This document shows positions 1 through 64,000 of a DNA stretch of 64,000 nucleotides, piece after piece. Below the pieces are notes generated by a model, which did not search any database, was not told the DNA's origin, and saw nothing but the letters and a program-made list of their open reading frames with translations. The position numbers and the translations under genes are program-made. Source of the stretch: Cytophagales bacterium (GTDB taxonomy: Bacteria > Bacteroidota > Bacteroidia > Cytophagales > UBA9547); assembly GCA_013297755.1 (NCBI GenBank), contig JAAFIH010000008.1:62001-126000 (forward strand). Reading direction: 5' to 3'. Position 1 is the stretch's first letter; every line of letters begins with the position of its first letter.

Positions 1-145
1 AGGCATTCAAGGTAAAATTTATGGTAATTTATTTGTAAAAAATTACCTTTCTAGATTTCATGCAATTTTGAGTGAAGTTTGCTGGACTATAGAAACCAAT
101 AAGAACTATTTAGATTTTGAAAAGAGATTTTTAAATTTAAAGTAA
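1..145 (+). CDS. C-terminal end of a probable GH20 beta-N-acetylhexosaminidase (partial)
   Basis: The window opens inside a reading frame that starts at base 2 and stops with TAA at 143-145, giving 47 residues. The tail reads GIQGKIYGNLF, then RFHAILSEVCW, then NYLDFEKRF. This resembles the C-terminal end of GH20 beta-hexosaminidases, where a GxQG strand is followed by a helix of the type FPRxLALSEVxW and by an NxxDFxxR segment. GH20 enzymes remove terminal N-acetylhexosamine from glycans and are usually periplasmic or surface proteins in Bacteroidota. The catalytic Asp-Glu pair would lie upstream, outside the window, so the assignment rests only on this short tail. Confidence 0.5.
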   Translation, partial: GIQGKIYGNLFVKNYLSRFHAILSEVCWTIETNKNYLDFEKRFLNLK

Positions 146-187
146 ATTTAACAAAACCTATGGTATATGTAAGTTAAAAAGACTTAT

Positions 188-221
188 TTTGATACTATTA
201 TTTACCTTTTATGTATATTTG
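188..221 (+). promoter_or_regulatory. Bacteroidota-type promoter of dsbD
   Basis: TTTG at 188-191 and TATATTTG at 214-221 are separated by 22 bases. They fit the Bacteroidota sigma-70 pattern (TTTG near -33, TAnnTTTG near -7), with a spacer slightly longer than the usual 19-21. Transcription would begin near base 229. That leaves almost no leader for the TTG codon at 233 and favours the ATG at 281 as the dsbD start. Confidence 0.5.
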
Positions 222-280
222 TTAAAAATAATTTGAACTACATCCAATTTCTGAATGTTGAAATCGTTAAATTAATAAAC

Positions 281-2362
281 ATGAAATTTATTTGCATTTT
301 ATTTTTATCCTTGCTTTCAGTAAAAGCACAAATAGAAAATCCAGTAACTTGGGACTTCAAATCATCAGAAACAGATGCTAAAGTTGGGCAAGTAGTAGAG
401 GTTATTTTTACAGCTGATATTCAAAAAGATTGGTACGTTTATAGCACTGGAAAATATGAATCAGCACCAAGCACTACATTTACTTTTGAAAAAAATCCTA
501 CTTTTGAGCTTATAGGGGATATAAAAGTGCCTAAAGCCAAGCATAAAAACGACCCCTACATTGGCGAATACGATTATGTAACAGACAAAGCTATTTTTGT
601 GCAAAAAATAAAAATACTTACTAAAAATCCAATTATCAAAGGTGTTTTAGAATTTTGTACTTGCTCTCAAGAATCTGGGATGTGTTTGCCCCCAAAAGAA
701 GTAAATTTTGAATTTAATATTACAGTTTCAGAACCACCTAAACTTCAACCTTTAAAAGTAGATAGTAGTAATATTGACAAAAAAACAGACAAAAAAACAA
801 ATATTAACGACTTAAAAACGATTAAATCAGATTCTTTAGTTTTGAAAAGTAGTAATGTTGCTAATCAAAACATAAATGCAACCACAATACAGTCCACTAT
901 CACAACAGACAAATCAAGTGAAAGTGATAGTTTATGGGGCTTTTTCTTACTAGCTTTTTTGTCGGGTTTGGCAGCCTTAGTTACCCCATGTGTGTTCCCT
1001 ATGATACCTATGACGGTTACATTTTTTTTAAATGCCTCTACTTCAAAGCGTGATGGTAGAATAAAAGCAATCGTTTATGCTATATCTATTATACTGATTT
1101 ACAGCACTTTAGGAGTTTTAGTGGCCAAGTTGGCAGGAGCCGAAGCAGCCAACTTTATCAGTACACATTGGATACCCAATCTATTTTTCTTTGTTGTTTT
1201 TATAGCATTTGCACTTTCATTTTTGGGATTATACGAAATATCACTACCAAGTTCTATTGTGAATGCAGTAGACAAACAATCTGAAAAAGGGGGTTATCTT
1301 GGCGTTTTTTTTATGGCTTTTACACTTGCTTTGGTTTCTTTTTCATGTACTGGCCCTATTGTTGGCAATGTATTAGTACTAAGTGCCAATGGAGATTTTG
1401 CTAAACCAATAGTAGGAATGTTTGGTTTTTCTTTGGCTTTTGCTATTCCATTTATGCTTTTTGCAATGTTTCCAAATTGGCTCAAAAACTTACCAAAATC
1501 AGGTGGATGGCTCAATTCTGTAAAAGTTGTTTTGGGCTTTTTAGAATTAGCTCTGGCACTCAAATTTTTAAGTTTGGCAGATCAAGCCTATCACTGGAAT
1601 ATTATGCCAAGAGATATAAATATTTCGATATGGATAGCTATTTTTAGTATGATTGGACTTTATTTATTGCACAAAATAAAATTGCCACACGATGACGAAA
1701 ATTATTTAACTCAAAAAATTGGTGTATTTAAAATTATACTTGCCATTTTTAGTTTTTCATTTGCCATTTACCTAGTTCCAGGTTTGTTTGGAGCACCTCT
1801 AAAACCATTGTCTGGATATTTACCACCTCAAAAAAGTACAGATTTTGGACAAAAAATAGCTATCTCAAATGAAAATTCGTTACTAAATTCAAGTTGTGAA
1901 AGTCCAAAATATGCTGATTTTTTAGAACTTCCTCATGGTATCAAAGGATATTTTGATTATAAGCAAGCCCTATCTTGTGCAAAACTAACAGGAAAACCAG
2001 TTTTTATTGATTTCACAGGCCATGGATGCGTGAATTGTAGAGAAATGGAAGCCAATATATGGGCCAATCCAGATATATTAACCAAATTAAAAAACGACTT
2101 TATTGTAGTAGCTTTGTATGTAGACGACAAAACAGAATTGCCTGAAAATCAATGGTATACTTCAAAAAATGATGGCAAATTAAAGAAAACCATTGGCAAA
2201 CAAAATGCTGATTTTCAGATTACTAATTTCAAAACAAATGCACAACCTTATTATGTCATTGTGGATGCCAATGGAAATATTTTGAATCAACCTATGGCTT
2301 ATAGTACTAATATTGATAGTTTTTTAGATTTTTTGAGTGCCAAGAAAAATAATCAACCCTAA
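281..2362 (+). CDS. dsbD: Thiol:disulfide interchange protein DsbD (cytochrome c biogenesis/thioredoxin fusion)
   Basis: This is a full-length DsbD of 693 residues from the ATG at 281. That ATG gives a clean signal peptide (MKFICILFLSLLSVKAQ), whereas the in-frame TTG at 233 adds 16 non-signal residues. After the signal come an N-terminal DsbC-interaction-like domain, a low-complexity Lys/Ser/Thr linker, and the DsbD/CcdA membrane domain. The two membrane redox cysteines are C237 in TPCVFPM and C356 in SCTGP. A C-terminal thioredoxin domain has the active site CVNC at 583-586. In this family electrons pass from cytoplasmic thioredoxin across the membrane to periplasmic thiol proteins. All expected cysteines are present. 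A thioredoxin-fold gene faces it 24 bases downstream on the other strand. Confidence 0.93.
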   Translation: MKFICILFLSLLSVKAQIENPVTWDFKSSETDAKVGQVVEVIFTADIQKDWYVYSTGKYESAPSTTFTFEKNPTFELIGDIKVPKAKHKNDPYIGEYDYVTDKAIFVQKIKILTKNPIIKGVLEFCTCSQESGMCLPPKEVNFEFNITVSEPPKLQPLKVDSSNIDKKTDKKTNINDLKTIKSDSLVLKSSNVANQNINATTIQSTITTDKSSESDSLWGFFLLAFLSGLAALVTPCVFPMIPMTVTFFLNASTSKRDGRIKAIVYAISIILIYSTLGVLVAKLAGAEAANFISTHWIPNLFFFVVFIAFALSFLGLYEISLPSSIVNAVDKQSEKGGYLGVFFMAFTLALVSFSCTGPIVGNVLVLSANGDFAKPIVGMFGFSLAFAIPFMLFAMFPNWLKNLPKSGGWLNSVKVVLGFLELALALKFLSLADQAYHWNIMPRDINISIWIAIFSMIGLYLLHKIKLPHDDENYLTQKIGVFKIILAIFSFSFAIYLVPGLFGAPLKPLSGYLPPQKSTDFGQKIAISNENSLLNSSCESPKYADFLELPHGIKGYFDYKQALSCAKLTGKPVFIDFTGHGCVNCREMEANIWANPDILTKLKNDFIVVALYVDDKTELPENQWYTSKNDGKLKKTIGKQNADFQITNFKTNAQPYYVIVDANGNILNQPMAYSTNIDSFLDFLSAKKNNQP

Positions 2363-2386
2363 TTTTGTTGATGTTTTATAAAATTA

Positions 2387-2962
2387 TCAATTCAGTTTTA
2401 ATGCACAACCATAAGGTAGACCAGATTTTTGCATCAATTCAATATTAGTTTCTTTTTTTAATTCTTTTTCAATAGCTATTCTTACAAATTCACTGTTTTT
2501 GCTACCACAAAATCTGCTTTTGTTGTAATTGCCTCTATAAATAATTCGACCACTAGAATCTAACAACACAGCTTGTGGAGTAGAATATACACCATACAAT
2601 TTTGCCATTTTGCCATTTTCATCAAATTTAATCGCAATAGGATAGTTTTTGTCGGTTAGTTTCTGATTACTGTAAGCTACAAACTCAACTTTAGTAGCAT
2701 ATTGAGATGCCAATTTCTGGATATGTTTAACATTAAACTTTGAGCAAGGACACTCTGGGTTAAAAAAATGAAGTAGTTTCATTTTTTTGTTTGACTTTAT
2801 TGCAAAGCTAGAATCGTATTTAACTCCAAATTGAGTTGGTTTATAATTGGTGGGTTTGGCAGTAGGTAGGCTATTTTTTATATCTTCATTGTAAAACAAA
2901 AATCCAACTGAAAATAATGAAAAGCAAATAAAAATTATAACAATTATATGTTTTATGGTCAT
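2387..2962 (-). CDS. Membrane-anchored thioredoxin-fold protein with a CPC motif
   Basis: The protein has 191 residues. One N-terminal hydrophobic segment (about 5-23) should anchor it with the rest in the periplasm. A thioredoxin-like fold follows: strand MKLLHFFNPE, then C71-P-C73-S, a helix, a TPQAVLLDSSG strand resembling the cis-proline region, and strand IIYRG. Further cysteines are C152 (FCGS) and C186 near the C-terminus. The arrangement recalls the DUF6436/AhpC-TSA-like redoxins, but CPC is not the usual CxxC, so the catalytic chemistry is uncertain. It is convergent with dsbD, and a shared periplasmic thiol pathway is a reasonable inference. The start ATG is the only one that includes the hydrophobic anchor. 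Confidence 0.75.
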   Translation of the reverse strand: MTIKHIIVIIFICFSLFSVGFLFYNEDIKNSLPTAKPTNYKPTQFGVKYDSSFAIKSNKKMKLLHFFNPECPCSKFNVKHIQKLASQYATKVEFVAYSNQKLTDKNYPIAIKFDENGKMAKLYGVYSTPQAVLLDSSGRIIYRGNYNKSRFCGSKNSEFVRIAIEKELKKETNIELMQKSGLPYGCALKLN

Positions 2963-3000
2963 TAGTAAATACTAGAACTATTTTTAAAATCATTCATATA

Positions 3001-3735
3001 TTACTCACTTTGGTATGATTTTTTTAATTTTTCTTTATTCTTACGGATATTTTTTATCATCCTAGACCAAGCAAATGGACTTAGTAATTGGAAACCATTT
3101 GTGCCATTGGGGTTCATGCCAGGATTCATTTGATTACGAATAGAGAATTTTTGATTTTCGGTGGCCGACATATTGCTGGCAGTGAGCATTTTGGCTAGGG
3201 TTTGTTCGTTGAGGTTGTATCGCATACTGGTATAACCGCGTTCGTCTAATTTCAAATCTAAAAATGCTTTTTTGAAAACTTCCTCAGTAGGATATGGAAA
3301 AATATCAATGATGGGCAAATATACAGTGTCTTCTTGCAATTCTATAATTAGAGTAACACTTTTGCGTTCGGATTTTGGCACATAAATTTTCTTTTTCTTA
3401 TACCCTAATGCTTGTATTACTGCTGTATCGCCAGCCAAAGTAGCCATCGAAAAATAGCCTGATTCGTTGGTATTGGTGCCACGACCAGCTTTGGGTATAT
3501 AAACCAATACCCCTGGAATACCATATAAACTATCGCCACCTACCACTAGGCCCGAAAACTGAACTACATCTAAACTGTTTTGTGATTGCGAAATGGTGGA
3601 TATGGTTATTAAAAGTAAAAAAATATTTTTTTTTATTAAATATTTAAAATCATCAATTCCAGATATCCATTTTTTGGTAGAATTGATACAATTTATAAAA
3701 AAAAATATGAGCCTTAGGTTGTTTCCCTTTATCAT
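3001..3735 (-). CDS. Exported protein with carboxypeptidase-regulatory-like domain
   Basis: The protein has 244 residues from the ATG that begins 8 bases after the batA stop, so translation is probably coupled. A typical signal sequence (KKNIFLLLITISTISQSQ) sits only at about residues 34-51. Either the N-terminus is unusually long or a non-ATG start further in is used. After it comes a beta-sandwich of the CarboxypepD_reg-like type with the pattern FSGLVVGGDSLYGIPGVLVYIP, then GTNTNESGYFSMATLAGDTAVIQALGYKK. This module is common at the N-terminus of outer-membrane and surface proteins of Bacteroidota. The C-terminal half has no recognised fold and ends in a basic helix. The gene is last in a three-gene minus-strand unit. 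Confidence 0.7.
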   Translation of the reverse strand: MIKGNNLRLIFFFINCINSTKKWISGIDDFKYLIKKNIFLLLITISTISQSQNSLDVVQFSGLVVGGDSLYGIPGVLVYIPKAGRGTNTNESGYFSMATLAGDTAVIQALGYKKKKIYVPKSERKSVTLIIELQEDTVYLPIIDIFPYPTEEVFKKAFLDLKLDERGYTSMRYNLNEQTLAKMLTASNMSATENQKFSIRNQMNPGMNPNGTNGFQLLSPFAWSRMIKNIRKNKEKLKKSYQSE

Positions 3736-3742
3736 TTAGAGG

Positions 3743-4813
3743 TTAATCTTCAAGTGCATTGGTAAGAAAGGTTAATTTTGTAAGCATCCAAATAGCAAAA
3801 AATACGATTGCCCAAGTGAGATAAATATCATAATAATCTTTGGTATCTTTGTATCTGGTTTCTTTAATTTCGGCTTTTTCGTATTTATCAATAATAGAAA
3901 AAATATTTTTAAGAGCCGAAGTACTCGATGCCCTATAAAATTTTCCTTCTCCTATATTAGCAATTTTTCTTAAAGTAGTTTCGTCAAGGGTGTTTTCTAC
4001 ATACCGTGGATTTCCGAAAGGATCTTTGCCAAATGGAACTTGTCCATCTTTGCCTATGGCAATGGTATAAATCTTAATATTAAATGCTTGAGCCAGTTGT
4101 GCGGCTGTCATGGGGTCTATGTTACCAGCAGTATTATCGCCATCAGAAAGCAATATTATTACTTTTGATTTGCTGCCGCCATCTCTCAATCTATTGATGC
4201 CTACGGCCAATGCACTACCTATGGCAGTGCCGCCTTTGCGAATCAAATCGTATTTTATGTCTTCAATATAGGCTTGCAAAAGTTTATAATCAGTAGTTAG
4301 TGGAGATAGCGAATAAGCCTCACCTGAAAAAATAACAATCCCAATTCTATCCTGAAAACGGCCCTTGATAAATGATTTGGCCACTTTTTTGGCAGATTCT
4401 AATCTATTAGGAGCAAAATCTTCGATAAGCATACTTTCAGAAATATCCAAAAGCAACATAATATCTATGCCTTCGGTCCATTGTTCTACTTTTTCGTTTG
4501 TTTTTTGAGGTCTTGCCAAAGCTATAAGCACACAAGCGACAAAAAGACCCATAAAAATGTCAGGGATTATTCTGAGCCAAGTAACCCACGATGTTTTTAC
4601 GTTTTTTTCGGGAAATGCAAAATCAAGTTTGTCTCTAAAAGCTATATGAATAAGCAATCGTAATAAAAACAGAAATGGAACTGCTAAAATACCATATAAA
4701 AAAAGTGGGTTTTCATACGAAAAACTACGAAGGGTTGCTTCAGTAAACCATTCTTTGGAAAACCACAAAAAAGTATTCTCACGAAATAATTTATCAAATA
4801 TTTCTAAGCTCAT
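3743..4813 (-). CDS. batA: BatA-like VWA-domain membrane protein
   Basis: The protein has 356 residues. Two N-terminal hydrophobic segments (about 37-56 and 82-100) precede a von Willebrand A domain. A further membrane segment lies near the C-terminus (about 328-350). The metal-ion-dependent adhesion site is intact: DISES at 123-127, a Thr in GGTAIGS near 196, and Asp in LLSDGDN near 224. The topology and the RPQ motif after the second helix match BatA of the Bacteroides aerotolerance cluster. Its start codon lies inside the 3' end of the upstream gene (20-base overlap), which indicates an operon. The usual moxR and DUF58 partners are not seen here, and no batB follows. Confidence 0.85.
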   Translation of the reverse strand: MSLEIFDKLFRENTFLWFSKEWFTEATLRSFSYENPLFLYGILAVPFLFLLRLLIHIAFRDKLDFAFPEKNVKTSWVTWLRIIPDIFMGLFVACVLIALARPQKTNEKVEQWTEGIDIMLLLDISESMLIEDFAPNRLESAKKVAKSFIKGRFQDRIGIVIFSGEAYSLSPLTTDYKLLQAYIEDIKYDLIRKGGTAIGSALAVGINRLRDGGSKSKVIILLSDGDNTAGNIDPMTAAQLAQAFNIKIYTIAIGKDGQVPFGKDPFGNPRYVENTLDETTLRKIANIGEGKFYRASSTSALKNIFSIIDKYEKAEIKETRYKDTKDYYDIYLTWAIVFFAIWMLTKLTFLTNALED

Positions 4814-5702
4814 TTTGCTTTACTTCAAATTTTAATTTTGCAACATCTGCTAAATAGGCCATAGAATTGGTCAAATCTTCTTTGATATACCCACCATAAA
4901 TAGCTTTATCAAAATTTTGTAGCGAAGATGTAACTTGGTTTTGGTCTAGATATTTGGTTATTTCTTTGGTAGTGAGTGTAGTATATGGTGTTTTTTCTAG
5001 CTTTTGAAGATATTTTTTCCAAATACCAAGCTGTTCTTCTAGCAACGATACCTTTGGGGCTGTTTGATAATCTGTAGTGATTTTATCATATTTAGTTTTG
5101 AATGCCACAAAATCTTTTTCTATAAAATATAGTTTATAACGTGCTATAATTTTTTTTCTAAAGAATATAAATATGACCAATGCTACAAAGCCTAAACCTA
5201 AAAATCCTATACCTAGAAAAGGATAATTGAATCTTTTATTTAAGGCCATAAAGTTTGAATTTACTCTAAGGCTATCATTTTGAACTATTTGGGTAATGGC
5301 TTCTTTGTACTTTACAATAGCATCATCGCTGTAAATAGTGGCAGTATCGCCATCTTGATAAATAAAAACGGGTAAAGCTAGTTTTAGTTCACGTTCGATT
5401 TCAAAACTAGAGAGTGTATATACTACACTGTCTTTTGAAACATTATTAGCCGTTTTGGTTGGATAAAATTCTTTAGAAATAAATTCAAAAGGGCTGTAAT
5501 CAAAGGCACTATCTGGCATCAATATTTCTACACTAGGCTTGTGGTTGTGCACAAACGATAATTTGATGGGCTCGCCCAGCTGCACACTATCCTTTAAGAA
5601 ACGAAGTATTGGCTGCTCAAAGGTGCTTTGAGCCTGTAATTGAACATAAAAAATGATTAAAAATATTTTTACAACAGAATTTAATTTTTGCACTTCATCC
5701 AA
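4794..5702 (-). CDS. BatD-like membrane protein of the bat operon
   Basis: The protein has 302 residues. It has an N-terminal hydrophobic stretch, an extracytoplasmic beta-rich region that begins around LRFLKDSVQLGEPIKLSF, a single transmembrane helix near residues 163-184, and a charged cytoplasmic tail with predicted helices. This is the layout of the unnamed protein or BatD-like protein encoded next to batA in many Bacteroidota. It overlaps the following batA by 20 bases. No catalytic motif is visible, so it may be a structural or regulatory partner of the VWA protein. It is the first gene of the unit. The 5' side is occupied by two palindromic repeats, and moxR is absent there. Confidence 0.7.
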   Translation of the reverse strand: MDEVQKLNSVVKIFLIIFYVQLQAQSTFEQPILRFLKDSVQLGEPIKLSFVHNHKPSVEILMPDSAFDYSPFEFISKEFYPTKTANNVSKDSVVYTLSSFEIERELKLALPVFIYQDGDTATIYSDDAIVKYKEAITQIVQNDSLRVNSNFMALNKRFNYPFLGIGFLGLGFVALVIFIFFRKKIIARYKLYFIEKDFVAFKTKYDKITTDYQTAPKVSLLEEQLGIWKKYLQKLEKTPYTTLTTKEITKYLDQNQVTSSLQNFDKAIYGGYIKEDLTNSMAYLADVAKLKFEVKQNELRNI

Positions 5703-5771
5703 AAATAATAACTACAAAATTAGTAGATAAAATGAATCATTTAAAATGAATTTTATAAATAATTTTAATTC

Positions 5772-5891
5772 AATGTCGTTTAGTCTAGGAATTTATTAAT
5801 AAAACCCCTACCCTGAATCCAATTTCTGCTACGAAGCCGCAGAATCCAAAAAAGTGGAGGCACTTTTGGAAAGTCATCACTAAACAACATT
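5772..5891. repeat. Palindromic repeat, end type A carrying the shared internal segment (A1)
   Basis: The element is 120 bases long, bounded by AATGTCGTTTAGT on the left and its near-perfect reverse complement ACTAAACAACATT on the right. These ends match four other elements in the window. Unlike them, the interior carries an ACCC...CCAATTT...CAGAATCC segment also found inside end types B and C. Confidence 0.75.
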
Positions 5892-5957
5892 AAACTTTAA
5901 TTCATTCAAAAGTAACCTTTTTTATCATTCTTTAGTAAAAATCAACAATTTTATATC

Positions 5958-6046
5958 AATGTTGTTTTCTAAAGCATTTTTTATTGCCTCTATCCTAGGC
6001 TTTTTCCAAAGGAGAAAAATAATCTGATTCTAAAGTGAACGATATT
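5958..6046 (-). repeat. Palindromic repeat, end type A (A2)
   Basis: This is an 89-base copy with terminal inverted repeats. Its reverse complement reads AATATCGTTCACTTTAGAAT at the left end and ends in a degenerate AACATT. The interior (TATTGCCTCTATC...GGAGAAAAA) matches copies A3, A4 and A5. It lies 66 bases from A1. Confidence 0.75.
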
Positions 6047-6292
6047 GAATTTTATATTTATATCAGCAATATAAAAACAACTATTTTTTGTTTGATTTTT
6101 CTTTGTAGGGGTTAAGTAAATTTATTTTACAATTATTTTTATTGCTTTTAAAAGTATCATTATTTGTAAAATATGATTTTAAATTAAGATTCTTCTTGAA
6201 ATAGTTTTATTTTTTATAGATAAAAAACAATTTTATTGCTTTTTATACATTTTAAAGATTATAATTGTATTCAAATTTATATGTATAAAGAA
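6047..6292. other. AT-rich leader upstream of the rhamnosidase gene
   Basis: This stretch is very AT-rich. No reading frame of credible length and no strong hairpin was seen. It must hold the promoter of the rhamnosidase gene, but no convincing TTTG/TAnnTTTG pair was found. Confidence 0.4.
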
Positions 6293-9200
6293 ATGAAATT
6301 TAAAATCACATTTTTGCTTTTTGTATTGTCCATTTTCTTGTCAAAAGCACAAGATAATATTCATCCACAAGGTTTATTGTGCGAATACATGGCCAATCCT
6401 GTTGTTATTGACAAAATACGCCCACAATTGAGTTGGTATTCTGTATCAGAAGCTAGTTTTCAAAAACAATCAGCCTACCAGATTTTGGTAGCATCGTCTA
6501 TACAAATTTTGGATTCTAACAAAGGCGATTTATGGGATAGTGGCAAAATAATTTCTGACCAATCGCAACAAGTAATATATGCTGGAAAGCCCTTGGATTC
6601 AGAAGCAAAAGTATATTGGAAAGTAAAAGTTTGGGACAAAAACGACAAAGATTCTGAGTGGAGTACCACTGCTACTTGGGCGGTGGGTTTGCTCAAAACC
6701 AGCGATTGGGCAGCCAAATGGATAGGGATGGATGTGGCCATGAAAGGCGAAAAACCTTTAAAGTTTCATCCTATCATGCCTGCACGCATGGTAAGAAAAG
6801 AACAAGAAATTGCTAAAGATATTCAAACAGCCACTTTATATGTAAGTGCTGGTGGCTTATACGAATTTTATATCAATGGAAATAAAGTGGGCACAGATGT
6901 ATTGACACCTGCATTATCTCAAACTGAAAAACGCTCTTATTATAATGCTTATTCAGTAGAAAAATTACTTAGAAAAGGAAAAAATGCCTTGGCAAGCTAC
7001 TTAGGTTGTGGGCGTTGGACAAGTTTGCGGCCTCTACAAGAAGCCACTGGTGAATGGGTCGAAAATCCTAATAAAGATACCATTGATGGTGTCAAAGCTC
7101 GATTTCCAAAACTGATAGCTCAAATAAATATCACTTTTACCGATGGTACCAAGCAAACTATTGGTACAGACCAAACTTGGAAAATAACTACTGATGGACC
7201 AATAACCAAAAATAACGAATACGATGGCGAATCTTACGATGCCAACAAAGAGTTATTGGGTTGGGATATGCCCTTGTATGACGATAAAAATTGGCTTTTT
7301 GCTCAACAGGTGATAGCTCCTTCGCCTATATTATCGGCCGAAAATAAAGAACCAATCAAAGTTGTAGAAACTATAAAACCAGTGGCTTTCAAAGAAATTA
7401 AACCAAACACATATATATATGATATGGGACAAAATATGGTTGGTTGGGCTAAAATAAAAATAAAAGGTGCTAAGGGTACAGCTATAAAAATGACTTTTGC
7501 TGAAATATTAAAGCCAGATGGCAGTTTGTATTTGGCCAATATGCGGTCGGCTCAGGTTACAGATACCTACACACTCAAAGGCGATGCCAAAGGCGAATCT
7601 TGGGAGCCTAGATTTGTGTATCATGGATTTAGGTACATAGAAATTTCTGGTCTTGATACAAAGCCAGACCTCAATACTATCGAGGGAAAAGTAGTTCACG
7701 ATAACATAGAAACTATAGGCCAGTTTGAATGTTCTAATCCCACAATGACTCAATTACATAAAAACGCTTATTGGGGTATCAAAGGCAACTACAGAAGCAT
7801 GCCTACAGATTGCCCACAAAGGGACGAACGCCTTGGTTGGCTTGGCGACCGCTCAGTAGAAGTAAAAGGCGAAGCCTATATTTTTAGAAATACAGCACTT
7901 TACAAAAAGTGGATGCAAGACATCAACGATGCCCAACTTGACAATGGCTCTATCCCTGATGTAGCACCAACCCATAGTGGAACTGTCAAAATATATAGCG
8001 ATGGTGTGGTGTGGCCTTCTTGTTTTGTCATTTTACCTTATGCTATTTATGCACTCACTGGCGATAAAAATATCATCATAGACAATTACGAAGCCATGAA
8101 AAAATTTACCTCTATGGTAATTTCAGAAATGAAAAACGGTATAATCGACAAAAATACGTATGGCGATTGGTGTATGCCGCCTGAGCGAATAGAAATGATT
8201 TTTAGCGAAGACCCCAAAAGAGTAACTTCTGGTGTTTTGCTTAGTTCTTGTTATTTGTATTATGATTTTAATTTGATGGCCATGTATGCTAGCATGCAAG
8301 GCAAAACCGAGGATGCTACCTTTTTTAGAAAAGAAGCCCTTGCATTAAAAAAAGCTATCAACAACAATTTGTTTGATGCCGAAAAATTAGTGTACGACAA
8401 TAATTCTATGTCTTCGAGCTTAATTCCACTTGGTACTGGTGTTGTAGAATCAACAAACAAAGCATCAGTGTTTAAAAACGCAATTCAAAAATTAATCGTT
8501 GATTTGGATACTAAAATAGCCACAGGATTGATTGGTGGACAGTGGCAAATGAAAACATTGGCCGAAAACGGTCGCCCAGATTTGGCTTACTCTCTGGCTA
8601 CCAACACTACTTATCCAAGTTGGGGCTATCAAATAGAAAAAGGAGCCACTACCATTTGGGAACTATGGAATGGCGATAAAGCAAGACCAGACATGAACTC
8701 GGGCAACCACGTAATGCTACTTGGCGATGTCATCATTTGGATGTACGAAAACGTAGCTGGAATTGCATCAGACCCCAATAATCCTGGATTTAAAAAAATA
8801 ATTATGAAACCAGACCTTAGCGAAAAAGTAAGTTTTGTAAAAGCAAGCCACTTTTCGCTTTACGGAAGAATAGCCAGTGATTGGAAATATGAAAACAATA
8901 ACTTTAGCTGGAATATACAAATACCTGTCAATACTTCAGCTCTAGTATATGTACCTGCACAAAATGAAAAATTGATATTGATCAATAATAAAAATTATGT
9001 AGCTAGCGAGGGTATTTCATTCATAAAAATGGAAAATGGAAAAGCTATGTTTGAAATTCCTTCTGGTAAATATACCATTGTTTCCAAAGATGTTAGTTTG
9101 CCCACTATCAAAGAAAATAATTTTAATCCCAAAATTTTTCCCTCTGATACAGTTATTGGTTTTATGAACCCAACAGTAACAATCAAACCAACCACCAAAG

Positions 9201-9805
9201 ATGCTACCATATATTACACCACAGATGGCAGCAATCCTACTGAAAAATCAAACCGCTATACAGGAGCTTTTACTATTACAAAATCATCAAAAATAAAAGC
9301 CATATCAGCAAAAAATGGTTTTGAAAATAGCTCTGTTTCTATCTCAAACATAGAGCTTTACGATGCCAAAATCAATGGTTGGAATTATACCTATTACGAA
9401 GGTAACTGGAAAATGATTCCTGATTTTAGCAAAGAAAAAGTAATAAAATCAGGCAATGCCAGTGGACTCAACATAGAAAATATAAAACAAAAAGAAGATT
9501 TTTGGGGAATCGTTTTTAGCTCAAATATTTGGATTGATACAGAAGCAACCTATACTTTTTATCTAACCTCAGACGATGGTAGTAGGTTGTTGATTGATGA
9601 CAAACAAGTGGCCATCATAAATGGCACTCATGGAGCTCAAACTGGTATGGGAAATATGAAATTATCCAAAGGAATGCACAAAATTAAAGTAGAATACTTT
9701 GAAGCCATTGGTGGACAATCACTTGAACTAACCATGCAACCCGAGGGTGGAAACCGTAAGGTTTTGCCATTATCAAAATTATTTTTAAAACCAATAAAAA
9801 AATAA
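6293..9805 (+). CDS. Secreted GH78 alpha-L-rhamnosidase with chitobiase-like and PA14 domains
   Basis: The protein has 1,170 residues from the ATG at 6293, which begins the signal peptide MKFKITFLLFVLSIFLSKA. Upstream TTG/ATG codons add non-signal residues. The order is the N-terminal rhamnosidase beta domains (HPQGLLCEYMANP, then RPQLSW), then an (alpha/alpha)6 catalytic domain with the GH78 hallmark DCPQRDERLGWLGD starting near residue 506, GDWCMPPE, and TIWELWNGD. The catalytic acids are expected in these motifs. After the C-terminal beta domain come a chitobiase/hexosaminidase C-terminal-like module (IYYTTDGSNP, near 970) and a PA14-like domain (about 1025-1165) with DDGSRLLIDD. The enzyme removes terminal alpha-L-rhamnose from plant or microbial glycans. 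No SusC/D pair or other PUL gene adjoins it. Confidence 0.92.
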   Translation: MKFKITFLLFVLSIFLSKAQDNIHPQGLLCEYMANPVVIDKIRPQLSWYSVSEASFQKQSAYQILVASSIQILDSNKGDLWDSGKIISDQSQQVIYAGKPLDSEAKVYWKVKVWDKNDKDSEWSTTATWAVGLLKTSDWAAKWIGMDVAMKGEKPLKFHPIMPARMVRKEQEIAKDIQTATLYVSAGGLYEFYINGNKVGTDVLTPALSQTEKRSYYNAYSVEKLLRKGKNALASYLGCGRWTSLRPLQEATGEWVENPNKDTIDGVKARFPKLIAQINITFTDGTKQTIGTDQTWKITTDGPITKNNEYDGESYDANKELLGWDMPLYDDKNWLFAQQVIAPSPILSAENKEPIKVVETIKPVAFKEIKPNTYIYDMGQNMVGWAKIKIKGAKGTAIKMTFAEILKPDGSLYLANMRSAQVTDTYTLKGDAKGESWEPRFVYHGFRYIEISGLDTKPDLNTIEGKVVHDNIETIGQFECSNPTMTQLHKNAYWGIKGNYRSMPTDCPQRDERLGWLGDRSVEVKGEAYIFRNTALYKKWMQDINDAQLDNGSIPDVAPTHSGTVKIYSDGVVWPSCFVILPYAIYALTGDKNIIIDNYEAMKKFTSMVISEMKNGIIDKNTYGDWCMPPERIEMIFSEDPKRVTSGVLLSSCYLYYDFNLMAMYASMQGKTEDATFFRKEALALKKAINNNLFDAEKLVYDNNSMSSSLIPLGTGVVESTNKASVFKNAIQKLIVDLDTKIATGLIGGQWQMKTLAENGRPDLAYSLATNTTYPSWGYQIEKGATTIWELWNGDKARPDMNSGNHVMLLGDVIIWMYENVAGIASDPNNPGFKKIIMKPDLSEKVSFVKASHFSLYGRIASDWKYENNNFSWNIQIPVNTSALVYVPAQNEKLILINNKNYVASEGISFIKMENGKAMFEIPSGKYTIVSKDVSLPTIKENNFNPKIFPSDTVIGFMNPTVTIKPTTKDATIYYTTDGSNPTEKSNRYTGAFTITKSSKIKAISAKNGFENSSVSISNIELYDAKINGWNYTYYEGNWKMIPDFSKEKVIKSGNASGLNIENIKQKEDFWGIVFSSNIWIDTEATYTFYLTSDDGSRLLIDDKQVAIINGTHGAQTGMGNMKLSKGMHKIKVEYFEAIGGQSLELTMQPEGGNRKVLPLSKLFLKPIKK

Positions 9806-9811
9806 TTTTAG

Positions 9812-9837
9812 TAATCTATTTGATGGATTATTTTTTT
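9812..9837 (+). terminator. Possible weak terminator of the rhamnosidase gene
   Basis: TAATC at 9812-9816 can pair with GATTA at 9826-9830, and T7 follows at 9831-9837. The stem is only five base pairs, so the call is tentative. Confidence 0.3.
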
Positions 9838-9890
9838 AATCTGAAAAAAACTAAAAAAACCAAGTTTTTGTTATGATATTTTTTAGAATT

Positions 9891-10003
9891 TATATTGAAC
9901 CGAAAAACAAATATTACAAGGCTATTTTAAACCCCTCTTTTAATTTCTCCCCAAGTGGGAGAAAAATTATAGGAATGTAATTCTAATTTTTCGGTTTGAT
10001 ATA
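9891..10003. repeat. Palindromic repeat, end type B, without the internal segment (B1)
   Basis: The left end TATATTGAACCGAAAAA is matched by the right end TTTTTCGGTTTGATATA as an inverted repeat. The interior is short (ACCCC...TCTCCCCAAGTGGGAGAAAAATTATAGGA). It lacks the segment present at the same position in copies B2 and B3, so this copy shows what an empty element looks like. Confidence 0.75.
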
Positions 10004-10009
10004 TAAACA

Positions 10010-10042
10010 AAAAAGGATGTTACTTGAGATAACATCCTTTTT
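10010..10042 (-). terminator. Rho-independent terminator of mscL
   Basis: AAAAAGGATGTTA (10010-10022) and TAACATCCTTTTT (10030-10042) form a perfect 13-base-pair stem with a 7-base loop. It lies 20 bases beyond the mscL stop. The A/T flanks make it usable in both directions. Confidence 0.85.
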
Positions 10043-10062
10043 AATGAAAAATAGATTTAAAC

Positions 10063-10440
10063 CTATTTTTTCAAAGCATCTCTAATTTCAGCTAATAATT
10101 TTTCTGAAGTTGTAGGTGCAGGTGGAGCAGCAGGAGCGGCTTCTTCTTTTTTCTTGGCTGCATTCATACCCTTGATAATCATAAACAATACAAAAGCAAT
10201 GATTGTAAATGAAAATACAGCTTGTATGAATTTACCATAAGCTATTACAGCTTCGCCAACAGTTACGCTTAGTCCCGAAAAGTTTACTCCTCCAGTAAGC
10301 ACACCTATGATTGGCATGATAATATCGCCTACCAAAGAGCTGACGATGCCACCAAAAGCACCACCAATGACAACACCCACTGCCAAATCGACAACATTGC
10401 CTTTCATAGCAAAGGCCTTAAATTCTGATAATAATCCCAT
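10063..10440 (-). CDS. mscL: Large-conductance mechanosensitive channel MscL
   Basis: The protein has 125 residues, normal for the family. The N-terminal amphipathic helix ([20 protein letters not shown]) leads into the pore helix TM1 ([23 protein letters not shown]). A short periplasmic loop and TM2 (about 70-90) follow, and the protein ends in an Ala/Pro/Lys-rich linker and a charged C-terminal helix ([11 protein letters not shown]). MscL forms a homopentameric channel of the inner membrane that opens under membrane tension and releases solutes on hypo-osmotic shock. It stands alone with its own terminator, 88 bases from the mreB stop on the same strand. Confidence 0.97.
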
Positions 10441-10528
10441 AGTTTTTAATAATTTAGGTTAGTTAATAAATATTTATGTACAATAATATAGTAATTAACC
10501 CTAAAAATCAAATAATTGGTCGAAAATT

Positions 10529-11557
10529 TTAAGACATTAGTACAGCTCTGTATTTATTTAAGTTTTTGATAACCTGCCCAGTGCCTCTTACTACGGCTCT
10601 TAGTGGGTCATCGGCTATGTGTATAGGCAATCGTGTTTTCATGGCAAGTCGCTTATCTAGCCCTTTGAGCAAAGCCCCACCCCCAGTCAGATGTATGCCA
10701 CGTTCGTAAATATCGGCCGAAAGCTCTGGTGGAGCAGTTTCTAGTGCTTTTAGCACAGCTTCTTCTATTTTAGATACCGATTTGTCGAGTGCAAAAGCAA
10801 TTTCAGAATAAGAAACCTTGATTACTTTAGGGATTCCAGTCATCAAATCACGTCCACGAATTTCGTAGTCTTCGGGGCCGTCTTCTAATTCTGTAAGTGC
10901 CGAGCCTACTTCAATTTTTATTTTTTCGGCAGAGCGTTCGCCAATCAGCAAATTGTGCTGTCTACGCATATAGTCCAATATATCTTTATTGAAAACATCG
11001 CCAGCTACACGTATCGATTGATCGCATACAATACCAGAAAGTGCAATAACGGCAATTTCGGTAGTACCGCCACCAATATCTACGACCATACTGCCAAGGG
11101 GTTGTTCTATATCTATGCCAATACCAATGGCTGCTGCTATGGGTTCGTGTACCATATATACTTCTTTGGCACCAGCATGCTCAGCACTATCACGTACGGC
11201 ACGTTTTTCGACCTCAGTAATTCCCGAAGGTATACATATAACCATGCGATGTGAGGGAGCAAAAATACGTTTTTTGCCACCATCAATCATTTTAATCATC
11301 TCACGAATCATGTGTTCGGCCGCATGAAAATCGGCAATTACACCATCCTTGAGTGGACGTATGGTTTTGATATTATCGTGTGTTTTTTCGTGCATTTGCA
11401 TGGCCTGTTTGCCAATAGCAAGTACCCGTCCTGTAGATTTGTCTAGTGCTATAATAGATGGTTCGTCTACCACTATTTTGTCGTTCCATATAATTAAAGT
11501 GTTGGCAGTACCCAAATCTATGGCCAAATCACTTGTGAAGAAATCAAATAAACCCAT
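10529..11557 (-). CDS. mreB: Rod-shape-determining protein MreB
   Basis: The protein has 342 residues and is colinear with MreB. The phosphate-1 motif DLGTANT is near the N-terminus, the phosphate-2 region VVDIGGGTTEIAVI is mid-protein, and the adenosine motif is HLTGGGALLKGL near 290. The segment IPSGITEVEKRAVRDSAEHAGA is the conserved subdomain signature. MreB is an actin-like ATPase that forms membrane-bound filaments guiding lateral peptidoglycan synthesis. The usual downstream mreC/mreD genes are not adjacent, since the next gene in transcription order is mscL. Bacteroidota often split this locus less than this, so the isolation is mildly unusual. Confidence 0.97.
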   Translation of the reverse strand: MGLFDFFTSDLAIDLGTANTLIIWNDKIVVDEPSIIALDKSTGRVLAIGKQAMQMHEKTHDNIKTIRPLKDGVIADFHAAEHMIREMIKMIDGGKKRIFAPSHRMVICIPSGITEVEKRAVRDSAEHAGAKEVYMVHEPIAAAIGIGIDIEQPLGSMVVDIGGGTTEIAVIALSGIVCDQSIRVAGDVFNKDILDYMRRQHNLLIGERSAEKIKIEVGSALTELEDGPEDYEIRGRDLMTGIPKVIKVSYSEIAFALDKSVSKIEEAVLKALETAPPELSADIYERGIHLTGGGALLKGLDKRLAMKTRLPIHIADDPLRAVVRGTGQVIKNLNKYRAVLMS

Positions 11558-11687
11558 ACATTATCAATTAAAAATGTTCGTTTGCACTACAAAACTAGAA
11601 TTAAATTTTATCTTATTTTTGAAAAAAGAAAAATATTTGTATTTTGATGTAATAAGTTTATAGATTGAAGCACATTTTAGTATTTTT

Positions 11688-12656
11688 TTATTTTTCTAAT
11701 TCTTTCTTTATCCAATCTATGGTATTTTTCATACCTACACTAAAAGGAGTTTTGGGAGCATAATCCAAAAATTTTGATGCTTTTTCGATACTCGCATACG
11801 ATGGAAATAAAGCGTCTGCTTTGTTTGATTTTTCAATCGTTAGTGTTTTGCGGCCTGTTATTTTTTCAATAGATTCCAATACTTCGTTGATAGAATCAGA
11901 TTGGCCACTACCCAGATTGAACACTTCGTGCGTTGGCGATTTGCTTTGGGCCAAAAAATCCATACCTGCCACTATTCCAGTAATGATATCATCTATATAT
12001 GTATAATCACGCTCAATATTGCCCCCACCATATAGGGATAGGTTTTTGCCTGTAATATTAGCTTTTACAAATTGATAAACCCCACTTTCGGGCGGTTGTT
12101 TAGGGCCAAATACCGAAAATATACGCAATATAACAGCATCTATACCATATAAATGGTGATACATTTGCACAAAATGTTCGGCCGATTGCTTAGTGGCCGA
12201 ATACACAGAATAGGGCTGACCAAATCCACTTGATTCTAAAAAAGGGGCTTTTGTTTTTTGTCCATAAATACTTGAAGTAGAAATATGTACAATTTTTCTT
12301 ACATCTACTTCTTTGAGGGCTTCGAGTATGGCAGCAGTGCCTTTGGTATTTACGGTAATAAAATCTATGGGGTTTTTGATAGATCGCCCAACACCACTAC
12401 GACCAGCCAAATGTACTACCATGTCTATTTTCTTACTTTCGAGCAAATCTATGGTATTGTCAATATCACAAACATCGCCTGTAATGAGCTGAAATCGTGG
12501 ATTTTCTTTTAAATGATTTACATTTTCGATTTTTATTGGCTTAGGATAATAATCATCAAAGTTGTCTAAGCATGTTACTTTGTCGCCTCTATTTAGTAGT
12601 TTTTCACACAAATGCGAGCCAATAAAACCAGCTCCACCTGTAATTAAATAATTCAT
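11688..12656 (-). CDS. NAD-dependent sugar-nucleotide epimerase (UDP-glucuronate 4-epimerase-like)
   Basis: The protein has 322 residues of the extended short-chain dehydrogenase/reductase type. The NAD-binding motif GGAGFIGSH is at residues 7-15, the acidic residue that holds the adenine ribose is in LDNFDDYY (about 30-37), and the catalytic YxxxK is Y152-SAT-K156 preceded by the STSS strand. The RDYTYIDD motif is that of nucleotide-sugar epimerases. Similarity in the N-terminal and YxxxK regions points to UDP-glucuronate or UDP-glucose 4-epimerases. Specificity cannot be set from sequence alone. It would supply sugar nucleotides for surface polysaccharide. No glycosyltransferase cluster surrounds it. 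Confidence 0.87.
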   Translation of the reverse strand: MNYLITGGAGFIGSHLCEKLLNRGDKVTCLDNFDDYYPKPIKIENVNHLKENPRFQLITGDVCDIDNTIDLLESKKIDMVVHLAGRSGVGRSIKNPIDFITVNTKGTAAILEALKEVDVRKIVHISTSSIYGQKTKAPFLESSGFGQPYSVYSATKQSAEHFVQMYHHLYGIDAVILRIFSVFGPKQPPESGVYQFVKANITGKNLSLYGGGNIERDYTYIDDIITGIVAGMDFLAQSKSPTHEVFNLGSGQSDSINEVLESIEKITGRKTLTIEKSNKADALFPSYASIEKASKFLDYAPKTPFSVGMKNTIDWIKKELEK

Positions 12657-12803
12657 TTATATTGAAATTTGAAATCAAATATAAATATAAACATATTTTT
12701 TTGAAACAAAATATTAATTTTGTAGTATTGAAGTTAAATTGTAAATATAAGTAAGTATAAAAGTATTTTCTATCAAAAAATTTTAAATAAAATAGCACAA
12801 TTT

Positions 12804-13520
12804 ATGAAAAAATCAATTCTTGTTATTGCTACATCCTTGATTGGGTTTGTTAGTACTGGGTTTAGTCAAAAAATTTATGGTTCTGGCAAAGTTATAACAG
12901 AAACTAGAGTAGTAAAAGATTTTAAGGTTTTAGATATTGATGGAATCTTTGAGGTTGAAATAGTACAATCAGATTCAAATGGTGTCAAAATAGAAGCTGA
13001 TGATAATTTACTAACACACATAAAAGTAGAAAATGTGGAAAATACCCTCAAAATTTATGATGACGATGAGGATAAAATAAGAAAATTTACTAAATTTAAG
13101 GTATATGTATCTGTTAAGAATGTTTCTAAAATTATGGCCAATATGTTTGGCAAAGTCGAAGTCAAAAAAGCCATCAAAGCTGACACTTTTCAGTTGGTAA
13201 CTTTATCTGAAAGCGATTTTATACTTGGCGTAAACTGCAATGTTTTAATGACTGACATCAATAGTGTAGGCAATGTAAACATCAATGGTTCTGCTAAAAG
13301 GGGAGAAATTACAATCAAAGGTGTTGGAAACCTAAATGCCTATTCGTTATCATTAGAAACTGCTAAAATCATTACCTCAGCACCTGGTGGGGTCGAAATT
13401 ACCTCAAGTGGCGATGTATCTGTATATTCTACTGGTACTGGATTTGTGCATGTAAAAGGTACAGGCAATATCATAAAAAAAGATATTTCAGGCTTGGGAG
13501 TTGTCAAAAAAGTGAAGTAA
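12804..13520 (+). CDS. DUF2807 (GIN-domain) exported protein
   Basis: The protein has 238 residues. A signal peptide (about 1-21, ending TGFSQ) is followed by GSGKVITETRVVKDFKVLDIDGIFEVEIVQSD, the start of the DUF2807 or putative auto-transporter adhesin head (GIN) domain. The rest is a repetitive beta-solenoid-like series of alternating hydrophobic strands with short Gly/Asn/Ser turns, for example VLMTDINSVGNVNINGSA. Such proteins are abundant in Bacteroidota and are thought to be periplasmic or surface proteins of unknown function. The gene is monocistronic, with a strong terminator 25 bases after the stop. Confidence 0.85.
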   Translation: MKKSILVIATSLIGFVSTGFSQKIYGSGKVITETRVVKDFKVLDIDGIFEVEIVQSDSNGVKIEADDNLLTHIKVENVENTLKIYDDDEDKIRKFTKFKVYVSVKNVSKIMANMFGKVEVKKAIKADTFQLVTLSESDFILGVNCNVLMTDINSVGNVNINGSAKRGEITIKGVGNLNAYSLSLETAKIITSAPGGVEITSSGDVSVYSTGTGFVHVKGTGNIIKKDISGLGVVKKVK

Positions 13521-13544
13521 CAATGCTTTAGTTATCAACCATGA

Positions 13545-13580
13545 TAGATACATAAATTTGTTTTTATGTATCTATTTTTT
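13545..13580 (+). terminator. Rho-independent terminator of the DUF2807 gene
   Basis: TAGATACATAAA (13545-13556) pairs perfectly with TTTATGTATCTA (13563-13574), with a 6-base loop, and a run of T follows. Confidence 0.85.
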
Positions 13581-13665
13581 TTAATGATAAAATAAAGAAT
13601 ATTGTTTTTTGAATAAAAATTCAAAAAAATATCATATAAGTTTAAAAAAATCGTTTTCTAGAAAG

Positions 13666-14568
13666 ATGATAATAAAAAGTATTGTATTGTTTTTTTGTGT
13701 TTCTGTTTCAGTATTAGCCCAAGAAATATTGGCCACTGTAAAAGTAGATGCCTCAAGGGTTCAGAATTTGGAAAAACAAATTTTTGATGATATGGAACAA
13801 AATATAAAACAGTTTCTTAACAATCGAAAATGGACAAACGATAAATTTACTCAAGCAGAAAAAATCAAAATGAATGTGGATATTTCATTTCTCTCGCAAG
13901 AGGGCATTGGAAAATACAAAGGCACTATCCAAATTAAATCATCGAGACCAATTTATAATGCTGGTTACGAAACTATTTTGTTTAATCATTTAGATAAAGA
14001 ATTTAATATTGAGTATCAACAATATCAAACTATAGAATTTAATGACAATACATTTACAAATCATTTGAGTTCAATTTTGGCTTTTTATACTTACTTGGTT
14101 TTGGCAATGGATTATGATTCGTTTGGCAAAATGGGTGGTAATGTATTTTTAGAAAAAGCACAATTAGTTTTGTCAAATGCGAATGGACAAAAAGAATCAG
14201 CTTGGGAAAATTTGGCTGGTAGCAACAGCAGGTATTGGCTTTTTGAAAACCTAAATAGTCCTCAGTTTAAAGATTTTAGAGAAGCCACTTACGTATATCA
14301 TAGACTTGGATTTGATTCAATGACAAAAAATGTAAAAGAAAATTTGTTGGAAGACAGTCGTGGCAAAATGTTGGATGCCCTTGATTTGGTAAAAAAATGT
14401 TTTGACACTCGACCAAATTCGGCCTTGCTTAGAACATTTTTTAACACCAAAGAAAATGAATTTGTTCAAGTTTTTTCGGAAGCTACCACTAGAGAAAAAA
14501 TCAAAATTTATGAATTACTCAAAACCATGAATCCTACAAATTTGGATAAATACGAAAAACTGAAATAA
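13666..14568 (+). CDS. porD: PorD-like T9SS-associated protein (DUF4835)
   Basis: The protein has 300 residues from the ATG at 13666, which begins the signal peptide MIIKSIVLFFCVSVSVLAQE. The TTG at 13609 would add a basic 19-residue tail and is unlikely. The body matches DUF4835/PorD: an early ATVKVDASR segment, QIFDDMEQNIKQFLNNRKWT, a central IQIKSSRPIYNAGYET strand, and SILAFYTYLVLAMDYDSF followed by GG. The family is found across gliding and T9SS-bearing Bacteroidota, and PorD is reported to be needed for type IX secretion in Porphyromonas gingivalis, although its exact role is not known. It is probably periplasmic. The gene stands alone between a terminator and convergent murQ. Confidence 0.85.
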   Translation: MIIKSIVLFFCVSVSVLAQEILATVKVDASRVQNLEKQIFDDMEQNIKQFLNNRKWTNDKFTQAEKIKMNVDISFLSQEGIGKYKGTIQIKSSRPIYNAGYETILFNHLDKEFNIEYQQYQTIEFNDNTFTNHLSSILAFYTYLVLAMDYDSFGKMGGNVFLEKAQLVLSNANGQKESAWENLAGSNSRYWLFENLNSPQFKDFREATYVYHRLGFDSMTKNVKENLLEDSRGKMLDALDLVKKCFDTRPNSALLRTFFNTKENEFVQVFSEATTREKIKIYELLKTMNPTNLDKYEKLK

Positions 14569-14818
14569 TTTTCTCTTACTTTAACTTTTGCATTTTTTTT
14601 AAAATCAATAAATTATTACAATCCAACACCAAGGTATTTACTGACCTAAAGCTATAATACTACTATTGAACCTAAGATTTAGTTTTTTTGAATGTATAAC
14701 AAAACTTAGTTTTTTTTTAAAATTTTGATACAAATCAGAAAGTACAACTTATAAATCATTGCTAAAACAATCCATACACAGATTGATTTTATTGGATAGT
14801 AAATGAATTTCTACATAT

Positions 14819-15619
14819 TTATTTTACAAATGCTTCTATGGCCATGCGAACACTGCCATGTTTCAAAAGCAAAGCATTAGCTTTTTCATAATCTATGCCT
14901 AGATCATCCATAATCATTTTTGTGCCTCTATCAACTAGTTTTTCGTTAGATAATTGCATATCTACCATTTTATTGCCTTTTACTCTGCCCAATTGAATCA
15001 TGGTAGCGGTAGAAATCATATTGAGAACCAGTTTTTGGGCTGTGCCAGCTTTCATGCGTGTACTACCCGAAACATATTCTGGTCCTACAATTATTTCGAT
15101 AGGAAAATGGCAGTTTTGGGCCACCACAGAATTTTCATTACACACAATACAACCTGTTTTGGCACCTATTTGATTTGCAAATTGCAATCCAGCAATCACA
15201 TAAGGAGTACGGCCCGAGGCAGCAATGCCTATCAAAAAGTCGTTTTTTGAGAAATTATATGCTTTTAAATCATCAATCACAAGCGTTTTGCTGTCTTCGG
15301 AGCCTTCTACAGCTTTGCGAATGGCTTTGTCGCCACCTGCAATGAGCCCTACCACCCAATCGTGAGGCACACCATACGTTGGCGGACATTCAGAGGCATC
15401 AACCACACCCAGGCGGCCGCTTGTGCCTGCCCCTATATAAAACAATCGTCCACCGTTTTTCATTTTTTGCACGACTTCAAAAACAACTTTTTCTATCTGA
15501 TACAGCTGTTTTTCTATCGCCAAAGGCACAGTTTTGTCTTCAGTATTTATATCGGTCAGTATTTCTATAACCGTTTTTTTTTCTAAGTTTTGATATTTGC
15601 TAGCAGTTTCGGTTGTCAT
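14819..15619 (-). CDS. murQ: N-acetylmuramic acid 6-phosphate etherase MurQ
   Basis: The protein has 266 residues, slightly shorter than the usual 290-300. The sugar-isomerase (SIS) fold carries the family signatures IGAGTSGRLGVVDASECPPTYG near residues 62-83 and GSTRMKAGTAQKLVLNM near 185. The Glu in SECPP is the expected catalytic acid/base. The tail LGIDYEKANALLLKHGSVRMAIEAF is the small C-terminal helical domain of MurQ. The enzyme cleaves the lactyl ether of MurNAc-6-phosphate, giving GlcNAc-6-phosphate and D-lactate during peptidoglycan recycling. It ends 19 bases before the next gene region, and its start lies 18 bases downstream of the Spo0M-like stop, which suggests cotranscription. 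Confidence 0.95.
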   Translation of the reverse strand: MTTETASKYQNLEKKTVIEILTDINTEDKTVPLAIEKQLYQIEKVVFEVVQKMKNGGRLFYIGAGTSGRLGVVDASECPPTYGVPHDWVVGLIAGGDKAIRKAVEGSEDSKTLVIDDLKAYNFSKNDFLIGIAASGRTPYVIAGLQFANQIGAKTGCIVCNENSVVAQNCHFPIEIIVGPEYVSGSTRMKAGTAQKLVLNMISTATMIQLGRVKGNKMVDMQLSNEKLVDRGTKMIMDDLGIDYEKANALLLKHGSVRMAIEAFVK

Positions 15620-15637
15620 TTTGTTAGTAATAAATGA

Positions 15638-16129
15638 TTAAATATTTATTTCAATAAAATCTGAATCAGGGTCGTTTCCTGATTTTTTTAAACAAGCCGC
15701 AACTTGCCATTTCACTTTACAATAATATCCATCAAAACTTCTAATTCTATCGTTTGGAAGATCAAATTTAAAATCCCAACTATATTCAGTATTCATTTTT
15801 AGACTTTGATTTTTTGCAATAATAAAAGTATGATTGACATGTTTATGATATTTCCTAATATCTTTATCAGCGTTGTATCTGTCTCTATCCTCAGTATTAG
15901 TACCCCTTTCGCTATCTGATAATGTGATTGATACTTTTTCTTCGCATACTAGCAAAAGCTGTACTTCTTCTACCACAAAATCTACATTTTTTGTTTTTGC
16001 AATAATTTTTCCTTCAATAAAAGTGTCTTTTGGCGTTGTAGGATTCACAACGAGCTCTATGTGTGCGGCCTCGCCCATATAATTTTTGGCTGCATCTATT
16101 TTTGATTTTATACTATCGAAAAATCCCAT
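15638..16129 (-). CDS. Spo0M/arrestin-like protein
   Basis: The protein has 163 residues. A short amphipathic N-terminus (MGFFDSIKSKIDAAKNYMG) precedes an arrestin-type beta-sandwich: HIELVVNPTTPKDTFIEGKIIAKTKN, VEEVQLLLVCEE, HTFIIAK, and YSWDFKFDLPNDRIRSFDGYYCKVKWQV. The last segment matches the sheet typical of Spo0M, arrestin and Vps26-like proteins. Spo0M was named for a sporulation phenotype in Bacillus, but homologues in non-sporulating bacteria have no settled role. There is no signal peptide, so it should be cytoplasmic. It probably shares a transcript with murQ. Confidence 0.7.
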   Translation of the reverse strand: MGFFDSIKSKIDAAKNYMGEAAHIELVVNPTTPKDTFIEGKIIAKTKNVDFVVEEVQLLLVCEEKVSITLSDSERGTNTEDRDRYNADKDIRKYHKHVNHTFIIAKNQSLKMNTEYSWDFKFDLPNDRIRSFDGYYCKVKWQVAACLKKSGNDPDSDFIEINI

Positions 16130-16194
16130 TTTTTTAGTTTTTTTTAAAATTACTCTAAAAATTGATTTATAACAATCATTAGTAATTTATACAA

Positions 16195-16233
16195 AAAAAT
16201 AGTCTAATTTATATACTAAACTAGACTATTTTT
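16195..16233 (-). terminator. Bidirectional terminator-like hairpin
   Basis: AAAAATAGTCTA (16195-16206) pairs perfectly with TAGACTATTTTT (16222-16233), with a 15-base loop and A/T runs on both sides. It lies downstream of the small membrane ORF on the minus strand and upstream of the Spo0M-like gene. Confidence 0.7.
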
Positions 16234-16270
16234 GATATATGAAATCAATAAAAATAATAAAAACTATATC

Positions 16271-16357
16271 AATGTCGTTTATTTAAGAATCCGATTAACT
16301 CTCTCTCGGAGAAAGACTAAGATAGAGGCAACAAAAAATGTTTAAGTATACGGAATT
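16271..16357 (+). repeat. Palindromic repeat, end type A (A3)
   Basis: The left end AATGTCGTTTATTTAAGAAT and the interior (CGGAGAAAGACTAAGATAGAGGCAAC) match copy A5 in the same orientation. The right end has decayed to TATACGGAATT, so this copy looks older. Confidence 0.7.
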
Positions 16358-16422
16358 TATATATATTGAATTGATAGACATTACATTTTAAGGTTTATCA
16401 AATATAAATGTAGATATTCAGA

Positions 16423-16542
16423 CTAAAAGTAAGCCGAAAACTTAATTACAAAAGGGGCTGTAAGAGCTATTATAGCTATTACAATTAGAATAAATTTCAT
16501 AGTATCATTGACTACAAATTCAACAGTTTTGATTGCTTCCAT
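16423..16542 (-). CDS. Small membrane protein (39 aa)
   Basis: The reading frame begins MEAIKTVEFVVNDTMKFILI and ends AYF-stop, 39 residues in all. It has one strongly hydrophobic segment (about 16-33, IVIAIIALTAPFVI type) flanked by Lys residues, as in a single-pass membrane peptide. There is no recognisable Shine-Dalgarno, which is normal in this phylum. A terminator-like hairpin lies downstream at 16195-16233. It is too short for family assignment. The support is coding-like composition and position only. Confidence 0.4.
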   Translation of the reverse strand: MEAIKTVEFVVNDTMKFILIVIAIIALTAPFVIKFSAYF

Positions 16543-16645
16543 TGTTGTATTTTTAAATTAATTATACACAAAATTAGAACGAAAGTTTCAAAAAAGCAAT
16601 TAATATATCAAAATATTGTATTAAAATTGTATTAAATTGTACTAT

Positions 16646-17272
16646 TTAGGGATTCAGTGTTTCGGAATATGCCACCACTGCTGCTATCTCTTGTGGTGAT
16701 AGGTGGTTAAATTTTGGCATACTACCTTTGCCATAAGTTACTATTTTTGTTTTTTCATCCTTAGAAAGCAACGAGGTTTTCAGATTTGCGGCACCTGCAA
16801 GGCCAGCATCCCCGTTTTCGCCATGGCACACCATACACTGTTTTTGGTACACTGCCAAGCCCAACAAAATTGTATTATCCGAACTTACTGTGGCTGGGTC
16901 TTTTTTGTAGCTGCGTTTCAGGCCTGCCTTTTGTACTTCGGCCAAACCATAACTTGCCACTATCAATACAAATGATAGCAAAGCCAACACTTTGTTGCCT
17001 TTCTTAAATCCTATCACAGCAAGTGGTATAGCTACAAACACACACACCAACTTTATCCAAAAAAACATACCCAACAATGGATTATTGATAGCCAAGTAAA
17101 TGCCTGTGGCCAAAAATGTAAAACTAATTATCATCTCTGGTACTTTGATTGCTTTGGTTATTTTTTGGAGTAATTCATTTTTGTTGATGACCAACAACAC
17201 TGTTTTTGTTAAATAAATAAGCAAAAACAACAAAACACTATATTTATGGATTAGAAAAATGGAACTATACAT
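16646..17272 (-). CDS. Membrane protein with C-terminal cytochrome c domain (SirB-like)
   Basis: The protein has 208 residues. The first 110 residues form about four hydrophobic helices starting IHKYSVLLFLLIYLTKTVLLV and resemble the SirB family. A class I cytochrome c domain follows, with the haem-binding CMVCH at 146-150 (CxxCH) and the distal ligand M185 in GKGSMPKF. The final helix is IAAVVAYSETL. The haem domain would face the periplasm and could pass electrons to a terminal oxidase or reductase. Fusion of a SirB-like membrane part to cytochrome c is known in Bacteroidota annotations, but its partner is not known. The gene is isolated between a small ORF and a repeat. Confidence 0.82.
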   Translation of the reverse strand: MYSSIFLIHKYSVLLFLLIYLTKTVLLVINKNELLQKITKAIKVPEMIISFTFLATGIYLAINNPLLGMFFWIKLVCVFVAIPLAVIGFKKGNKVLALLSFVLIVASYGLAEVQKAGLKRSYKKDPATVSSDNTILLGLAVYQKQCMVCHGENGDAGLAGAANLKTSLLSKDEKTKIVTYGKGSMPKFNHLSPQEIAAVVAYSETLNP

Positions 17273-17344
17273 GATTTTTTTATTAAAAATGATATGTCAA
17301 ATAAACACTATTTTTTTAAAACTGTTGCAAAATAATTAAAATAT

Positions 17345-17476
17345 TATACGTAACCGAAAAACAAATAGTACAATTTTATTTTAAACCCCACCCAAACCAA
17401 TTTCTGTTACGATGCCACAGAATCCAAGTGGGAGAAAAATTATAGGAATGTAATTTTAATTTTTCGGTTTGATATA
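17345..17476. repeat. Palindromic repeat, end type B with the short internal segment (B2)
   Basis: The ends TATACGTAACCGAAAAA and TTTTTCGGTTTGATATA are inverted copies. Relative to B1, the interior holds an extra CACCCAAACCAATTTCTG...CACAGAATCC segment before the common AAGTGGGAGAAAAATTATAGGA. The element separates the cytochrome gene from the polytopic membrane protein. Confidence 0.78.
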
Positions 17477-17507
17477 ATTTACTGAAAATGAATGATATGA
17501 GCAAAAG

Positions 17508-18902
17508 TTATACGATAGAAGTCAAAATATATTTTTTTATTGCTTTGAAATTTAAAAATATCATTACGAACAAATATGTTGGAATCAGCCAGCTAATTCT
17601 AGCTTGAAATCTATAGCAAACACTTGCTAAAGTTGCTGTTACAAAAGCATTTGCTACTACTATTAGCAAAATTAAAACAAATCCCTTGAGTTGATTTGCA
17701 GGAATTATTAAAGAAATATCTCTTAGTTTTATCAACATTAAAACTATACAAAGGCCTGAAAAATAAAAACTAAAAGTTGTAGCAACATTCAATAAGCTGA
17801 AGTCGATCGTTTGTCCCCATAAATTAAACGCCTGTCTTGAAAACATATAAGCTCTTTTTTCAGACTTAAAAAATTTACTTATTTCATTCATAGGCGGACA
17901 TTCTACACTTTTGAAGGCAATATCTGTTGGAATTTCAAAGCTATTTTGTAGCAGTTGCGAAAATGTAGATATAACTGCATTTTTAACAAACAAAATAGCA
18001 TAAGTTGGTTTTGAAACTACATCGACAATTATTTTTGAATATTCAGGTTTGGTGGCTTCCCAGCCTCCAGCCTTGTGCATAGGGCTGTTGTAATCAAATA
18101 AAAAATTACGACTTGTATAATTTGTTAAAGAATCTTTAAATTGATAAAAACTAAATTTTTGGGCACTTTCTTCTTCTGATAAATATTTTTCTAAAATACC
18201 AGTATCTAGGAGTCTTCCCATCAAAAATACATGTGCACCTTTGGTATAAATTATTCTTTTTTCGATTTTATAATTAATAGATAAAGTAATAATTATTCCC
18301 AAAAAAATAGCAATACTCAAATGTATAATTCTTGTAATCAATAGTTTAAAAGCTATAAAATGAATGAAAATCGCCCCTACTATAATTGAAACTAAAATCC
18401 ATACATTAGCATTGTGAACTGCTGTAGCAATGGCAATGATTAAAATAAATAACACCATTTCAGGTATTTTTATGGTAGGTTTGGTTAGAATAAAAATAGT
18501 TGCCAAACCTAGCATTGGTGTGAAAACATCAGGCATTATTTGGTTAGAATACCAAGCAATAGAGCTAAAAATTGTTAAAAAAGTAATAATTATCAAATAA
18601 GATTTTAATGTAATAGCAAAAAAATGTTTTAAAAACTTCCATAAAACATATAATAAAACTGAATTTTGAAACAAAACTACAAGCCACAATGTGCTAAACC
18701 AACTTGATTTTCTGATGATTAGCCAACCATATACACTGGGGCGGTCGTTTGGTATAAAAGGTGTCATTCCAGAACCTATATAAGTGCCAGAATCCCAATC
18801 TACAAATGGATAACCATTGTATAAGGCAGGTAGAGTAAAAATAAATACGCCAAATAAAAATACCAAAAATGGATAAAAGTATTTGTAAAAGGTATATTTC
18901 AA
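17508..18902 (-). CDS. Polytopic membrane protein of unknown function
   Basis: The protein has 464 residues with about ten hydrophobic segments throughout. An N-terminal helix is followed by an extracytoplasmic-looking loop with acidic and aromatic residues (YPFVDWDSGTYIGSG, then NDRPSVYGW), and another loop has YSNQIMPDVFTP. An acidic residue pair in the first outer loop after helix 1 is a feature of GT-C glycosyltransferases, which use lipid-linked sugars. This is only a structural analogy, because no family motif was recognised. A larger non-membrane loop lies at about 235-310. No neighbour hints at its role, and it has no partner gene on the same transcript. Confidence 0.7.
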   Translation of the reverse strand: MKYTFYKYFYPFLVFLFGVFIFTLPALYNGYPFVDWDSGTYIGSGMTPFIPNDRPSVYGWLIIRKSSWFSTLWLVVLFQNSVLLYVLWKFLKHFFAITLKSYLIIITFLTIFSSIAWYSNQIMPDVFTPMLGLATIFILTKPTIKIPEMVLFILIIAIATAVHNANVWILVSIIVGAIFIHFIAFKLLITRIIHLSIAIFLGIIITLSINYKIEKRIIYTKGAHVFLMGRLLDTGILEKYLSEEESAQKFSFYQFKDSLTNYTSRNFLFDYNSPMHKAGGWEATKPEYSKIIVDVVSKPTYAILFVKNAVISTFSQLLQNSFEIPTDIAFKSVECPPMNEISKFFKSEKRAYMFSRQAFNLWGQTIDFSLLNVATTFSFYFSGLCIVLMLIKLRDISLIIPANQLKGFVLILLIVVANAFVTATLASVCYRFQARISWLIPTYLFVMIFLNFKAIKKYILTSIV

Positions 18903-18979
18903 AGATATTTTTTAATTTAGTGAGTAATTTGGCTTAAAATAATACAAAATATTTTCTTTTTAATTTTATTAACATATTC

Positions 18980-20452
18980 TTACATATACTTTCCATTTCT
19001 GCAAATTCTTACGTTGATATGTTTAGCAAATACATAAGGTTTGTAAATAGACTTATCCAATAGCACTCTCAAACACTCTTGCACACCCTCAATAATGGAG
19101 GGATGTGGATGTATCATTTCGGCTAGGGTTTCTATGCCTTTGTCAAAAGCCATAAGCAAAGCCACTGCTTGTATGGCACTAGAGGCATGTTCGCCCAGGG
19201 CTCTCATGCCAAGTACACGCATTTCGGCATCGTCTGTTACCAATATTTTGAAAAATCCTTGTGTATTTCGCATAGCAATAGCTCTAGAGATGGCATCGTA
19301 CTGCACGGTGGCTACTTTAAAATTCAATCCTTTGGCAAGAGCTTGAGTTTCGTTGAGGCCCACCCCAGCAGTTTCTGGATTTAGAAACATGATGGTAGAA
19401 ATGTTGTCGTACCTTAATTTTTTGGTTTCGTTGTTGTATATCATTTCTACGGCATGTCTTCCCTCTAGTTCGCCAACATTGACAAGGGCAATATCGGCTG
19501 TGAGGTCGCCCACGGCATATATGTTGGGTACACTTGTTTTGGTGTTGTCGTCTTCTATAAAACCACGTTTATTGAGGCTTACGCCCACATTTTCGAGTCC
19601 TAGAGTTTCTATATTAGGTACACGACCTACCGAAATTAATGCTTTTTCGACTTCAAAGATTTCGCATTTATTATCTGGAAAACAAAGCTCATATCTTACT
19701 TTTCCATCAACCACTTTCATTTCTTTTAATTCAGCATTTTTGTGAATGGTAATGCCATTTTTCTTAAAATTCTCTTCTAAAACTGCCGAAATATCTATGT
19801 CTTCGAAGGGTAATATGCGGTCGTCTTTTGATATTAAATGAACCCTAGTTTTGCCGAAATTGCTAAACATGGCTGCATATTCGCAACCAATTACGCCTGC
19901 TCCCAGAATGACTAAACTTTCTGGGAAATCGTCAAAATTATTGATTCCATCGCTTGTTACGATTACTTTTTCGTCTATGGCAATATGTGGCAAATAGCGT
20001 GGGCGGCTACCAGTGGCTAGTATTATATTTTCTGCAAATATGGTTGTGGTGCCTTCAGCAGATTTGATGGCTACTTCATGTTGATTGACTAGGCTTGCAG
20101 TGCCAGTCATCAAATCAAAAGGAATCGTGCTTGAATGTTTTTCTAACAAAAGTAGGTGTTCGAGCATTTGATTGCTACGCTCGGTTTCGGCTGCCCTAAC
20201 TTCGGCAATGACAGCTTTGTAGGTGGGTACTTCATATTTTTTGCCAAATTTGGTTGCTTGGTTTTTTTCCGAAAGTATGTCGTGGGATATTTCCCACATA
20301 GTTTTAGAGGCCAATGCACCATTGAAAACGCCTGCTCCACCCAGCTTGTTTTTTTCTATCAATAGTACACTTTTTTTAAAATCTAGTGTACGCATGGCTG
20401 CTGCGTATCCCGCTGGGCCACCACCTATGACACATACATCGTATTTTTTCAT
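18980..20452 (-). CDS. Dihydrolipoamide dehydrogenase-like flavoprotein lacking the redox-active cysteines
   Basis: The protein has 490 residues of the class I pyridine-nucleotide disulfide oxidoreductase fold. The FAD motif GGGPAGYAAA is at 10-19, the NAD motif is GAGVIGCEYAA near 190, and the second FAD motif is IYAVGDLT. The dimerisation domain ends in HPHPSIIEGVQE, which keeps the His-Glu pair. At the place where Lpd has GGTCLNVGCIPSK, this protein reads GGAGVFNGALASK (38-50), so both cysteines are replaced (Gly41, Ala46). It therefore cannot do disulfide chemistry in the usual way and may act as an NAD(P)H:quinone-type or other flavin oxidoreductase. It is not in an operon with 2-oxoacid dehydrogenase genes. 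Confidence 0.85.
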   Translation of the reverse strand: MKKYDVCVIGGGPAGYAAAMRTLDFKKSVLLIEKNKLGGAGVFNGALASKTMWEISHDILSEKNQATKFGKKYEVPTYKAVIAEVRAAETERSNQMLEHLLLLEKHSSTIPFDLMTGTASLVNQHEVAIKSAEGTTTIFAENIILATGSRPRYLPHIAIDEKVIVTSDGINNFDDFPESLVILGAGVIGCEYAAMFSNFGKTRVHLISKDDRILPFEDIDISAVLEENFKKNGITIHKNAELKEMKVVDGKVRYELCFPDNKCEIFEVEKALISVGRVPNIETLGLENVGVSLNKRGFIEDDNTKTSVPNIYAVGDLTADIALVNVGELEGRHAVEMIYNNETKKLRYDNISTIMFLNPETAGVGLNETQALAKGLNFKVATVQYDAISRAIAMRNTQGFFKILVTDDAEMRVLGMRALGEHASSAIQAVALLMAFDKGIETLAEMIHPHPSIIEGVQECLRVLLDKSIYKPYVFAKHINVRICRNGKYM

Positions 20453-20522
20453 AAAAAATAAATTTTTAGCAAAATAGAAAAATTAAACTAATAATAGATA
20501 ATTCACTCAAAAAAATTAAATC

Positions 20523-20557
20523 AAAAAGGTGTTGTCTTACACAAACAACACCTTTTT
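20523..20557 (-). terminator. Rho-independent terminator of the peroxiredoxin gene
   Basis: AAAAAGGTGTTGT (20523-20535) and ACAACACCTTTTT (20545-20557) form a perfect 13-base-pair stem with a 9-base loop, 61 bases past the peroxiredoxin stop. Confidence 0.85.
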
Positions 20558-20617
20558 GGAATAATAAAAACTACGTTTAAAACAAAAATTTTAACTATCA
20601 ATAAGCAAAAATTAAGA

Positions 20618-21247
20618 TTAATGTTTTGCCAAATAATCAGCAGTGCTTTTTACAGAGGCCTGCATGGCATCTTTGCCTTCGCTCCAGTTGGCAGGACAAA
20701 CCTCGCCATGGGTATCGTTATGAATTATAGCATCTAAAGTTCTTATTTTCTCGTCTATACTACGACCAATAGGGAAAAAATTGATCTCTTCGTGCATCAC
20801 TACACCTGCTTTGTTTATCAAAAATGTGCCTCTAAAAGCAATAGGAGCACCTTCAAAAATCATTTCGCCTTCTTCGTTGTAGGCATACTGGCCACCAAGT
20901 ACACCATAGTTGGTAGAAATAGTTTTGGCTGTATCAGCAACGATTGGGAATTTTACACCTTCGATACCACCTTTATTTTTGGGTACAGAAAGCCAAGCAA
21001 GATGCGAATTTTCGGTATCTGTACTGCAACCTATGACTGCACAACCACGTTTTTCAAATTCGGCAACTTTTGCTTGAAAAGCATGAATTTCGGTAGGGCA
21101 TACAAAGGTAAAATCTTTAGGATAAAAAAATAAGCAAACGTATTTTTTGCCTATATAATCGCCAATATTAAAATTTTCTACAATCTCGTCTCCATTTACG
21201 ACTGCGGTTGCAGTAAATAATGGTGCTTTTTTTCCAACTAATGACAT
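20618..21247 (-). CDS. Typical 2-Cys peroxiredoxin (AhpC/Prx1 type)
   Basis: The protein has 209 residues from the ATG at 21247 (MSLVGKKAPLF). An upstream in-frame start at 21286 would add a basic 13-residue tail and would lie inside the predicted promoter. The peroxidatic cysteine is C50 in FYPKDFTFVCPTE, the conserved Arg is in FRGTFLI, and the resolving cysteine is C184 in HGEVCPANW. GGxG-type (GVLGGQ) and C-terminal helix features are those of AhpC-like enzymes. It reduces hydrogen peroxide and organic or peroxynitrite peroxides with thioredoxin or AhpF as donor. No ahpF is adjacent. The gene has its own promoter and terminator. Confidence 0.95.
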   Translation of the reverse strand: MSLVGKKAPLFTATAVVNGDEIVENFNIGDYIGKKYVCLFFYPKDFTFVCPTEIHAFQAKVAEFEKRGCAVIGCSTDTENSHLAWLSVPKNKGGIEGVKFPIVADTAKTISTNYGVLGGQYAYNEEGEMIFEGAPIAFRGTFLINKAGVVMHEEINFFPIGRSIDEKIRTLDAIIHNDTHGEVCPANWSEGKDAMQASVKSTADYLAKH

Positions 21248-21283
21248 AATTTTATTTTTAAATTTAAGTTTTGTTAATAAACG

Positions 21284-21317
21284 CAAATATAACTACACTG
21301 CCCTAATTTTGGTTCAA
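21284..21317 (-). promoter_or_regulatory. Bacteroidota-type promoter of the peroxiredoxin gene
   Basis: On the minus strand TATATTTG (21291-21284) is preceded by TTG (21317-21315) with a 23-base spacer. The -7 element is a perfect match, but the spacing is longer than usual. The start codon lies 36 bases downstream. Confidence 0.5.
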
Positions 21318-21492
21318 AAATCAGAAAAAGATTTTGTGATTTGAATCCAAGATTGAATACAAGAAACTTCATAAACAAACTATTTATTCCAAAAAACTTA
21401 CTTTTTTTTTCTAAACACAAAGGCAAACTAAAACTAAAGTTATGGGTTAAAAAAAAGAATCTAAAGAAAAATATTATTAGCATTTAAGAATC

Positions 21493-21581
21493 ATTGTCGT
21501 TTACTTAAGCAATTTTTATTGCCTCTACCTTAGTTTTTCTCCAAAGGAAAAAGACTAACTGAATCTTAAGTAAACGACATT
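21493..21581 (-). repeat. Palindromic repeat, end type A (A4)
   Basis: This copy is 89 bases long. Its ends ATTGTCGTTTACTTAAG and CTTAAGTAAACGACATT are near-perfect inverted repeats. The interior (TTATTGCCTCTACCTTAG, then CCAAAGGAAAAAGAC) is the reverse complement of A5. It sits just beyond the pyrophosphatase stop. Confidence 0.8.
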
Positions 21582-21616
21582 AATTTAGGTATTGAAAATT
21601 CACTTAAAAGATAAAT

Positions 21617-24232
21617 TTACTTTTCCATAATTCTTACATCTATTCTGCGATTTTTGGCTTTGCCTTCATCAGTATCGTTGGTTGCTACTGGATATTGTTC
21701 GCCATATCCTTCGGCATCGAGTTTAGCGGCATCAACCCCAAGTTTTATAAGCTCAACTTTTACAGCACTTGCTCTGTCTTGTGATAATCCCAAATTAAAA
21801 TTTGGGTCGCCTACATTATCTGTGTAGCCACCCAATTTGAGTTTTACTTTTGGGTAAGCTGCCAAAATAGCCACAATATTTGCTAATTGTGATTGAGATT
21901 GAGGTTGCAATGTAGCACTTCCTGTTTCAAAAACCAGTCTGTCGAATGTAAACCAACTGGTTTTGTTTACTACACTATCAGGCGATGCTATAAAGTTGAT
22001 TAACTTACTTTCTATACCATTTTCAGCTCCTTTTATTTTAATATCACCAGGCAACGAAAATTGCGGTAGAATAGAATTATCAACTACATTTAAAGATTCT
22101 GTGGTTGGTTTTACATCTATTTTGGCAGTTTTGCTGCCAATTCCTACAAGGGATGGAGCGATTACAAGCGAAACTATTGACATCAATTTTATTAAAATAT
22201 TCATCGATGGACCAGAAGTATCTTTGAAAGGATCGCCTACGGTGTCGCCAGTTACGGCTGCCTTGTGAGGATCAGATTTTTTGTAATACATTTGCCCATT
22301 GATTAAAACGCCTTTTTCAAACGATTTTTTGGCATTATCCCAAGCTCCACCAGCATTGGATTGGAAAATGGCCATCAAAACACCTGATACTGTAACTCCT
22401 GCCAAAAGACCACCCAAAACTTCGGGGCCAAACAAGAAACCAACAACGATGGGCGAAATAAGTGCAATGGCACCTGGTAATATCATTTCTCTGATAGCTG
22501 CTTCTGTTGAAATGGCCACACATTTGTCGTATTCGGGTTTTCCAGTGCCTTCTAATATGCCAGGGATTTCACGAAATTGTCTGCGTACTTCTTCTACCAT
22601 TTTCATGGCTGCCCGCCCCACAGCGGCTATACACATAGCCGAAAACACAAAAGGAATCATGGCTCCTACAAATAACCCAGCTAAAACTTCGGCTTTGTAT
22701 ATATCAATAGCGTTGATACCTGCCAAACCTACAAAAGCTGCAAAAAGTGCCAACGATGTAAGAGCGGCCGAAGCTATGGCAAACCCTTTGCCAGTGGCTG
22801 CAGTGGTATTGCCAACGGCATCTAAAATATCGGTTTTTTCTCTTACTTCGGCTGGTAAATGGCTCATTTCTGCTATACCACCTGCATTATCAGCTATGGG
22901 TCCAAAGGCATCTATGGCTAATTGCATACCTGTAGTAGCCATCATGCCTGCGGCTGCTATGGATACGCCATATAATCCTGCAAAAAAGTAAGATAAATAA
23001 ATACCTGAAGCCAAAACCATTATTGGTGCTGCTGTACTCATCATACCTACCGAAAGTCCACCAATGATATTGGTGGCATGGCCTGTTGCCGATTGACGTA
23101 TGATACTCAAAACGGGAGCTTTGCCCATGGCTGTATAGTATTCTGTAATCATAGATATAAGTGTACCAACTACCAAACCAGTAATAATTGCCCAATATAC
23201 GCCCATAGATGTAAATTCAAAACCACGTAAAATTAGGGTTGGTGGCAAAATCATTTTTACTAAAAAAAACGAACCCACAGCAGTAAGAATTACAGAGGCA
23301 TAATTGCCCAGATTAAGTGCTGCTTGCACATTGCCACCTTCTTTGATGCGTACAAAAAATGTACCAATGATAGAAAAAATGATACCAAAACCAGCAATAG
23401 CCATAGGTAATAATATGGGTGATAATCCACCAAAAGCATCTGAAGCAAAAGTTTCTCGGCCAAGCACCATAGTAGCCAACACAGTAGCTACATAAGAGCC
23501 AAACAAATCGGCACCCATGCCGGCCACATCGCCTACATTGTCGCCCACATTGTCGGCAATGGTGGCTGGGTTTCGTGGGTCGTCTTCGGGTATGCCAGCC
23601 TCTACTTTTCCTACCAAATCGGCTCCTACATCGGCCGCTTTGGTGTAGATACCACCACCCACACGGGCAAACAAAGCAATGGATTCGGCCCCTAACGAAA
23701 ACCCAGTGAGCACTTCTAAGGCTCGTTCCATGCCAAGACTATCGGCACTTTGGCCATCGGCAAATAATTTGTAAAAAATAATAAAAAGTGTGCCAAGACC
23801 CATCACGGCAAGGCCAGCCACGCCCATACCCATTACACTACCGCCCGTAAACGATACTTTGAGGGCTTGCGACAAGCTTGTTTTGGCGGCTTGTGCCGTG
23901 CGTACATTGGCTTTGGTGGCCACTTTCATGCCAATATAACCTGCCAATGCCGAAAAAACTGCTCCAATTATAAAAGATCCTACAATGATTGGGTGCGATT
24001 TTTCGTTTGATGAGCTAAGCCAAAACAACAAAACACAGGCTATGATTACAAAATAAGACATTACTTTGTACTCGGCTTTGAGAAACGCCATGGCCCCATC
24101 TGCAATAGCTTCTGCTATATTTTTCATAGTATTGTCGCCTGCATCTTGCCTCGAAACCCACTTGGATTGCACCAAAGCATACAACAAAGAGGCCAGCCCT
24201 AACAATGGAACTGCATAAAATAGGATATTCAT
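21617..24232 (-). CDS. hppA: Membrane pyrophosphatase (HppA) fused to a C-terminal OmpA domain
   Basis: The protein has 871 residues. Residues 1 to about 690 are a 16-helix ion-translocating pyrophosphatase. They carry the substrate motifs [13 protein letters not shown] and [20 protein letters not shown] and the [11 protein letters not shown] and [10 protein letters not shown] segments. The Ala in GNTTAAxGKG is typical of potassium-dependent enzymes, in which potassium-independent ones have Lys. About 690-760 is a linker with one more hydrophobic stretch. From about 760 to the end there is an OmpA/MotB-type peptidoglycan-binding domain ([43 protein letters not shown]). The pump couples pyrophosphate hydrolysis to H+ or Na+ export. 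The added domain could tether it to the cell wall. Confidence 0.93.
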
Positions 24233-24277
24233 ACGTTTAAATTTATTAGATTATTAATATTAATTATAAAAATTGTA

Positions 24278-24305
24278 CAAATATAATATTTATTTTGATT
24301 TGCAA
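24278..24305 (-). promoter_or_regulatory. Probable promoter of hppA
   Basis: The minus strand carries TATATTTG (24285-24278) with TTG at 24305-24303, spacer 17. The -7 element is a full match, and the spacing is shorter than the usual 19-21. The start codon lies 45 bases downstream. Confidence 0.45.
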
Positions 24306-24345
24306 AAGTATGCTCAAAAGTATTTGAGATTTATTTTTAAAAAGG

Positions 24346-24475
24346 TTAAGGGGTAATGGTTAATGGTTAATGGTTAAGGGTTAAGGGTTAAGGGTTAATG
24401 GTTAATGATTAATGATTATTGATTATTGATTATTGATTATTGATTATTGATTCTTGATTAATGGTTAATGGTTAT
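24346..24475. repeat. Heptamer tandem repeat (TTAAKGG/TTATTGA)
   Basis: About eighteen consecutive 7-base units run through this stretch. They pass from TTAAGGG and TTAATGG into TTAATGA, then five copies of TTATTGA, and back to TTAATGG. The seven-base period is kept while the unit changes, so the array grew by slippage and then diverged. It is not in a gene. Confidence 0.9.
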
Positions 24476-24542
24476 AAACTTTGAAAAAAAAATCTTTTTA
24501 TCATTAAAAAGCGGATTTGTATGTAGGGCAAAGGCATTTAAA

Positions 24543-24680
24543 AAAATTGAAATAAAACTATCTATTTTTTTAATACCTCCACCCTAAAACCAATTTTGGT
24601 GCCGCAGATTCGTGGCTCAAAACTTTCGTTTTGCCCTATTGTCGCAGCATCCAAACAAATGGATTTTAATTTCAATTATT
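24543..24680. repeat. Copy of the shared internal segment in another inverted-repeat context
   Basis: CACCCTAAAACCAATTTTGG is followed by GGCTCAAAACTTTCGTTTTG and GCATCC, matching the internal segment of elements C1 and B3. The outer bases AAATTGAAATAAAA and TTTTAATTTCAATT form a weak inverted repeat unlike types A to C. Ends are approximate. Confidence 0.5.
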
Positions 24681-24763
24681 GAAAAAAACAACTATTTTAG
24701 TAATATTTTACACTTTTATATAAGATTTTTTAAATACATTTTCCTTAAAATGAAATACTTTTC

Positions 24764-25591
24764 TTACTTAATCACAATTTTTTTGATTATACTACCTGCT
24801 TTAAGTGTATACATTCCACTTGGCAAACCTTCTATATGATGAATTTCATTTTTTATTTTGGATGTGTATTTTTCATTGCCTAGCATATCAAATACTTGGA
24901 TATCAATGGCTTGTATAGAAACTACTTGTATGCTTTGGGAGGCAGGATTAGGGTAAATTTGGATTTGTAGCTGGCTTGAATTTTGGTTGATGCTTGTTAC
25001 AGAAACAATACAATCACTATAATTTGGATTTGAATAAACTATGCTACCATTTTGTTTGAAACATACCAGCTCTACACTACCACAGTTGCAGGTAGGTTGC
25101 CAGTAAAATGGACCAACTAAACTTCTATTTATTGCGCCTATACCCTCTATATATTCTTCGGCCGATGTCAAAACCCATTTTTTTCTGTTTGTGTTTGATA
25201 CTAATTGAGATGTTGTAGTATAAACAGATTTCACAAAGTCTGCCCCAGAAAAGCTACCTTGTACTGATAACGAAAAATCATAAATGACTTCTTCATTAAA
25301 ATTATTTCCCAAAACAGAAGTTATCATTAATATTTTATCATTTTCGGATCTTAAATAATTTGTTTTTAATTGATTTGAACTAGAAACCGTTAATACCGAA
25401 AACACTTTGCCACCAATCGTAAACAAAGCGTCTGTATATCCCATAGATGAGGTTGTAACAGTAACTGGTGCGTTTGAACCTGTATAATGGGCATATATCC
25501 AACTGGCATTTGATGTAGGAAATGAATAATTTACCTGTGCTTTTAAGCCAAAAGTACAGGTGAGGATGAGGCATATTTGTATATATTTCAT
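24764..25591 (-). CDS. Secreted protein with T9SS C-terminal sorting domain
   Basis: The protein has 275 residues. A signal peptide (about 1-18, ending LKAQ) is followed by a 170-residue region of unknown fold with an aromatic/Ser/Thr-rich composition. It contains a CNCGSVELVC cluster near 167, suggesting a disulfide-stabilised domain. The last 75 residues form a Por-type sorting domain (QIYPNPASQSIQV, VFDMLGNEKYTSKI, LPSGMYTLKAGSIIKKIVIK). Such domains direct export by the type IX system and are removed or attached at the surface. No catalytic motif is visible. It lies at the end of the minus-strand secreted-protein block, 32 bases after another sorted protein. Confidence 0.82.
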   Translation of the reverse strand: MKYIQICLILTCTFGLKAQVNYSFPTSNASWIYAHYTGSNAPVTVTTSSMGYTDALFTIGGKVFSVLTVSSSNQLKTNYLRSENDKILMITSVLGNNFNEEVIYDFSLSVQGSFSGADFVKSVYTTTSQLVSNTNRKKWVLTSAEEYIEGIGAINRSLVGPFYWQPTCNCGSVELVCFKQNGSIVYSNPNYSDCIVSVTSINQNSSQLQIQIYPNPASQSIQVVSIQAIDIQVFDMLGNEKYTSKIKNEIHHIEGLPSGMYTLKAGSIIKKIVIK

Positions 25592-25623
25592 GGTTTATTA
25601 TATATTTTATTGACAACTTGATT

Positions 25624-26601
25624 CTATAATTTATTAAATTTAAAGGTGATTTTTTTGTTTTCTTTTGTGATTAAAATATAATAAAAACCTTTTTTTAAGT
25701 TAGATACATTAATACTATTTCCAACTATTTGATTTGAATGTATCAGAACTCCTTGACTGTTAAAAACTTCAATATTAATATTCTTTTCGTTTATGTTTAA
25801 ATTTTCAATAAATAATTCATTTTGTACTGGATTGGGATAAATTTTAAATTTATTTATTTTTTCATTTTCTGTTACATTTGATACAAGTTTGTAATTAAGT
25901 GAGTCACATTTAAAACTTGATTTACTTGCTAAGGTAGGTGTAATATAAGTTGTACGAGATAGTTGAAATTTATGCAAGATTCCATCATTTTGAAAACATC
26001 TTAAATTAGTAATAAATGGGACTTCTGATAAAAAATCGTCAGCAGTTGGATTAATGTTGTAAATAGTAAAATTTACTGGGCTTCCTATATTAGCATACAT
26101 TAAAACATTTTGATTCCAACTGCCATCGTTAAAATGTAAATTGTAATGAGTAACTGCCAATCCATCAACTGTAAAAATACCGACCCCAGAAATTGAAAAA
26201 TTAACTAAAATAGGGTTAGTATTTTTAAAATAACCAGTAAAAGTATGATTATTTAAGGGGTTGAGTGTATTAAAAAAACACCATTGTGAATCATCAAGAT
26301 ACTTATATTCAATGTTTTGATTGGTTTGTTTCATCAAAATTGAAGGTAAATATACTATCTTTCCATCATATATATAATCACGAATTTTTATTAATCTTAC
26401 AGTTTCTGTATTGACAATAGTATCTTTAGTACATTCATATTCTACATATCCTATTCGAGAATCAAAATTACCTTGTGGTAATATTCTTTGTGATTTATTA
26501 TTGTCATAATACCATTTTGTTCCTATCTCAGGCCATGTTGTCTGCCCCAAAACCAACTTTGCTATTCCTACAAAGATGACCATTAAAATTAATTTTTTCA
26601 T
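25624..26601 (-). CDS. Secreted protein with T9SS C-terminal sorting domain
   Basis: The protein has 325 residues. The signal peptide MKKLILMVIFVGIAKLVLGQ is almost identical, at DNA level too, to that of the gene at 28192-29064. The mature part opens with TTWPEIGTKWYYDNN and has many strands of the type seen in secreted sandwich proteins, without a recognised catalytic motif. The C-terminal sorting domain is clear (KFKIYPNPVQNELFIENL, VFNSQGVLIHS, NLKKGFYYILITKENKKITFKF). The DNA directly upstream of its start is a 40-base scrap of another T9SS gene's 3' end, so its 5' part was probably copied together with that scrap. Confidence 0.82.
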   Translation of the reverse strand: MKKLILMVIFVGIAKLVLGQTTWPEIGTKWYYDNNKSQRILPQGNFDSRIGYVEYECTKDTIVNTETVRLIKIRDYIYDGKIVYLPSILMKQTNQNIEYKYLDDSQWCFFNTLNPLNNHTFTGYFKNTNPILVNFSISGVGIFTVDGLAVTHYNLHFNDGSWNQNVLMYANIGSPVNFTIYNINPTADDFLSEVPFITNLRCFQNDGILHKFQLSRTTYITPTLASKSSFKCDSLNYKLVSNVTENEKINKFKIYPNPVQNELFIENLNINEKNINIEVFNSQGVLIHSNQIVGNSINVSNLKKGFYYILITKENKKITFKFNKL

Positions 26602-26602
26602 T

Positions 26603-26642
26603 TTACTCTACTATTACCATGCGTTTGCTATCTACTATATTA
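26603..26642 (-). repeat. Partial copy of the 3' end of the S74/T9SS gene (40 bases)
   Basis: This stretch matches the first 40 bases of the minus-strand 3' end at 34224-34263 (stop codon and last residues, DSKRMVIVE). It directly abuts the start codon of the gene at 25624-26601 and has no reading frame of its own upstream. Confidence 0.85.
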
Positions 26643-26647
26643 CAAAA

Positions 26648-26683
26648 AAACTATCTATTTATTGCGTAATAAATAGATAGTTT
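26648..26683 (-). terminator. Rho-independent terminator of the 497-residue subtilase gene
   Basis: AAACTATCTATTTATT (26648-26663) and AATAAATAGATAGTTT (26668-26683) form a perfect 16-base-pair stem with a GCGT loop, 8 bases beyond the subtilase stop. Confidence 0.88.
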
Positions 26684-26691
26684 TGTAATTA

Positions 26692-28185
26692 TTACGGACA
26701 TCCCAAAGGTGCTGTTGGGCTAGTATTTATTGTTAATTCAGAGCCAAATGGCACTTCAAAATCTTTTTTGATAGTAACTTCTCGTGCATTGATTGTCCAA
26801 TTTGAATTGCTGGCAACTGCTACAAGGCCATTAGGAAGTGTATTAGTCACATTTGAACCAATATCTACAAATGAACGATTTGTAATAGAAGTTGCAACTA
26901 TTTGATTTTGAAAATACCTAGTTGCTGATTCTTTGACAGCCCTATAAGCATTTATACGACCGGCACCTACTAAACCTGGAAATTGATTGGCGTTTGCAAT
27001 TGGTAAAGCTGTTCTTTGAATGATTTGTTTAATTTGAAGAGGATTTAAACATGGATTTGCAGATAACATCAAACCAACAATACCTGCTACATTTGGTGTT
27101 GCTATTGAGGTCCCCCAAGAGAAAACATAAGGATCAGTTACTATGTTATTATTGGCATCTGTGGTATTTGTAGCTGTTATCATTCTTGTGCCAGGTGCAC
27201 AAATATCAATTTGTGGATAATGAGATGAACTTGCATGATTATTGTCTATATCAATACTTGCTACTTTAATAATTCTACTATCAATTGAATTGGCAAATGG
27301 AAAAATCTCATTTCCTCCACAATGTTGTATTCCATTTCCACCAGAAGCTATAATGCTTGTACCATTATCTAATATTTCTTGAATTGCTGATCTATCATGA
27401 GAAGGTATATCATTTATGTTACATGAATAAAAAAAACTGATAGAAATTACCTTGCAATTATCTATAAATGATGCTCGATGAGCTTTTGAAATAGCATTGT
27501 CCCATAAATAACCTACTATACTAGAATTGAAACCAATTGAAGAAATTTTACCACCACCATTTGTAATTCCAGACGCATGTACAGATGTCCCTGTACCATG
27601 ATCATTTCCATTTCTAAGTACTGAACCGTTAAAAGGATCAGTTAGATTAATTTTGCCATTTAAATCAGGATGGTTTGTATCAAATCCATTATCTATTACT
27701 GCTATTTTTAAAGTAGGGTTACCAAGTGTTATATCCCAAGCCAAGCTTGCATCCATATTTATAAGATGCCATAATTTATCATTACGCTCTATATTGTTGC
27801 CCCAAAAAAAATCATTTGGATCAAAAGTTGCAGTTGGTGTGATATTTTGGTAAACAGAGTCTATAAAACGTGATTTATCGAATTGCTTTAAGTTCTTAAG
27901 AAATTTATTTTGATTTTCGTTAAAGTATACAGAATAAAAGTCTTTTAAGTATTCAATTTTTGTGCCTTCATAAGTAGGTCTTATGCTTTTTACGTTATTT
28001 TGAATAATAAAATCATTAAATAAAGTATCTTCAAGCGTTTTAGCACCAATTTTAGCATTAGTTTTTTCAATAAATTTTTGCATAAACCTTTTATTTTTGG
28101 AGTGAATAGTTACACCAAATTGATTAAAATTTTGAGCTTTAAGTGTTATTGAAATAAATATAAGTAATATTATGGTATTTTTCAT
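26692..28185 (-). CDS. Secreted S8-family (subtilisin-like) serine protease
   Basis: The protein has 497 residues. The signal peptide (about 1-18, SITLKAQ) is followed by a prodomain of about 110 residues and an S8 catalytic domain. The triad is D165 (IAVIDNGFDTNHPDL), H196 (NDHGTGT) and S359 (WGTSIATPNVAG), with the oxyanion Asn near 283 (SGGNG). The C-terminal 70 residues do not contain a T9SS sorting domain. They end in the strand pattern VTIKKDFEVPFGSELTI, which resembles the 3-coathanger stack module seen at the ends of many Bacteroidota secreted proteins. The protease starts 6 bases after the gene at 28192-29064, so the two are likely cotranscribed. Confidence 0.9.
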   Translation of the reverse strand: MKNTIILLIFISITLKAQNFNQFGVTIHSKNKRFMQKFIEKTNAKIGAKTLEDTLFNDFIIQNNVKSIRPTYEGTKIEYLKDFYSVYFNENQNKFLKNLKQFDKSRFIDSVYQNITPTATFDPNDFFWGNNIERNDKLWHLINMDASLAWDITLGNPTLKIAVIDNGFDTNHPDLNGKINLTDPFNGSVLRNGNDHGTGTSVHASGITNGGGKISSIGFNSSIVGYLWDNAISKAHRASFIDNCKVISISFFYSCNINDIPSHDRSAIQEILDNGTSIIASGGNGIQHCGGNEIFPFANSIDSRIIKVASIDIDNNHASSSHYPQIDICAPGTRMITATNTTDANNNIVTDPYVFSWGTSIATPNVAGIVGLMLSANPCLNPLQIKQIIQRTALPIANANQFPGLVGAGRINAYRAVKESATRYFQNQIVATSITNRSFVDIGSNVTNTLPNGLVAVASNSNWTINAREVTIKKDFEVPFGSELTINTSPTAPLGCP

Positions 28186-28191
28186 GATGAT

Positions 28192-29064
28192 TTATGGAAT
28201 AATTATTTTAATTTTTTTAAACAATTTTGATTTTTTGTATTTAATAGCTATTAAGAGTATTTCATCACTTTGATATAATGGAGAATACAATTCTAAACAA
28301 GAGAAATAAGTAGATTTTGATAACAATAATTTTCCAAATGTATCAAAGATTGTTATATCTACATTTTCATTTAATGGATTTGGGTAATTTAAAATTCCAT
28401 TTTTAATATATACTTCTGAATCCAAATAGTCTTTATTTGATACTTTACTTGTGTTTTGGAATTTCATATCATAAGACATTGCAGAGCCCTCACAGCCAAC
28501 TGAATCTGTAATATATCCATAAACTTGTAAACTTTGTCCTACTGAAGTTAGTGTTTGTTTAAAAAAAGCAGGATTAGTTAAATGATTTTTGACATTATTA
28601 GCTGGCTCCCATTTTTTAAACTTTATAGGGTTTATACCACCCCCAATTTGTAATTTATTTATTTCGATACTATCCCCAGTAAATAAATATTTTGTTAAAT
28701 AAGATGTTGTGTAAATAAAATTAGAAACTCTAATATTTATACTATCCTTTAAAATATTCCCATTTTGACTGGCTGTTAGTACAAACCTGACCCAAACATT
28801 ATAGGGTAGATTGGTAACTATTGGGCTTGGTGTTGTAATATTATCTAGAAAATTTATTGCAGTACTTGTAATATTTCCTAAAATATACTTACTAGACCAG
28901 TTATAGGTTATGTTTAAAGTACTCCCAGATATTGTAAGTTTAGTTCCAATTTTTGGATTTGAAATGATACTACAAAAAGTTGTATCATTTCCTAAACTTA
29001 TACTTTGACCAAAACCAATCTTTGCTATTCCAACAAAGATGACCATTAAAATTAATTTTTTCAT
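28192..29064 (-). CDS. Secreted protein with an atypical T9SS-like C-terminus
   Basis: The protein has 290 residues. It shares the signal peptide MKKLILMVIFVGIAKIGFGQ with the gene at 25624-26601. The mature part starts SISLGNDTTFCSII, a LGNDTTFC opening frequent in Bacteroidota PKD/Ig-like surface domains. NYPNPLNENVDITIFDTFGK marks a sorting-type domain, but the end (LFKKIKIIIP) is shortened relative to the standard. It is 6 bases upstream of the 497-residue subtilase gene. No enzymatic motif was seen. A plausible role is a surface partner of the protease, which is inference from position only. Confidence 0.72.
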   Translation of the reverse strand: MKKLILMVIFVGIAKIGFGQSISLGNDTTFCSIISNPKIGTKLTISGSTLNITYNWSSKYILGNITSTAINFLDNITTPSPIVTNLPYNVWVRFVLTASQNGNILKDSINIRVSNFIYTTSYLTKYLFTGDSIEINKLQIGGGINPIKFKKWEPANNVKNHLTNPAFFKQTLTSVGQSLQVYGYITDSVGCEGSAMSYDMKFQNTSKVSNKDYLDSEVYIKNGILNYPNPLNENVDITIFDTFGKLLLSKSTYFSCLELYSPLYQSDEILLIAIKYKKSKLFKKIKIIIP

Positions 29065-29065
29065 T

Positions 29066-29204
29066 TTACTCTACTATTACCATGCGTTTGCTATCTACTA
29101 TATTGCCATCGGCCACTAGGGTATATACAAATATGCCTGCATATAGTTTGTTGGCTTGCAATGTTACACTATTTTCGCCTTTATTACTAATGGGTAGTGA
29201 TATT
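29066..29204 (-). repeat. Partial copy of the 3' end of the S74/T9SS gene (139 bases)
   Basis: This stretch is nearly identical to 34224-34362. It covers the last 45 codons of that gene's sorting domain including the stop. It has no start and no 5' part, and joins the start of the gene at 28192-29064 on one side and a terminator on the other. Confidence 0.9.
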
Positions 29205-29212
29205 TGTTAATT

Positions 29213-29258
29213 AAAAAACCTACCTTACTTTTTATGATTAAAAAAATAAAGTAGGTTT
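29213..29258 (-). terminator. Imperfect hairpin terminator after the frameshifted subtilase
   Basis: AAACCTAC (29216-29223) pairs with GTAGGTTT (29251-29258), and partial pairing continues through CTTACTTTTT and AAAAAAATAAA. The same hairpin with small changes follows the intact paralogue at 31818-31863. Confidence 0.65.
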
Positions 29259-29287
29259 AATTTATTGGTAATATAATATAATCTAAT

Positions 29288-31082
29288 CTATTTTATTTCT
29301 AACTCAGAACCTAATTTAACTTCAAAATCTCCGTTGATTTGAGTATAATTACTATGGTCGAGTACAACTTTAGAGTTGTTTTGGATAACTGTGTTTGAAA
29401 CATTTATGATGCAATCTGAGGTGGTGCTTGTAAAACCAGTGTTATAATTTGCACTATTGATGTTAGTGGTTGTGCATGTTACTAGTTCAGCTTCAAGTAA
29501 AGCAGCATGGGCATCTATCAAACCATAACCCATTTCACTATTCCAAGTACCATTAGGCCTTCCTATTGTAGTTGAATAAGTATAGCCACCTACTTTTTGG
29601 CATGTTCTCTCAATGATATCTCGTACTTGTTGCCCAGTTAGTTGTGGGCGATGTGATATTATCAAAGCAGCTAGACCTGCTACATGGGGTGTAGCAGCAG
29701 AAGTGCCATTAAATGAAAGCATAATCACCTGTAACACCAGCATTAGGATTATATCCATTTGTACCCTGTCTATCTGTTGTAGGTATAAACACTCCATGTG
29801 CCATTACGTCAAGTTCGTTACCAAAATTACTCCCCCACCAATTCTCTGTATCACATGAATTAGGATTTTTTCTTTGACCACATGGGCTTATTGCACCAAC
29901 TGAAATTATATTTTGGTTTGAATTTGCTGGCCAAGATACACCTCCATTATTATTACCAGTTGCAAAAACCATCACTATTCCAAGTCCATTTCTACCCATT
30001 GTGAGTGCATTTGTAATTGCATTATCAACTAAAGCATTTGGAGGACCACCACCCCAAGAATTACTCATTACAGATACGCCATTTAATATTGAAAAATTGA
30101 TACCATCTGCAAATTGCTGATAAATATTAATACCACCAGAGAAATTAGCACTAATTGACATTATTCTGCAGTTTGGTGCTATGCCTGCAACACCTAAGTT
30201 ATTATTTGTATTTGCACCTATTATTCCTGCACATGCAATACCATGATTTCCATGGACTTGGCTTGGTGAAGTAGAAGATGCACCATCAAAGCTTGTTGGA
30301 TGAATATTAGCTAAATCAGGGTGGTTTAGTTCAACACCTTCATCTACAACTGCAATAGTAACGCTTTGATTACCTGTTGTAATAGTTCTTGCATTACACA
30401 TTTTAATATCAATATTCGTTGTCCAACCACTCTGTCCAATATTGTTTAATCCCCATTGGTTTGTAAAATTTGGGTCGTTTACACAGTTTAAAAGACTTTC
30501 AACTATAAAATCAGGTTGTACTTCTTCAAACAAACCAGTTTCAAACCATTTATTTGAAATATCAAGAGCATCTATTGCATTATTTAATTTACAATCAATC
30601 GTAAACCATAGTGGCATATATTTATTTTGATTATCAATAAAAACTTGATCTTTAAGTGCATATTTGAATAATAGACTAGTATCTTTTAGTGTTTTTAATT
30701 TTACATAAAAAAAACTACTTGTAACTATATCTTTTCCATCAATCCACGTAAAAGACTTTGATGAATAGACATTGTTATTTTTCAATTTAATAATATCATC
30801 TTTGTTTAAATTTTCAACTATCTTCCAATCATATTTTTCTTTAGATTGCATTTTTGTTAAAAAATTTAACTTATTATTAAATTTTCCTTGTTTTTTTATT
30901 ATAAAATTTTTATTTTTAATACTATTAAAAACCTTAACTGAATCTTCATTTCTGAAAGATATAAAATGCTTATTTTTGTTTTCTATAAGACTTACTTTTT
31001 TACCATTGTGCCAATAAAATGAATTTTGGCTGAATATTGTTGTGCAAATAGCTGTTAATAACAAAATAATATACCTTTTCAT
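29288..31082 (-). pseudogene. S8-family subtilase interrupted by a frameshift before the catalytic serine
   Basis: Two overlapping reading frames together give about 598 residues colinear with the intact 614-residue paralogue. The first (31082 to 29709) has the signal peptide, prodomain, Asp site (VTIAVVDEGVELNHPDL), His site (HGNHGIACAGI) and oxyanion Asn (ATGNNN). It then runs into TAA after GDYAFI. The second frame continues [17 protein letters not shown] with the catalytic Ser and ends in the coathanger-like [14 protein letters not shown]. One extra base near 29712-29722 (GCTTTCATTTAATGG on the coding strand) accounts for the shift. It may be a recent mutation, a slippage site or a sequencing error. 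The gene follows a lipoprotein gene by 2 bases. Confidence 0.85.
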
Positions 31083-31084
31083 AG

Positions 31085-31645
31085 TTATTTTTCTTTTTTA
31101 AATGTTTCAACATATTTTTCACGCTCACAATATTCGCTTCTATAACACCTTGTTGGAACAAAATCTTTAATATATATTTCTGTGCTATTTAAGAAATCAT
31201 ACTTAAAAATACCAGTTTTTGAATATTTTAAAGTTGAATCTTTTTCGAAAATAGTATAAAATCCTTTAGTGTAATGCTCAATAACTAAAGTATTATTTTC
31301 TTTTAATTGGTAAAAACTTTTAAATAAAAAAACTGAACTATCTTGATTTAAAAATAGTACAGTATCATCCTCAAAAATGAGTTTAATACCTGTTATATAA
31401 TAAGCATCTTGTAAGAAACGAAAATTTTGACACCAAGCTCCTTTAATTTTCTCTTTTGTTGCAAGAAAATTATGAGTATCTTTATATACAGTATCTGCCT
31501 TCCCTAAAATAGTATTTATACTAGGTAGTGTAGAAATTTCAGGTTTATCTGTATTTGTCTCTATAATTTTAGGAGAAATTAAATTCTCTTTTTTGCAACC
31601 CCACAGCCCAGCTATTAGGAGTAAAACTTTAATTAAATTTTTCAT
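31085..31645 (-). CDS. Lipoprotein paired with a subtilase
   Basis: The protein has 186 residues. A short signal with lipobox LWGC (Cys17) followed by KKEN indicates a lipoprotein. The body has alternating strands (GIKLIFEDDTVLFLNQDSS, SFYQLKENNTLVIEHYT) as in lipocalin-like domains of Bacteroidota, after a 50-residue Pro/Thr-rich linker. It ends in a Cys-containing basic tail (TRCYRSEYCEREK). The stop codon is 2 bases from the start of the following subtilase. The lipobox region matches the second lipoprotein at 33724-34200, which also precedes a subtilase, so the gene pair is duplicated. No function is known. Protease inhibitor or folding partner are possibilities. Confidence 0.75.
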   Translation of the reverse strand: MKNLIKVLLLIAGLWGCKKENLISPKIIETNTDKPEISTLPSINTILGKADTVYKDTHNFLATKEKIKGAWCQNFRFLQDAYYITGIKLIFEDDTVLFLNQDSSVFLFKSFYQLKENNTLVIEHYTKGFYTIFEKDSTLKYSKTGIFKYDFLNSTEIYIKDFVPTRCYRSEYCEREKYVETFKKEK

Positions 31646-31670
31646 TTTCTTATATTTAAAAATTTACATC

Positions 31671-31812
31671 TTACTCTACAATTACAATGCGTTTGCTATC
31701 CACTATATTGCCATCGGCCACTAGGGTATATACAAAAATACCTGCATATAGTTTGTTGGCTTGCAATGTTACACTATTTTCGCCTTTATTACTAATGGGT
31801 AGTGATATTAGT
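31671..31812 (-). repeat. Partial copy of the 3' end of the S74/T9SS gene (142 bases)
   Basis: This stretch is nearly identical to 34224-34365, including the in-frame last 45 codons (NKLYAGIFVYTLVADGN) and stop. It differs from the other copies by a few bases (e.g. ACAATTACAATG), so it is an independent, slightly older copy. Confidence 0.9.
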
Positions 31813-31817
31813 AATAA

Positions 31818-31863
31818 AAAAAACCTACTTTACTTTTTATGATTAAAAAAATAATGTAGGTTT
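31818..31863 (-). terminator. Hairpin terminator after the intact subtilase
   Basis: AAACCTAC (31821-31828) pairs with GTAGGTTT (31856-31863), with extra pairing of the inner T and A runs. It is 20 bases past the subtilase stop. Confidence 0.65.
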
Positions 31864-31882
31864 AATTTATTGGTAATACAAT

Positions 31883-33727
31883 CTATTTTATTTCTAACTC
31901 AGAACCTAATTTAACTTCAAAATCTCCGTTGATTTCAGTATAATCTATATGATCTAAAATTACTTTAGAGTTATTTTGAATAATGGTATTTGAAACTTTT
32001 ATTCTGCAAGCATTTGTAGTTGATAGAGCACCTGTATTATAATTTAATCCATTTAAGTTAGTAGTTGTAGGGCAAGCAACAATTTCAGCTTCCAAAAGTG
32101 CTGCATGTGCGTTTATAAGACCATAACCCATTTCACTATTCCAAGTACCATTAGGCCTTCCTATTGTAGTTGAATAAGTATAGCCACCTACTTTTTGACA
32201 TGTTCTCTCAATGATATCTCGTACTTGTTGCCCAGTTAGTTGTGGGCGATGTGATATTATCAAAGCAGCTAGACCTGCTACATGAGGGGCTGCAGCAGAA
32301 GTGCCAGAATACAAGTTTGTGTACCCATCATTATCATTATCAACACTATTAGTTCCTATCCTATCCACAGTAGGTATGTAAACACCTGGTGCCATTACAT
32401 CTAAATTAGTAGAATAATTGCTTCCATATGTACCGTTAGCTGTTAATCCACATTGGCCAGTTGCAAATCTTTTACCACATTGGTTAATACCACCAACTAA
32501 AAGTATATTTTGATTTGAAGAACCAAGTGCGTTTGTAGTAGTTGAATTTTGGTTACCTGAAGAATAAACAACTATTGCACCCAAGCCATTCCTACCATTA
32601 TTTATTGCATTTTCAATAGCATTAGTTTCAATTGTAGAAACACTGCTACTGAAAGAACAGTTAATTACACTAGCACCATTATTTACTGCATAATTTATAG
32701 CATTTGCTGATTGGTTTGCAGTTATATTTATTGCTTCATAATTTATACTTATTCTCATTAATGGACACAATGGAGCTATTCCAGAAACACCTATTGAATT
32801 ATTGCTTGTTGCCCCAATTATACCAGCTGTGTTGGTGCCATGAGCACGAACTGCTTGTGAAGCACTATTATAAACTGTTGCTTTGTTAGCACCAGATATA
32901 ACATCATAATTTGCACTTGTAAAGTTAGTCAAGTCTGGAAGTCCTGTTTCAACACCAGAATCATAAATAGCAACACTTACTGTATTAGAGCCTGTAGTGA
33001 TTTTCCATGCTTCACACATTTTTATATCAATTCCAGAGGTAGGTACTGTAAACCCTCCTAAAGCCTGACCTGTGTTATTTAGACCCCATTGTAAATTAAA
33101 TCTTGAATCGTTTAAGCAATCTGGAGTTCTGGAAGTAATAAAATTGGGTTCAGATACATCAAATAATTTTGTTTCGTAAAGTTTATTAGCCATTTCCAAA
33201 ACATTACCTTTTGTATTTTTATTACAAGCTAATGTGAACCAAAGGGGCATATATTCGTTTTGCTCTAGAATCTCTATATTATTTTCTATAGCAATTTGCT
33301 TGAGAATAATGCTATCTGAAAGTTTATAAAGTTTAACATTAAAAAGATGTAAAGCAATTTTTTCATTTCCTTCAATATCTGTATAAATTGGAGAATTATA
33401 TAGGATACTGTTTTTTTTGTTTTCATTATTACTATTATAAATTTGTGTGTTTATAGTAAATGACATTTTACTATTTTTTCTAAAATTGTATATTTTGCTT
33501 TTATTATGCATTTTATCATGTAAAATTGATAAGTTATTGAACTGGCTATTCTTTTTATTTTCATTTATAAAAAAAGAACTATCAGCAACTACATACTTTT
33601 TTTTAAGATTTGTAAGCAAAGCAATTTTTGATTTATTTAAATAGTAATAAGTATTGCTTTGAGCAATTGTTTTTGCTGCCATTATTGACAGCAAAAAAAT
33701 TATATTTATTTTTTTAATATTTTTCAT
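31883..33727 (-). CDS. Secreted S8-family (subtilisin-like) serine protease
   Basis: The protein has 614 residues. The signal peptide ends near AQ23. A long prodomain (about 25-200) contains a conserved EQNEYMPLWFTLAC segment shared with the frameshifted paralogue. The catalytic domain has D256 (VAIYDSGVE), H296 (RAHGTNTAG), the oxyanion N392 (SSGNQN) and S476 (SGTSAAAPHVAG). The C-terminal about 60 residues end in [17 protein letters not shown], a 3-coathanger-like strand and not a Por sorting domain. Its ATG overlaps the stop of the upstream lipoprotein gene (ATGA), so translation is coupled. It should act outside the outer membrane or in the periplasm on proteins. Its substrate is unknown. 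Confidence 0.92.
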   Translation of the reverse strand: MKNIKKINIIFLLSIMAAKTIAQSNTYYYLNKSKIALLTNLKKKYVVADSSFFINENKKNSQFNNLSILHDKMHNKSKIYNFRKNSKMSFTINTQIYNSNNENKKNSILYNSPIYTDIEGNEKIALHLFNVKLYKLSDSIILKQIAIENNIEILEQNEYMPLWFTLACNKNTKGNVLEMANKLYETKLFDVSEPNFITSRTPDCLNDSRFNLQWGLNNTGQALGGFTVPTSGIDIKMCEAWKITTGSNTVSVAIYDSGVETGLPDLTNFTSANYDVISGANKATVYNSASQAVRAHGTNTAGIIGATSNNSIGVSGIAPLCPLMRISINYEAINITANQSANAINYAVNNGASVINCSFSSSVSTIETNAIENAINNGRNGLGAIVVYSSGNQNSTTTNALGSSNQNILLVGGINQCGKRFATGQCGLTANGTYGSNYSTNLDVMAPGVYIPTVDRIGTNSVDNDNDGYTNLYSGTSAAAPHVAGLAALIISHRPQLTGQQVRDIIERTCQKVGGYTYSTTIGRPNGTWNSEMGYGLINAHAALLEAEIVACPTTTNLNGLNYNTGALSTTNACRIKVSNTIIQNNSKVILDHIDYTEINGDFEVKLGSELEIK

Positions 33728-34200
33728 TTTGATTTTATATAAAGTGCACCAAATCTATTAACAGACTTACTAAAAGGAATATTATCACATGCTGGGCTGA
33801 ACTCTAAAGTAAAGTTGTTACCAGATAGTGTTACGTAATTAAATTTTTCTAAATACTTATCGTCTATTAATAAAGTACTATCAGAAATAATAGTGTAATT
33901 TACAATATATGATTGATTTGAATCTTTATATTTGTAAACGAAAACTTTGTCATTTTTAATTGTTATTGTATCAAAAGGTCTTTCTATCAAAAAATTACAC
34001 ATCCCATTTACATTGTAATAATCAGGCCAATGAAAAATTGCATTAGTATCCCTTACCCAAGTTCCAAATAATTTTGTCTTTATTTTTGAACCATCAGAAC
34101 CTAAATTTATTAGATCTTTTTTTTCTGACATAACAATGTTCTCTTTTTTGCATCCCCACAGCATAACTGCTAGTATACACATTTTCAAAATTGTTTTCAT
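33724..34200 (-). CDS. Lipoprotein translationally coupled to a subtilase
   Basis: The protein has 158 residues. The lipobox LWGC (Cys17) and KKEN follow a short hydrophobic signal, closely matching the lipoprotein at 31085-31645. The domain begins KIKTKLFGTWVRD and continues with strands DTITIKNDKVFVYKYKD, YIVNYTIISDSTLLIDD and NYVTLSGNNFTLEF, the pattern of lipocalin-like domains. Its TGA overlaps the ATG of the subtilase by four bases, which fixes the stoichiometric link. Beyond the lipobox the two lipoproteins have diverged strongly, more than the proteases have. A cognate inhibitor or chaperone role is a hypothesis. Confidence 0.78.
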   Translation of the reverse strand: MKTILKMCILAVMLWGCKKENIVMSEKKDLINLGSDGSKIKTKLFGTWVRDTNAIFHWPDYYNVNGMCNFLIERPFDTITIKNDKVFVYKYKDSNQSYIVNYTIISDSTLLIDDKYLEKFNYVTLSGNNFTLEFSPACDNIPFSKSVNRFGALYIKSK

Positions 34201-34223
34201 TTCGTATTTTTTTAAGGTTAAAC

Positions 34224-35312
34224 TTACTCTACTATTACCATGCGTTTGCTGTCTACTATATTGCCATCGGCCACTAGGGTATATACAAATATGCCTGCAT
34301 ATAGTTTGTTGGCTTGCAATGTTACACTATTTTCGCCTTTATTACTAATGGGTAGTGATATTAGTTGTTTGCCATTGAGGTCTGTGATGCTAATAAAAGC
34401 TGATTGCACTGTTTCTGGCAACGAATATTTAATGCTTGTTTCTTGCGAAAAAGGATTTGGCGTATTTTGATACAAATAGGCTATAGATGTAGCTTTAGGT
34501 TTATCAACAGAGCCTGTACCTAAGTCTTCACGCAGGTTTGATTTAGATTTCTCTAGTTTTAGCAATCTTGATTCTAATTTTTCAATTTTAGTATTTTGTT
34601 CTTTTAGAGCTTCTACCAAAAGTGGGATAACTTGAATATAATTGACAGATTTTGTGCCATTTTCGGTAGTGCTTACTAAGTTTGGCAGCACCAATTCTAG
34701 CTCTTGGGCTACAAATCCATATTGCGATTTGTGAGGCATAGATTTACCATAGGCTATCTTAGTCATTTTTCTAACTTTTTGGGTTGTAGAATCTTTAGAC
34801 TTATTTGTTTGATAAACATCTATAGAATCAACAGCTTCATAACTTACACCACGTAAAGCCAATATTTTTTCAAGTGCTTTTGTAGATGTATTAATATTGT
34901 TTTTAAGTTTTTTATCAGACCAAAGCCAAGATTGGTTTGCATACCAATTTCCATAAAAATATCCATTTCCAACAGGATCTATTCTTAGTACATTTTTTTC
35001 AGACCCATTATTCACAATATTAAGCCCAAAACCAAAACCATTAGTCATCCCTCCATATTCCATACTATATATGCATACAGGTGGCATATTAGACCTTAAT
35101 ATAAAATCTAAGCCTACGTTATCCCAAGCTCCAGTTGATTGTTTTTCCATGATAAAAGATGTTGAATTTAGAGACTTTATATGTAATGGCACAGTTGGAT
35201 TAACCGTCCCAATCCCCACATTTCCATTTCCTAAAACTTTTAATTGTGCTTGTGTGGTGTGCATGGCCACTATGGCACCTGCTGTTGCTATCATTTTTTT
35301 GATCATTCCCAT
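34224..35312 (-). CDS. Secreted protein with S74 intramolecular chaperone and T9SS sorting domain
   Basis: The protein has 362 residues. The signal peptide (about 1-22) is followed by a short repeat-like opening (LKVLGNGNVGIGTVNPTVPLHI) common in Bacteroidota tail-fibre-like surface proteins. The Peptidase_S74 domain has WSDKKLKNNI near 131-140, with Ser132 and Lys137 as the expected autocleavage dyad. It also carries SQYGFVAQELELVLPNLV, SVNYIQVIPLLVEALKEQ and a coiled coil (about 230-265). In phage fibres and related proteins this domain trimerises and cleaves itself. A Por sorting domain (YQNTPNPFSQETSIKYSLP ... DSKRMVIVE) completes it. Fragments of its 3' end are found at 26603, 29066 and 31671. 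Confidence 0.88.
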   Translation of the reverse strand: MGMIKKMIATAGAIVAMHTTQAQLKVLGNGNVGIGTVNPTVPLHIKSLNSTSFIMEKQSTGAWDNVGLDFILRSNMPPVCIYSMEYGGMTNGFGFGLNIVNNGSEKNVLRIDPVGNGYFYGNWYANQSWLWSDKKLKNNINTSTKALEKILALRGVSYEAVDSIDVYQTNKSKDSTTQKVRKMTKIAYGKSMPHKSQYGFVAQELELVLPNLVSTTENGTKSVNYIQVIPLLVEALKEQNTKIEKLESRLLKLEKSKSNLREDLGTGSVDKPKATSIAYLYQNTPNPFSQETSIKYSLPETVQSAFISITDLNGKQLISLPISNKGENSVTLQANKLYAGIFVYTLVADGNIVDSKRMVIVE

Positions 35313-35345
35313 AATTTTTAATTGTTTAGTTTAAATTATGGTGCG

Positions 35346-35380
<35 letters not shown>

Positions 35381-35530
35381 TATTAAAATCGTAATTATTT
35401 TTGAGATTTAACAATTTGGTAATATTAGAGCAATATTACTATTGGTGTAAGGTATTGATTTTCAGGATATTGGTTAAAAAATTCCTTTATTTGAAAAAAT
35501 ATTACTTTATTATAAAATTACTTATTTTTT

Positions 35531-35611
35531 AAGCCCAACCCAATTTTACAATCGCAAATTCTTGGTTCAAAACTTTTATTTTGCCCTGAATGAAGGATTG
35601 CTTCAGGGGCT
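35531..35611. repeat. Degenerate copy of the shared internal segment
   Basis: AAGCCCAACCCAATTTTACAA, then GGTTCAAAACTTTTATTTTG and CCTGAATG, follow the order of the internal segment of C1 and B3. No clear inverted ends were seen around it. The rest of 35379-35678 holds no gene. Confidence 0.4.
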
Positions 35612-35678
35612 TCTATCAAAAAACTATATCAACTACAACGAAACTATAGGTATTCTAAGCTGGGCGTAAAAGGGTGTA

Positions 35679-36134
35679 CTATATTTGATTTTTGATGTCT
35701 CTTTTGGCATCTTTTTCTTTCATGTCTTCACGTTTGTCGTATAGTTTTTTGCCACGAGCTAGGGCTATTTCCATTTTGGCAAACCCACGATCTGATATAA
35801 ATATGCGTATAGGTATGAGGGTAGTACCCTGGTCGTCAAGAGCTTTTTCTATTTTGTGAACTTCTTTTTTCTTTAGTAATAAAGTACGTTCTCGCAATGG
35901 ATCATGGTTGAGCCAAGAGCCAGATTCGTAAGAAGATATATGAAAGTTTTTTATTTTAATAGCATTTTCGGCCACAAAGCAATAAGCATCGCTCATGTTT
36001 ACTTTTTGTTGGCGAATAGATTTTATTTCGGTGCCACGCAACATAATTCCTGCTGTATATGTTTCCAGAAAATGATATTCAAAACTGGCTTTTTTGTTTC
36101 TTATATTGACTGATTTTTCGATTTTATCTTTCAT
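35679..36134 (-). CDS. smpB: tmRNA-binding protein SmpB
   Basis: The protein has 151 residues, the usual length. Signatures are NIRNKKASFEYHFLETYTAGIMLRGTEIKSIRQ near the N-terminus and the KLYDKREDMKEKDAKRDI tail. The DRGFAKMEIALARGKKLYDKR stretch is the conserved RNA-binding C-terminal part. SmpB binds tmRNA and delivers it to stalled ribosomes for trans-translation. The ssrA RNA gene itself was not found in the window. A possible promoter (TAATTTTG at 36169-36162 on the minus strand, 22-base spacer to TTG) lies 28 bases upstream of the start. It is a stand-alone gene. Confidence 0.96.
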   Translation of the reverse strand: MKDKIEKSVNIRNKKASFEYHFLETYTAGIMLRGTEIKSIRQQKVNMSDAYCFVAENAIKIKNFHISSYESGSWLNHDPLRERTLLLKKKEVHKIEKALDDQGTTLIPIRIFISDRGFAKMEIALARGKKLYDKREDMKEKDAKRDIKNQI

Positions 36135-36315
36135 TAGATTGATTTGTAGCTTAAATGATTACAAAATTACAAAAAATAAGGATAATTATATCAAAAAATA
36201 ATTTATACTAATATTACTACACTTTTCAATCAATAATTTTTAGTAAAAAACAAGTACTTTACAAAGTTTGCATTTATACTAGAGTCAATTATAAATAAAT
36301 GACAAATGAGGGTTC

Positions 36316-36404
36316 AATGTCGTTTACTTAAGAATCAGATTAACTTTATCTATTGGAAAAAGACAAAGATAGAGGCAATAAAAAATGCTTAAATAAACGA
36401 CATT
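36316..36404 (+). repeat. Palindromic repeat, end type A (A5)
   Basis: This copy is 89 bases long. AATGTCGTTTACTTAAGAAT on the left and AAATAAACGACATT on the right are inverted copies. The interior GGAAAAAGACAAAGATAGAG is the reverse of A2 and A4. It is the best preserved copy together with A4. The rest of 36135-36570 is AT-rich with no gene visible. Confidence 0.82.
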
Positions 36405-36570
36405 GAATAGTAATTCCTAAAAACCTATTTTCAGATGTTTCCATATCTTTAAGAGATGGTTTGGGTAAGGTTTTTGAAATTTAAAAAAAATTTAAAAATT
36501 CCCATAGCTATACTCAAAGTTTAATATTGTAAAACGAATGCTTCTTTGAATAAAGTAATTTTAGTAATTT

Positions 36571-36987
36571 TTATGCAATTTGTTTATACAAATCAACTGC
36601 ATCTGCTGGGCTTTTTATTTTTTTCATTTCAGAAATCATTTTGCAAGAGCCATTGAAGCTGGCGCCTGAGTCTACGGTAAGTTTATTGGTTACGATATCG
36701 CCTCTGACATCGGCCGTTGGGTGCAAAATTACCTCTTCTGATACATCTATTGTGCCGTAAATGATACCAGAAATCTCTGCTATGGTCGATTTTATATTGC
36801 CTTCTACTATACCACTATCGCCAATGACTACTTTTGCTTTTGCCATAATATTACCAATAACCTTGCCATCTATTCTTATATTGGCTTGAGCATTGATATT
36901 GCCTTCGATAACAGTACCTTTGCCAATGATATTGTTAGAAGACATGGCTTCTTCTAGTTCTGATTGTTTTTTTTTATTTGAAAACAT
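36571..36987 (-). CDS. Bactofilin (polymer-forming cytoskeletal protein)
   Basis: The protein has 138 residues. A charged N-terminal tail (MFSNKKKQSELEEAMSSNN) precedes the DUF583 right-handed beta-helix: IIGKGTVIEGNINAQANIRIDGKVIGNIMAKAKVVIGDSGIVEGNIKSTIAEISGIIYGTI in repeating six-residue-type rungs, then VRGDIVTNKLTVDSGASFNG. The C-terminal tail is short and basic. Bactofilins polymerise without nucleotide into filaments that act in cell shape, stalk growth or chromosome and protein placement. There is no metalloprotease (M23) gene adjacent, which often accompanies bactofilins. The gene appears monocistronic. Confidence 0.93.
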   Translation of the reverse strand: MFSNKKKQSELEEAMSSNNIIGKGTVIEGNINAQANIRIDGKVIGNIMAKAKVVIGDSGIVEGNIKSTIAEISGIIYGTIDVSEEVILHPTADVRGDIVTNKLTVDSGASFNGSCKMISEMKKIKSPADAVDLYKQIA

Positions 36988-37143
36988 AAAATGATTTATG
37001 GGCTTAGGTTTACTTAATTTTGTAATTTTCTGTTAAATATGATGCAAGTATAAAAAAATGCTTTGATATTAAGATTATAATAAACATTTTTGTTGAAATT
37101 AGGTTTAAATAAAACCTTAAAATTGACTTTAATTCAATATATT

Positions 37144-38346
37144 ATGCGATTTGCCTTTATTTTTATGGTGTTATACTTTTTTATTTGTAACGATATTTTT
37201 GCACAAATAGTATTTTTGACCGAAAAAGAGGCCATTGAGAATGCCTTGGCCATGAACCAGCAAATAAAAATAGCTACTATGAAAGTCGAAAAACAAACTT
37301 TGCTCAAAGGCAGTGCAGTAAATATACCCAACTTAGAAATTTTGATACAATCGCCTGACGGACAGCACTTTAGGCCAGGATTTATGCAAGGTTTTGATTT
37401 TCCTACGGTGTATTCGCAACAAAGTAAATTACAAAAAGCATCTATCAAAGTAGCCGAAAGCGAAAAAAATGTATCTACAAACGTACTTGTATATAACGTA
37501 AGAACGGCTTTTAATGACATACTTTATAGCCAACAAAAATACCTTACGCTCAAAAATCAAGATTCAACTTTTGCTGAAATCATCAACATGAATGAAATTA
37601 GGTATAAAGTGGGGCAAATTTCGGCACTCGAAAACATCAATAGTCAGGCTTATTATAGACAAATTCAATTTGCAAAAGAACAAGCCTTGGCAGAATTTCA
37701 GAATGCCAAAATGCAACTGGCCATTTGGATGGGCAATCCCAAAGATACTTCTTTTAAAGTAGCTACAAATTATACCAAAATAACAGATTATGACATAAAA
37801 CAAACTATTGATACTACTTTTGCCCAAAATCCTATTCAACAATATTATACTTCTCAAAAAAATTATTTTGGCAGACAGTTGAAATTAGACAAAAATAAGC
37901 GTTTGCCAGGTTTTATGGTGGGTCTACTTAATCAATCTGGGAGTAATACTCCATTCCAGTATTACCTTTCGGCAGGAGTTCGATTGCCTATTTGGTACTG
38001 GGCTTACTCATCCAAAGTGAAAGCATCCAAAAAAGATATGGACATTATTCAATCGCAAGCCAGCTATGCCAACTATACTCTTTTAGGCGAATATACCAAA
38101 GAATTAGCTTTATACAAACAATACACAAAAGCCCTAGATTATTACGAAAATACTGGTTTGGTACAATCTAATGAAATACTGAGATCAGCCAAAGAAAGCT
38201 ACAGATTGGGTAGTATTGGTTATTTTGTATATTTACAAAACATCAATCAAGCCTATCAAATTCAATTTGCTTACCTTGAGGCACTCAAAAACCACAACAA
38301 ATCTGTGGTGGCTTTGCAATACATCAAAGGAGAACAAAAATATTAG
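37144..38346 (+). CDS. TolC-family outer-membrane efflux protein
   Basis: The protein has 400 residues from the ATG at 37144, which opens the signal peptide (MRFAFIFMVLYFFICNDIFAQ). Starts further upstream would only add a non-signal tail. The fold shows TolC-type paired helical hairpins: LTEKEAIENALAMNQQIKIATMKVEKQ at the start, EKNVSTNVLVYNVRTAFNDILYSQQKYLTL in the first half and SAKESYRLGSIGYFVYLQNINQAYQIQ in the second. In Bacteroidota such a protein usually follows a CusA/CzcA pump and a membrane-fusion gene. Here it is alone, so its pump must be elsewhere. It would form the outer-membrane channel of a tripartite exporter. Confidence 0.85.
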   Translation: MRFAFIFMVLYFFICNDIFAQIVFLTEKEAIENALAMNQQIKIATMKVEKQTLLKGSAVNIPNLEILIQSPDGQHFRPGFMQGFDFPTVYSQQSKLQKASIKVAESEKNVSTNVLVYNVRTAFNDILYSQQKYLTLKNQDSTFAEIINMNEIRYKVGQISALENINSQAYYRQIQFAKEQALAEFQNAKMQLAIWMGNPKDTSFKVATNYTKITDYDIKQTIDTTFAQNPIQQYYTSQKNYFGRQLKLDKNKRLPGFMVGLLNQSGSNTPFQYYLSAGVRLPIWYWAYSSKVKASKKDMDIIQSQASYANYTLLGEYTKELALYKQYTKALDYYENTGLVQSNEILRSAKESYRLGSIGYFVYLQNINQAYQIQFAYLEALKNHNKSVVALQYIKGEQKY

Positions 38347-38406
38347 TTTGTAATAAATTAGTATTTTTTTTGTTAATTTTACAGTCAATTTACAGAAAAA
38401 TATTAA

Positions 38407-38557
38407 AGGGATCTTCTAAAAAACCATAATTTAATTTCAAAAACCCCACCCAAACCAATTTTACAACCGCACAGCCTGGCTCAAAACTATCGTTTTGCCC
38501 CAATGCACAGAATCCAAAAGGGAGGGCTTTATAGGATAGGGTTTTTAGAAGTTCCCT
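38407..38557. repeat. Palindromic repeat, end type C with the long internal segment (C1)
   Basis: The left end AGGGATCTTCTAAAAAACC and right end GGTTTTTAGAAGTTCCCT are inverted copies, unlike types A and B. The interior (CCACCCAAACCAATTTTACA ... GCTCAAAACTATCGTTTTGC ... CACAGAATCC) is practically identical to that of the next element, B3. Confidence 0.78.
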
Positions 38558-38565
38558 AAATCTAT

Positions 38566-38729
38566 TATTATGAACCTAAAAACAAATATTACAATTTTAT
38601 TTTAAACCCCACCCAAACCAATTTTACAACCGCACAGCCTGGCTCAAAACTATCGTTTTGCCCCAATGCACAGAATCCAAGTGGGAGAAATATTATAGGA
38701 CTGTAATTTTAATTTTTCGGTTTGATATA
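38566..38729. repeat. Palindromic repeat, end type B with the long internal segment (B3)
   Basis: The ends TATTATGAACCTAAAAA and TTTTTCGGTTTGATATA are those of type B, slightly decayed on the left. The interior repeats that of C1 only 9 bases away, although the two elements have different ends. A CAAAAC/GTTTTG hairpin (loop TATC) lies in the middle. Confidence 0.8.
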
Positions 38730-38767
38730 TTATGATTCTGATATAGACCTGTTTTATAAAAACTATT

Positions 38768-38960
38768 GGTACTGTCCAAAAAAGTGTGTAATGCAGTAAT
38801 AAAATATTATATTTTAGAGATAGATTTTGTTTTTGTTTTTTTTGTCTTTTTTAACAAATGGAGTGGCGTTAGCCACACCATTTTGAAGGAAAGGAATTTC
38901 ATTTTGTCGATGAGTTTCGTCCTTGTTTTTTTGTCTTTTGCAAACATATACATTAAGTTT
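38768..38960 (-). mobile_element. Possible remnant of an insertion-sequence end
   Basis: GGTACTGTCCAAAAAAGTGTGTAA at about 38768-38791 looks like a terminal inverted repeat of the kind seen at ends of IS256-type elements (ending in ...ACACACTTTTTTGGACA on the other strand). After it come about 170 bases with no clear gene. The ISL3 element begins right after. Only the one end is seen, so this is tentative. Confidence 0.3.
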
Positions 38961-38973
38961 AAATAAAGAAAGT

Positions 38974-40258
38974 GGTTCTTCTCCATTTTATGTGGAAAAC
39001 TTAAAATCATTGCCTAGCAAATAAATCATATTAATAAAATTTTCAACATTTTTATATCCTCTTGCTCTTGCTTTTACTAATTGCACGACCGAATTTATAC
39101 CTTCTGCCACCCCATTCGATATTTTAGTAATCATAGAATTAGCTATTCCTCGTATGTTTTTATAAACGCTTTTTGCAAATTTATTCATAGGTGCTATATT
39201 ACATTCAAATACGTTGTCTATCCAAGCCTCTATGGCTGGATAAACTGCATTTGGCGGCACTTGCCATAATTCATCAAATTGGCATTTTAGATGGTAGGCG
39301 TTTACAGTTTCTAAAGATGTATCTAGCAATATATTCTTTAGTCGGCTTTTATTTACCTCATTTAAGTTTATCTCATTACTCAACCATAAGTATTTGGATT
39401 TAACAAGTATGGCATTGTTAGATGCTTCTTTTGCTCGTACGATGTTTAGGGCTTTATTAATACCCATTTTTATATGAAATTTATCGAAGACTATTTCGCT
39501 TCTAGGAAAAAAATGTTGGGAACCTGCTTGATAGCTTTTACTCATATCCATACTAATAAATGAAATATTTTTGGGCTTTCCTCCATTTTGATACAACCAA
39601 TCTTTGAACGTATCAAAAACACCATTTTCACGCCCTTCGACCACAAAAATAACATTTCCAGTGTCGTAATCACTAAAAATAGTCACGTATTTGTGCCCTC
39701 GTTGGATTGATTTTTCATCTACACAAACTTTACATAATTTGGTTAAATCTATTTGTGAATCTACCGCTTTTGTAATATAATGATGAAATGTTCGCCATAA
39801 ATTATTGTCGGGTTCTCCTAATTTTTTTTGCAATCGCACTCATGCTCATTTCAAGCACATCGTGCATCACATTTAGCTCGAATTTCAAACTAAAATGTGT
39901 TTCCATACGCATACATGGTAGTTTAGTAAGGCTTTTAACACCATGGTCGGGGCATTTAATCCTTGGAACTTTTACATCTAGGTAGCATTTATAATCTATA
40001 ATATCTAAGTGCCGCCATCTGCGAAAAGAACCATCGTGTATCTTGCAATCCTTTTCACATTCAGGGCAAGCAAAAACACTTCCTTTTTCATATTTTATAT
40101 ACAAATCAATCTCTTTTAATGAATGATTAACCAGCACAGAATCTATGTACCAGGGTTTATTAATCTCAAATAGTTCAGATAGAACTGAAGTGGTTATTGA
40201 ATTTTCTATCCACAAAAATACATAATATTTTCGTTTCCACACTTTTTAGCGAAGAGCC
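38974..40258 (-). mobile_element. ISL3-family insertion sequence
   Basis: The element is about 1,285 bases. Its ends are imperfect inverted repeats: GGTTCTTCTCCATTTTATGTGG on the left (38974-38995) and, read inward from the right, GGCTCTTCGCTAAAAAGTGTGG (40258-40237). The GGxTCTTC start and the length fit ISL3. The expected 8-base target duplications are not visible (AAGAAAGT on the left and AAAAATTT on the right), so the flanks may have rearranged. It is inserted in the downstream flank of the toxin-antitoxin array. Confidence 0.82.
38988..40242 (-). pseudogene. ISL3-family transposase, split by a frameshift at a run of eight A
   Basis: The first frame (40242-39802) carries the N-terminal zinc-binding part, CPEC ... 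CPDHG, with the conserved RRWRHLDI linker. The second (39839-38988) carries the DDE catalytic part: VDEKSIQRGHKY with the first Asp, ISMDMSKSYQAG with the second, and AEGINSVVQLVKARARGYKN with the Glu. The frames join at eight consecutive A on the coding strand (T8 at 39822-39829). One base too many puts KKLGEP out of frame with AIAKK. The GTG at 40242 lies inside the terminal repeat, so the true start may be further in. The element is probably inactive unless slippage restores the frame. Confidence 0.85.
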
Positions 40259-40309
40259 AAAAATTTCTTAGAAAAAATAAGAAAAAAATTAATAGAACAG
40301 ATAATTGGA

Positions 40310-40639
40310 TTATTTTTTAGTTCCTTTTATCGCCAAATATTCTTTGGTTTTGGGACTGATAATGTTTTCTATAAAATAAATGCCATCCATGGTATCATAA
40401 GTAATATAGTACATAAAACCACTTTTTTGGTTTTTGTATCGTGCATAATATTTGCCATAAATAGGTGTTTTGCACTCGTATATAATTGTTTGATTGGGTA
40501 TTTTTTGAATAAAATCACGGATTCGTTGTACATATTCTTTGGCAGATTCTCTGTATCCAAAATATTCTTTTTCAAATAAAGTATCAACTAAATGTGTTAA
40601 TTTATTTTCAATATTTTTTGATAAAATTACTCTTTCCAT
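40310..40639 (-). CDS. RelE/ParE-like toxin, copy 1 of a tandem array
   Basis: The protein has 109 residues. The N-terminal half is helical (MERVILSKNIENKLTHLVDTL, ESAKEYVQRIRDFIQKIPNQ). The C-terminal half is a beta-sheet with the basic, aromatic pattern YGKYYARYKNQKSGFMYYITYD, then FIENIISPKTKEYLAIKG. This follows the two-helix plus sheet order of RelE/ParE-type toxins, though no catalytic residue set is certain. It overlaps the antitoxin gene by 13 bases. The last 59 residues are almost identical to copy 3 (one difference), whereas the first 50 differ widely. In known systems such proteins cut ribosome-bound mRNA or block gyrase. Confidence 0.68.
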   Translation of the reverse strand: MERVILSKNIENKLTHLVDTLFEKEYFGYRESAKEYVQRIRDFIQKIPNQTIIYECKTPIYGKYYARYKNQKSGFMYYITYDTMDGIYFIENIISPKTKEYLAIKGTKK

Positions 40640-40875
40640 GGCAAAGAGTCTATATGTTTATTAAGTCTTTCTTGCAATTCATCCAAAGTCATATTAGTAG
40701 GATTATTAATTTTTTTATAAAAGGCCTCACGTTCCAAGTCTTCTTTTGAATTGGCCATAATCCCTATTTGCGTAAGGGCTTTTTTGGCTTGTGGATGATT
40801 TTTTACATCAACTGTAATTTTGGTTATGATACCTTTTGCATTTGTTTGTGTGTTGTTTCCTGCTATTCGTGCCAT
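40627..40875 (-). CDS. Antitoxin-like protein, copy 1
   Basis: The protein has 82 residues. It starts MARIAGNNTQTNAKGIITKI, continues TVDVKNHPQAKKALTQIGIM, then has a charged helix (SKEDLEREAFYKKINNPTNMTLDELQERLNKHIDSLPWKE). The first 55-60 residues are nearly constant in all three copies, and the tail varies together with the start of the toxin. The small size, position first in the pair, and tight overlap with a RelE-like gene suggest an antitoxin. The fold is not recognised. A palindrome 17 bases before the start is a likely operator (40892-40910). Confidence 0.62.
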   Translation of the reverse strand: MARIAGNNTQTNAKGIITKITVDVKNHPQAKKALTQIGIMANSKEDLEREAFYKKINNPTNMTLDELQERLNKHIDSLPWKE

Positions 40876-40891
40876 GTTGATTGTTTTTTTT

Positions 40892-40910
40892 ACAAATTTA
40901 CAAAATTTGT
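40892..40910 (-). promoter_or_regulatory. Palindrome upstream of antitoxin copy 1 (candidate operator)
   Basis: ACAAATTT-ACA-AAATTTGT is a perfect 8+8 inverted repeat 17 bases before the start codon. It overlaps a TAnnTTTG-like TAAATTTG on the coding strand and is repeated at the same place in copies 2 and 3, fitting autoregulation. Confidence 0.5.
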
Positions 40911-41076
40911 GAATTATAGTTATAATTTAATCCAATAATAAATATTTTTCGACCTATTATGATTGCGATTGTGCTTTGCAAATTAATCCATAAATTTATC
41001 GAAAATTTATTACTTATTTTTAAAAAATATTTATTGAAAAAAAATAAGAAAAAAATTAATAGAACAGATAATTGGG

Positions 41077-41403
41077 TTATTTTTTAGTTTCTTTTATCGC
41101 CAAATATTCTTTGGTTTTGGGACTGATAATATTTTCTATAAAATACCTTTCTTTATTTACATCAAAAGTAATATAATACATAAAACCACTTTTTTTGTTT
41201 TTATACCTTGCATAAAATTTACCATATTTTGAAGTTTTGCATTTGTATAAAATAGTTTGTTTGGGTATACTTTCTATAAAATCACGGATACGTTGAACGT
41301 ATTGCTCTGCATCTTCTCTAAATCCAAAGTAATTTTTATAGAATAACGCATCTGTCAAATCATTTAGTTTGTTTTTTTAATTAGCCGATATTATGATTTC
41401 CAA
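41077..41403 (-). pseudogene. RelE/ParE-like toxin, copy 2, with an early in-frame stop
   Basis: Aligned to copy 1, the reading frame should begin at TTG 41403-41401 (LEIIISAN) but meets TAA at 41379-41377. It then continues KNKLNDLTDALFYKNYFG in the same frame to the end. The stop removes the first helix unless translation restarts at TTG 41358, giving 93 residues. The C-terminal sheet (YGKFYARYKNKKSGFMYYIT ... FIENIISPKTKEYLAIKETKK) is kept, with more differences to the other copies than they have between themselves. The loss of the toxin start with a kept antitoxin suggests inactivation of the toxin. Confidence 0.68.
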
Positions 41404-41639
41404 GGCAAAGTATTTAAGTGGTTTAACATACTTTCTTGTAATTGGTCTAAAGTTAAATTTGTAGGATCATTCCATTTTTTTTCAAACTCTTCAAGCTCTA
41501 CTTCTTCAGCTGTTTTAGAAATAATCCCTATTTGCGTAAGGGCTTTTTTGGCTTGTGGATGATTTTTTACATCAACTGTAATTTTGGTTATGATACCTTT
41601 TGCATTTGTTTGTGTGTTGTTTCCTGCTATTCGTGCCAT
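41391..41639 (-). CDS. Antitoxin-like protein, copy 2
   Basis: The protein has 82 residues, with the first 40 identical to copy 1 (to TQIGI). It then diverges: SKTAEEVELEEFEKKWNDPTNLTLDQLQESMLNHLNTLPWKS. The divergence begins earlier than between copies 1 and 3. Its stop lies inside the reading frame of toxin copy 2, so the overlap seen in the other pairs is conserved even though the toxin carries a stop. If the toxin is dead, this antitoxin may still protect against another copy. Confidence 0.6.
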   Translation of the reverse strand: MARIAGNNTQTNAKGIITKITVDVKNHPQAKKALTQIGIISKTAEEVELEEFEKKWNDPTNLTLDQLQESMLNHLNTLPWKS

Positions 41640-41655
41640 GTTGATTGTTTTTTTT

Positions 41656-41674
41656 ACAAATTTACAAAATTTGT
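41656..41674 (-). promoter_or_regulatory. Palindrome upstream of antitoxin copy 2 (candidate operator)
   Basis: The same 8+3+8 palindrome as in copy 1 lies 17 bases before the start. The whole 201-base spacer (41640-41840) matches the one at 40876-41076 almost base for base. Confidence 0.5.
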
Positions 41675-41840
41675 GAATTATAGTTATAATTTAATCCAAT
41701 AATAAATATTTTTCGACCTATTATGATTGCGATTGTGCTTTGCAAATTAATCCATAAATTTATCGAAAATTTATTACTTATTTTTAAAAAATATTTATTG
41801 AAAAAAAATAAGAAAAAAATTAATAGAACAGATAATTGGG

Positions 41841-42170
41841 TTATTTTTTAGTGCCTTTTATCGCCAAATATTCTTTGGTTTTGGGACTGATAATGTTTTC
41901 TATAAAATAAATGCCATCCATGGTATCATAAGTAATATAGTACATAAAACCACTTTTTGGATTTTTGTATCGTGCATAATATTTGCCATAAATAGGTGTT
42001 TTGCACTCGTATATAATTGTTTGATTGGGTATAGTTTCTATAAAATCATAAATTTTATCCACATATTTTTGAGCTGATTCTTTAAATTTGAAATAATTAT
42101 CATAATATAATATTTCTACCAAATCATCAAGTCTATTTCTTATATTATTACTAAGTATTAATTGTCCCAT
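41841..42170 (-). CDS. RelE/ParE-like toxin, copy 3
   Basis: The protein has 109 residues. The N-terminal 50 residues (MGQLILSNNIRNRLDDLVEILYYD, then FKESAQKYVDKIYDFIETIPNQ) share about half their positions with copy 1. The last 59 residues differ at one position only (NPKSG for NQKSG). It overlaps antitoxin copy 3 by 13 bases. Its C-terminal sheet and basic residues fit RelE/ParE. The reading frame is intact, so copies 1 and 3 are the two potentially active toxins. Confidence 0.68.
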   Translation of the reverse strand: MGQLILSNNIRNRLDDLVEILYYDNYFKFKESAQKYVDKIYDFIETIPNQTIIYECKTPIYGKYYARYKNPKSGFMYYITYDTMDGIYFIENIISPKTKEYLAIKGTKK

Positions 42171-42406
42171 TTTAATGAATCAATATGTTGGTATGATAAT
42201 TTTCTGGCTTCATCCAAAGTCATATTAGTAGGATTATTAATTTTTTTATAAAAGGCCTCACGTTCCATGTCTTCTTTTGAATTGGCCATAATCCCTATTT
42301 GCGTAAGGTCTTTTTTGGCTTGTGGATGATTTTTTACATCAACTGTAATTTTGGTTATGATACCTTTTGCATTTGTTTGTGTGTTGATACCTGCTATTCG
42401 TGCCAT
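42158..42406 (-). CDS. Antitoxin-like protein, copy 3
   Basis: The protein has 82 residues. It is identical to copy 1 at nearly all of the first 65 positions (MARIAGINTQ, KKDLTQIGIM, EDMEREAFYKKINNPTNMTLDE). The last 16 residues differ (ARKLSYQHIDSLKWDN). Antitoxin C-termini usually wrap the cognate toxin, so the switch of sequence at this point fits pair-specific recognition. It is the first gene of the array in transcription order, 628 bases from glyA on the other strand. Confidence 0.62.
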   Translation of the reverse strand: MARIAGINTQTNAKGIITKITVDVKNHPQAKKDLTQIGIMANSKEDMEREAFYKKINNPTNMTLDEARKLSYQHIDSLKWDN

Positions 42407-42423
42407 GTTGATTGTCTTTTTTT

Positions 42424-42442
42424 ACAAATTTACAAAATTTGT
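42424..42442 (-). promoter_or_regulatory. Palindrome upstream of antitoxin copy 3 (candidate operator)
   Basis: The palindrome is as in copies 1 and 2, located 18 bases before the start codon. The spacer beyond it (to 42608) matches the others with a few changes. Confidence 0.5.
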
Positions 42443-42608
42443 GAATTATAATTATAATTTAATCCAAGAATAAATATTTTTCGACCTATTATGATTGCGA
42501 TTGATCTTTGCAAATTAATCCATAAATTTATCGAAAATTTATTACTTATTTTTAAAAAATATTTATTGAAAAAAAATAAGAAAAAAATTAATAGAACAGA
42601 TAATTGGG

Positions 42609-42714
42609 TTATTTTTTATTTCCTTTTATCGCCAAATATTCTTTGGTTTTGGGACTGATAATTTTTTCTATAAAATATTTATTATCGTATAAGTGAAGTT
42701 CAGAAATTTCTTTT
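42609..42714 (-). pseudogene. Remnant of a fourth RelE-like toxin (C-terminal piece)
   Basis: An in-frame tail reads KEISELHLYDNKYFIEKIIS followed by PKTKEYLAIKGNKK-stop, preceded by TGA. The last part matches the toxin end of copies 1-3. The upstream part is different and the antitoxin is missing, so this is the outer, broken edge of the array. Confidence 0.7.
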
Positions 42715-43033
42715 CATATATTTCACTTATTTTTAACGCCATTCGATAGTTTAGAATGTGGCTCTCGTTGGCACTTAGTGTAAAGTATTTGAAAATAAAT
42801 ATGATTTTTTAAAAAGTTTTTTATGTTATATGCCCTAAAATTTATTTACAAAAAAAATATAATTTTTTCTGTTTCAATATCTTTCAAAATTTATATACTC
42901 TTGCCCAAACTTTACTCAAAATATTAAAAATAAAATAGGATTGAAAATTAAATAAATTAATTTTGTAACATTATTTTCAATCATTTTATTTAAAAGTTTA
43001 CAAGCAAATATTTATATAAAAATTTTCAATTAT
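42715..43033. other. AT-rich region between the array and glyA
   Basis: No gene or strong hairpin was seen. TAATTTTG at 42958-42965 is a possible -7 element for glyA, but no TTG lies at a proper distance. Confidence 0.3.
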
Positions 43034-44317
43034 ATGTCGTCAAACATGCTAGACAAAGAAGTTTTTGATATTATCGAAAAAGAAAAAATACGCCAACACG
43101 AGGGTATAGAACTTATTGCATCTGAAAACTATGTGTCAGAGCAAGTAATGCTAGCACAAGGATCTGTGATGACCAATAAATATGCAGAAGGATTGCCCGG
43201 CAAACGCTATTATGGCGGTTGCGAATTTGTGGATATGACCGAAAATTTGGCCATAGAGCGTGCCAAAAAATTATTTGGTGCCGCTTGGGCAAATGTGCAG
43301 CCTCACTCTGGGGCTCAAGCCAATGCAGCAGTAATGTTGGCAGTGATAAAGCCTGGAGACAAAATTTTGGGCTTTGACCTTTCGCATGGCGGCCACCTCA
43401 CACATGGACATCCAGCCAACTATTCAGGCAAAATTTATGTGCCAAGTTTTTATGGGGTAGAACAAGAAACTGGTTTGATTGATTGGAACAAAGTAGCCGA
43501 AACTGCTAAAAAAGAAAAACCAAAATTACTCATTTGTGGAGCCTCTGCCTACTCAAGAGATTGGGATTATAAGAAATTAAGAGAAATTGCTGATTCCGTT
43601 GGAGCTTTGTTGATGGCCGATATTTCGCATCCTAGTGGCTTGATTGCCAAAGGTTTGCTCAACAATCCTATGCAACATTGCCATATTGTAACTACTACTA
43701 CCCACAAAACATTGCGTGGCCCACGTGGTGGTATGATTATGATGGGACAAGATTTTGAAAATCCATTTGGCATCAAAACACCCAAAGGCGAAACCAGAAT
43801 GATGAGTGCATTATTAGATTCTGCAGTTTTTCCTGGTATTCAAGGTGGACCCCTCGAACACGTCATTGCTGCTAAAGCCATAGCTTATGGCGAAGCTCTT
43901 ACTGACGGTTATACCAATTATGTAAAACAAGTGCAAAAAAATGCGGCTGTAGTAGCCAAAACTTTTGTAGAAAAAGGCTATAAAATTATATCAGGTGGAA
44001 CAGATAATCACTTGATGTTGATCGACCTTCGTTCAAAAAATCTTTCAGGTAAAATTGCGGAAAATGCCTTAATTAAAGCAGATATTACCATAAATAAAAA
44101 TATGGTGCCGTTTGATACCCAATCGGCTATGGTAACATCGGGTATGCGCATAGGCACAGCAGCCATTACCACCCGTGGATTGAAAGAAACCGACATGGAA
44201 CGCATAGCAAATTATATTAACGATGCCTTAATGAACCACGAAAACGATACCAAACTAAAAGCCATTAAAGCCGAAATCAACAAATGGATGCATAATTATC
44301 CATTGTTTCAGTGGTAA
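43034..44317 (+). CDS. glyA: Serine hydroxymethyltransferase GlyA
   Basis: The protein has 427 residues and is full length. The N-terminal [13 protein letters not shown] and [15 protein letters not shown] segments, the [10 protein letters not shown] region and [11 protein letters not shown] are diagnostic. The pyridoxal-phosphate lysine is K225 in [29 protein letters not shown] lies near the end. The enzyme interconverts serine and glycine with transfer of a one-carbon unit to tetrahydrofolate. It is cytoplasmic and essential for one-carbon metabolism. It is monocistronic and ends in a strong hairpin 13 bases after the stop. Confidence 0.98.
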
Positions 44318-44330
44318 GAAAATATTTTTT

Positions 44331-44364
44331 AATCTTGTAAGGTTTTAAAAAACCTTACAAGATT
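44331..44364 (+). terminator. Terminator hairpin after glyA
   Basis: AATCTTGTAAGGTTTT (44331-44346) and AAAACCTTACAAGATT (44349-44364) form a perfect 16-base-pair stem with a 2-base loop. No long T tract follows. Confidence 0.75.
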
Positions 44365-44465
44365 CCTCTTGACAATAACATATAAAAAACTTTTAGGTTC
44401 TTTTAATTGAAATAAATAAGGTTAGCTTATTCAATTTTGTCTATTGTAATCACACCTCCTATTAC

Positions 44466-44786
44466 CTAGGTACTTACATATAATGGAGAATTAGAAGCAT
44501 TGACTTCAACATAAATTTTTTCGAAAAGTTTATTCAACATAAACCCTCCATGGGTATTGGCTGTTTCTATGCTAATAACTCCTTCGATTTCTTTGCCATT
44601 TATTACTGATTTGATTGATTTATCAAGTGGATATTTTTTACAATTTGGTAAATCTTCAGCAACTTTTGATTGAAGATATTGGTATTTTTCGGCATCTGTT
44701 CCCGAAATGGTATGGATATATAACCCAATTGTGTGCAAAAAGCCTTTATCGGCTATTAAAAAGAAATTATAAATTTGCTCTTCCAT
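44466..44786 (-). CDS. Hypothetical protein, possibly shortened by a TAG
   Basis: The protein has 106 residues with no signal peptide or membrane segment. It is an alpha/beta-looking small protein with NGKEIEGVISIETANTHGGF and IYVEVNASNSPLYVST. No family was recognised. Beyond the TAG stop the same frame continues for 12 sense codons (VIGGVITIDKIE) to a TAA at 44427-44429. That looks protein-like and raises the possibility that the stop is a recent mutation. The gene is monocistronic between the glyA hairpin and hemF. Confidence 0.55.
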   Translation of the reverse strand: MEEQIYNFFLIADKGFLHTIGLYIHTISGTDAEKYQYLQSKVAEDLPNCKKYPLDKSIKSVINGKEIEGVISIETANTHGGFMLNKLFEKIYVEVNASNSPLYVST

Positions 44787-44852
44787 TTTTTTAAAATTTA
44801 ATTTATTATTTTTACTAAAATTAATGTTTCAATCAGTAATAATTACCCCACT

Positions 44853-44884
44853 ATCCGTAGTCTTCACGCAGAGACGCTACGGAT
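44853..44884. other. Hairpin between the divergent hypothetical gene and hemF
   Basis: ATCCGTAG (44853-44860) and CTACGGAT (44877-44884) form an 8-base-pair stem with a 16-base loop containing a GTC/GAC extension. It has a higher GC content than its surroundings and no obvious role. Confidence 0.4.
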
Positions 44885-44934
44885 TAGCAAATAAAATTTA
44901 GTCTCTGACTAAATAATTAACAAAAATTGCCCTA

Positions 44935-44965
44935 TTTGATAATAGGGCTTTTTAATTTATATTTG
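44935..44965 (+). promoter_or_regulatory. Promoter of hemF overlapping a hairpin
   Basis: TTTG (44935-44938) and TATATTTG (44958-44965) are 19 bases apart, an exact fit to the Bacteroidota promoter pattern. A hairpin GCCCTATT (44929-44936)/AATAGGGC (44941-44948) followed by TTTTT has its loop at the -33 element. Confidence 0.6.
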
Positions 44966-45042
44966 CATTGTAAAACATAAAAATGGGTATTTTTTATTGA
45001 ACATTACACACAAAGATATTAATTTTTTGTTACAAATTTCAA

Positions 45043-45948
45043 ATGCAGATACTAGACGAATCCATCACTAAAAACACCATCAAACTTTGGTTTTTGCACC
45101 TACAAGACCATATTTGTAGAGACCTTGAAAAAGCCGATGGTGGACAAATTCATTTTAAAGTTGATCCTTGGGAGAGGGCCGAAGGGGGTGGTGGACGAAC
45201 CAATATTATGCAAAATGGTAATATTATCGAAAAAGGTGGCGTAGCGTTTTCGGCCGTTTGGGGCCATACTCCCGAAAAAATACTTGCGGCTTTGAAGCTC
45301 GAAAATGCAGATTTTTTTGCCACAGGCATTTCTATTGTTTTGCATCCACACAATCCTCATGTGCCAATTATTCACATGAATTTGCGGTATTTTGAAATGA
45401 CCAATGGCGTGTGGTGGTTTGGCGGAGGCATAGACCTTACGCCTCATTTTGTAGTTGATGAAGATGCTCGTTTTTTCCATCAAAAACTCAAAACCGCTTG
45501 CGATTTGCATGATGAATTGTATTATCCAAAATTTAAAAACTGGGCTGATGATTATTTTTTTATCAAACACAGAAACGAAACACGTGGCATAGGTGGCATA
45601 TTTTTTGACCAACTCAACGATCGCCCAAAAGAGGATATTTTTGAATTTGTAAAACAAGTTGGACAAACTTTTGTGCCAATTTACACCCACTTTATGCAAA
45701 AAAATAGCCAAAAACCTTTTACCGACAAAGAAAAAAAATGGCAACTCGTCAGGCGTGGACGCTATGTAGAGTTCAATTTAGTTTACGATAAAGGCACCAA
45801 ATTTGGTCTTGATACCAACGGCCGCACAGAAAGTATTTTAATGAGCCTACCCTCAGAAGCCCACTGGGAATATCAGTTTCCAATTCTTGAAAATACACCA
45901 GAATATTACACTCAATCACATTTAAAAAAAGGAATTGAATGGTTGTAA
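45043..45948 (+). CDS. hemF: Oxygen-dependent coproporphyrinogen III oxidase HemF
   Basis: The protein has 301 residues. All family motifs are visible: WERAEGGGGRTNIMQNG near the N-terminus, HPHNPHVPIIHMNLRYFE, WWFGGGIDLTPHF, the HRNETRGIGGIFFD segment, and the end RRGRYVEFNLVYDKGTKFGLDTNGRTESILMSLP. The enzyme oxidatively decarboxylates coproporphyrinogen III to protoporphyrinogen IX in haem synthesis with O2 as oxidant, so the organism uses oxygen. It is cytoplasmic and homodimeric. The stop (TAA) overlaps the start of the PAP2 gene (TAATG), so the two are cotranscribed. Confidence 0.97.
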   Translation: MQILDESITKNTIKLWFLHLQDHICRDLEKADGGQIHFKVDPWERAEGGGGRTNIMQNGNIIEKGGVAFSAVWGHTPEKILAALKLENADFFATGISIVLHPHNPHVPIIHMNLRYFEMTNGVWWFGGGIDLTPHFVVDEDARFFHQKLKTACDLHDELYYPKFKNWADDYFFIKHRNETRGIGGIFFDQLNDRPKEDIFEFVKQVGQTFVPIYTHFMQKNSQKPFTDKEKKWQLVRRGRYVEFNLVYDKGTKFGLDTNGRTESILMSLPSEAHWEYQFPILENTPEYYTQSHLKKGIEWL

Positions 45949-46511
45949 TGAATGAAATTTGGCAGCAAATAAACGAGATTGATACACGATTTTTCTTACT
46001 TATTAATGCTAATTATAGCCCAATAGGTGATTTTTGTATGTTTTGGATTTCTAATAAATGGATTTGGCTGCCGCTATATTTTTACTTTTTATATTTGATT
46101 TTCAAAAAACTTGAGAGATTTGATTTTAAACTAATCATTATCATAGCTCTTCTCATTGGATGCACTGATATGTTTTGCTCTTTATTACTAAAACCAACTT
46201 TTAAGCGGCTGCGTCCATGCCACCAAACAACCCTGAAATCCAAAGTACACACTGTCGAAAATTGTGGTGGACAGTATGGGTTTGCCTCCTCACATGCAGG
46301 CAATACGTTTGCCATTGCTACATTTTTATATCTTTGGTTTAATAAAAGATATAAATTTTTATTGCTTTTTTTATGGGCCACTTTAGTAAGTTATAGCCGC
46401 ATTTATTTAGGAGTTCACTTTCCATTAGATATATTAGTGGGTGCTATCATTGGTATTATTTTTGGTAATATTGCTTATAAATTTTGTATGAAAAGTTCAA
46501 TATTAAAATAA
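45948..46511 (+). CDS. PAP2-superfamily membrane phosphatase
   Basis: The protein has 187 residues from the ATG at 45948, which overlaps the hemF stop in the classic TAATG coupling. An ATG at 45939 in the same frame is possible but would overlap more. There are about five to six membrane helices. The three phosphatase motifs are present: KPTFKRLRP (KX6RP), the SSHAGN motif (variant of PSGH), and SRIYLGVHFPLD (SRX5HX3D). In this family such proteins dephosphorylate undecaprenyl pyrophosphate, phosphatidate or lipid A. Position behind hemF gives no clue to the substrate. Undecaprenyl pyrophosphate or lipid A phosphate are the likeliest. Confidence 0.88.
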   Translation: MNEIWQQINEIDTRFFLLINANYSPIGDFCMFWISNKWIWLPLYFYFLYLIFKKLERFDFKLIIIIALLIGCTDMFCSLLLKPTFKRLRPCHQTTLKSKVHTVENCGGQYGFASSHAGNTFAIATFLYLWFNKRYKFLLLFLWATLVSYSRIYLGVHFPLDILVGAIIGIIFGNIAYKFCMKSSILK

Positions 46512-46518
46512 AAAAATC

Positions 46519-46555
46519 TAAGAATCAATGAAGAAATGTAACTTTAGGATTCTTA
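46519..46555. terminator. Possible terminator between PAP2 and rnc
   Basis: TAAGAATC (46519-46526) pairs with GATTCTTA (46548-46555), with a 21-base loop. It has an A tract on both outer sides and lies between convergent genes. The long loop makes this weak. Confidence 0.35.
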
Positions 46556-46570
46556 AAAAAAATAATATAT

Positions 46571-47383
46571 TTACTCAACTTCTATCTTAACCTCACCAAC
46601 AATTGAAGGTTCATTTGAAATTGATTTTGGGCTTTCATTAAAAATATTTTTATTGTTTTGGATTGCTTCTAAGCCTTTGCGTGCAGCATCTTGTTCGGCT
46701 CGTTTTTTGCTACTTCCTTTACCAATACTTATTTGTTGTTGGTCTATTTTGGCAAATGCAGTAAACTCCGAAAATCCTTTATTTTCGGTCTTTTCTATAA
46801 TTTCAAATTGCAATTTTTTGTTCATAGATTGAGCCAAAATCATGATTTGACTTTTGTAATTTACATCTGTATTTACAACTTCGTCTATGTCGTAGTGGGT
46901 GTCTATAAGCCTAGTCAGTACAAATTTTTTGCAAAATTCAAACCCTCTGTCCAAGTAAATAGCACCAATAAAAGCCTCCATAGCATCGCCATGCATAGAA
47001 CTTCGGCCAGATAGACCTCTGGATTTAGAATTAAATTCTATAAACTTATTGAGACCAATTTTTTTTGCAAGTCTGCTAAGAGTTTCTCCATTGACAATTC
47101 TTGAGCGTATTTCAGTCAAAAAACCCTCATCTTTGTAAGGATATTTTTTAAATAAATATTCGGCAACAATGGCACCCAAAATGGCATCTCCCAAAAACTC
47201 AAGTCTTTCGTTGGAGTGGGTTATCAGTTGTGATTTTTCTTTTGAAAGCGATGAGTGGCGTAGTGCCAAAAAGTATAAAGACAAATTTCGAGGTGCTTTT
47301 CCTGTTAAATTTTCGATATAGGCCAAAAGAGGCTTGTCTTTTTCGGCCGTATATCGTAGCAAATTTATTAAAGGCCTTAGCAT
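46571..47383 (-). CDS. rnc: Ribonuclease III
   Basis: The protein has 270 residues. The RNase III domain has the signature NERLEFLGDAILG near 58-70 (E62, D66) and the second acidic pair D133/E136 in HGDAMEAFIGAIYLD. The double-stranded RNA-binding domain follows (KSQIMILAQSM, then GKGSSKKRAEQDAARKGLE), and a 25-residue acidic tail. It cuts double-stranded RNA in rRNA and mRNA processing. Its start lies 13 bases after the fabF stop, and the order acpP-fabF-rnc is widespread in Bacteroidota and other phyla. Confidence 0.97.
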   Translation of the reverse strand: MLRPLINLLRYTAEKDKPLLAYIENLTGKAPRNLSLYFLALRHSSLSKEKSQLITHSNERLEFLGDAILGAIVAEYLFKKYPYKDEGFLTEIRSRIVNGETLSRLAKKIGLNKFIEFNSKSRGLSGRSSMHGDAMEAFIGAIYLDRGFEFCKKFVLTRLIDTHYDIDEVVNTDVNYKSQIMILAQSMNKKLQFEIIEKTENKGFSEFTAFAKIDQQQISIGKGSSKKRAEQDAARKGLEAIQNNKNIFNESPKSISNEPSIVGEVKIEVE

Positions 47384-47396
47384 AGTGCCTTACGAT

Positions 47397-48644
47397 TTAT
47401 ATTTTTCTAAATAAAACAGAAGCATTATGGCCGCCAAATCCAAAAGTGTTGCTTATAACAGCATTAATTTGTCTTTTTTGGGCTTTATTTACAGTTAAAT
47501 TTAATTTTTGATCTATGGCCTCGTCAGGTGTATTAAAATTAATGGTTGGTGGCACAATTTGGTGTACCAACGACATCACAGCAGCTATACCTTCGATAGC
47601 ACCAGCAGCACCCAAGAGGTGACCAGTCATTGATTTTGTAGAACTAATGTTCAATTTATAGGCCGATTCGCCAAACACATGTTGAATGGCTTTCAACTCA
47701 GCAGGATCACCCACTGGGGTTGAGGTTCCATGCACATTGATATAATCTATTTCTGAAGGTTGCATGTGGGCATCTTGCAATACATTTTTGAGTACATTGA
47801 TTACACCTAACCCCTCGGGATGTGGTGCAGTCAAGTGATAGGCATCGGCAGAGGCACCACCACCACACATTTCGCAATATATTTTTGCACCACGTGCTTT
47901 GGCGTGTTCGTATTCTTCTAAAATGATACATCCAGCACCTTCGCCAAGCACAAAACCATCTCTTTCTTTGTCAAAAGGTCTTGAAGCAGTTGTAGGATTA
48001 TCGTTTCTTTCAGACATGGCTCTACAGGCATTGAAACCCCCCACACCAGCAGGGGTTATGGCCGATTCTGTACCACCACATACTATGGCATTGGCCATCC
48101 CTAAGCGTACATAGTTGAATGCATCAATCAAAGCATTGTTGCCTGTAGCACAGGCCGAAACAACCGCAAAATTAGGCCCTCTAAATCCATAACGCATTGA
48201 TATATGTCCAGGAACAATATCAATAATCATTTTGGGGATAAAAAAAGGATTAAATCTTGGCGTTCCATCACCTTGATTGTAGCTTGTAATTTCTTCTTGA
48301 AATACTTTGATACCCCCTATGCCAGAACCAAAAATCACACCAATTCTGTCTTTGTCAACAGTATCAGAATCTAGTCCAGCATCTTTAATAGCTTCATCTG
48401 CAGATACTATACCATAGTGGGTAAAAGGATCCATTTTGCGAGATTCTTTTTTGTCGATAAAATTATCAACATCAAAACCTTTGACCTCGCACGCAAATCT
48501 AGTTTTGAACTTAGAAGCATCAAAGTGAGTAATGGGAGCAGCTCCACTTACACCAGCCAATAGATTAGTCCAATATGTAGATACATCATTACCAATTGGT
48601 GTAAGTGCACCCATACCGGTGACTACTACTCTTTTTAATTGCAT
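47397..48644 (-). CDS. fabF: 3-oxoacyl-ACP synthase II FabF
   Basis: The protein has 415 residues of the thiolase fold. The active-site Cys165 is in VVSACATGNN, with His305 (INVHGTSTPVGDP) and His342 (TGHLLGAAGAI) completing the Cys-His-His triad of condensing enzymes. Lys337 is in TKSMTG. FabF elongates acyl-ACP with malonyl-ACP in fatty acid synthesis and controls temperature-dependent unsaturation in many bacteria. The gene is 18 bases downstream of acpP, so substrate carrier and enzyme are made together. Confidence 0.98.
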   Translation of the reverse strand: MQLKRVVVTGMGALTPIGNDVSTYWTNLLAGVSGAAPITHFDASKFKTRFACEVKGFDVDNFIDKKESRKMDPFTHYGIVSADEAIKDAGLDSDTVDKDRIGVIFGSGIGGIKVFQEEITSYNQGDGTPRFNPFFIPKMIIDIVPGHISMRYGFRGPNFAVVSACATGNNALIDAFNYVRLGMANAIVCGGTESAITPAGVGGFNACRAMSERNDNPTTASRPFDKERDGFVLGEGAGCIILEEYEHAKARGAKIYCEMCGGGASADAYHLTAPHPEGLGVINVLKNVLQDAHMQPSEIDYINVHGTSTPVGDPAELKAIQHVFGESAYKLNISSTKSMTGHLLGAAGAIEGIAAVMSLVHQIVPPTINFNTPDEAIDQKLNLTVNKAQKRQINAVISNTFGFGGHNASVLFRKI

Positions 48645-48662
48645 GTTAAAAAATTTTATAAA

Positions 48663-48899
48663 TTACTTAGCGTTTTTTTCGAGGTATGCTATGGCATGAC
48701 CTACTGTAGCAATTTGCTCTGCTTGATCGTCTGGGATAGAAATATTAAATTCTTTTTCAAACTCCATAATAAGTTCTACTGTATCCAATGAATCGGCACC
48801 AAGGTCGTTGGTAAAACTGGCCTCTTCAGTTACTTCAGATTTTTCTACACCTAGTTTTTCAACGATGATACTTTTTACTTTTTCTGCTATTTCAGACAT
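48663..48899 (-). CDS. acpP: Acyl carrier protein
   Basis: The protein has 78 residues, highly acidic and helical. The phosphopantetheine attachment site is Ser37 in [18 protein letters not shown]. It carries growing acyl chains in fatty acid synthesis. It is the first gene of the acpP-fabF-rnc unit and has the clearest promoter in the window. Confidence 0.98.
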
Positions 48900-48928
48900 G
48901 ATAAATAAAGTTTTAATTTTTAGAATTG

Positions 48929-48961
48929 CAAATATAAATTATTATGTCCCACATTATCAAA
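48929..48961 (-). promoter_or_regulatory. Promoter of the acpP-fabF-rnc operon
   Basis: The minus strand has TTTG (48961-48958), 21 bases, then TATATTTG (48936-48929), 29 bases before the acpP ATG. This is a near-perfect Bacteroidota promoter. Confidence 0.65.
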
Positions 48962-49033
48962 CTTTTTTTTCATAATATATTTTTAATATCAATGGTTTAT
49001 GTTGATAATCAGGCTATTAGCTTTTTTTTGATG

Positions 49034-50227
49034 TTAATTATTTGTAAAATGTTCTATATTTTTTAATATAATGTTGCAACAATATTTTATTTCAGATGGC
49101 GTTATTATCAATGGTGGAGCTATGCGCATGGCGTTATCACAGTGCAAAAACCAATCTGTAACTACTCCATCTGCAATACAACCATCAATTACTTTTTTTA
49201 ATATTTCAAAACTTTCCAATTCTATGGCCATCATCAAGCCTTTGTATCTTATTTTTTTTATTTTTGGATGTACCAAAAGGCTTACAAACAAATCGGCTTT
49301 GGGTGCAACTTGAGATAGGAGGTCTTCGTTTTCTATTGCATTGATGGTAGCAAGTGCAGCAGCACAGCATACTGCATTGCCTCCAAATGTAGTAATATGG
49401 CCAAGAATGGGGTTGTTTTTTAATGCTTCAAACACTTTTTTATTTCCAATAAATGCTCCTATTGGCATACCACCGCCTAGTGCTTTGGCCACAAGCAGTA
49501 AGTCTGGCACTATGTCAAAGTGCTCGAAGGCAAACATTTTGCCTGTACGGCCAAAACCTGACTGTATTTCATCAAAAATCAACAATGTGCCAGTGTTTGT
49601 ACATTTTTCTCTTAAAAGTCGAAAATAAGCCTCACAAGCTATATTTACACCTGCTTCTCCTTGTATTGGTTCTATAATAACGCAAGCAGTTTGATGTGTT
49701 ATTTTGTCTATATCAGACCAACTTCCATAGTGTATAAAAGTAATATCAGGCAATAAGGGACGATAATTTTGCTTAAATTTTTCGTTTCCCATGACCGATA
49801 AGGCTCCATGGCTAGATCCATGGTAGGAGTTGTGGCAAGCTATAATTTGGGTGCGTCCAGTGTATCTTTTTGCAAGTTTTAACGCTCCTTCGGTGGCTTC
49901 GGTGCCACTATTTGTAAAATAACAATTATCTAACTCAGGGGGTAGAATTTCACAAATTTTTTGGGCAAGTTGTACCTGTGGGCTGTAGATATATTCGCCA
50001 TAGACCATCAAGTGCATAAATTTGGCGGCTTGCTCTTGTACTGCTCTTACCACAGCAGGATGACAGTGGCCAACACTACTTACGCCTATACCAGAAATTA
50101 AATCTATATATTTTTTTTCTTTTCCATACAACCATATACCTTTTGCCCTTTCGATTTCTAATGCTAAAGGAAAATCTGATGTTTGAGCCACGTGGTCTAA
50201 AAAAAGTTGGCGGTGGGTTAAGGACAT
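49034..50227 (-). CDS. Class III pyridoxal-phosphate aminotransferase
   Basis: The protein has 397 residues. Fold type I motifs are TNSGTEATEGALKLAKRYTGR near 105-125, IIEPIQGEAGV near 184, the cofactor Asp219 in LIFDEIQSGFGRTG, and the Schiff-base Lys248 in LLVAKALGGGMPIGAF. This group includes acetylornithine and ornithine aminotransferases and related omega-amino acid enzymes. The exact substrate is not evident, and no arginine-synthesis gene adjoins it. It uses the start MSLTHRQLFLDHVAQTS, typical for the Bacteroidota branch. It is monocistronic. Confidence 0.9.
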   Translation of the reverse strand: MSLTHRQLFLDHVAQTSDFPLALEIERAKGIWLYGKEKKYIDLISGIGVSSVGHCHPAVVRAVQEQAAKFMHLMVYGEYIYSPQVQLAQKICEILPPELDNCYFTNSGTEATEGALKLAKRYTGRTQIIACHNSYHGSSHGALSVMGNEKFKQNYRPLLPDITFIHYGSWSDIDKITHQTACVIIEPIQGEAGVNIACEAYFRLLREKCTNTGTLLIFDEIQSGFGRTGKMFAFEHFDIVPDLLLVAKALGGGMPIGAFIGNKKVFEALKNNPILGHITTFGGNAVCCAAALATINAIENEDLLSQVAPKADLFVSLLVHPKIKKIRYKGLMMAIELESFEILKKVIDGCIADGVVTDWFLHCDNAMRIAPPLIITPSEIKYCCNIILKNIEHFTNN

Positions 50228-50404
50228 GATTTTTTTAAATTAATTAACCTATAAATAATTTTTTACAGTAGTAAAGAAATTACCTAATAAATTTTTATCA
50301 TTTATTTTCACTATATAAATTTATTAAAGCTAGTAGCTATTTATAGTGGTTATTTATGTAGAGTAAGAATTTTAAAAATATATATTATTTAAAATAACTA
50401 AACC

Positions 50405-51502
50405 CTACATCAACGGTGTATGGAATTTCGATGATTTTTTAGATTTCTTACTTATATGAAGGGTTGTTTTAAATGATATTTCATAAGCATTGCCAGCAAA
50501 GCCTGATAAATAGCGTCTAAAATCATTGGTATAAAAATCATAACTAAAGCCAAGACCATAGTATTTGCTACCAAAACCAAATTGAAAAATCATGGCATCG
50601 CCAAATCTATAAGAATATCCAAAAACCAATCTTGTTGGTTTAAAATATTCATCATGATCAGGAATCAGATAGGTAAAAGTAGTTCCAAGTGTAAAGGCAG
50701 CATTGCTACCACTTTTAACCCAAAAAACATTTGGCGACATGTTTATTTTTTTTGCTATATGTATTTCAATGCCAGAATGTATTTTAAATGTTGGCGATAT
50801 ACGATCAGTTTTTCCTATAAATAAAGATTGATTGGGGGCATTGATGTGGCCAGCCACTAAGCCTAGATAAAAACTTATACCAGGAGCATACACATTGCGT
50901 CCTGCATTGTAATAATACAGCAACCCTGCCATAAAATCAGGCATTATTTTTGATAATTTATTGTCTGCAATAAGATTATCTGTATTAGTGTTTTGATTAA
51001 AACCTCCAGACCCATCATAGCCGCTGCCCAACCTTATATTTTCCTGATTAACAGATTTTTGAATAATACCACCTTGCAACCCAAAAGTAATATTTTGAGG
51101 AACTGTAGAGCCAAATCGAAGATTATAAGCACCTCCAAAAGAGAATCCTAATGTATTCATATTTTGCCCACCAGCAGCTTTGTATACATTGATGCCAAAA
51201 CCACCTCTTTGGGGTGCTTCTTCGTCTTTGCTTCCATGCCAGGGTATTATCACTGAGAGCGATTGCGTGTTGTATACACTACCAGAGCTAGGGTTAGGAT
51301 TTTTTTCTCCACCACTCAAAGCGTATTGCGTTCTGTGAATACCAGTAATAGCAAATCTATGTTCAAGACCTGCTATAGCTGGATTTAGGTAAATAGATGA
51401 GGCATAAAACTGAGAAAAAGCAGCATCACTTTGAGCAAATGTGCTTTTTTTGAAGAAGAAAATTAGAAAAATAAAAATGTAAATTTTTTTTGTAAAACGC
51501 AT
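50405..51502 (-). CDS. PorP/SprF-family T9SS outer-membrane protein
   Basis: The protein has 365 residues from the ATG at 51502 (MRFTKKIYIFIFLIFFFKKSTFAQ signal). The ATG at 51514 would add four residues. The body is an outer-membrane beta-barrel with the family opening DAAFSQFYASSIYLNPAIAGLE, which corresponds to the FSQYMxNxxxxNPAxAG motif. It has alternating strands, Gly-rich turns and an aromatic C-terminal region. PorP/SprF proteins work with the type IX system on specific cargo, and SprF is needed for surface delivery of the SprB adhesin in Flavobacterium johnsoniae. Here the gene is divergent from a giant SprB-like adhesin, 203 bases away, which supports such a pair. Confidence 0.92.
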   Translation of the reverse strand: MRFTKKIYIFIFLIFFFKKSTFAQSDAAFSQFYASSIYLNPAIAGLEHRFAITGIHRTQYALSGGEKNPNPSSGSVYNTQSLSVIIPWHGSKDEEAPQRGGFGINVYKAAGGQNMNTLGFSFGGAYNLRFGSTVPQNITFGLQGGIIQKSVNQENIRLGSGYDGSGGFNQNTNTDNLIADNKLSKIMPDFMAGLLYYYNAGRNVYAPGISFYLGLVAGHINAPNQSLFIGKTDRISPTFKIHSGIEIHIAKKINMSPNVFWVKSGSNAAFTLGTTFTYLIPDHDEYFKPTRLVFGYSYRFGDAMIFQFGFGSKYYGLGFSYDFYTNDFRRYLSGFAGNAYEISFKTTLHISKKSKKSSKFHTPLM

Positions 51503-51678
51503 ACTAAAAGGCAATAATACAAAATTATTTTTAATTCCAAACTCTAAAAATCTTTTTACGTTAAATTATAATATGATAAAAAGTCATTTATAACCTTTAA
51601 TTATATAAAAATTTTAATGAAAACAGATTTAAAATTAAAAAAAATCATTTATTATTTATGTAATAATTATTATTTATC

Positions 51679-51686
51679 TATATTTG
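51679..51686 (+). promoter_or_regulatory. Possible -7 element of the giant adhesin gene
   Basis: TATATTTG lies 19 bases before the first ATG. No TTTG was found at the right distance upstream, so this is half of a promoter at best. Confidence 0.35.
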
Positions 51687-51705
51687 AATTTATATTGAAC
51701 TACTA

Positions 51706-54700
51706 ATGCTTATGCAACTCATTTACTCTGTAATGGACACTGTATGCAAACACAAAAACGTCTTTAAGTCGTTTTTATTGATTCTATTTTTTCAGTGTTT
51801 TTTCATACAAAACTTACATGCTACCCACGTAGTAGGTGGTGTGTTAGAATATACATATATGGGTCCTGGTGGTTTACCAAACTCTTCTCGTTTCAAGATA
51901 AGAATGAAACTTTGGAGAGATGCTGAAGGAAATCCTTGGTTTCCTGTAAACCCTGTCATAGAATGTAGAGGCGATTCTATGTTACCATTTGACCCAGTAT
52001 TAAAATCTGGTATTGACAATTTTACAGACCCTCGTTCTGGTCTTGGTAGATTTGTTCCTGTAGATGGCAACAATAATATCAATAGAGCTTTTATAAGAGA
52101 TTTTAATATTGGTTGTGGAATTCCTGCCGATACGCTTACAGTCCGTGGTTATTCAAATAATCCTTCCCAATCAAACACAAGAATTTTACCATCCTCACTT
52201 TTGCCATATTATGAAAACCCATTTTTAGGTACAATTACTACTTTTTTGGGTTTAGTTAATGGAACTTACACAATTTTACCAACCAATGTATCTACAACTG
52301 TTACTGGGTCACCTGCAGCAGAAAGCATAAACAATTTATCTGATAACAATGATTTTAATAAATGGCTTATTTTTCAAAGATCAGGCAGTGCAATCTTTGA
52401 CTTTGGGAGTCCTCAACTATTTAATGCCTACAGAATGGTTACGGGTAATGATACCCCAGATCGAGATCCAAGAGCTTGGTCTATACAAGGTTCTAATAGT
52501 AGTATTTCGGGTTGGGTTACTTTAGATTCTAGAAATCAAAATTTGAATAATGCTAGAAATTTTGAACAACAATTTTATTTTGCCAATAGCACACCTTATC
52601 GGTTTTATAGATGGATTTTTACAAATGTAAGGCGAGATGCTATAAATATGATGCAAATTTCAGAATTTGATTTAGGTACCGCTAGTCCTCCTGAAATTTT
52701 AAGTAGATTATCAAATGGTTATCCTAATAACCAATTTTTAATCAACAACCATGGATTTACAAAAGGAATTTGTAATAGCTCCAATACTGGTTTAGGAGAT
52801 TTAAGCTCTTTTTCTTCAAATGAAAATGATTGCGAGAGATTCACAAATGATCCTTATATACCAGGCGTTTCTGATTATCAAAGAACTTGCGTTAGTCAAA
52901 ATGCAGTTGATTCTTGTTCTAGTATTAATTACGACATTAGAATTCAATATGGAGAGTACATCAGAGTTGTAGATTTACCAAACATTCCAGGTGGATACCA
53001 TCTTAGATACACACTTTGTTGTAGAAATGGGGCTGTAAAAAATGTAGTTGATGATTCTTACTCTGTTTACGCCAGGATTCCAGATTTTTCTGTGTACGAT
53101 CAAACCAGAAGAAACATTACAGTATCTAATCAATTTCATCTAAAGGCATTAACAGATGCAAATAATACAACAAATAATCCTACAACAATCATCTCTATTT
53201 CTGGTATTTTTACCACTTTGGGTGTTAATGCTACCTATATAGCACTTTCAGAATCGCTATTGTCGTTGGGGCTCTCGACATCACTTGGAGTAGGTTTAGC
53301 TGGTACAATACCAGGTTTATCTCAAATTACAACTACTGGTCGTACAAATCTACCTACCAATATAAGAAACTCTTCTCCATCTTTTAAGACTACACCACCA
53401 TTATTTTTATGCCAATACAATGATTTGCTTCAACAAATTGAATTAGCTAAAGATTTACAAGAGAAAGATTGGCGTAACCCACCTTACGACCATGGAGCAA
53501 CTGATTTGGATGGAGATTCATTAGTATATGATTTGGTACCTGCTCTTGATGGCGATGATAGGGCTTCTATGCCCTATTGGGGGTCTTGGGAAGGTTCAAA
53601 TGGAACTATAATTAATGGCACAACATTCGATAACGGAACTCGATTATATGCTACTATGCCTGTAGGAACTCCAGCTAGTTTTCCTAATAATGTAAATATA
53701 AATACTTTTAATTCTGTACCTTATCGAACGCAAGGAGCTGATATTTTTACACCTTTAGATCCTTTTGGTACACCAGGTATTGGTAGCTATACATCTCCAT
53801 CTCCATCGGTCACAGTTCCTTCAGGTATTGTTATTGATAAATCCACTGGTAAACTTATTTGTAAACCTCGTGTTCCAACTGGTTTGTATGTAGTAGGAGT
53901 TCGTTGTAGAGAGTTTCGCAGAGGTACTGGCGAGTTTTTAGGTGAAATTACTAGAGATTACCAATTTAGAATTGAAAAATGTTTTGAAAGAGCAGTGGGT
54001 GATGCTTTAGGTAATTTCAATTATAACGGAGACTTATACACAAGAGCATGTGATCTCAATTCAGTACAAATTGTAAATAATAGTTCAAGTTCTGCGTTAC
54101 TTCAAAATGTATTTTATTGGGATAATGGTTTTAATAGATATTCATCTTTATCAGATGCAGTTACTGTTGATGGAATACCAATGCAAGCTAGGTATGATAA
54201 TAGCAACAATTTAATTAGTCCACTTGATATACCAAATAGTAATACTAGCACACAAGCTAGTCCTACATTTAATTATAATATTCCAGGTACTTATTATGCT
54301 AAGTTAGTTGTGTTAAATAGAGGCACATCTTGTGCAGATTCTGTTTATCATGCAGTAAATGTATCTCCACCATTACGATCTAGGTTTGCTCAAACACCAG
54401 TTACAAGAGTTTGTGTCAATTTACCTGCTATGTTCGACCCATTTGTTACCATCACAACAGATGGTATTAACTCTGGACCCATTTCTGATGGCGTAACTAC
54501 ACTTTCGGGTAATTCACTTTGGACTAATCCTGCTACTAATCCAATCCCAATGGTATGGGTTAATAGTTTTACAGGTACTAATTATACAGGTTCTGGAATT
54601 AACGATAAGGTAGAACTAATAAACTATACAGGTTGGATTAATCATCAATGGGCAACGCCTTCTGATCCAAATGAGCTTGGTTCAAGCATTCCTGGCGTCA

Positions 54701-57700
54701 CATTTAGGCGTCCTCCCAAACCAGCTGAGCGTACCCGTATTGTCAATATAATATGGGATTTTGGCGATGGTATAGTTCAGCAACTTACCCTAGTTGGGTT
54801 AAATACTGTTGCAGGTACAGCCACAGGCACCAATTGGCAACCCCTTGGAGGTCTTCAACCAAGAACTACTATTTTAGGTTTCAACCCTGCTACTACTGCT
54901 TTGGGCAATGATTTGTTTCTCCCACGTATTATTCACGCTTATGCATCTGCAGGTACAAATTTTCTGGTTTCTCAAACTGTAATTTCTCAATTTGGTTGTT
55001 CGAGTACAGCCTCTCGAAGGGTTACTGTAGTGCAGGAGCAGCCCAGGGTGGGTATTACAGGCACTGGAGTTTGCCTCAACAATCCTCAAACTACACTTGC
55101 AGGTTTTGTTTCTGATGCCAGGGGAGCCATTTGGACGGGACTCAATGGTACTTTTGCAGGCGTTGGTATGAATAATTCTCGTACTTTTACTGGCTCTAAT
55201 GTGAGTGCTGGTACATATAATTTTAATACTAACTATCGTCTTACCCCAGCAGAGTTAGCTTTAGGACAATTTTTAAATATTACTCTAACCTCTTGGGGCA
55301 ATGGCGTTTGTCCTGCAGGTTTTGCTACATCTTCGGGCAATGTCATAGTAGAGCAACTACCTATATTACAGGCAGGTTTTGATGCCACTATTTGTGGAAA
55401 TAATACAGATTATACGCTCAATGGCTCTGTGAGTGGCTCTAGTACAGGGGGTAATTTCAGAGGTAGATGGAGAATAATAACAACTTCTGGGCTCAATTCT
55501 GGTGGTTTTGTGGGTATTCCTGGCAATACTACCACAGTTTTGGGAGCTACCTATCGTTTTTCAACTGCTAATAACCCACCAACAACTACGACTAATGATA
55601 AAGCCAGAGGATTTGTTTTGTTAGTTTTGGAGTCTATCAATAATGGACGCTGCTTGACAGTATATGATACATTGCGAATAACGATGTTACCAGATGTTCA
55701 AAACCCAAGAGTAAATCCTGGTTTAAATTCGACTGTATGTGGCAACAATAGGGTTGTTGCTTTGAATGGAAGTGTTCAAAATTCTCCTCCTGGTGCTATT
55801 TGGACTAGGGTTGGTGCAGCATCTGGCTTTTTTGGTTCTGCCAATACCATTTCTACAACTTCACTTTCAGGAGCTGACGCATTTTACACCCCATCGCCTG
55901 CGGATTCAGCGGCTGGTAGTGTACAATTAAGATTAACCTCAACTATTTTATCTTTTAATGGTTCATGCTTTAATGTAACTACTACATTAAATATTACTAT
56001 CACTCGTCCACCAAGTTTAACTATTTCTGGTATAAGAGATATTTGTCCAAACAACCCTACATTTTTAATTTCTGGTACTATTACTGGAGCTACAAATGGA
56101 ATTTGGGGTATCAAAGACACTCCTTCAGTAGTGGGAGCATCGTTTTCGCCAAGTGTAAATATGCCTAATTTAACAACACTTTCTGGTAACAGATTTGTAA
56201 CAAGTGCCACTGTTTCTTTATCAAATTTATTGGCATTTGGGGTTGGTTCTGGTAATAGAGGAAATATATTTTTGACAATACCTGGTACCAATGGTTGTAT
56301 AGGATTAGCCAGAGAACAACTTGTTTTTGTAAGTCCTCCACCATTGGTTGTGATACCTTCAACAGCAGTAGTTTGTAAGAACAATCCTAATTTCCCAGTA
56401 ACAGCAGTGATATCTCCAGCGCCAAGTGGTAGTGGAGATAGAGCATTCAATGCCAATACTACTGTACAATGGTCTAGCTCTAGTGGAGGTACTTTTTTGC
56501 CTAACAATAGAAGTCGAACAATTACTTATGTACCTTCTCAAAGTGATACTGCCAGTGGTAGTGTACGTTTGATTGTACGTGCTGATAGATTTACAGACCA
56601 GTGTTTGTCAGTATTTGATACTTTAGATATTTCATATATAGCACCACCCAAAGTAAATGCAGGTCCAAACTTGTTGGTATGCCAAAATAATTTAAGAGCA
56701 CAATTGGCTGGTTCTGTTACTCTCAACAATGTGGCTTCAACTGGTCGTTGGTCTACTAGCGGAAATGGTGTTTTTCAATCTAACGGTTTGAGAACAAGTA
56801 CATTGCTTAGCGATATTTACATCCCTGATGCAGTAGATGTTGGAAACAATTCTGTTAGATTAACTCTCGTTACTACTGGAAATAATATTGGAACTATTAC
56901 TGGACAGTGTGCTCCTATTTCAGATGATATGGATATTTTGTTTACTCCAGTACCTGAAGTTCGTATGCCTGCTACTCCAATTGTATGCCAAGGAAATCCA
57001 GCAAATATTTCTGCTACTATTACTGGGTTAAGTCCAAATACAAATATTACTTCTGCTACAAAAGGATTTTGGTCTGGTGGTGGAGGCACTTATGCACTTT
57101 CTAACAATTCATTTACTATTGTTACAATCCCTTCGCTTGGTATGTCTTCAGTTGGAAGTTTGCAATACACCCCAAATACAAGTGAAATTGCAGCATTGTC
57201 AGTAAATTTATCACTTTCTGTTGTTGGAATTAATAATTGTGCACCCTTTTCTGTACCTTATTCATATTTATTAAAGCCTGGTCCCACAATAAAAATAGTG
57301 AATCCTACCAACCCAGTATGCGAAAACAATGCAGGCATAGTTATAAATGCCACTTTATCAGGAGCCAATGGCGTACTATGGAGTGGGGGAGGCAATAGTG
57401 TGTCAAGCTCAGGTTCAGTAGCTACTGGTTTTAGAGGTAATTATACCCCAACTTCAGCCGAGATTTTAGCAGGCAGTGTAAAACTATTTGTATCTACCCA
57501 AAACGAAATCAATAATTGCTCACCTATAAGAGATAGCGTAACCATTGTGATCAATAAAGGACCTAAAGTAACTGTAGGTGGCGATATAACATCTTGTATT
57601 GCTAATGCAAACTCTGCCTTAGTAGTTAATATACTAGGGTCTGTATCAGGGGTAACCAATGTAGGAATTTGGACAACTTCAGGATCGGGCTCATTTGGCC

Positions 57701-60700
57701 AATCTACGATTGCAGGGGGCAATATGGCCACTACCTACACCCCATCCACAGCCGATAAAGGTTTACCAAGTATTAATTTTACATTAACATCAGCCAATAA
57801 TGGCAATTGTTTGGCAGTATTTGAGAAATTTAATCTCAAATTTAGTACCACTCCCAAAGCCAATCCTATGAGCAATCAGGTGGTTTGTACGAGTGATTTT
57901 CCTATAATTTTGAATAATAATGCCAGCGATGCAGGTAGTTGGAGTTCAGACAGAAACGATGGTAGATATGCTAGTACTAATGCCAATAGCAGTACAGTAT
58001 CTCCAGACTCTTATTTTCCAGTGTCTACAATTTCAGGGGGTTCTACAATTACTTTTAGATGGACAACGAATGGCACTGCAGATTGCCCAAGTACGAATAG
58101 TTCGTTTACGACTACTATCTTGTCCTCGCCACGAGTTCGTATCGCCACTATACTTACTATTACTGGTAACGACACTTTTATACCCATGACAGCAGTAGGT
58201 ACAAATTTTATACCAGGTTATTTTTCAACAGATGGGGCAGGTAGTTTTACCTCAAGTGGAATATCCATAGGTAATGCTCAAATTTCTGATGTGTATTCTA
58301 TTCGACCAAGCGACATCACAAGGGGATTTGTAAACTTTACATTTACTGGGCTACCAAGTTCTACATTCTGTAGACCCGTTGTAACCACGATTAGCGTTAT
58401 TATCATACCAAAAATCACAGTTCAAGCAGATTTAGGAGGATTGTTATGTGCAGATATTACCCAACTTACCCTATCAGGCAAAGTATTCAAAAACAATGTA
58501 TTTGATCCCCAAGGCACAGCCGTTTGGAGTATCATCACTGCTGCAGGAAGTTCTATTATCAACCCAACATCTGTTGTAGGAGCTAGATACAATGTGGTTA
58601 GTGGAGATTTAACATTACCACGAAAAGTTAAATTTAGAATTAAAGCGACAGATTTATCAGGTATTTATTCTCCAGCCTCGCTTCCCTCAGATTCAGTAGA
58701 ATACGAATTTGTGCCAGCACCAGTGGTAAGCATAACGAGTGCACCAGTGGAAGTGTGCTCAGATGTGGCTTTTATATCACTTTCGGGTACATTTACAGGA
58801 GCTCCATCTATATTATGGTCGGCAACAGGAGCAGGCGGTTTCAATAATAATGCAAGTCCAAATGTTCAATATGTGCCAACTCCATCAGATATAGCCAGCA
58901 AAAGCGTATCTTTTGTTCTATTATCACAAGGCAGTAGTCCATGTACGTTTAGGGCGTCAAATATAGTAACTGTAAGTATCACAGGTAAACCCATGATAAC
59001 AGCAGGGCCTACCGAGAATTTATGTAATAATCTTACATCAATTACACTTGTTGGAGCCAACATGACAGTAACAGGAGCAGCCCCAAGTGTGATTTGGGGC
59101 ATTTCAAATACAGTACCTAGTGTAGGCACTATATCAAGTAATATTATTAGAACCAATAATGTAGGTTTAAATCCTATTTATTTTCCATCAACCAGAGAAC
59201 GGATTACGAATAAATTAGTAACGCTTGGGGTTACTGCATTAGGGGTTGGCTCATGTGCACCAGTAACATCTACAAAAATTATTACATTTTATGATGCACC
59301 CGTGATAACTTCGGGTATGGCACCAGAAATGTTTTGTGGAGATATTAGATTGATAACGCTATCAGGTACAACAACAGTATCGCCTGATGGTCGTTGGTCG
59401 CCTATAAATGGCAGTGGCACATTTATAAACACCTCGGCCAATGGCAAAGTAGTGGTTTATTCGGTTTCAGGAGCAGATGTGGGTACATTAAATACAACAC
59501 TAGGGTTTCAATTTATAACTACGTTTCCAGGTTGTAACAATGAACTAGCTACAAAAAACATAGTATTGACTTCCTTACCTGGGGTTTCTATACTAGGCTC
59601 TAATGGTACATTAATCAAAAACCCTACTATTTGTGGCGATAATCTGAGCGTATCATTTACAGGGATAAGTAAAACAGGTTTTGCTACTTGGATCAATGGA
59701 TTTGGAGCCATATCACCTAGTGCTTCTAGTATGCCCACCGCCATATTGAATATCACATCGTCAGCCCGAAAAACAGCGATAGATAGTGGACAGCCCATAA
59801 CAATTTATTTAACATCTGGCCCTACAGGGGTATGTGCGGCAAGGCTTGATTCTGCCAAAATAACCATTACGCCACCCCCTCAAGTGTTTGCAGGAATACC
59901 CGAAGAGTTTTGCGAAAATATACCCAATATAACATTATCAGGGGCTATGGTAACAGTAGCTTCAGGTGTTATTTGGACAAGCCCAGCGGGAGGATTGTTT
60001 TCAAATAACCAAACGACTATTGCAGGATTATTACTGGGTAGTGGATTATTTAAAACGGTAGCACCAGTAGTGTACACACCAAGTACTGCAGAGCGAAATT
60101 CTCCTGTGATTACTTTAAGGTTAGAAACGACAGGCAGTACAGTTGCTGGCACATGCACGGAGGTATTTGCACAAAAAACAATATCATTTGTAAAAGCACC
60201 AATAATATCACCCTTGTCGGCCATATCAAGATGTGGTACGCAAGCCACAGCATCGTTTAGTGCCACAATGCAAAACGTAGTTTCACAAACTTGGACAGAA
60301 TCTGGGAATGGAGGATTTAGCCCAGATAATACTACAAATCCTGTAAACTATGATTTTTCATCAGATGAGGTTCAAACGACCTCCAACATAGTAGTTACGA
60401 TAACGGTTTCGGCCCTTGGCAATAACTTATGTCCTATAGTAAGTCGAAGCACCTTGCTGACGATTACACCAAGACCTATTATTTTTGCAGGTAATTTACC
60501 AAATATATGTTCGGATAGCGATCAAATAACAGTAACAGGGGGTAGTATAAGTACAGCACCAGGTTTAGGAGTACATTGGACAAATGCAACCAATCCAGGA
60601 AATACATCAGTAAACTTTTCGGACAGATTTGGATTAAATCCAATATTTAGGCCAATGCCAAGCGATTTAGCATTGAGTACAATAAAATTAATTGTTACTA

Positions 60701-63700
60701 CCACAGGTAATCTTGCTTGTGCTCCTGCCAAAGACTCAATTTTATTGAACATATCACCAAGACCAACTATATCAGTAACAGGGGGTGGACGTAGTTTTTG
60801 TAGTTCTGATGTAAGCTCGGTCAATGGAGTAACTTTTAATGTATTTGGTACTCAATTGGTGTCAGTAAAAGTATCAAGTACGGGCAGTGGACAGTTTTCG
60901 AGTACTATTGTAGGAGTTAATAATAGTAATTCAGTAACATATTATCCATCGGCACAAGATATATTTACAAGAAAAAGGGTAACGATAAGATTTGAAACCC
61001 TAGAGAAATTCAATACAGTATGTGGTACTTATTTTGAAACTACCAACATTACCTTTGTAGGAGCTCCCATTGTAAATGCTGGAGTTGATCAAACAGTGTG
61101 TTTTGAACCAGGCAAAGTGGTAACTTTGACTGGGTCTGTGGTAGGTACCGAAAGTTATTTGGCTCAATGGAGTAGGGTCGATTTTAATTTTAGTACATCA
61201 GCAGGTGTGTTTTTAAGCAATGGAAATGCTAATGTTGGTGCAGTAAATTTAGTAACAACGGGTTCAATTGATAAAATGACCATTGGACTTGACGATAACC
61301 TTAATACACAGTTTAGATATGTAGTTACTGGAACTGGAATTTGTAATAAAGAGTATTTTTCTACCTCTAAATTAGTAATGCCCCAAAAACCTAATTTAAC
61401 AATAACAGCACCTTTATTTTTATGTAATGATAAAGATGAAATAGCGTTAGATTATGTAGATGGAGGGGCTTGGAATGACCCAGTTTCTTTAAATACTGCA
61501 TCCAATGAAAGCCTAGCTTGGTCAGCTATAAATAGTTTGAATAGTGTAGCTGGATCAAATAGTTTCTCAAGGCCTGGTGCTTTTGGAACAAGTCCTATTT
61601 ATAATTTATCTCCTTCAGATAGATTATCTAATTTTATACTGTTTACAGCCTCTACGACAGGTGTATTGATATGTCCTGTCCAAGTATATACCGTTCAAGT
61701 AAATTTAGAACAAGCCCCAAAAATTCAATCAGTTTCTGGTACTAATTATTGCTCTAATATTACTACTGGAGTACCCTTTAGTGGCATAGTTACTACAACA
61801 GGAAGTGTTGGTTACGAGTGGGTGTCATCAAATCCTAGCAATCCTATGGGTACATTTAGTTCGCCATCAGGGCCAACTACTTGGACGAGTTTAGCTGGTA
61901 CATATTTTCCATCACCCTCTGAAATAGCCAATGGAAGTGCTACTTTAGTATTAAAAGCATTTAAAGCTGGATGTAATTCGGCTTCGATGAAACTCGATAT
62001 TAGCATAAAAACCGCACCTGTGGTAGATAATGGTACTTTATCTTCGGTGTGTACGCTTACAGCATTTAATTTGACAGGCTCGGCCACACCAGCTACAACT
62101 ACACTTGGTGTAACATGGCAAACTGTGATTGGTTCAGGTTCTTCAACACTTAATGGGCCTCAAATAAATACTATCAATGGCAATAGTATGTTGGCTACCC
62201 AAAATGTATCTATCAATAGTATGGTAGGTGGCAAAATTTTATATGAATTTAAGGCATCAGAGCCTGGATGTAATCCAGTTTCTACTATTTATACATTCAC
62301 TGGGCAGACATTTCCCCAACCTTTGCCTTTTGATCCTCAAACGCTTTGTGGTACTGATTTGATTAAAATGAGTATAAAACCACAGAGTGCTATTGGCACA
62401 TGGAGCACTACAGGATTAGGTAGTTTTATTACTACTGGTAGCAAATCCACAACTATTATGAACGATACCTATAGACCAGCTTTTGGTGAGCAAGGTACTG
62501 TACAATTTATTTTAACAAGTTTGCCCACGGGGTGTGGTTCTGTATCAGGTGTTAGTACATCGATAGAGCTCACGCCAGGTATGTTTATAAAAGCATCGTC
62601 TAAGCGAGTGATAGCTATTTGTAAAAATAAATTTCCAGAATTGAAAGGTACAGTTACAGGTACTACCTTGAGCAAATGGAAAACATCAGGTAGTGGTACA
62701 TTTGATTTTGCAAATGTAGCAAGCGGTTTTGTAGTAAATGGCACATCCATTGGCAACCTAACAACGACAGGTTCTCCAAATGTAGGAATCCCACATTATG
62801 AAGTAAGAGATAAATATACCCCTTCACAAGCGGATAAAGATGCAGGAAGGGTATTACTGACGATGGAAGCTATTTCAGATGGTACCAATACTTGTGGGTC
62901 TAATTCAGATACATTGTCTTTGATATTTACGGCTCCACCTACGGCCAAATCTAAGGCGGCCGATAGAACAGAATGTGCCAATACAGCCATTTCTACATTG
63001 CCTGGTTTAGGTGTTTCGATTTCTGGTAGTGTGTTGTTTCCAACACCCAATAGTACAGATAGCTTGGCCACACCAACCAACTCGGCTTATTGGCAAGTAA
63101 TTGGGAGTGCATCTGGCTATTTTATGAGTACTAAAACAAATCGAAGTCGATCGTTTTCTGTAACTGGGATGGGTACAAATGTAGCTTTAGAAAATATTGA
63201 TGACGTTTATATTGCTTCTTTGACAGATACTGCCACAGCAAGTCAGCCTATTTATTTGCAATTAATAACAGAATACATTGGCACAATAGTTGGGGCTGAT
63301 TGTAACCCAGCTGTTGATACCATAGCCATACGATTTAATAGAGCCCCTTTGGCCAGAATTATCTCTACTGTGGCAGGTATATGTGCTGATGTAACCTCCA
63401 TTCCTTTAAGAGGACAGCTGAATAATATTATAAGTGGCGTATGGTCGCACAATGGATTAGGTCAGTTATCGCCAAGTAATAATTATCAACTAAGTGGCAC
63501 AACATACACACTAGATGCAAGTGAGGAAAATATTACAGTACCTAAACAAATAGTATTTAATTTGGAAACGGTCAATAATGGCAGTTGTTTGCCTGGAATT
63601 GCTACGCCACTAACAGTTACTATTTATCCAAAACCATCTATTACTCCTGCTGCTAGTCAAGCTATATGTTCAGATTTAGCAGAAGTTACACTCAGTGGTG

Positions 63701-64000
63701 TAGATGTTAAAAATGGTATTTTCACATCAGTAACAGGCTTTAGTTGGTCATCTACAGGTGATGGCACTTTTAGGAGTGGCGTTGCTAGAAATGGAGACTT
63801 ATTGCCTGCGATATATGCTATTACTCCATCTGATGAATCGTTTAGAGGTGTAGAACTTACGCTTTCGGTATCTGGTCAGAGTACATGTAAGCCTTTGGTG
63901 GTATCTACTAACATATCTATCGTGCCAAGACCAAAAATTTCGGTTTCTCCAAGCCAACCTTTGTGTAGAGACATAGACCAAATGCCAGTAAATGCCTCAG
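51706..64000 (+). CDS. Giant T9SS/gliding-type surface adhesin (5' part, runs off the window)
   Basis: The reading frame is open from ATG 51706 (alternatives 51712 and 51733) to the last base, over 4,090 codons, with no stop. A signal peptide ends at Ala39 (FFIQNLHA), and the mature protein begins THVVGG, the typical start of gliding-associated proteins. Residues about 202-329 are a discoidin (F5/8 type C)-like insert: DFGSPQLFNAYRMVTGND, DPRAWSIQGSN, YRFYRWIFTN, MQISEFDLG. HGATDLDGDSLVYDL follows near 596 and a PKD-type WDFGDG near 1018. From about 1113 come around 30 Ig/PKD-like repeats of roughly 100 residues, each with a Cys near the start. A Por sorting or gliding C-terminal domain is expected beyond the window. 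It should work as a surface adhesin. Confidence 0.88.
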   Translation, partial: MLMQLIYSVMDTVCKHKNVFKSFLLILFFQCFFIQNLHATHVVGGVLEYTYMGPGGLPNSSRFKIRMKLWRDAEGNPWFPVNPVIECRGDSMLPFDPVLKSGIDNFTDPRSGLGRFVPVDGNNNINRAFIRDFNIGCGIPADTLTVRGYSNNPSQSNTRILPSSLLPYYENPFLGTITTFLGLVNGTYTILPTNVSTTVTGSPAAESINNLSDNNDFNKWLIFQRSGSAIFDFGSPQLFNAYRMVTGNDTPDRDPRAWSIQGSNSSISGWVTLDSRNQNLNNARNFEQQFYFANSTPYRFYRWIFTNVRRDAINMMQISEFDLGTASPPEILSRLSNGYPNNQFLINNHGFTKGICNSSNTGLGDLSSFSSNENDCERFTNDPYIPGVSDYQRTCVSQNAVDSCSSINYDIRIQYGEYIRVVDLPNIPGGYHLRYTLCCRNGAVKNVVDDSYSVYARIPDFSVYDQTRRNITVSNQFHLKALTDANNTTNNPTTIISISGIFTTLGVNATYIALSESLLSLGLSTSLGVGLAGTIPGLSQITTTGRTNLPTNIRNSSPSFKTTPPLFLCQYNDLLQQIELAKDLQEKDWRNPPYDHGATDLDGDSLVYDLVPALDGDDRASMPYWGSWEGSNGTIINGTTFDNGTRLYATMPVGTPASFPNNVNINTFNSVPYRTQGADIFTPLDPFGTPGIGSYTSPSPSVTVPSGIVIDKSTGKLICKPRVPTGLYVVGVRCREFRRGTGEFLGEITRDYQFRIEKCFERAVGDALGNFNYNGDLYTRACDLNSVQIVNNSSSSALLQNVFYWDNGFNRYSSLSDAVTVDGIPMQARYDNSNNLISPLDIPNSNTSTQASPTFNYNIPGTYYAKLVVLNRGTSCADSVYHAVNVSPPLRSRFAQTPVTRVCVNLPAMFDPFVTITTDGINSGPISDGVTTLSGNSLWTNPATNPIPMVWVNSFTGTNYTGSGINDKVELINYTGWINHQWATPSDPNELGSSIPGVTFRRPPKPAERTRIVNIIWDFGDGIVQQLTLVGLNTVAGTATGTNWQPLGGLQPRTTILGFNPATTALGNDLFLPRIIHAYASAGTNFLVSQTVISQFGCSSTASRRVTVVQEQPRVGITGTGVCLNNPQTTLAGFVSDARGAIWTGLNGTFAGVGMNNSRTFTGSNVSAGTYNFNTNYRLTPAELALGQFLNITLTSWGNGVCPAGFATSSGNVIVEQLPILQAGFDATICGNNTDYTLNGSVSGSSTGGNFRGRWRIITTSGLNSGGFVGIPGNTTTVLGATYRFSTANNPPTTTTNDKARGFVLLVLESINNGRCLTVYDTLRITMLPDVQNPRVNPGLNSTVCGNNRVVALNGSVQNSPPGAIWTRVGAASGFFGSANTISTTSLSGADAFYTPSPADSAAGSVQLRLTSTILSFNGSCFNVTTTLNITITRPPSLTISGIRDICPNNPTFLISGTITGATNGIWGIKDTPSVVGASFSPSVNMPNLTTLSGNRFVTSATVSLSNLLAFGVGSGNRGNIFLTIPGTNGCIGLAREQLVFVSPPPLVVIPSTAVVCKNNPNFPVTAVISPAPSGSGDRAFNANTTVQWSSSSGGTFLPNNRSRTITYVPSQSDTASGSVRLIVRADRFTDQCLSVFDTLDISYIAPPKVNAGPNLLVCQNNLRAQLAGSVTLNNVASTGRWSTSGNGVFQSNGLRTSTLLSDIYIPDAVDVGNNSVRLTLVTTGNNIGTITGQCAPISDDMDILFTPVPEVRMPATPIVCQGNPANISATITGLSPNTNITSATKGFWSGGGGTYALSNNSFTIVTIPSLGMSSVGSLQYTPNTSEIAALSVNLSLSVVGINNCAPFSVPYSYLLKPGPTIKIVNPTNPVCENNAGIVINATLSGANGVLWSGGGNSVSSSGSVATGFRGNYTPTSAEILAGSVKLFVSTQNEINNCSPIRDSVTIVINKGPKVTVGGDITSCIANANSALVVNILGSVSGVTNVGIWTTSGSGSFGQSTIAGGNMATTYTPSTADKGLPSINFTLTSANNGNCLAVFEKFNLKFSTTPKANPMSNQVVCTSDFPIILNNNASDAGSWSSDRNDGRYASTNANSSTVSPDSYFPVSTISGGSTITFRWTTNGTADCPSTNSSFTTTILSSPRVRIATILTITGNDTFIPMTAVGTNFIPGYFSTDGAGSFTSSGISIGNAQISDVYSIRPSDITRGFVNFTFTGLPSSTFCRPVVTTISVIIIPKITVQADLGGLLCADITQLTLSGKVFKNNVFDPQGTAVWSIITAAGSSIINPTSVVGARYNVVSGDLTLPRKVKFRIKATDLSGIYSPASLPSDSVEYEFVPAPVVSITSAPVEVCSDVAFISLSGTFTGAPSILWSATGAGGFNNNASPNVQYVPTPSDIASKSVSFVLLSQGSSPCTFRASNIVTVSITGKPMITAGPTENLCNNLTSITLVGANMTVTGAAPSVIWGISNTVPSVGTISSNIIRTNNVGLNPIYFPSTRERITNKLVTLGVTALGVGSCAPVTSTKIITFYDAPVITSGMAPEMFCGDIRLITLSGTTTVSPDGRWSPINGSGTFINTSANGKVVVYSVSGADVGTLNTTLGFQFITTFPGCNNELATKNIVLTSLPGVSILGSNGTLIKNPTICGDNLSVSFTGISKTGFATWINGFGAISPSASSMPTAILNITSSARKTAIDSGQPITIYLTSGPTGVCAARLDSAKITITPPPQVFAGIPEEFCENIPNITLSGAMVTVASGVIWTSPAGGLFSNNQTTIAGLLLGSGLFKTVAPVVYTPSTAERNSPVITLRLETTGSTVAGTCTEVFAQKTISFVKAPIISPLSAISRCGTQATASFSATMQNVVSQTWTESGNGGFSPDNTTNPVNYDFSSDEVQTTSNIVVTITVSALGNNLCPIVSRSTLLTITPRPIIFAGNLPNICSDSDQITVTGGSISTAPGLGVHWTNATNPGNTSVNFSDRFGLNPIFRPMPSDLALSTIKLIVTTTGNLACAPAKDSILLNISPRPTISVTGGGRSFCSSDVSSVNGVTFNVFGTQLVSVKVSSTGSGQFSSTIVGVNNSNSVTYYPSAQDIFTRKRVTIRFETLEKFNTVCGTYFETTNITFVGAPIVNAGVDQTVCFEPGKVVTLTGSVVGTESYLAQWSRVDFNFSTSAGVFLSNGNANVGAVNLVTTGSIDKMTIGLDDNLNTQFRYVVTGTGICNKEYFSTSKLVMPQKPNLTITAPLFLCNDKDEIALDYVDGGAWNDPVSLNTASNESLAWSAINSLNSVAGSNSFSRPGAFGTSPIYNLSPSDRLSNFILFTASTTGVLICPVQVYTVQVNLEQAPKIQSVSGTNYCSNITTGVPFSGIVTTTGSVGYEWVSSNPSNPMGTFSSPSGPTTWTSLAGTYFPSPSEIANGSATLVLKAFKAGCNSASMKLDISIKTAPVVDNGTLSSVCTLTAFNLTGSATPATTTLGVTWQTVIGSGSSTLNGPQINTINGNSMLATQNVSINSMVGGKILYEFKASEPGCNPVSTIYTFTGQTFPQPLPFDPQTLCGTDLIKMSIKPQSAIGTWSTTGLGSFITTGSKSTTIMNDTYRPAFGEQGTVQFILTSLPTGCGSVSGVSTSIELTPGMFIKASSKRVIAICKNKFPELKGTVTGTTLSKWKTSGSGTFDFANVASGFVVNGTSIGNLTTTGSPNVGIPHYEVRDKYTPSQADKDAGRVLLTMEAISDGTNTCGSNSDTLSLIFTAPPTAKSKAADRTECANTAISTLPGLGVSISGSVLFPTPNSTDSLATPTNSAYWQVIGSASGYFMSTKTNRSRSFSVTGMGTNVALENIDDVYIASLTDTATASQPIYLQLITEYIGTIVGADCNPAVDTIAIRFNRAPLARIISTVAGICADVTSIPLRGQLNNIISGVWSHNGLGQLSPSNNYQLSGTTYTLDASEENITVPKQIVFNLETVNNGSCLPGIATPLTVTIYPKPSITPAASQAICSDLAEVTLSGVDVKNGIFTSVTGFSWSSTGDGTFRSGVARNGDLLPAIYAITPSDESFRGVELTLSVSGQSTCKPLVVSTNISIVPRPKISVSPSQPLCRDIDQMPVNAS
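55042..64000 (+). repeat. About 30 diverged Ig-like repeats inside the adhesin gene
   Basis: Repeat starts, marked by a Pro-rich strand followed by a Cys, occur near 55042, 55361, 55692, 56011, 56335, 56644, 56950, 57274, 57558, 57850, 58126, 58408, 58707, 58985, 59295, 59577, 59872, 60195, 60470, 60760, 61065, 61384, 61714, 62010, 62310, 62580, 62934, 63344, 63630 and 63930. The mean period is near 306 bases. The repeat DNA is diverged, so the units are old. The unit near 58126 lacks the first Cys. Confidence 0.75.

Follow-up and report, generated by a model that had tools for sequence, protein, structure and literature searches.

A candidate specificity cassette spanning the gene overlap in a tandem array of predicted type II toxin-antitoxin operons from a Cytophagales bacterium

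In a tandem array of predicted type II toxin-antitoxin operons, the copies are mosaics, with strongly divergent DNA centred on the junction of the antitoxin and toxin genes and nearly uniform DNA on either side. The mosaic is the product of recombination and not of accelerated substitution, and the divergent block is probably a specificity cassette that is inherited as one piece across the gene overlap. The array lies on the minus strand at 40310-42714 of the window, by which we mean the whole 64,000-nt stretch of DNA that was analysed.

The array and its gene products

ORF and repeat comparison delimited three antitoxin/toxin units at a spacing of 764-767 bp, each made up of a 201-nt spacer, an 82-residue antitoxin and a 109-residue toxin. 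The features of the array and its left border are as follows.

38988-40242, minus strand: ISL3-family transposase split over two ORFs (a frameshift is probable), at the left border of the array
40310-40639, minus strand: toxin 1, 109 aa, intact ORF of the same family as toxin 3
40627-40875, minus strand: antitoxin 1, 82 aa, ORF overlapping toxin 1 by 13 nt
40876-41076, no strand assigned: 201-nt spacer from antitoxin 1 to toxin 2, identical at 201/201 positions to 41640-41840
40892-40910, no strand assigned: inverted repeat ACAAATTTTGTAAATTTGT, candidate shared operator, just upstream of antitoxin 1
41077-41403, minus strand: toxin 2, pseudogene (TTG start, in-frame TAA at codon 9)
41391-41639, minus strand: antitoxin 2, 82 aa, intact ORF
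41640-41840, no strand assigned: 201-nt spacer from antitoxin 2 to toxin 3
41841-42170, minus strand: toxin 3, 109 aa, intact, predicted RelE/ParE fold (AlphaFold2 model and Foldseek)
42158-42406, minus strand: antitoxin 3, 82 aa (ORF and AlphaFold2 model)
42609-42690, minus strand: fourth toxin remnant, C-terminal end only, upstream of the units

An earlier note on this DNA, made from the sequence alone, had counted three gene pairs and a fourth toxin remnant. The spacing and the remnant were borne out, the latter being clear at ~42609-42690 with a weak extension to 42791 that contains two TGA codons, but copy 2 falls short of a full pair. Next to an intact antitoxin 2, the toxin gene has TTG in place of the ATG start and a TAA at codon 9, and encodes no full protein. 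The spacers that the note called near identical do not differ at all between copies 1 and 2. The inverted repeat ACAAATTTTGTAAATTTGT also precedes copy 3 and a dispersed copy of the unit, whereas no repeat of this form was detected ahead of the loci in the sister species. This dispersed copy (L002; G000:C69:49810-50600) is located outside the window, ~52 kb away on the same contig, and is 97% identical to copy 3. The transposase was identified by Pfam matches to DDE_Tnp_ISL3 (E 1.9e-58) and Zn_ribbon_ISL3 (E 4e-9), and the array is flanked by an outer-membrane-efflux-like ORF (37090-38346) and a glyA-like ORF (43034-44317), both assigned by eye. Rfam detected no RNA in the window, promoter-like matches were no commoner there than in shuffled sequence, and the promoter/terminator scan found no terminator-like site.

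The small, adjacent, co-directional genes with the antitoxin first have the gene order of type II systems, which the relatives share. In copies 1 and 3, the toxin start overlaps the antitoxin gene by 13 nt. No natural single reading frame joining antitoxin and toxin was seen.

Neither protein of the window has a convincing family in Pfam, NCBIfam, PADLOC or PHROGs, and a sequence profile search of the PDB gave no real match. With PF05016 and the other models of its clan, there was no match above cut-off; two of 14 toxin members matched, the best with an E-value of 0.07. The AlphaFold2 model of toxin 3 (pLDDT 88.5, pTM 0.80) places strands at residues 3-5, 64-69, 76-84 and 87-94 and helices at 8-23, 30-45 and 99-105, which is the beta-alpha-alpha-beta-beta-beta(-alpha) order of the RelE/ParE superfamily. 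Foldseek ranked PfiT and ParE best for this model and then RelE, with a best E-value of 3.1e-3 and none below 0.001; the top match, PfiT, had a probability of 1.00, a TM-score of about 0.6 and 14% identity. The antitoxin 3 model is of low confidence (mean pLDDT 74.8, pTM 0.36) and has a beta-hairpin (strands 7-11 and 17-22) followed by helices at 28-36, 44-56 and 64-77. Its fold had been left unrecognised in the earlier note, and the Pfam search likewise gave no family for the window antitoxin.

Relatives were found in 9 of the 395 sampled genomes of the class and in 34 of the 125 genomes of one family, f59, and were checked for a small upstream gene wherever the locus permitted. None were found in plasmids, phages or viral contigs, which gives no indication that a mobile element carries the family at present. 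Some partners of the relatives match PhdYefM (PF02604) with E-values of 1.9e-4 and, in f59, 1.2e-5, at bit scores below the curated cut-off. Other partner antitoxins have unrelated N-terminal parts and a common C-terminal pattern of the kind LTxEExxxxxxxHIxxLxW. Since the pattern is common despite the unrelated N-terminal parts, the C-terminal tail is likely to be the part that binds the toxin. Judged by the RelE/ParE fold of the model and the Phd/YefM-type partners of the relatives, the pairs, which the earlier note had called toxin-antitoxin-like, are predicted to be a type II toxin-antitoxin system, with a toxin from a branch of the RelE/ParE superfamily that so far has no name.

Mosaic structure of the copies

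Between copies 1 and 3, antitoxin residues 1-65 are identical at 62/65 positions and residues 67-82 at 6/16, while toxin residues 1-50 are identical at 26/50 and residues 51-109 at 58/59. The earlier note's observation that variation is focused on the antitoxin end and the toxin start is thus confirmed; over residues 1-81 as a whole, antitoxins 1 and 3 are 85% identical. At the nucleotide level, the core begins at antitoxin residue 66/67 and ends at toxin residue ~47-50, with differences at 75 of 176 columns (42.6%) and at only 11 of 571 outside it (1.9%). In a clustering test, none of 2000 permutations was as clustered as the observed 75 of 86 differences within 176 contiguous columns. Copies 1 and 2 differ over a wider block of ~375 nt, which begins at antitoxin residue 41, ends at toxin residue ~88-97 and is centred on the same gene junction. 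The variable segments are the following.

40490-40680, minus strand: inner variable cassette of copy 1, antitoxin 66-82 and toxin 1-50 (maximum-scoring divergent segment 40502-40677)
42021-42211, minus strand: inner variable cassette of copy 3, antitoxin 66-82 and toxin 1-50 (identical to the dispersed copy within the block, 100%)
40379-40756, minus strand: wider variable block, copy 1 versus copy 2 (115/375 positions differ inside, 2/369 outside)

Silent divergence between copies 1 and 3 jumps at the block edge, from a dS of 0.03-0.06 in the flanks to between 1.29 and saturation in the block, and block and flanks must therefore have separate histories. Phylogenies of the two parts disagree. 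The inner-block tree rejects a grouping of copies 1 and 3 (AU 0.026), weakly rejects monophyly of the array (AU 0.042) and places copy 3 beside a sister-species locus, L033, with weak bootstrap support (53). In the backbone tree, the array copies cluster and a union of copy 3 with L033 is rejected (AU 2e-5). Positive selection in the sense of dN/dS > 1 was considered and is unsupported: the block has a dN/dS of 0.3-0.6, and the rates along the alignments, a calculation suggested in the earlier note, at no point gave a ratio above 1. Assembly error was also rejected as the source of the mosaic. Each ~190-nt block is distinct and within read length, and wrong joins between repeats could alter the number or order of copies, with near-identical flanks in any order. 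The same pattern in a second array elsewhere also counts against it.

That second array, a tandem pair (L042) in the genome of a sister species (G395), has the same block edges. Its copies are alike over antitoxin residues 1-46, diverged over antitoxin 47-64 and toxin 1-49, and alike again after that. The two halves of the toxin have nearly equal silent divergence and very unequal protein divergence (dS 0.58 and dN 0.35 for residues 1-49; dS 0.62 and dN 0.02 for residues 50-97), so recombination alone is insufficient to account for L042. Here, the C-terminal half of the toxin was kept by purifying selection, not by recent homogenisation, while the N-terminal half changed. The earlier note's proposal that recombination keeps the remainder of the units uniform therefore fits the array in the window, where the flanks have a low dS and the block a dS above 1, but fails for the C-terminal half of the L042 toxin.

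Co-variation and the predicted interface

The relation of the block to binding was approached through complexes of known structure. In PfiA-PfiT, antitoxin alpha3 (residues 67-79) touches toxin residues 6-40, comprising strand 1 and helices 1-2, and also residues 83 and 92, while alpha2 (46-56) touches toxin residues 59-65, 79 and 90-105 (PMC13048266). In ParD3-ParE3, residue 80 of alpha3 pairs with toxin K12, and residues 60-64 of alpha2 touch toxin residues 59-91 (PMC7669267). The edges of the copy 1/3 block coincide with the predicted limits of the antitoxin helix at 64-77 and of the toxin helices at 8-23 and 30-45. By analogy with these complexes, and mapped by the order of secondary structure, the inner block would correspond to the contact of alpha3 with helices 1-2; the wider block that separates copies 1 and 2 would also take in the alpha2/sheet contact. 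The earlier note had expected the variable block to span the place where the proteins touch. This is upheld for the predicted alpha3/helix 1-2 sub-interface, but the predicted second half of the interface, formed by the antitoxin middle helix and the toxin beta-sheet, does not vary between copies 1 and 3. With half of the expected interface identical, cross-neutralisation of these two copies is possible.

Across pairs, we compared the antitoxin tail (AC) and middle (AM) with the N-terminal (TN) and C-terminal (TC) halves of the toxin. For 7 pairs of the genus, AC was correlated with TN (r=0.63, p=0.0005) and hardly with TC (0.17), and AM with TC (r=0.52, p=0.03) and not with TN (-0.08). For 38 pairs from f59, which is a distant family, the correlation of AC with TN given TC was 0.43 (p=0.0003) and that of AC with TC given TN was 0.28. 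Among the 30 f59 pairs with the most similar TC, AC identity tracks TN identity (r=0.77), and the pairs fall into two classes: near-orthologues that are alike in both halves, and others with TC at 0.7-0.9 and TN at 0.4-0.6. In these sequence comparisons, the two-class split is as expected of exchangeable cassettes. A separate idea, that co-residence in a genome drives divergence of the N-terminal half, was suggested by 24 pairs, in which that half had diverged between co-resident paralogues but not between pairs of different genomes. It was non-significant with 58 toxins (p=0.08) and was dropped in favour of the family-wide reading.

Linkage is the main confounder of the co-variation of tail and N-terminal half, since these adjoin in the DNA and some co-inheritance is expected from linkage alone. 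It could in principle be the whole explanation, with tracts centred on the junction carrying a divergent allele that has no role in specificity, and with copies that cross-neutralise. The contiguity of the two variable pieces would follow from this, the toxin segment nearest the antitoxin tail does correlate best (partial correlation 0.37 for the 38 pairs), and the toxin sheet contacts are the same in copies 1 and 3. However, the partial correlations are non-monotonic with distance, being near zero for the linker and beta2 and 0.26 for the far beta3-beta4 segment. In the genus set, AM tracks the distant toxin sheet, although the same result would follow if the inner block were replaced while the backbone stayed common. 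The independent L042 array has the same edges, and linkage does not explain how its toxin halves can have equal dS and a dN ~17-fold apart. We consider linkage without any role in specificity to be rather unlikely. The beta3-beta4 segment, as a separate observation, is also in the contact list of PfiT.

Alternatively, the N-terminal half of the toxin and the tail of the antitoxin might just be freer to vary than the catalytic sheet half, without selection for separate specificity. The dN/dS below 1 in the block is compatible with such relaxed constraint, as is the generally greater variability of the N-terminal half within clades (mean TC-TN of +0.126 for same-clade pairs between genomes). In near-orthologues, however, the two halves change equally (TN and TC of 0.96 and 0.87 for L091/L127, 0.88 and 0.89 for L075/L078, and 0.78 and 0.77 for L098/L130), whereas other pairs with equally similar C-terminal halves fall to a TN of 0.4-0.6, which gives two discrete classes and not one faster rate. 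The jump in silent sites at the block edge of the window array also means that history differs, and not only constraint. Relaxed constraint is accordingly improbable as the explanation.

Toxin 2 and the fourth remnant are not the only damaged toxins found. In the sister-species genome G395, an intact antitoxin adjoins a toxin that has lost the greater part of its middle (L055, contig C82) and another toxin is without its N-terminus (L054), and genome G637 has a tandem copy with a truncated toxin. Antitoxins retained beside broken toxins would fit a toxin that is genuinely harmful. These losses, together with the intact antitoxin 2, are also what a decaying antidote locus would contain, in which toxins are lost and antitoxins are retained against incoming relatives; this is very improbable, as toxins 1 and 3 and that of the dispersed copy are intact, full-length toxins are many in the family, and the mosaic would be left unexplained.

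A cassette model and related systems

Under the specificity-cassette reading, the array would consist of type II operons, each composed of a backbone and an inner cassette that differ in history. Common to all copies, the backbone would comprise the spacer with its operator, the N-terminal domain of the antitoxin and the beta-sheet half of the toxin. The inner cassette would comprise the last antitoxin helix and the first strand and two helices of the toxin, which abut across the 13-nt overlap and, by homology to PfiA-PfiT and ParD-ParE, may bind each other. The contact map would then be nested round the gene junction, with alpha3 and helices 1-2 inside and the middle helix and sheet outside, such that recombination over a tract with its centre at the junction would carry both members of a matched contact. 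The difference between copies 1 and 3 would lie in the inner pair only, and that between copies 1 and 2 in both the inner and outer pairs. We infer that the cassette determines which antitoxin neutralises which toxin, and that antitoxins 1 and 3 would not neutralise each other's toxin. The shared N-terminal domains and operators would keep the copies co-regulated. The full form of the model, in which a swap of the ~190-nt cassette yields insulated pair specificities in one recombination step while the common regulator domain and operator maintain co-regulation, is offered tentatively, as we regard it as possible but somewhat short of an even chance.

Among known systems, PfiA-PfiT of the Pf4 prophage (PDB 9W3A) is the closest fold match and has an antitoxin with a C-terminal toxin-binding part, but it is a single operon and not an array, its antitoxin has another N-terminal domain, and PfiT has an extra C-terminal helix. 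RelBE, YefM-YoeB and Phd are similar in that the RelE fold is among the matches and that an antitoxin of the PhdYefM type partners this toxin family in other genomes; they differ in that the window antitoxin has neither a PhdYefM nor a RelB domain in Pfam or NCBIfam. In E-colicin-type nuclease bacteriocins and CDI cassettes, adjacent, co-inherited specificity segments recombine within a conserved backbone, as is proposed here. Those toxins are secreted and are paired with full immunity genes, whereas in the array the exchanged unit consists of half of each gene from a pair that is predicted to be intracellular. The ParD2/3-ParE2/3 pairs of Mesorhizobium opportunistum are likewise paralogues that share one genome, and their specificity is set by residues of the antitoxin C-terminus that lie opposite toxin alpha1 and the sheet (PMC7669267). 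In ParD-ParE paralogues specificity has been described via individual residues, whereas in the array the exchange involved one continuous block that runs over the gene overlap, and the sequence of the array toxin did not reach the curated cut-off for ParE. Searches of literature outside subscription journals turned up no account of blocks being exchanged in this way between type II systems.

The toxins described here add a RelE/ParE-fold family that is unnamed in current profile libraries, with antitoxin partners that carry several unrelated N-terminal domains. A standing problem is how a new pair can gain a separate specificity without a lethal mismatch with its parent. Should specificity be set by the cassette, a single recombination event would change both partners at once and the mismatch would be avoided. 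Ready-made natural swaps for testing this would be available in the array, in its relatives and in the discrete cassette types of other genomes.

Repeats and a second pair near the array copies

To the left of the ISL3-family transposase that borders the array lie two direct repeats, 98% identical and spaced at 163 nt:

38441-38524, 84-nt direct repeat
38604-38687, 84-nt direct repeat

Near the dispersed array copy outside the window (locus L002), another, distinct toxin-antitoxin-like pair is found at 139-629 of the locus, which was judged by eye to be YoeB/RelE-like.

Stops and a doubled tail-like motif among the relatives

In five toxin relatives from several genomes of genus g66 (L104, L067, L105, L106 and L107), the matched stretch contains a stop, which is TAA in four of the five, with two TAG in L107. 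The stop in L067 may merely be the natural gene end, because its frame is open across 111 aa (L023).

The antitoxin-side gene of Kaistella locus L009 (4633-5013) carries the toxin-binding-like motif twice in tandem, as DDFDEQFAAGMTSDELLENIAEHIESI and DDFDERFAKGLTPEKAREESKKKIREWW, and the same doubling occurs at the same position in L010 and L011, also from Kaistella. In all three the gene looks as if it encodes a single antitoxin with two tails.

Antitoxins of the sister species

The L037 and L039 antitoxins, both from the sister-species genome G395, are near-identical apart from residues 1-6 and a short extension at the C-terminus. A further locus of this genome holds:

L055 (G395:C82) 1301-1626, antitoxin and damaged toxin gene

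The antitoxin is intact and shares an identical C-terminal half with the L039 antitoxin, and the toxin gene 3' of it has lost most of its middle by deletion. The L055 antitoxin is a solitary one.
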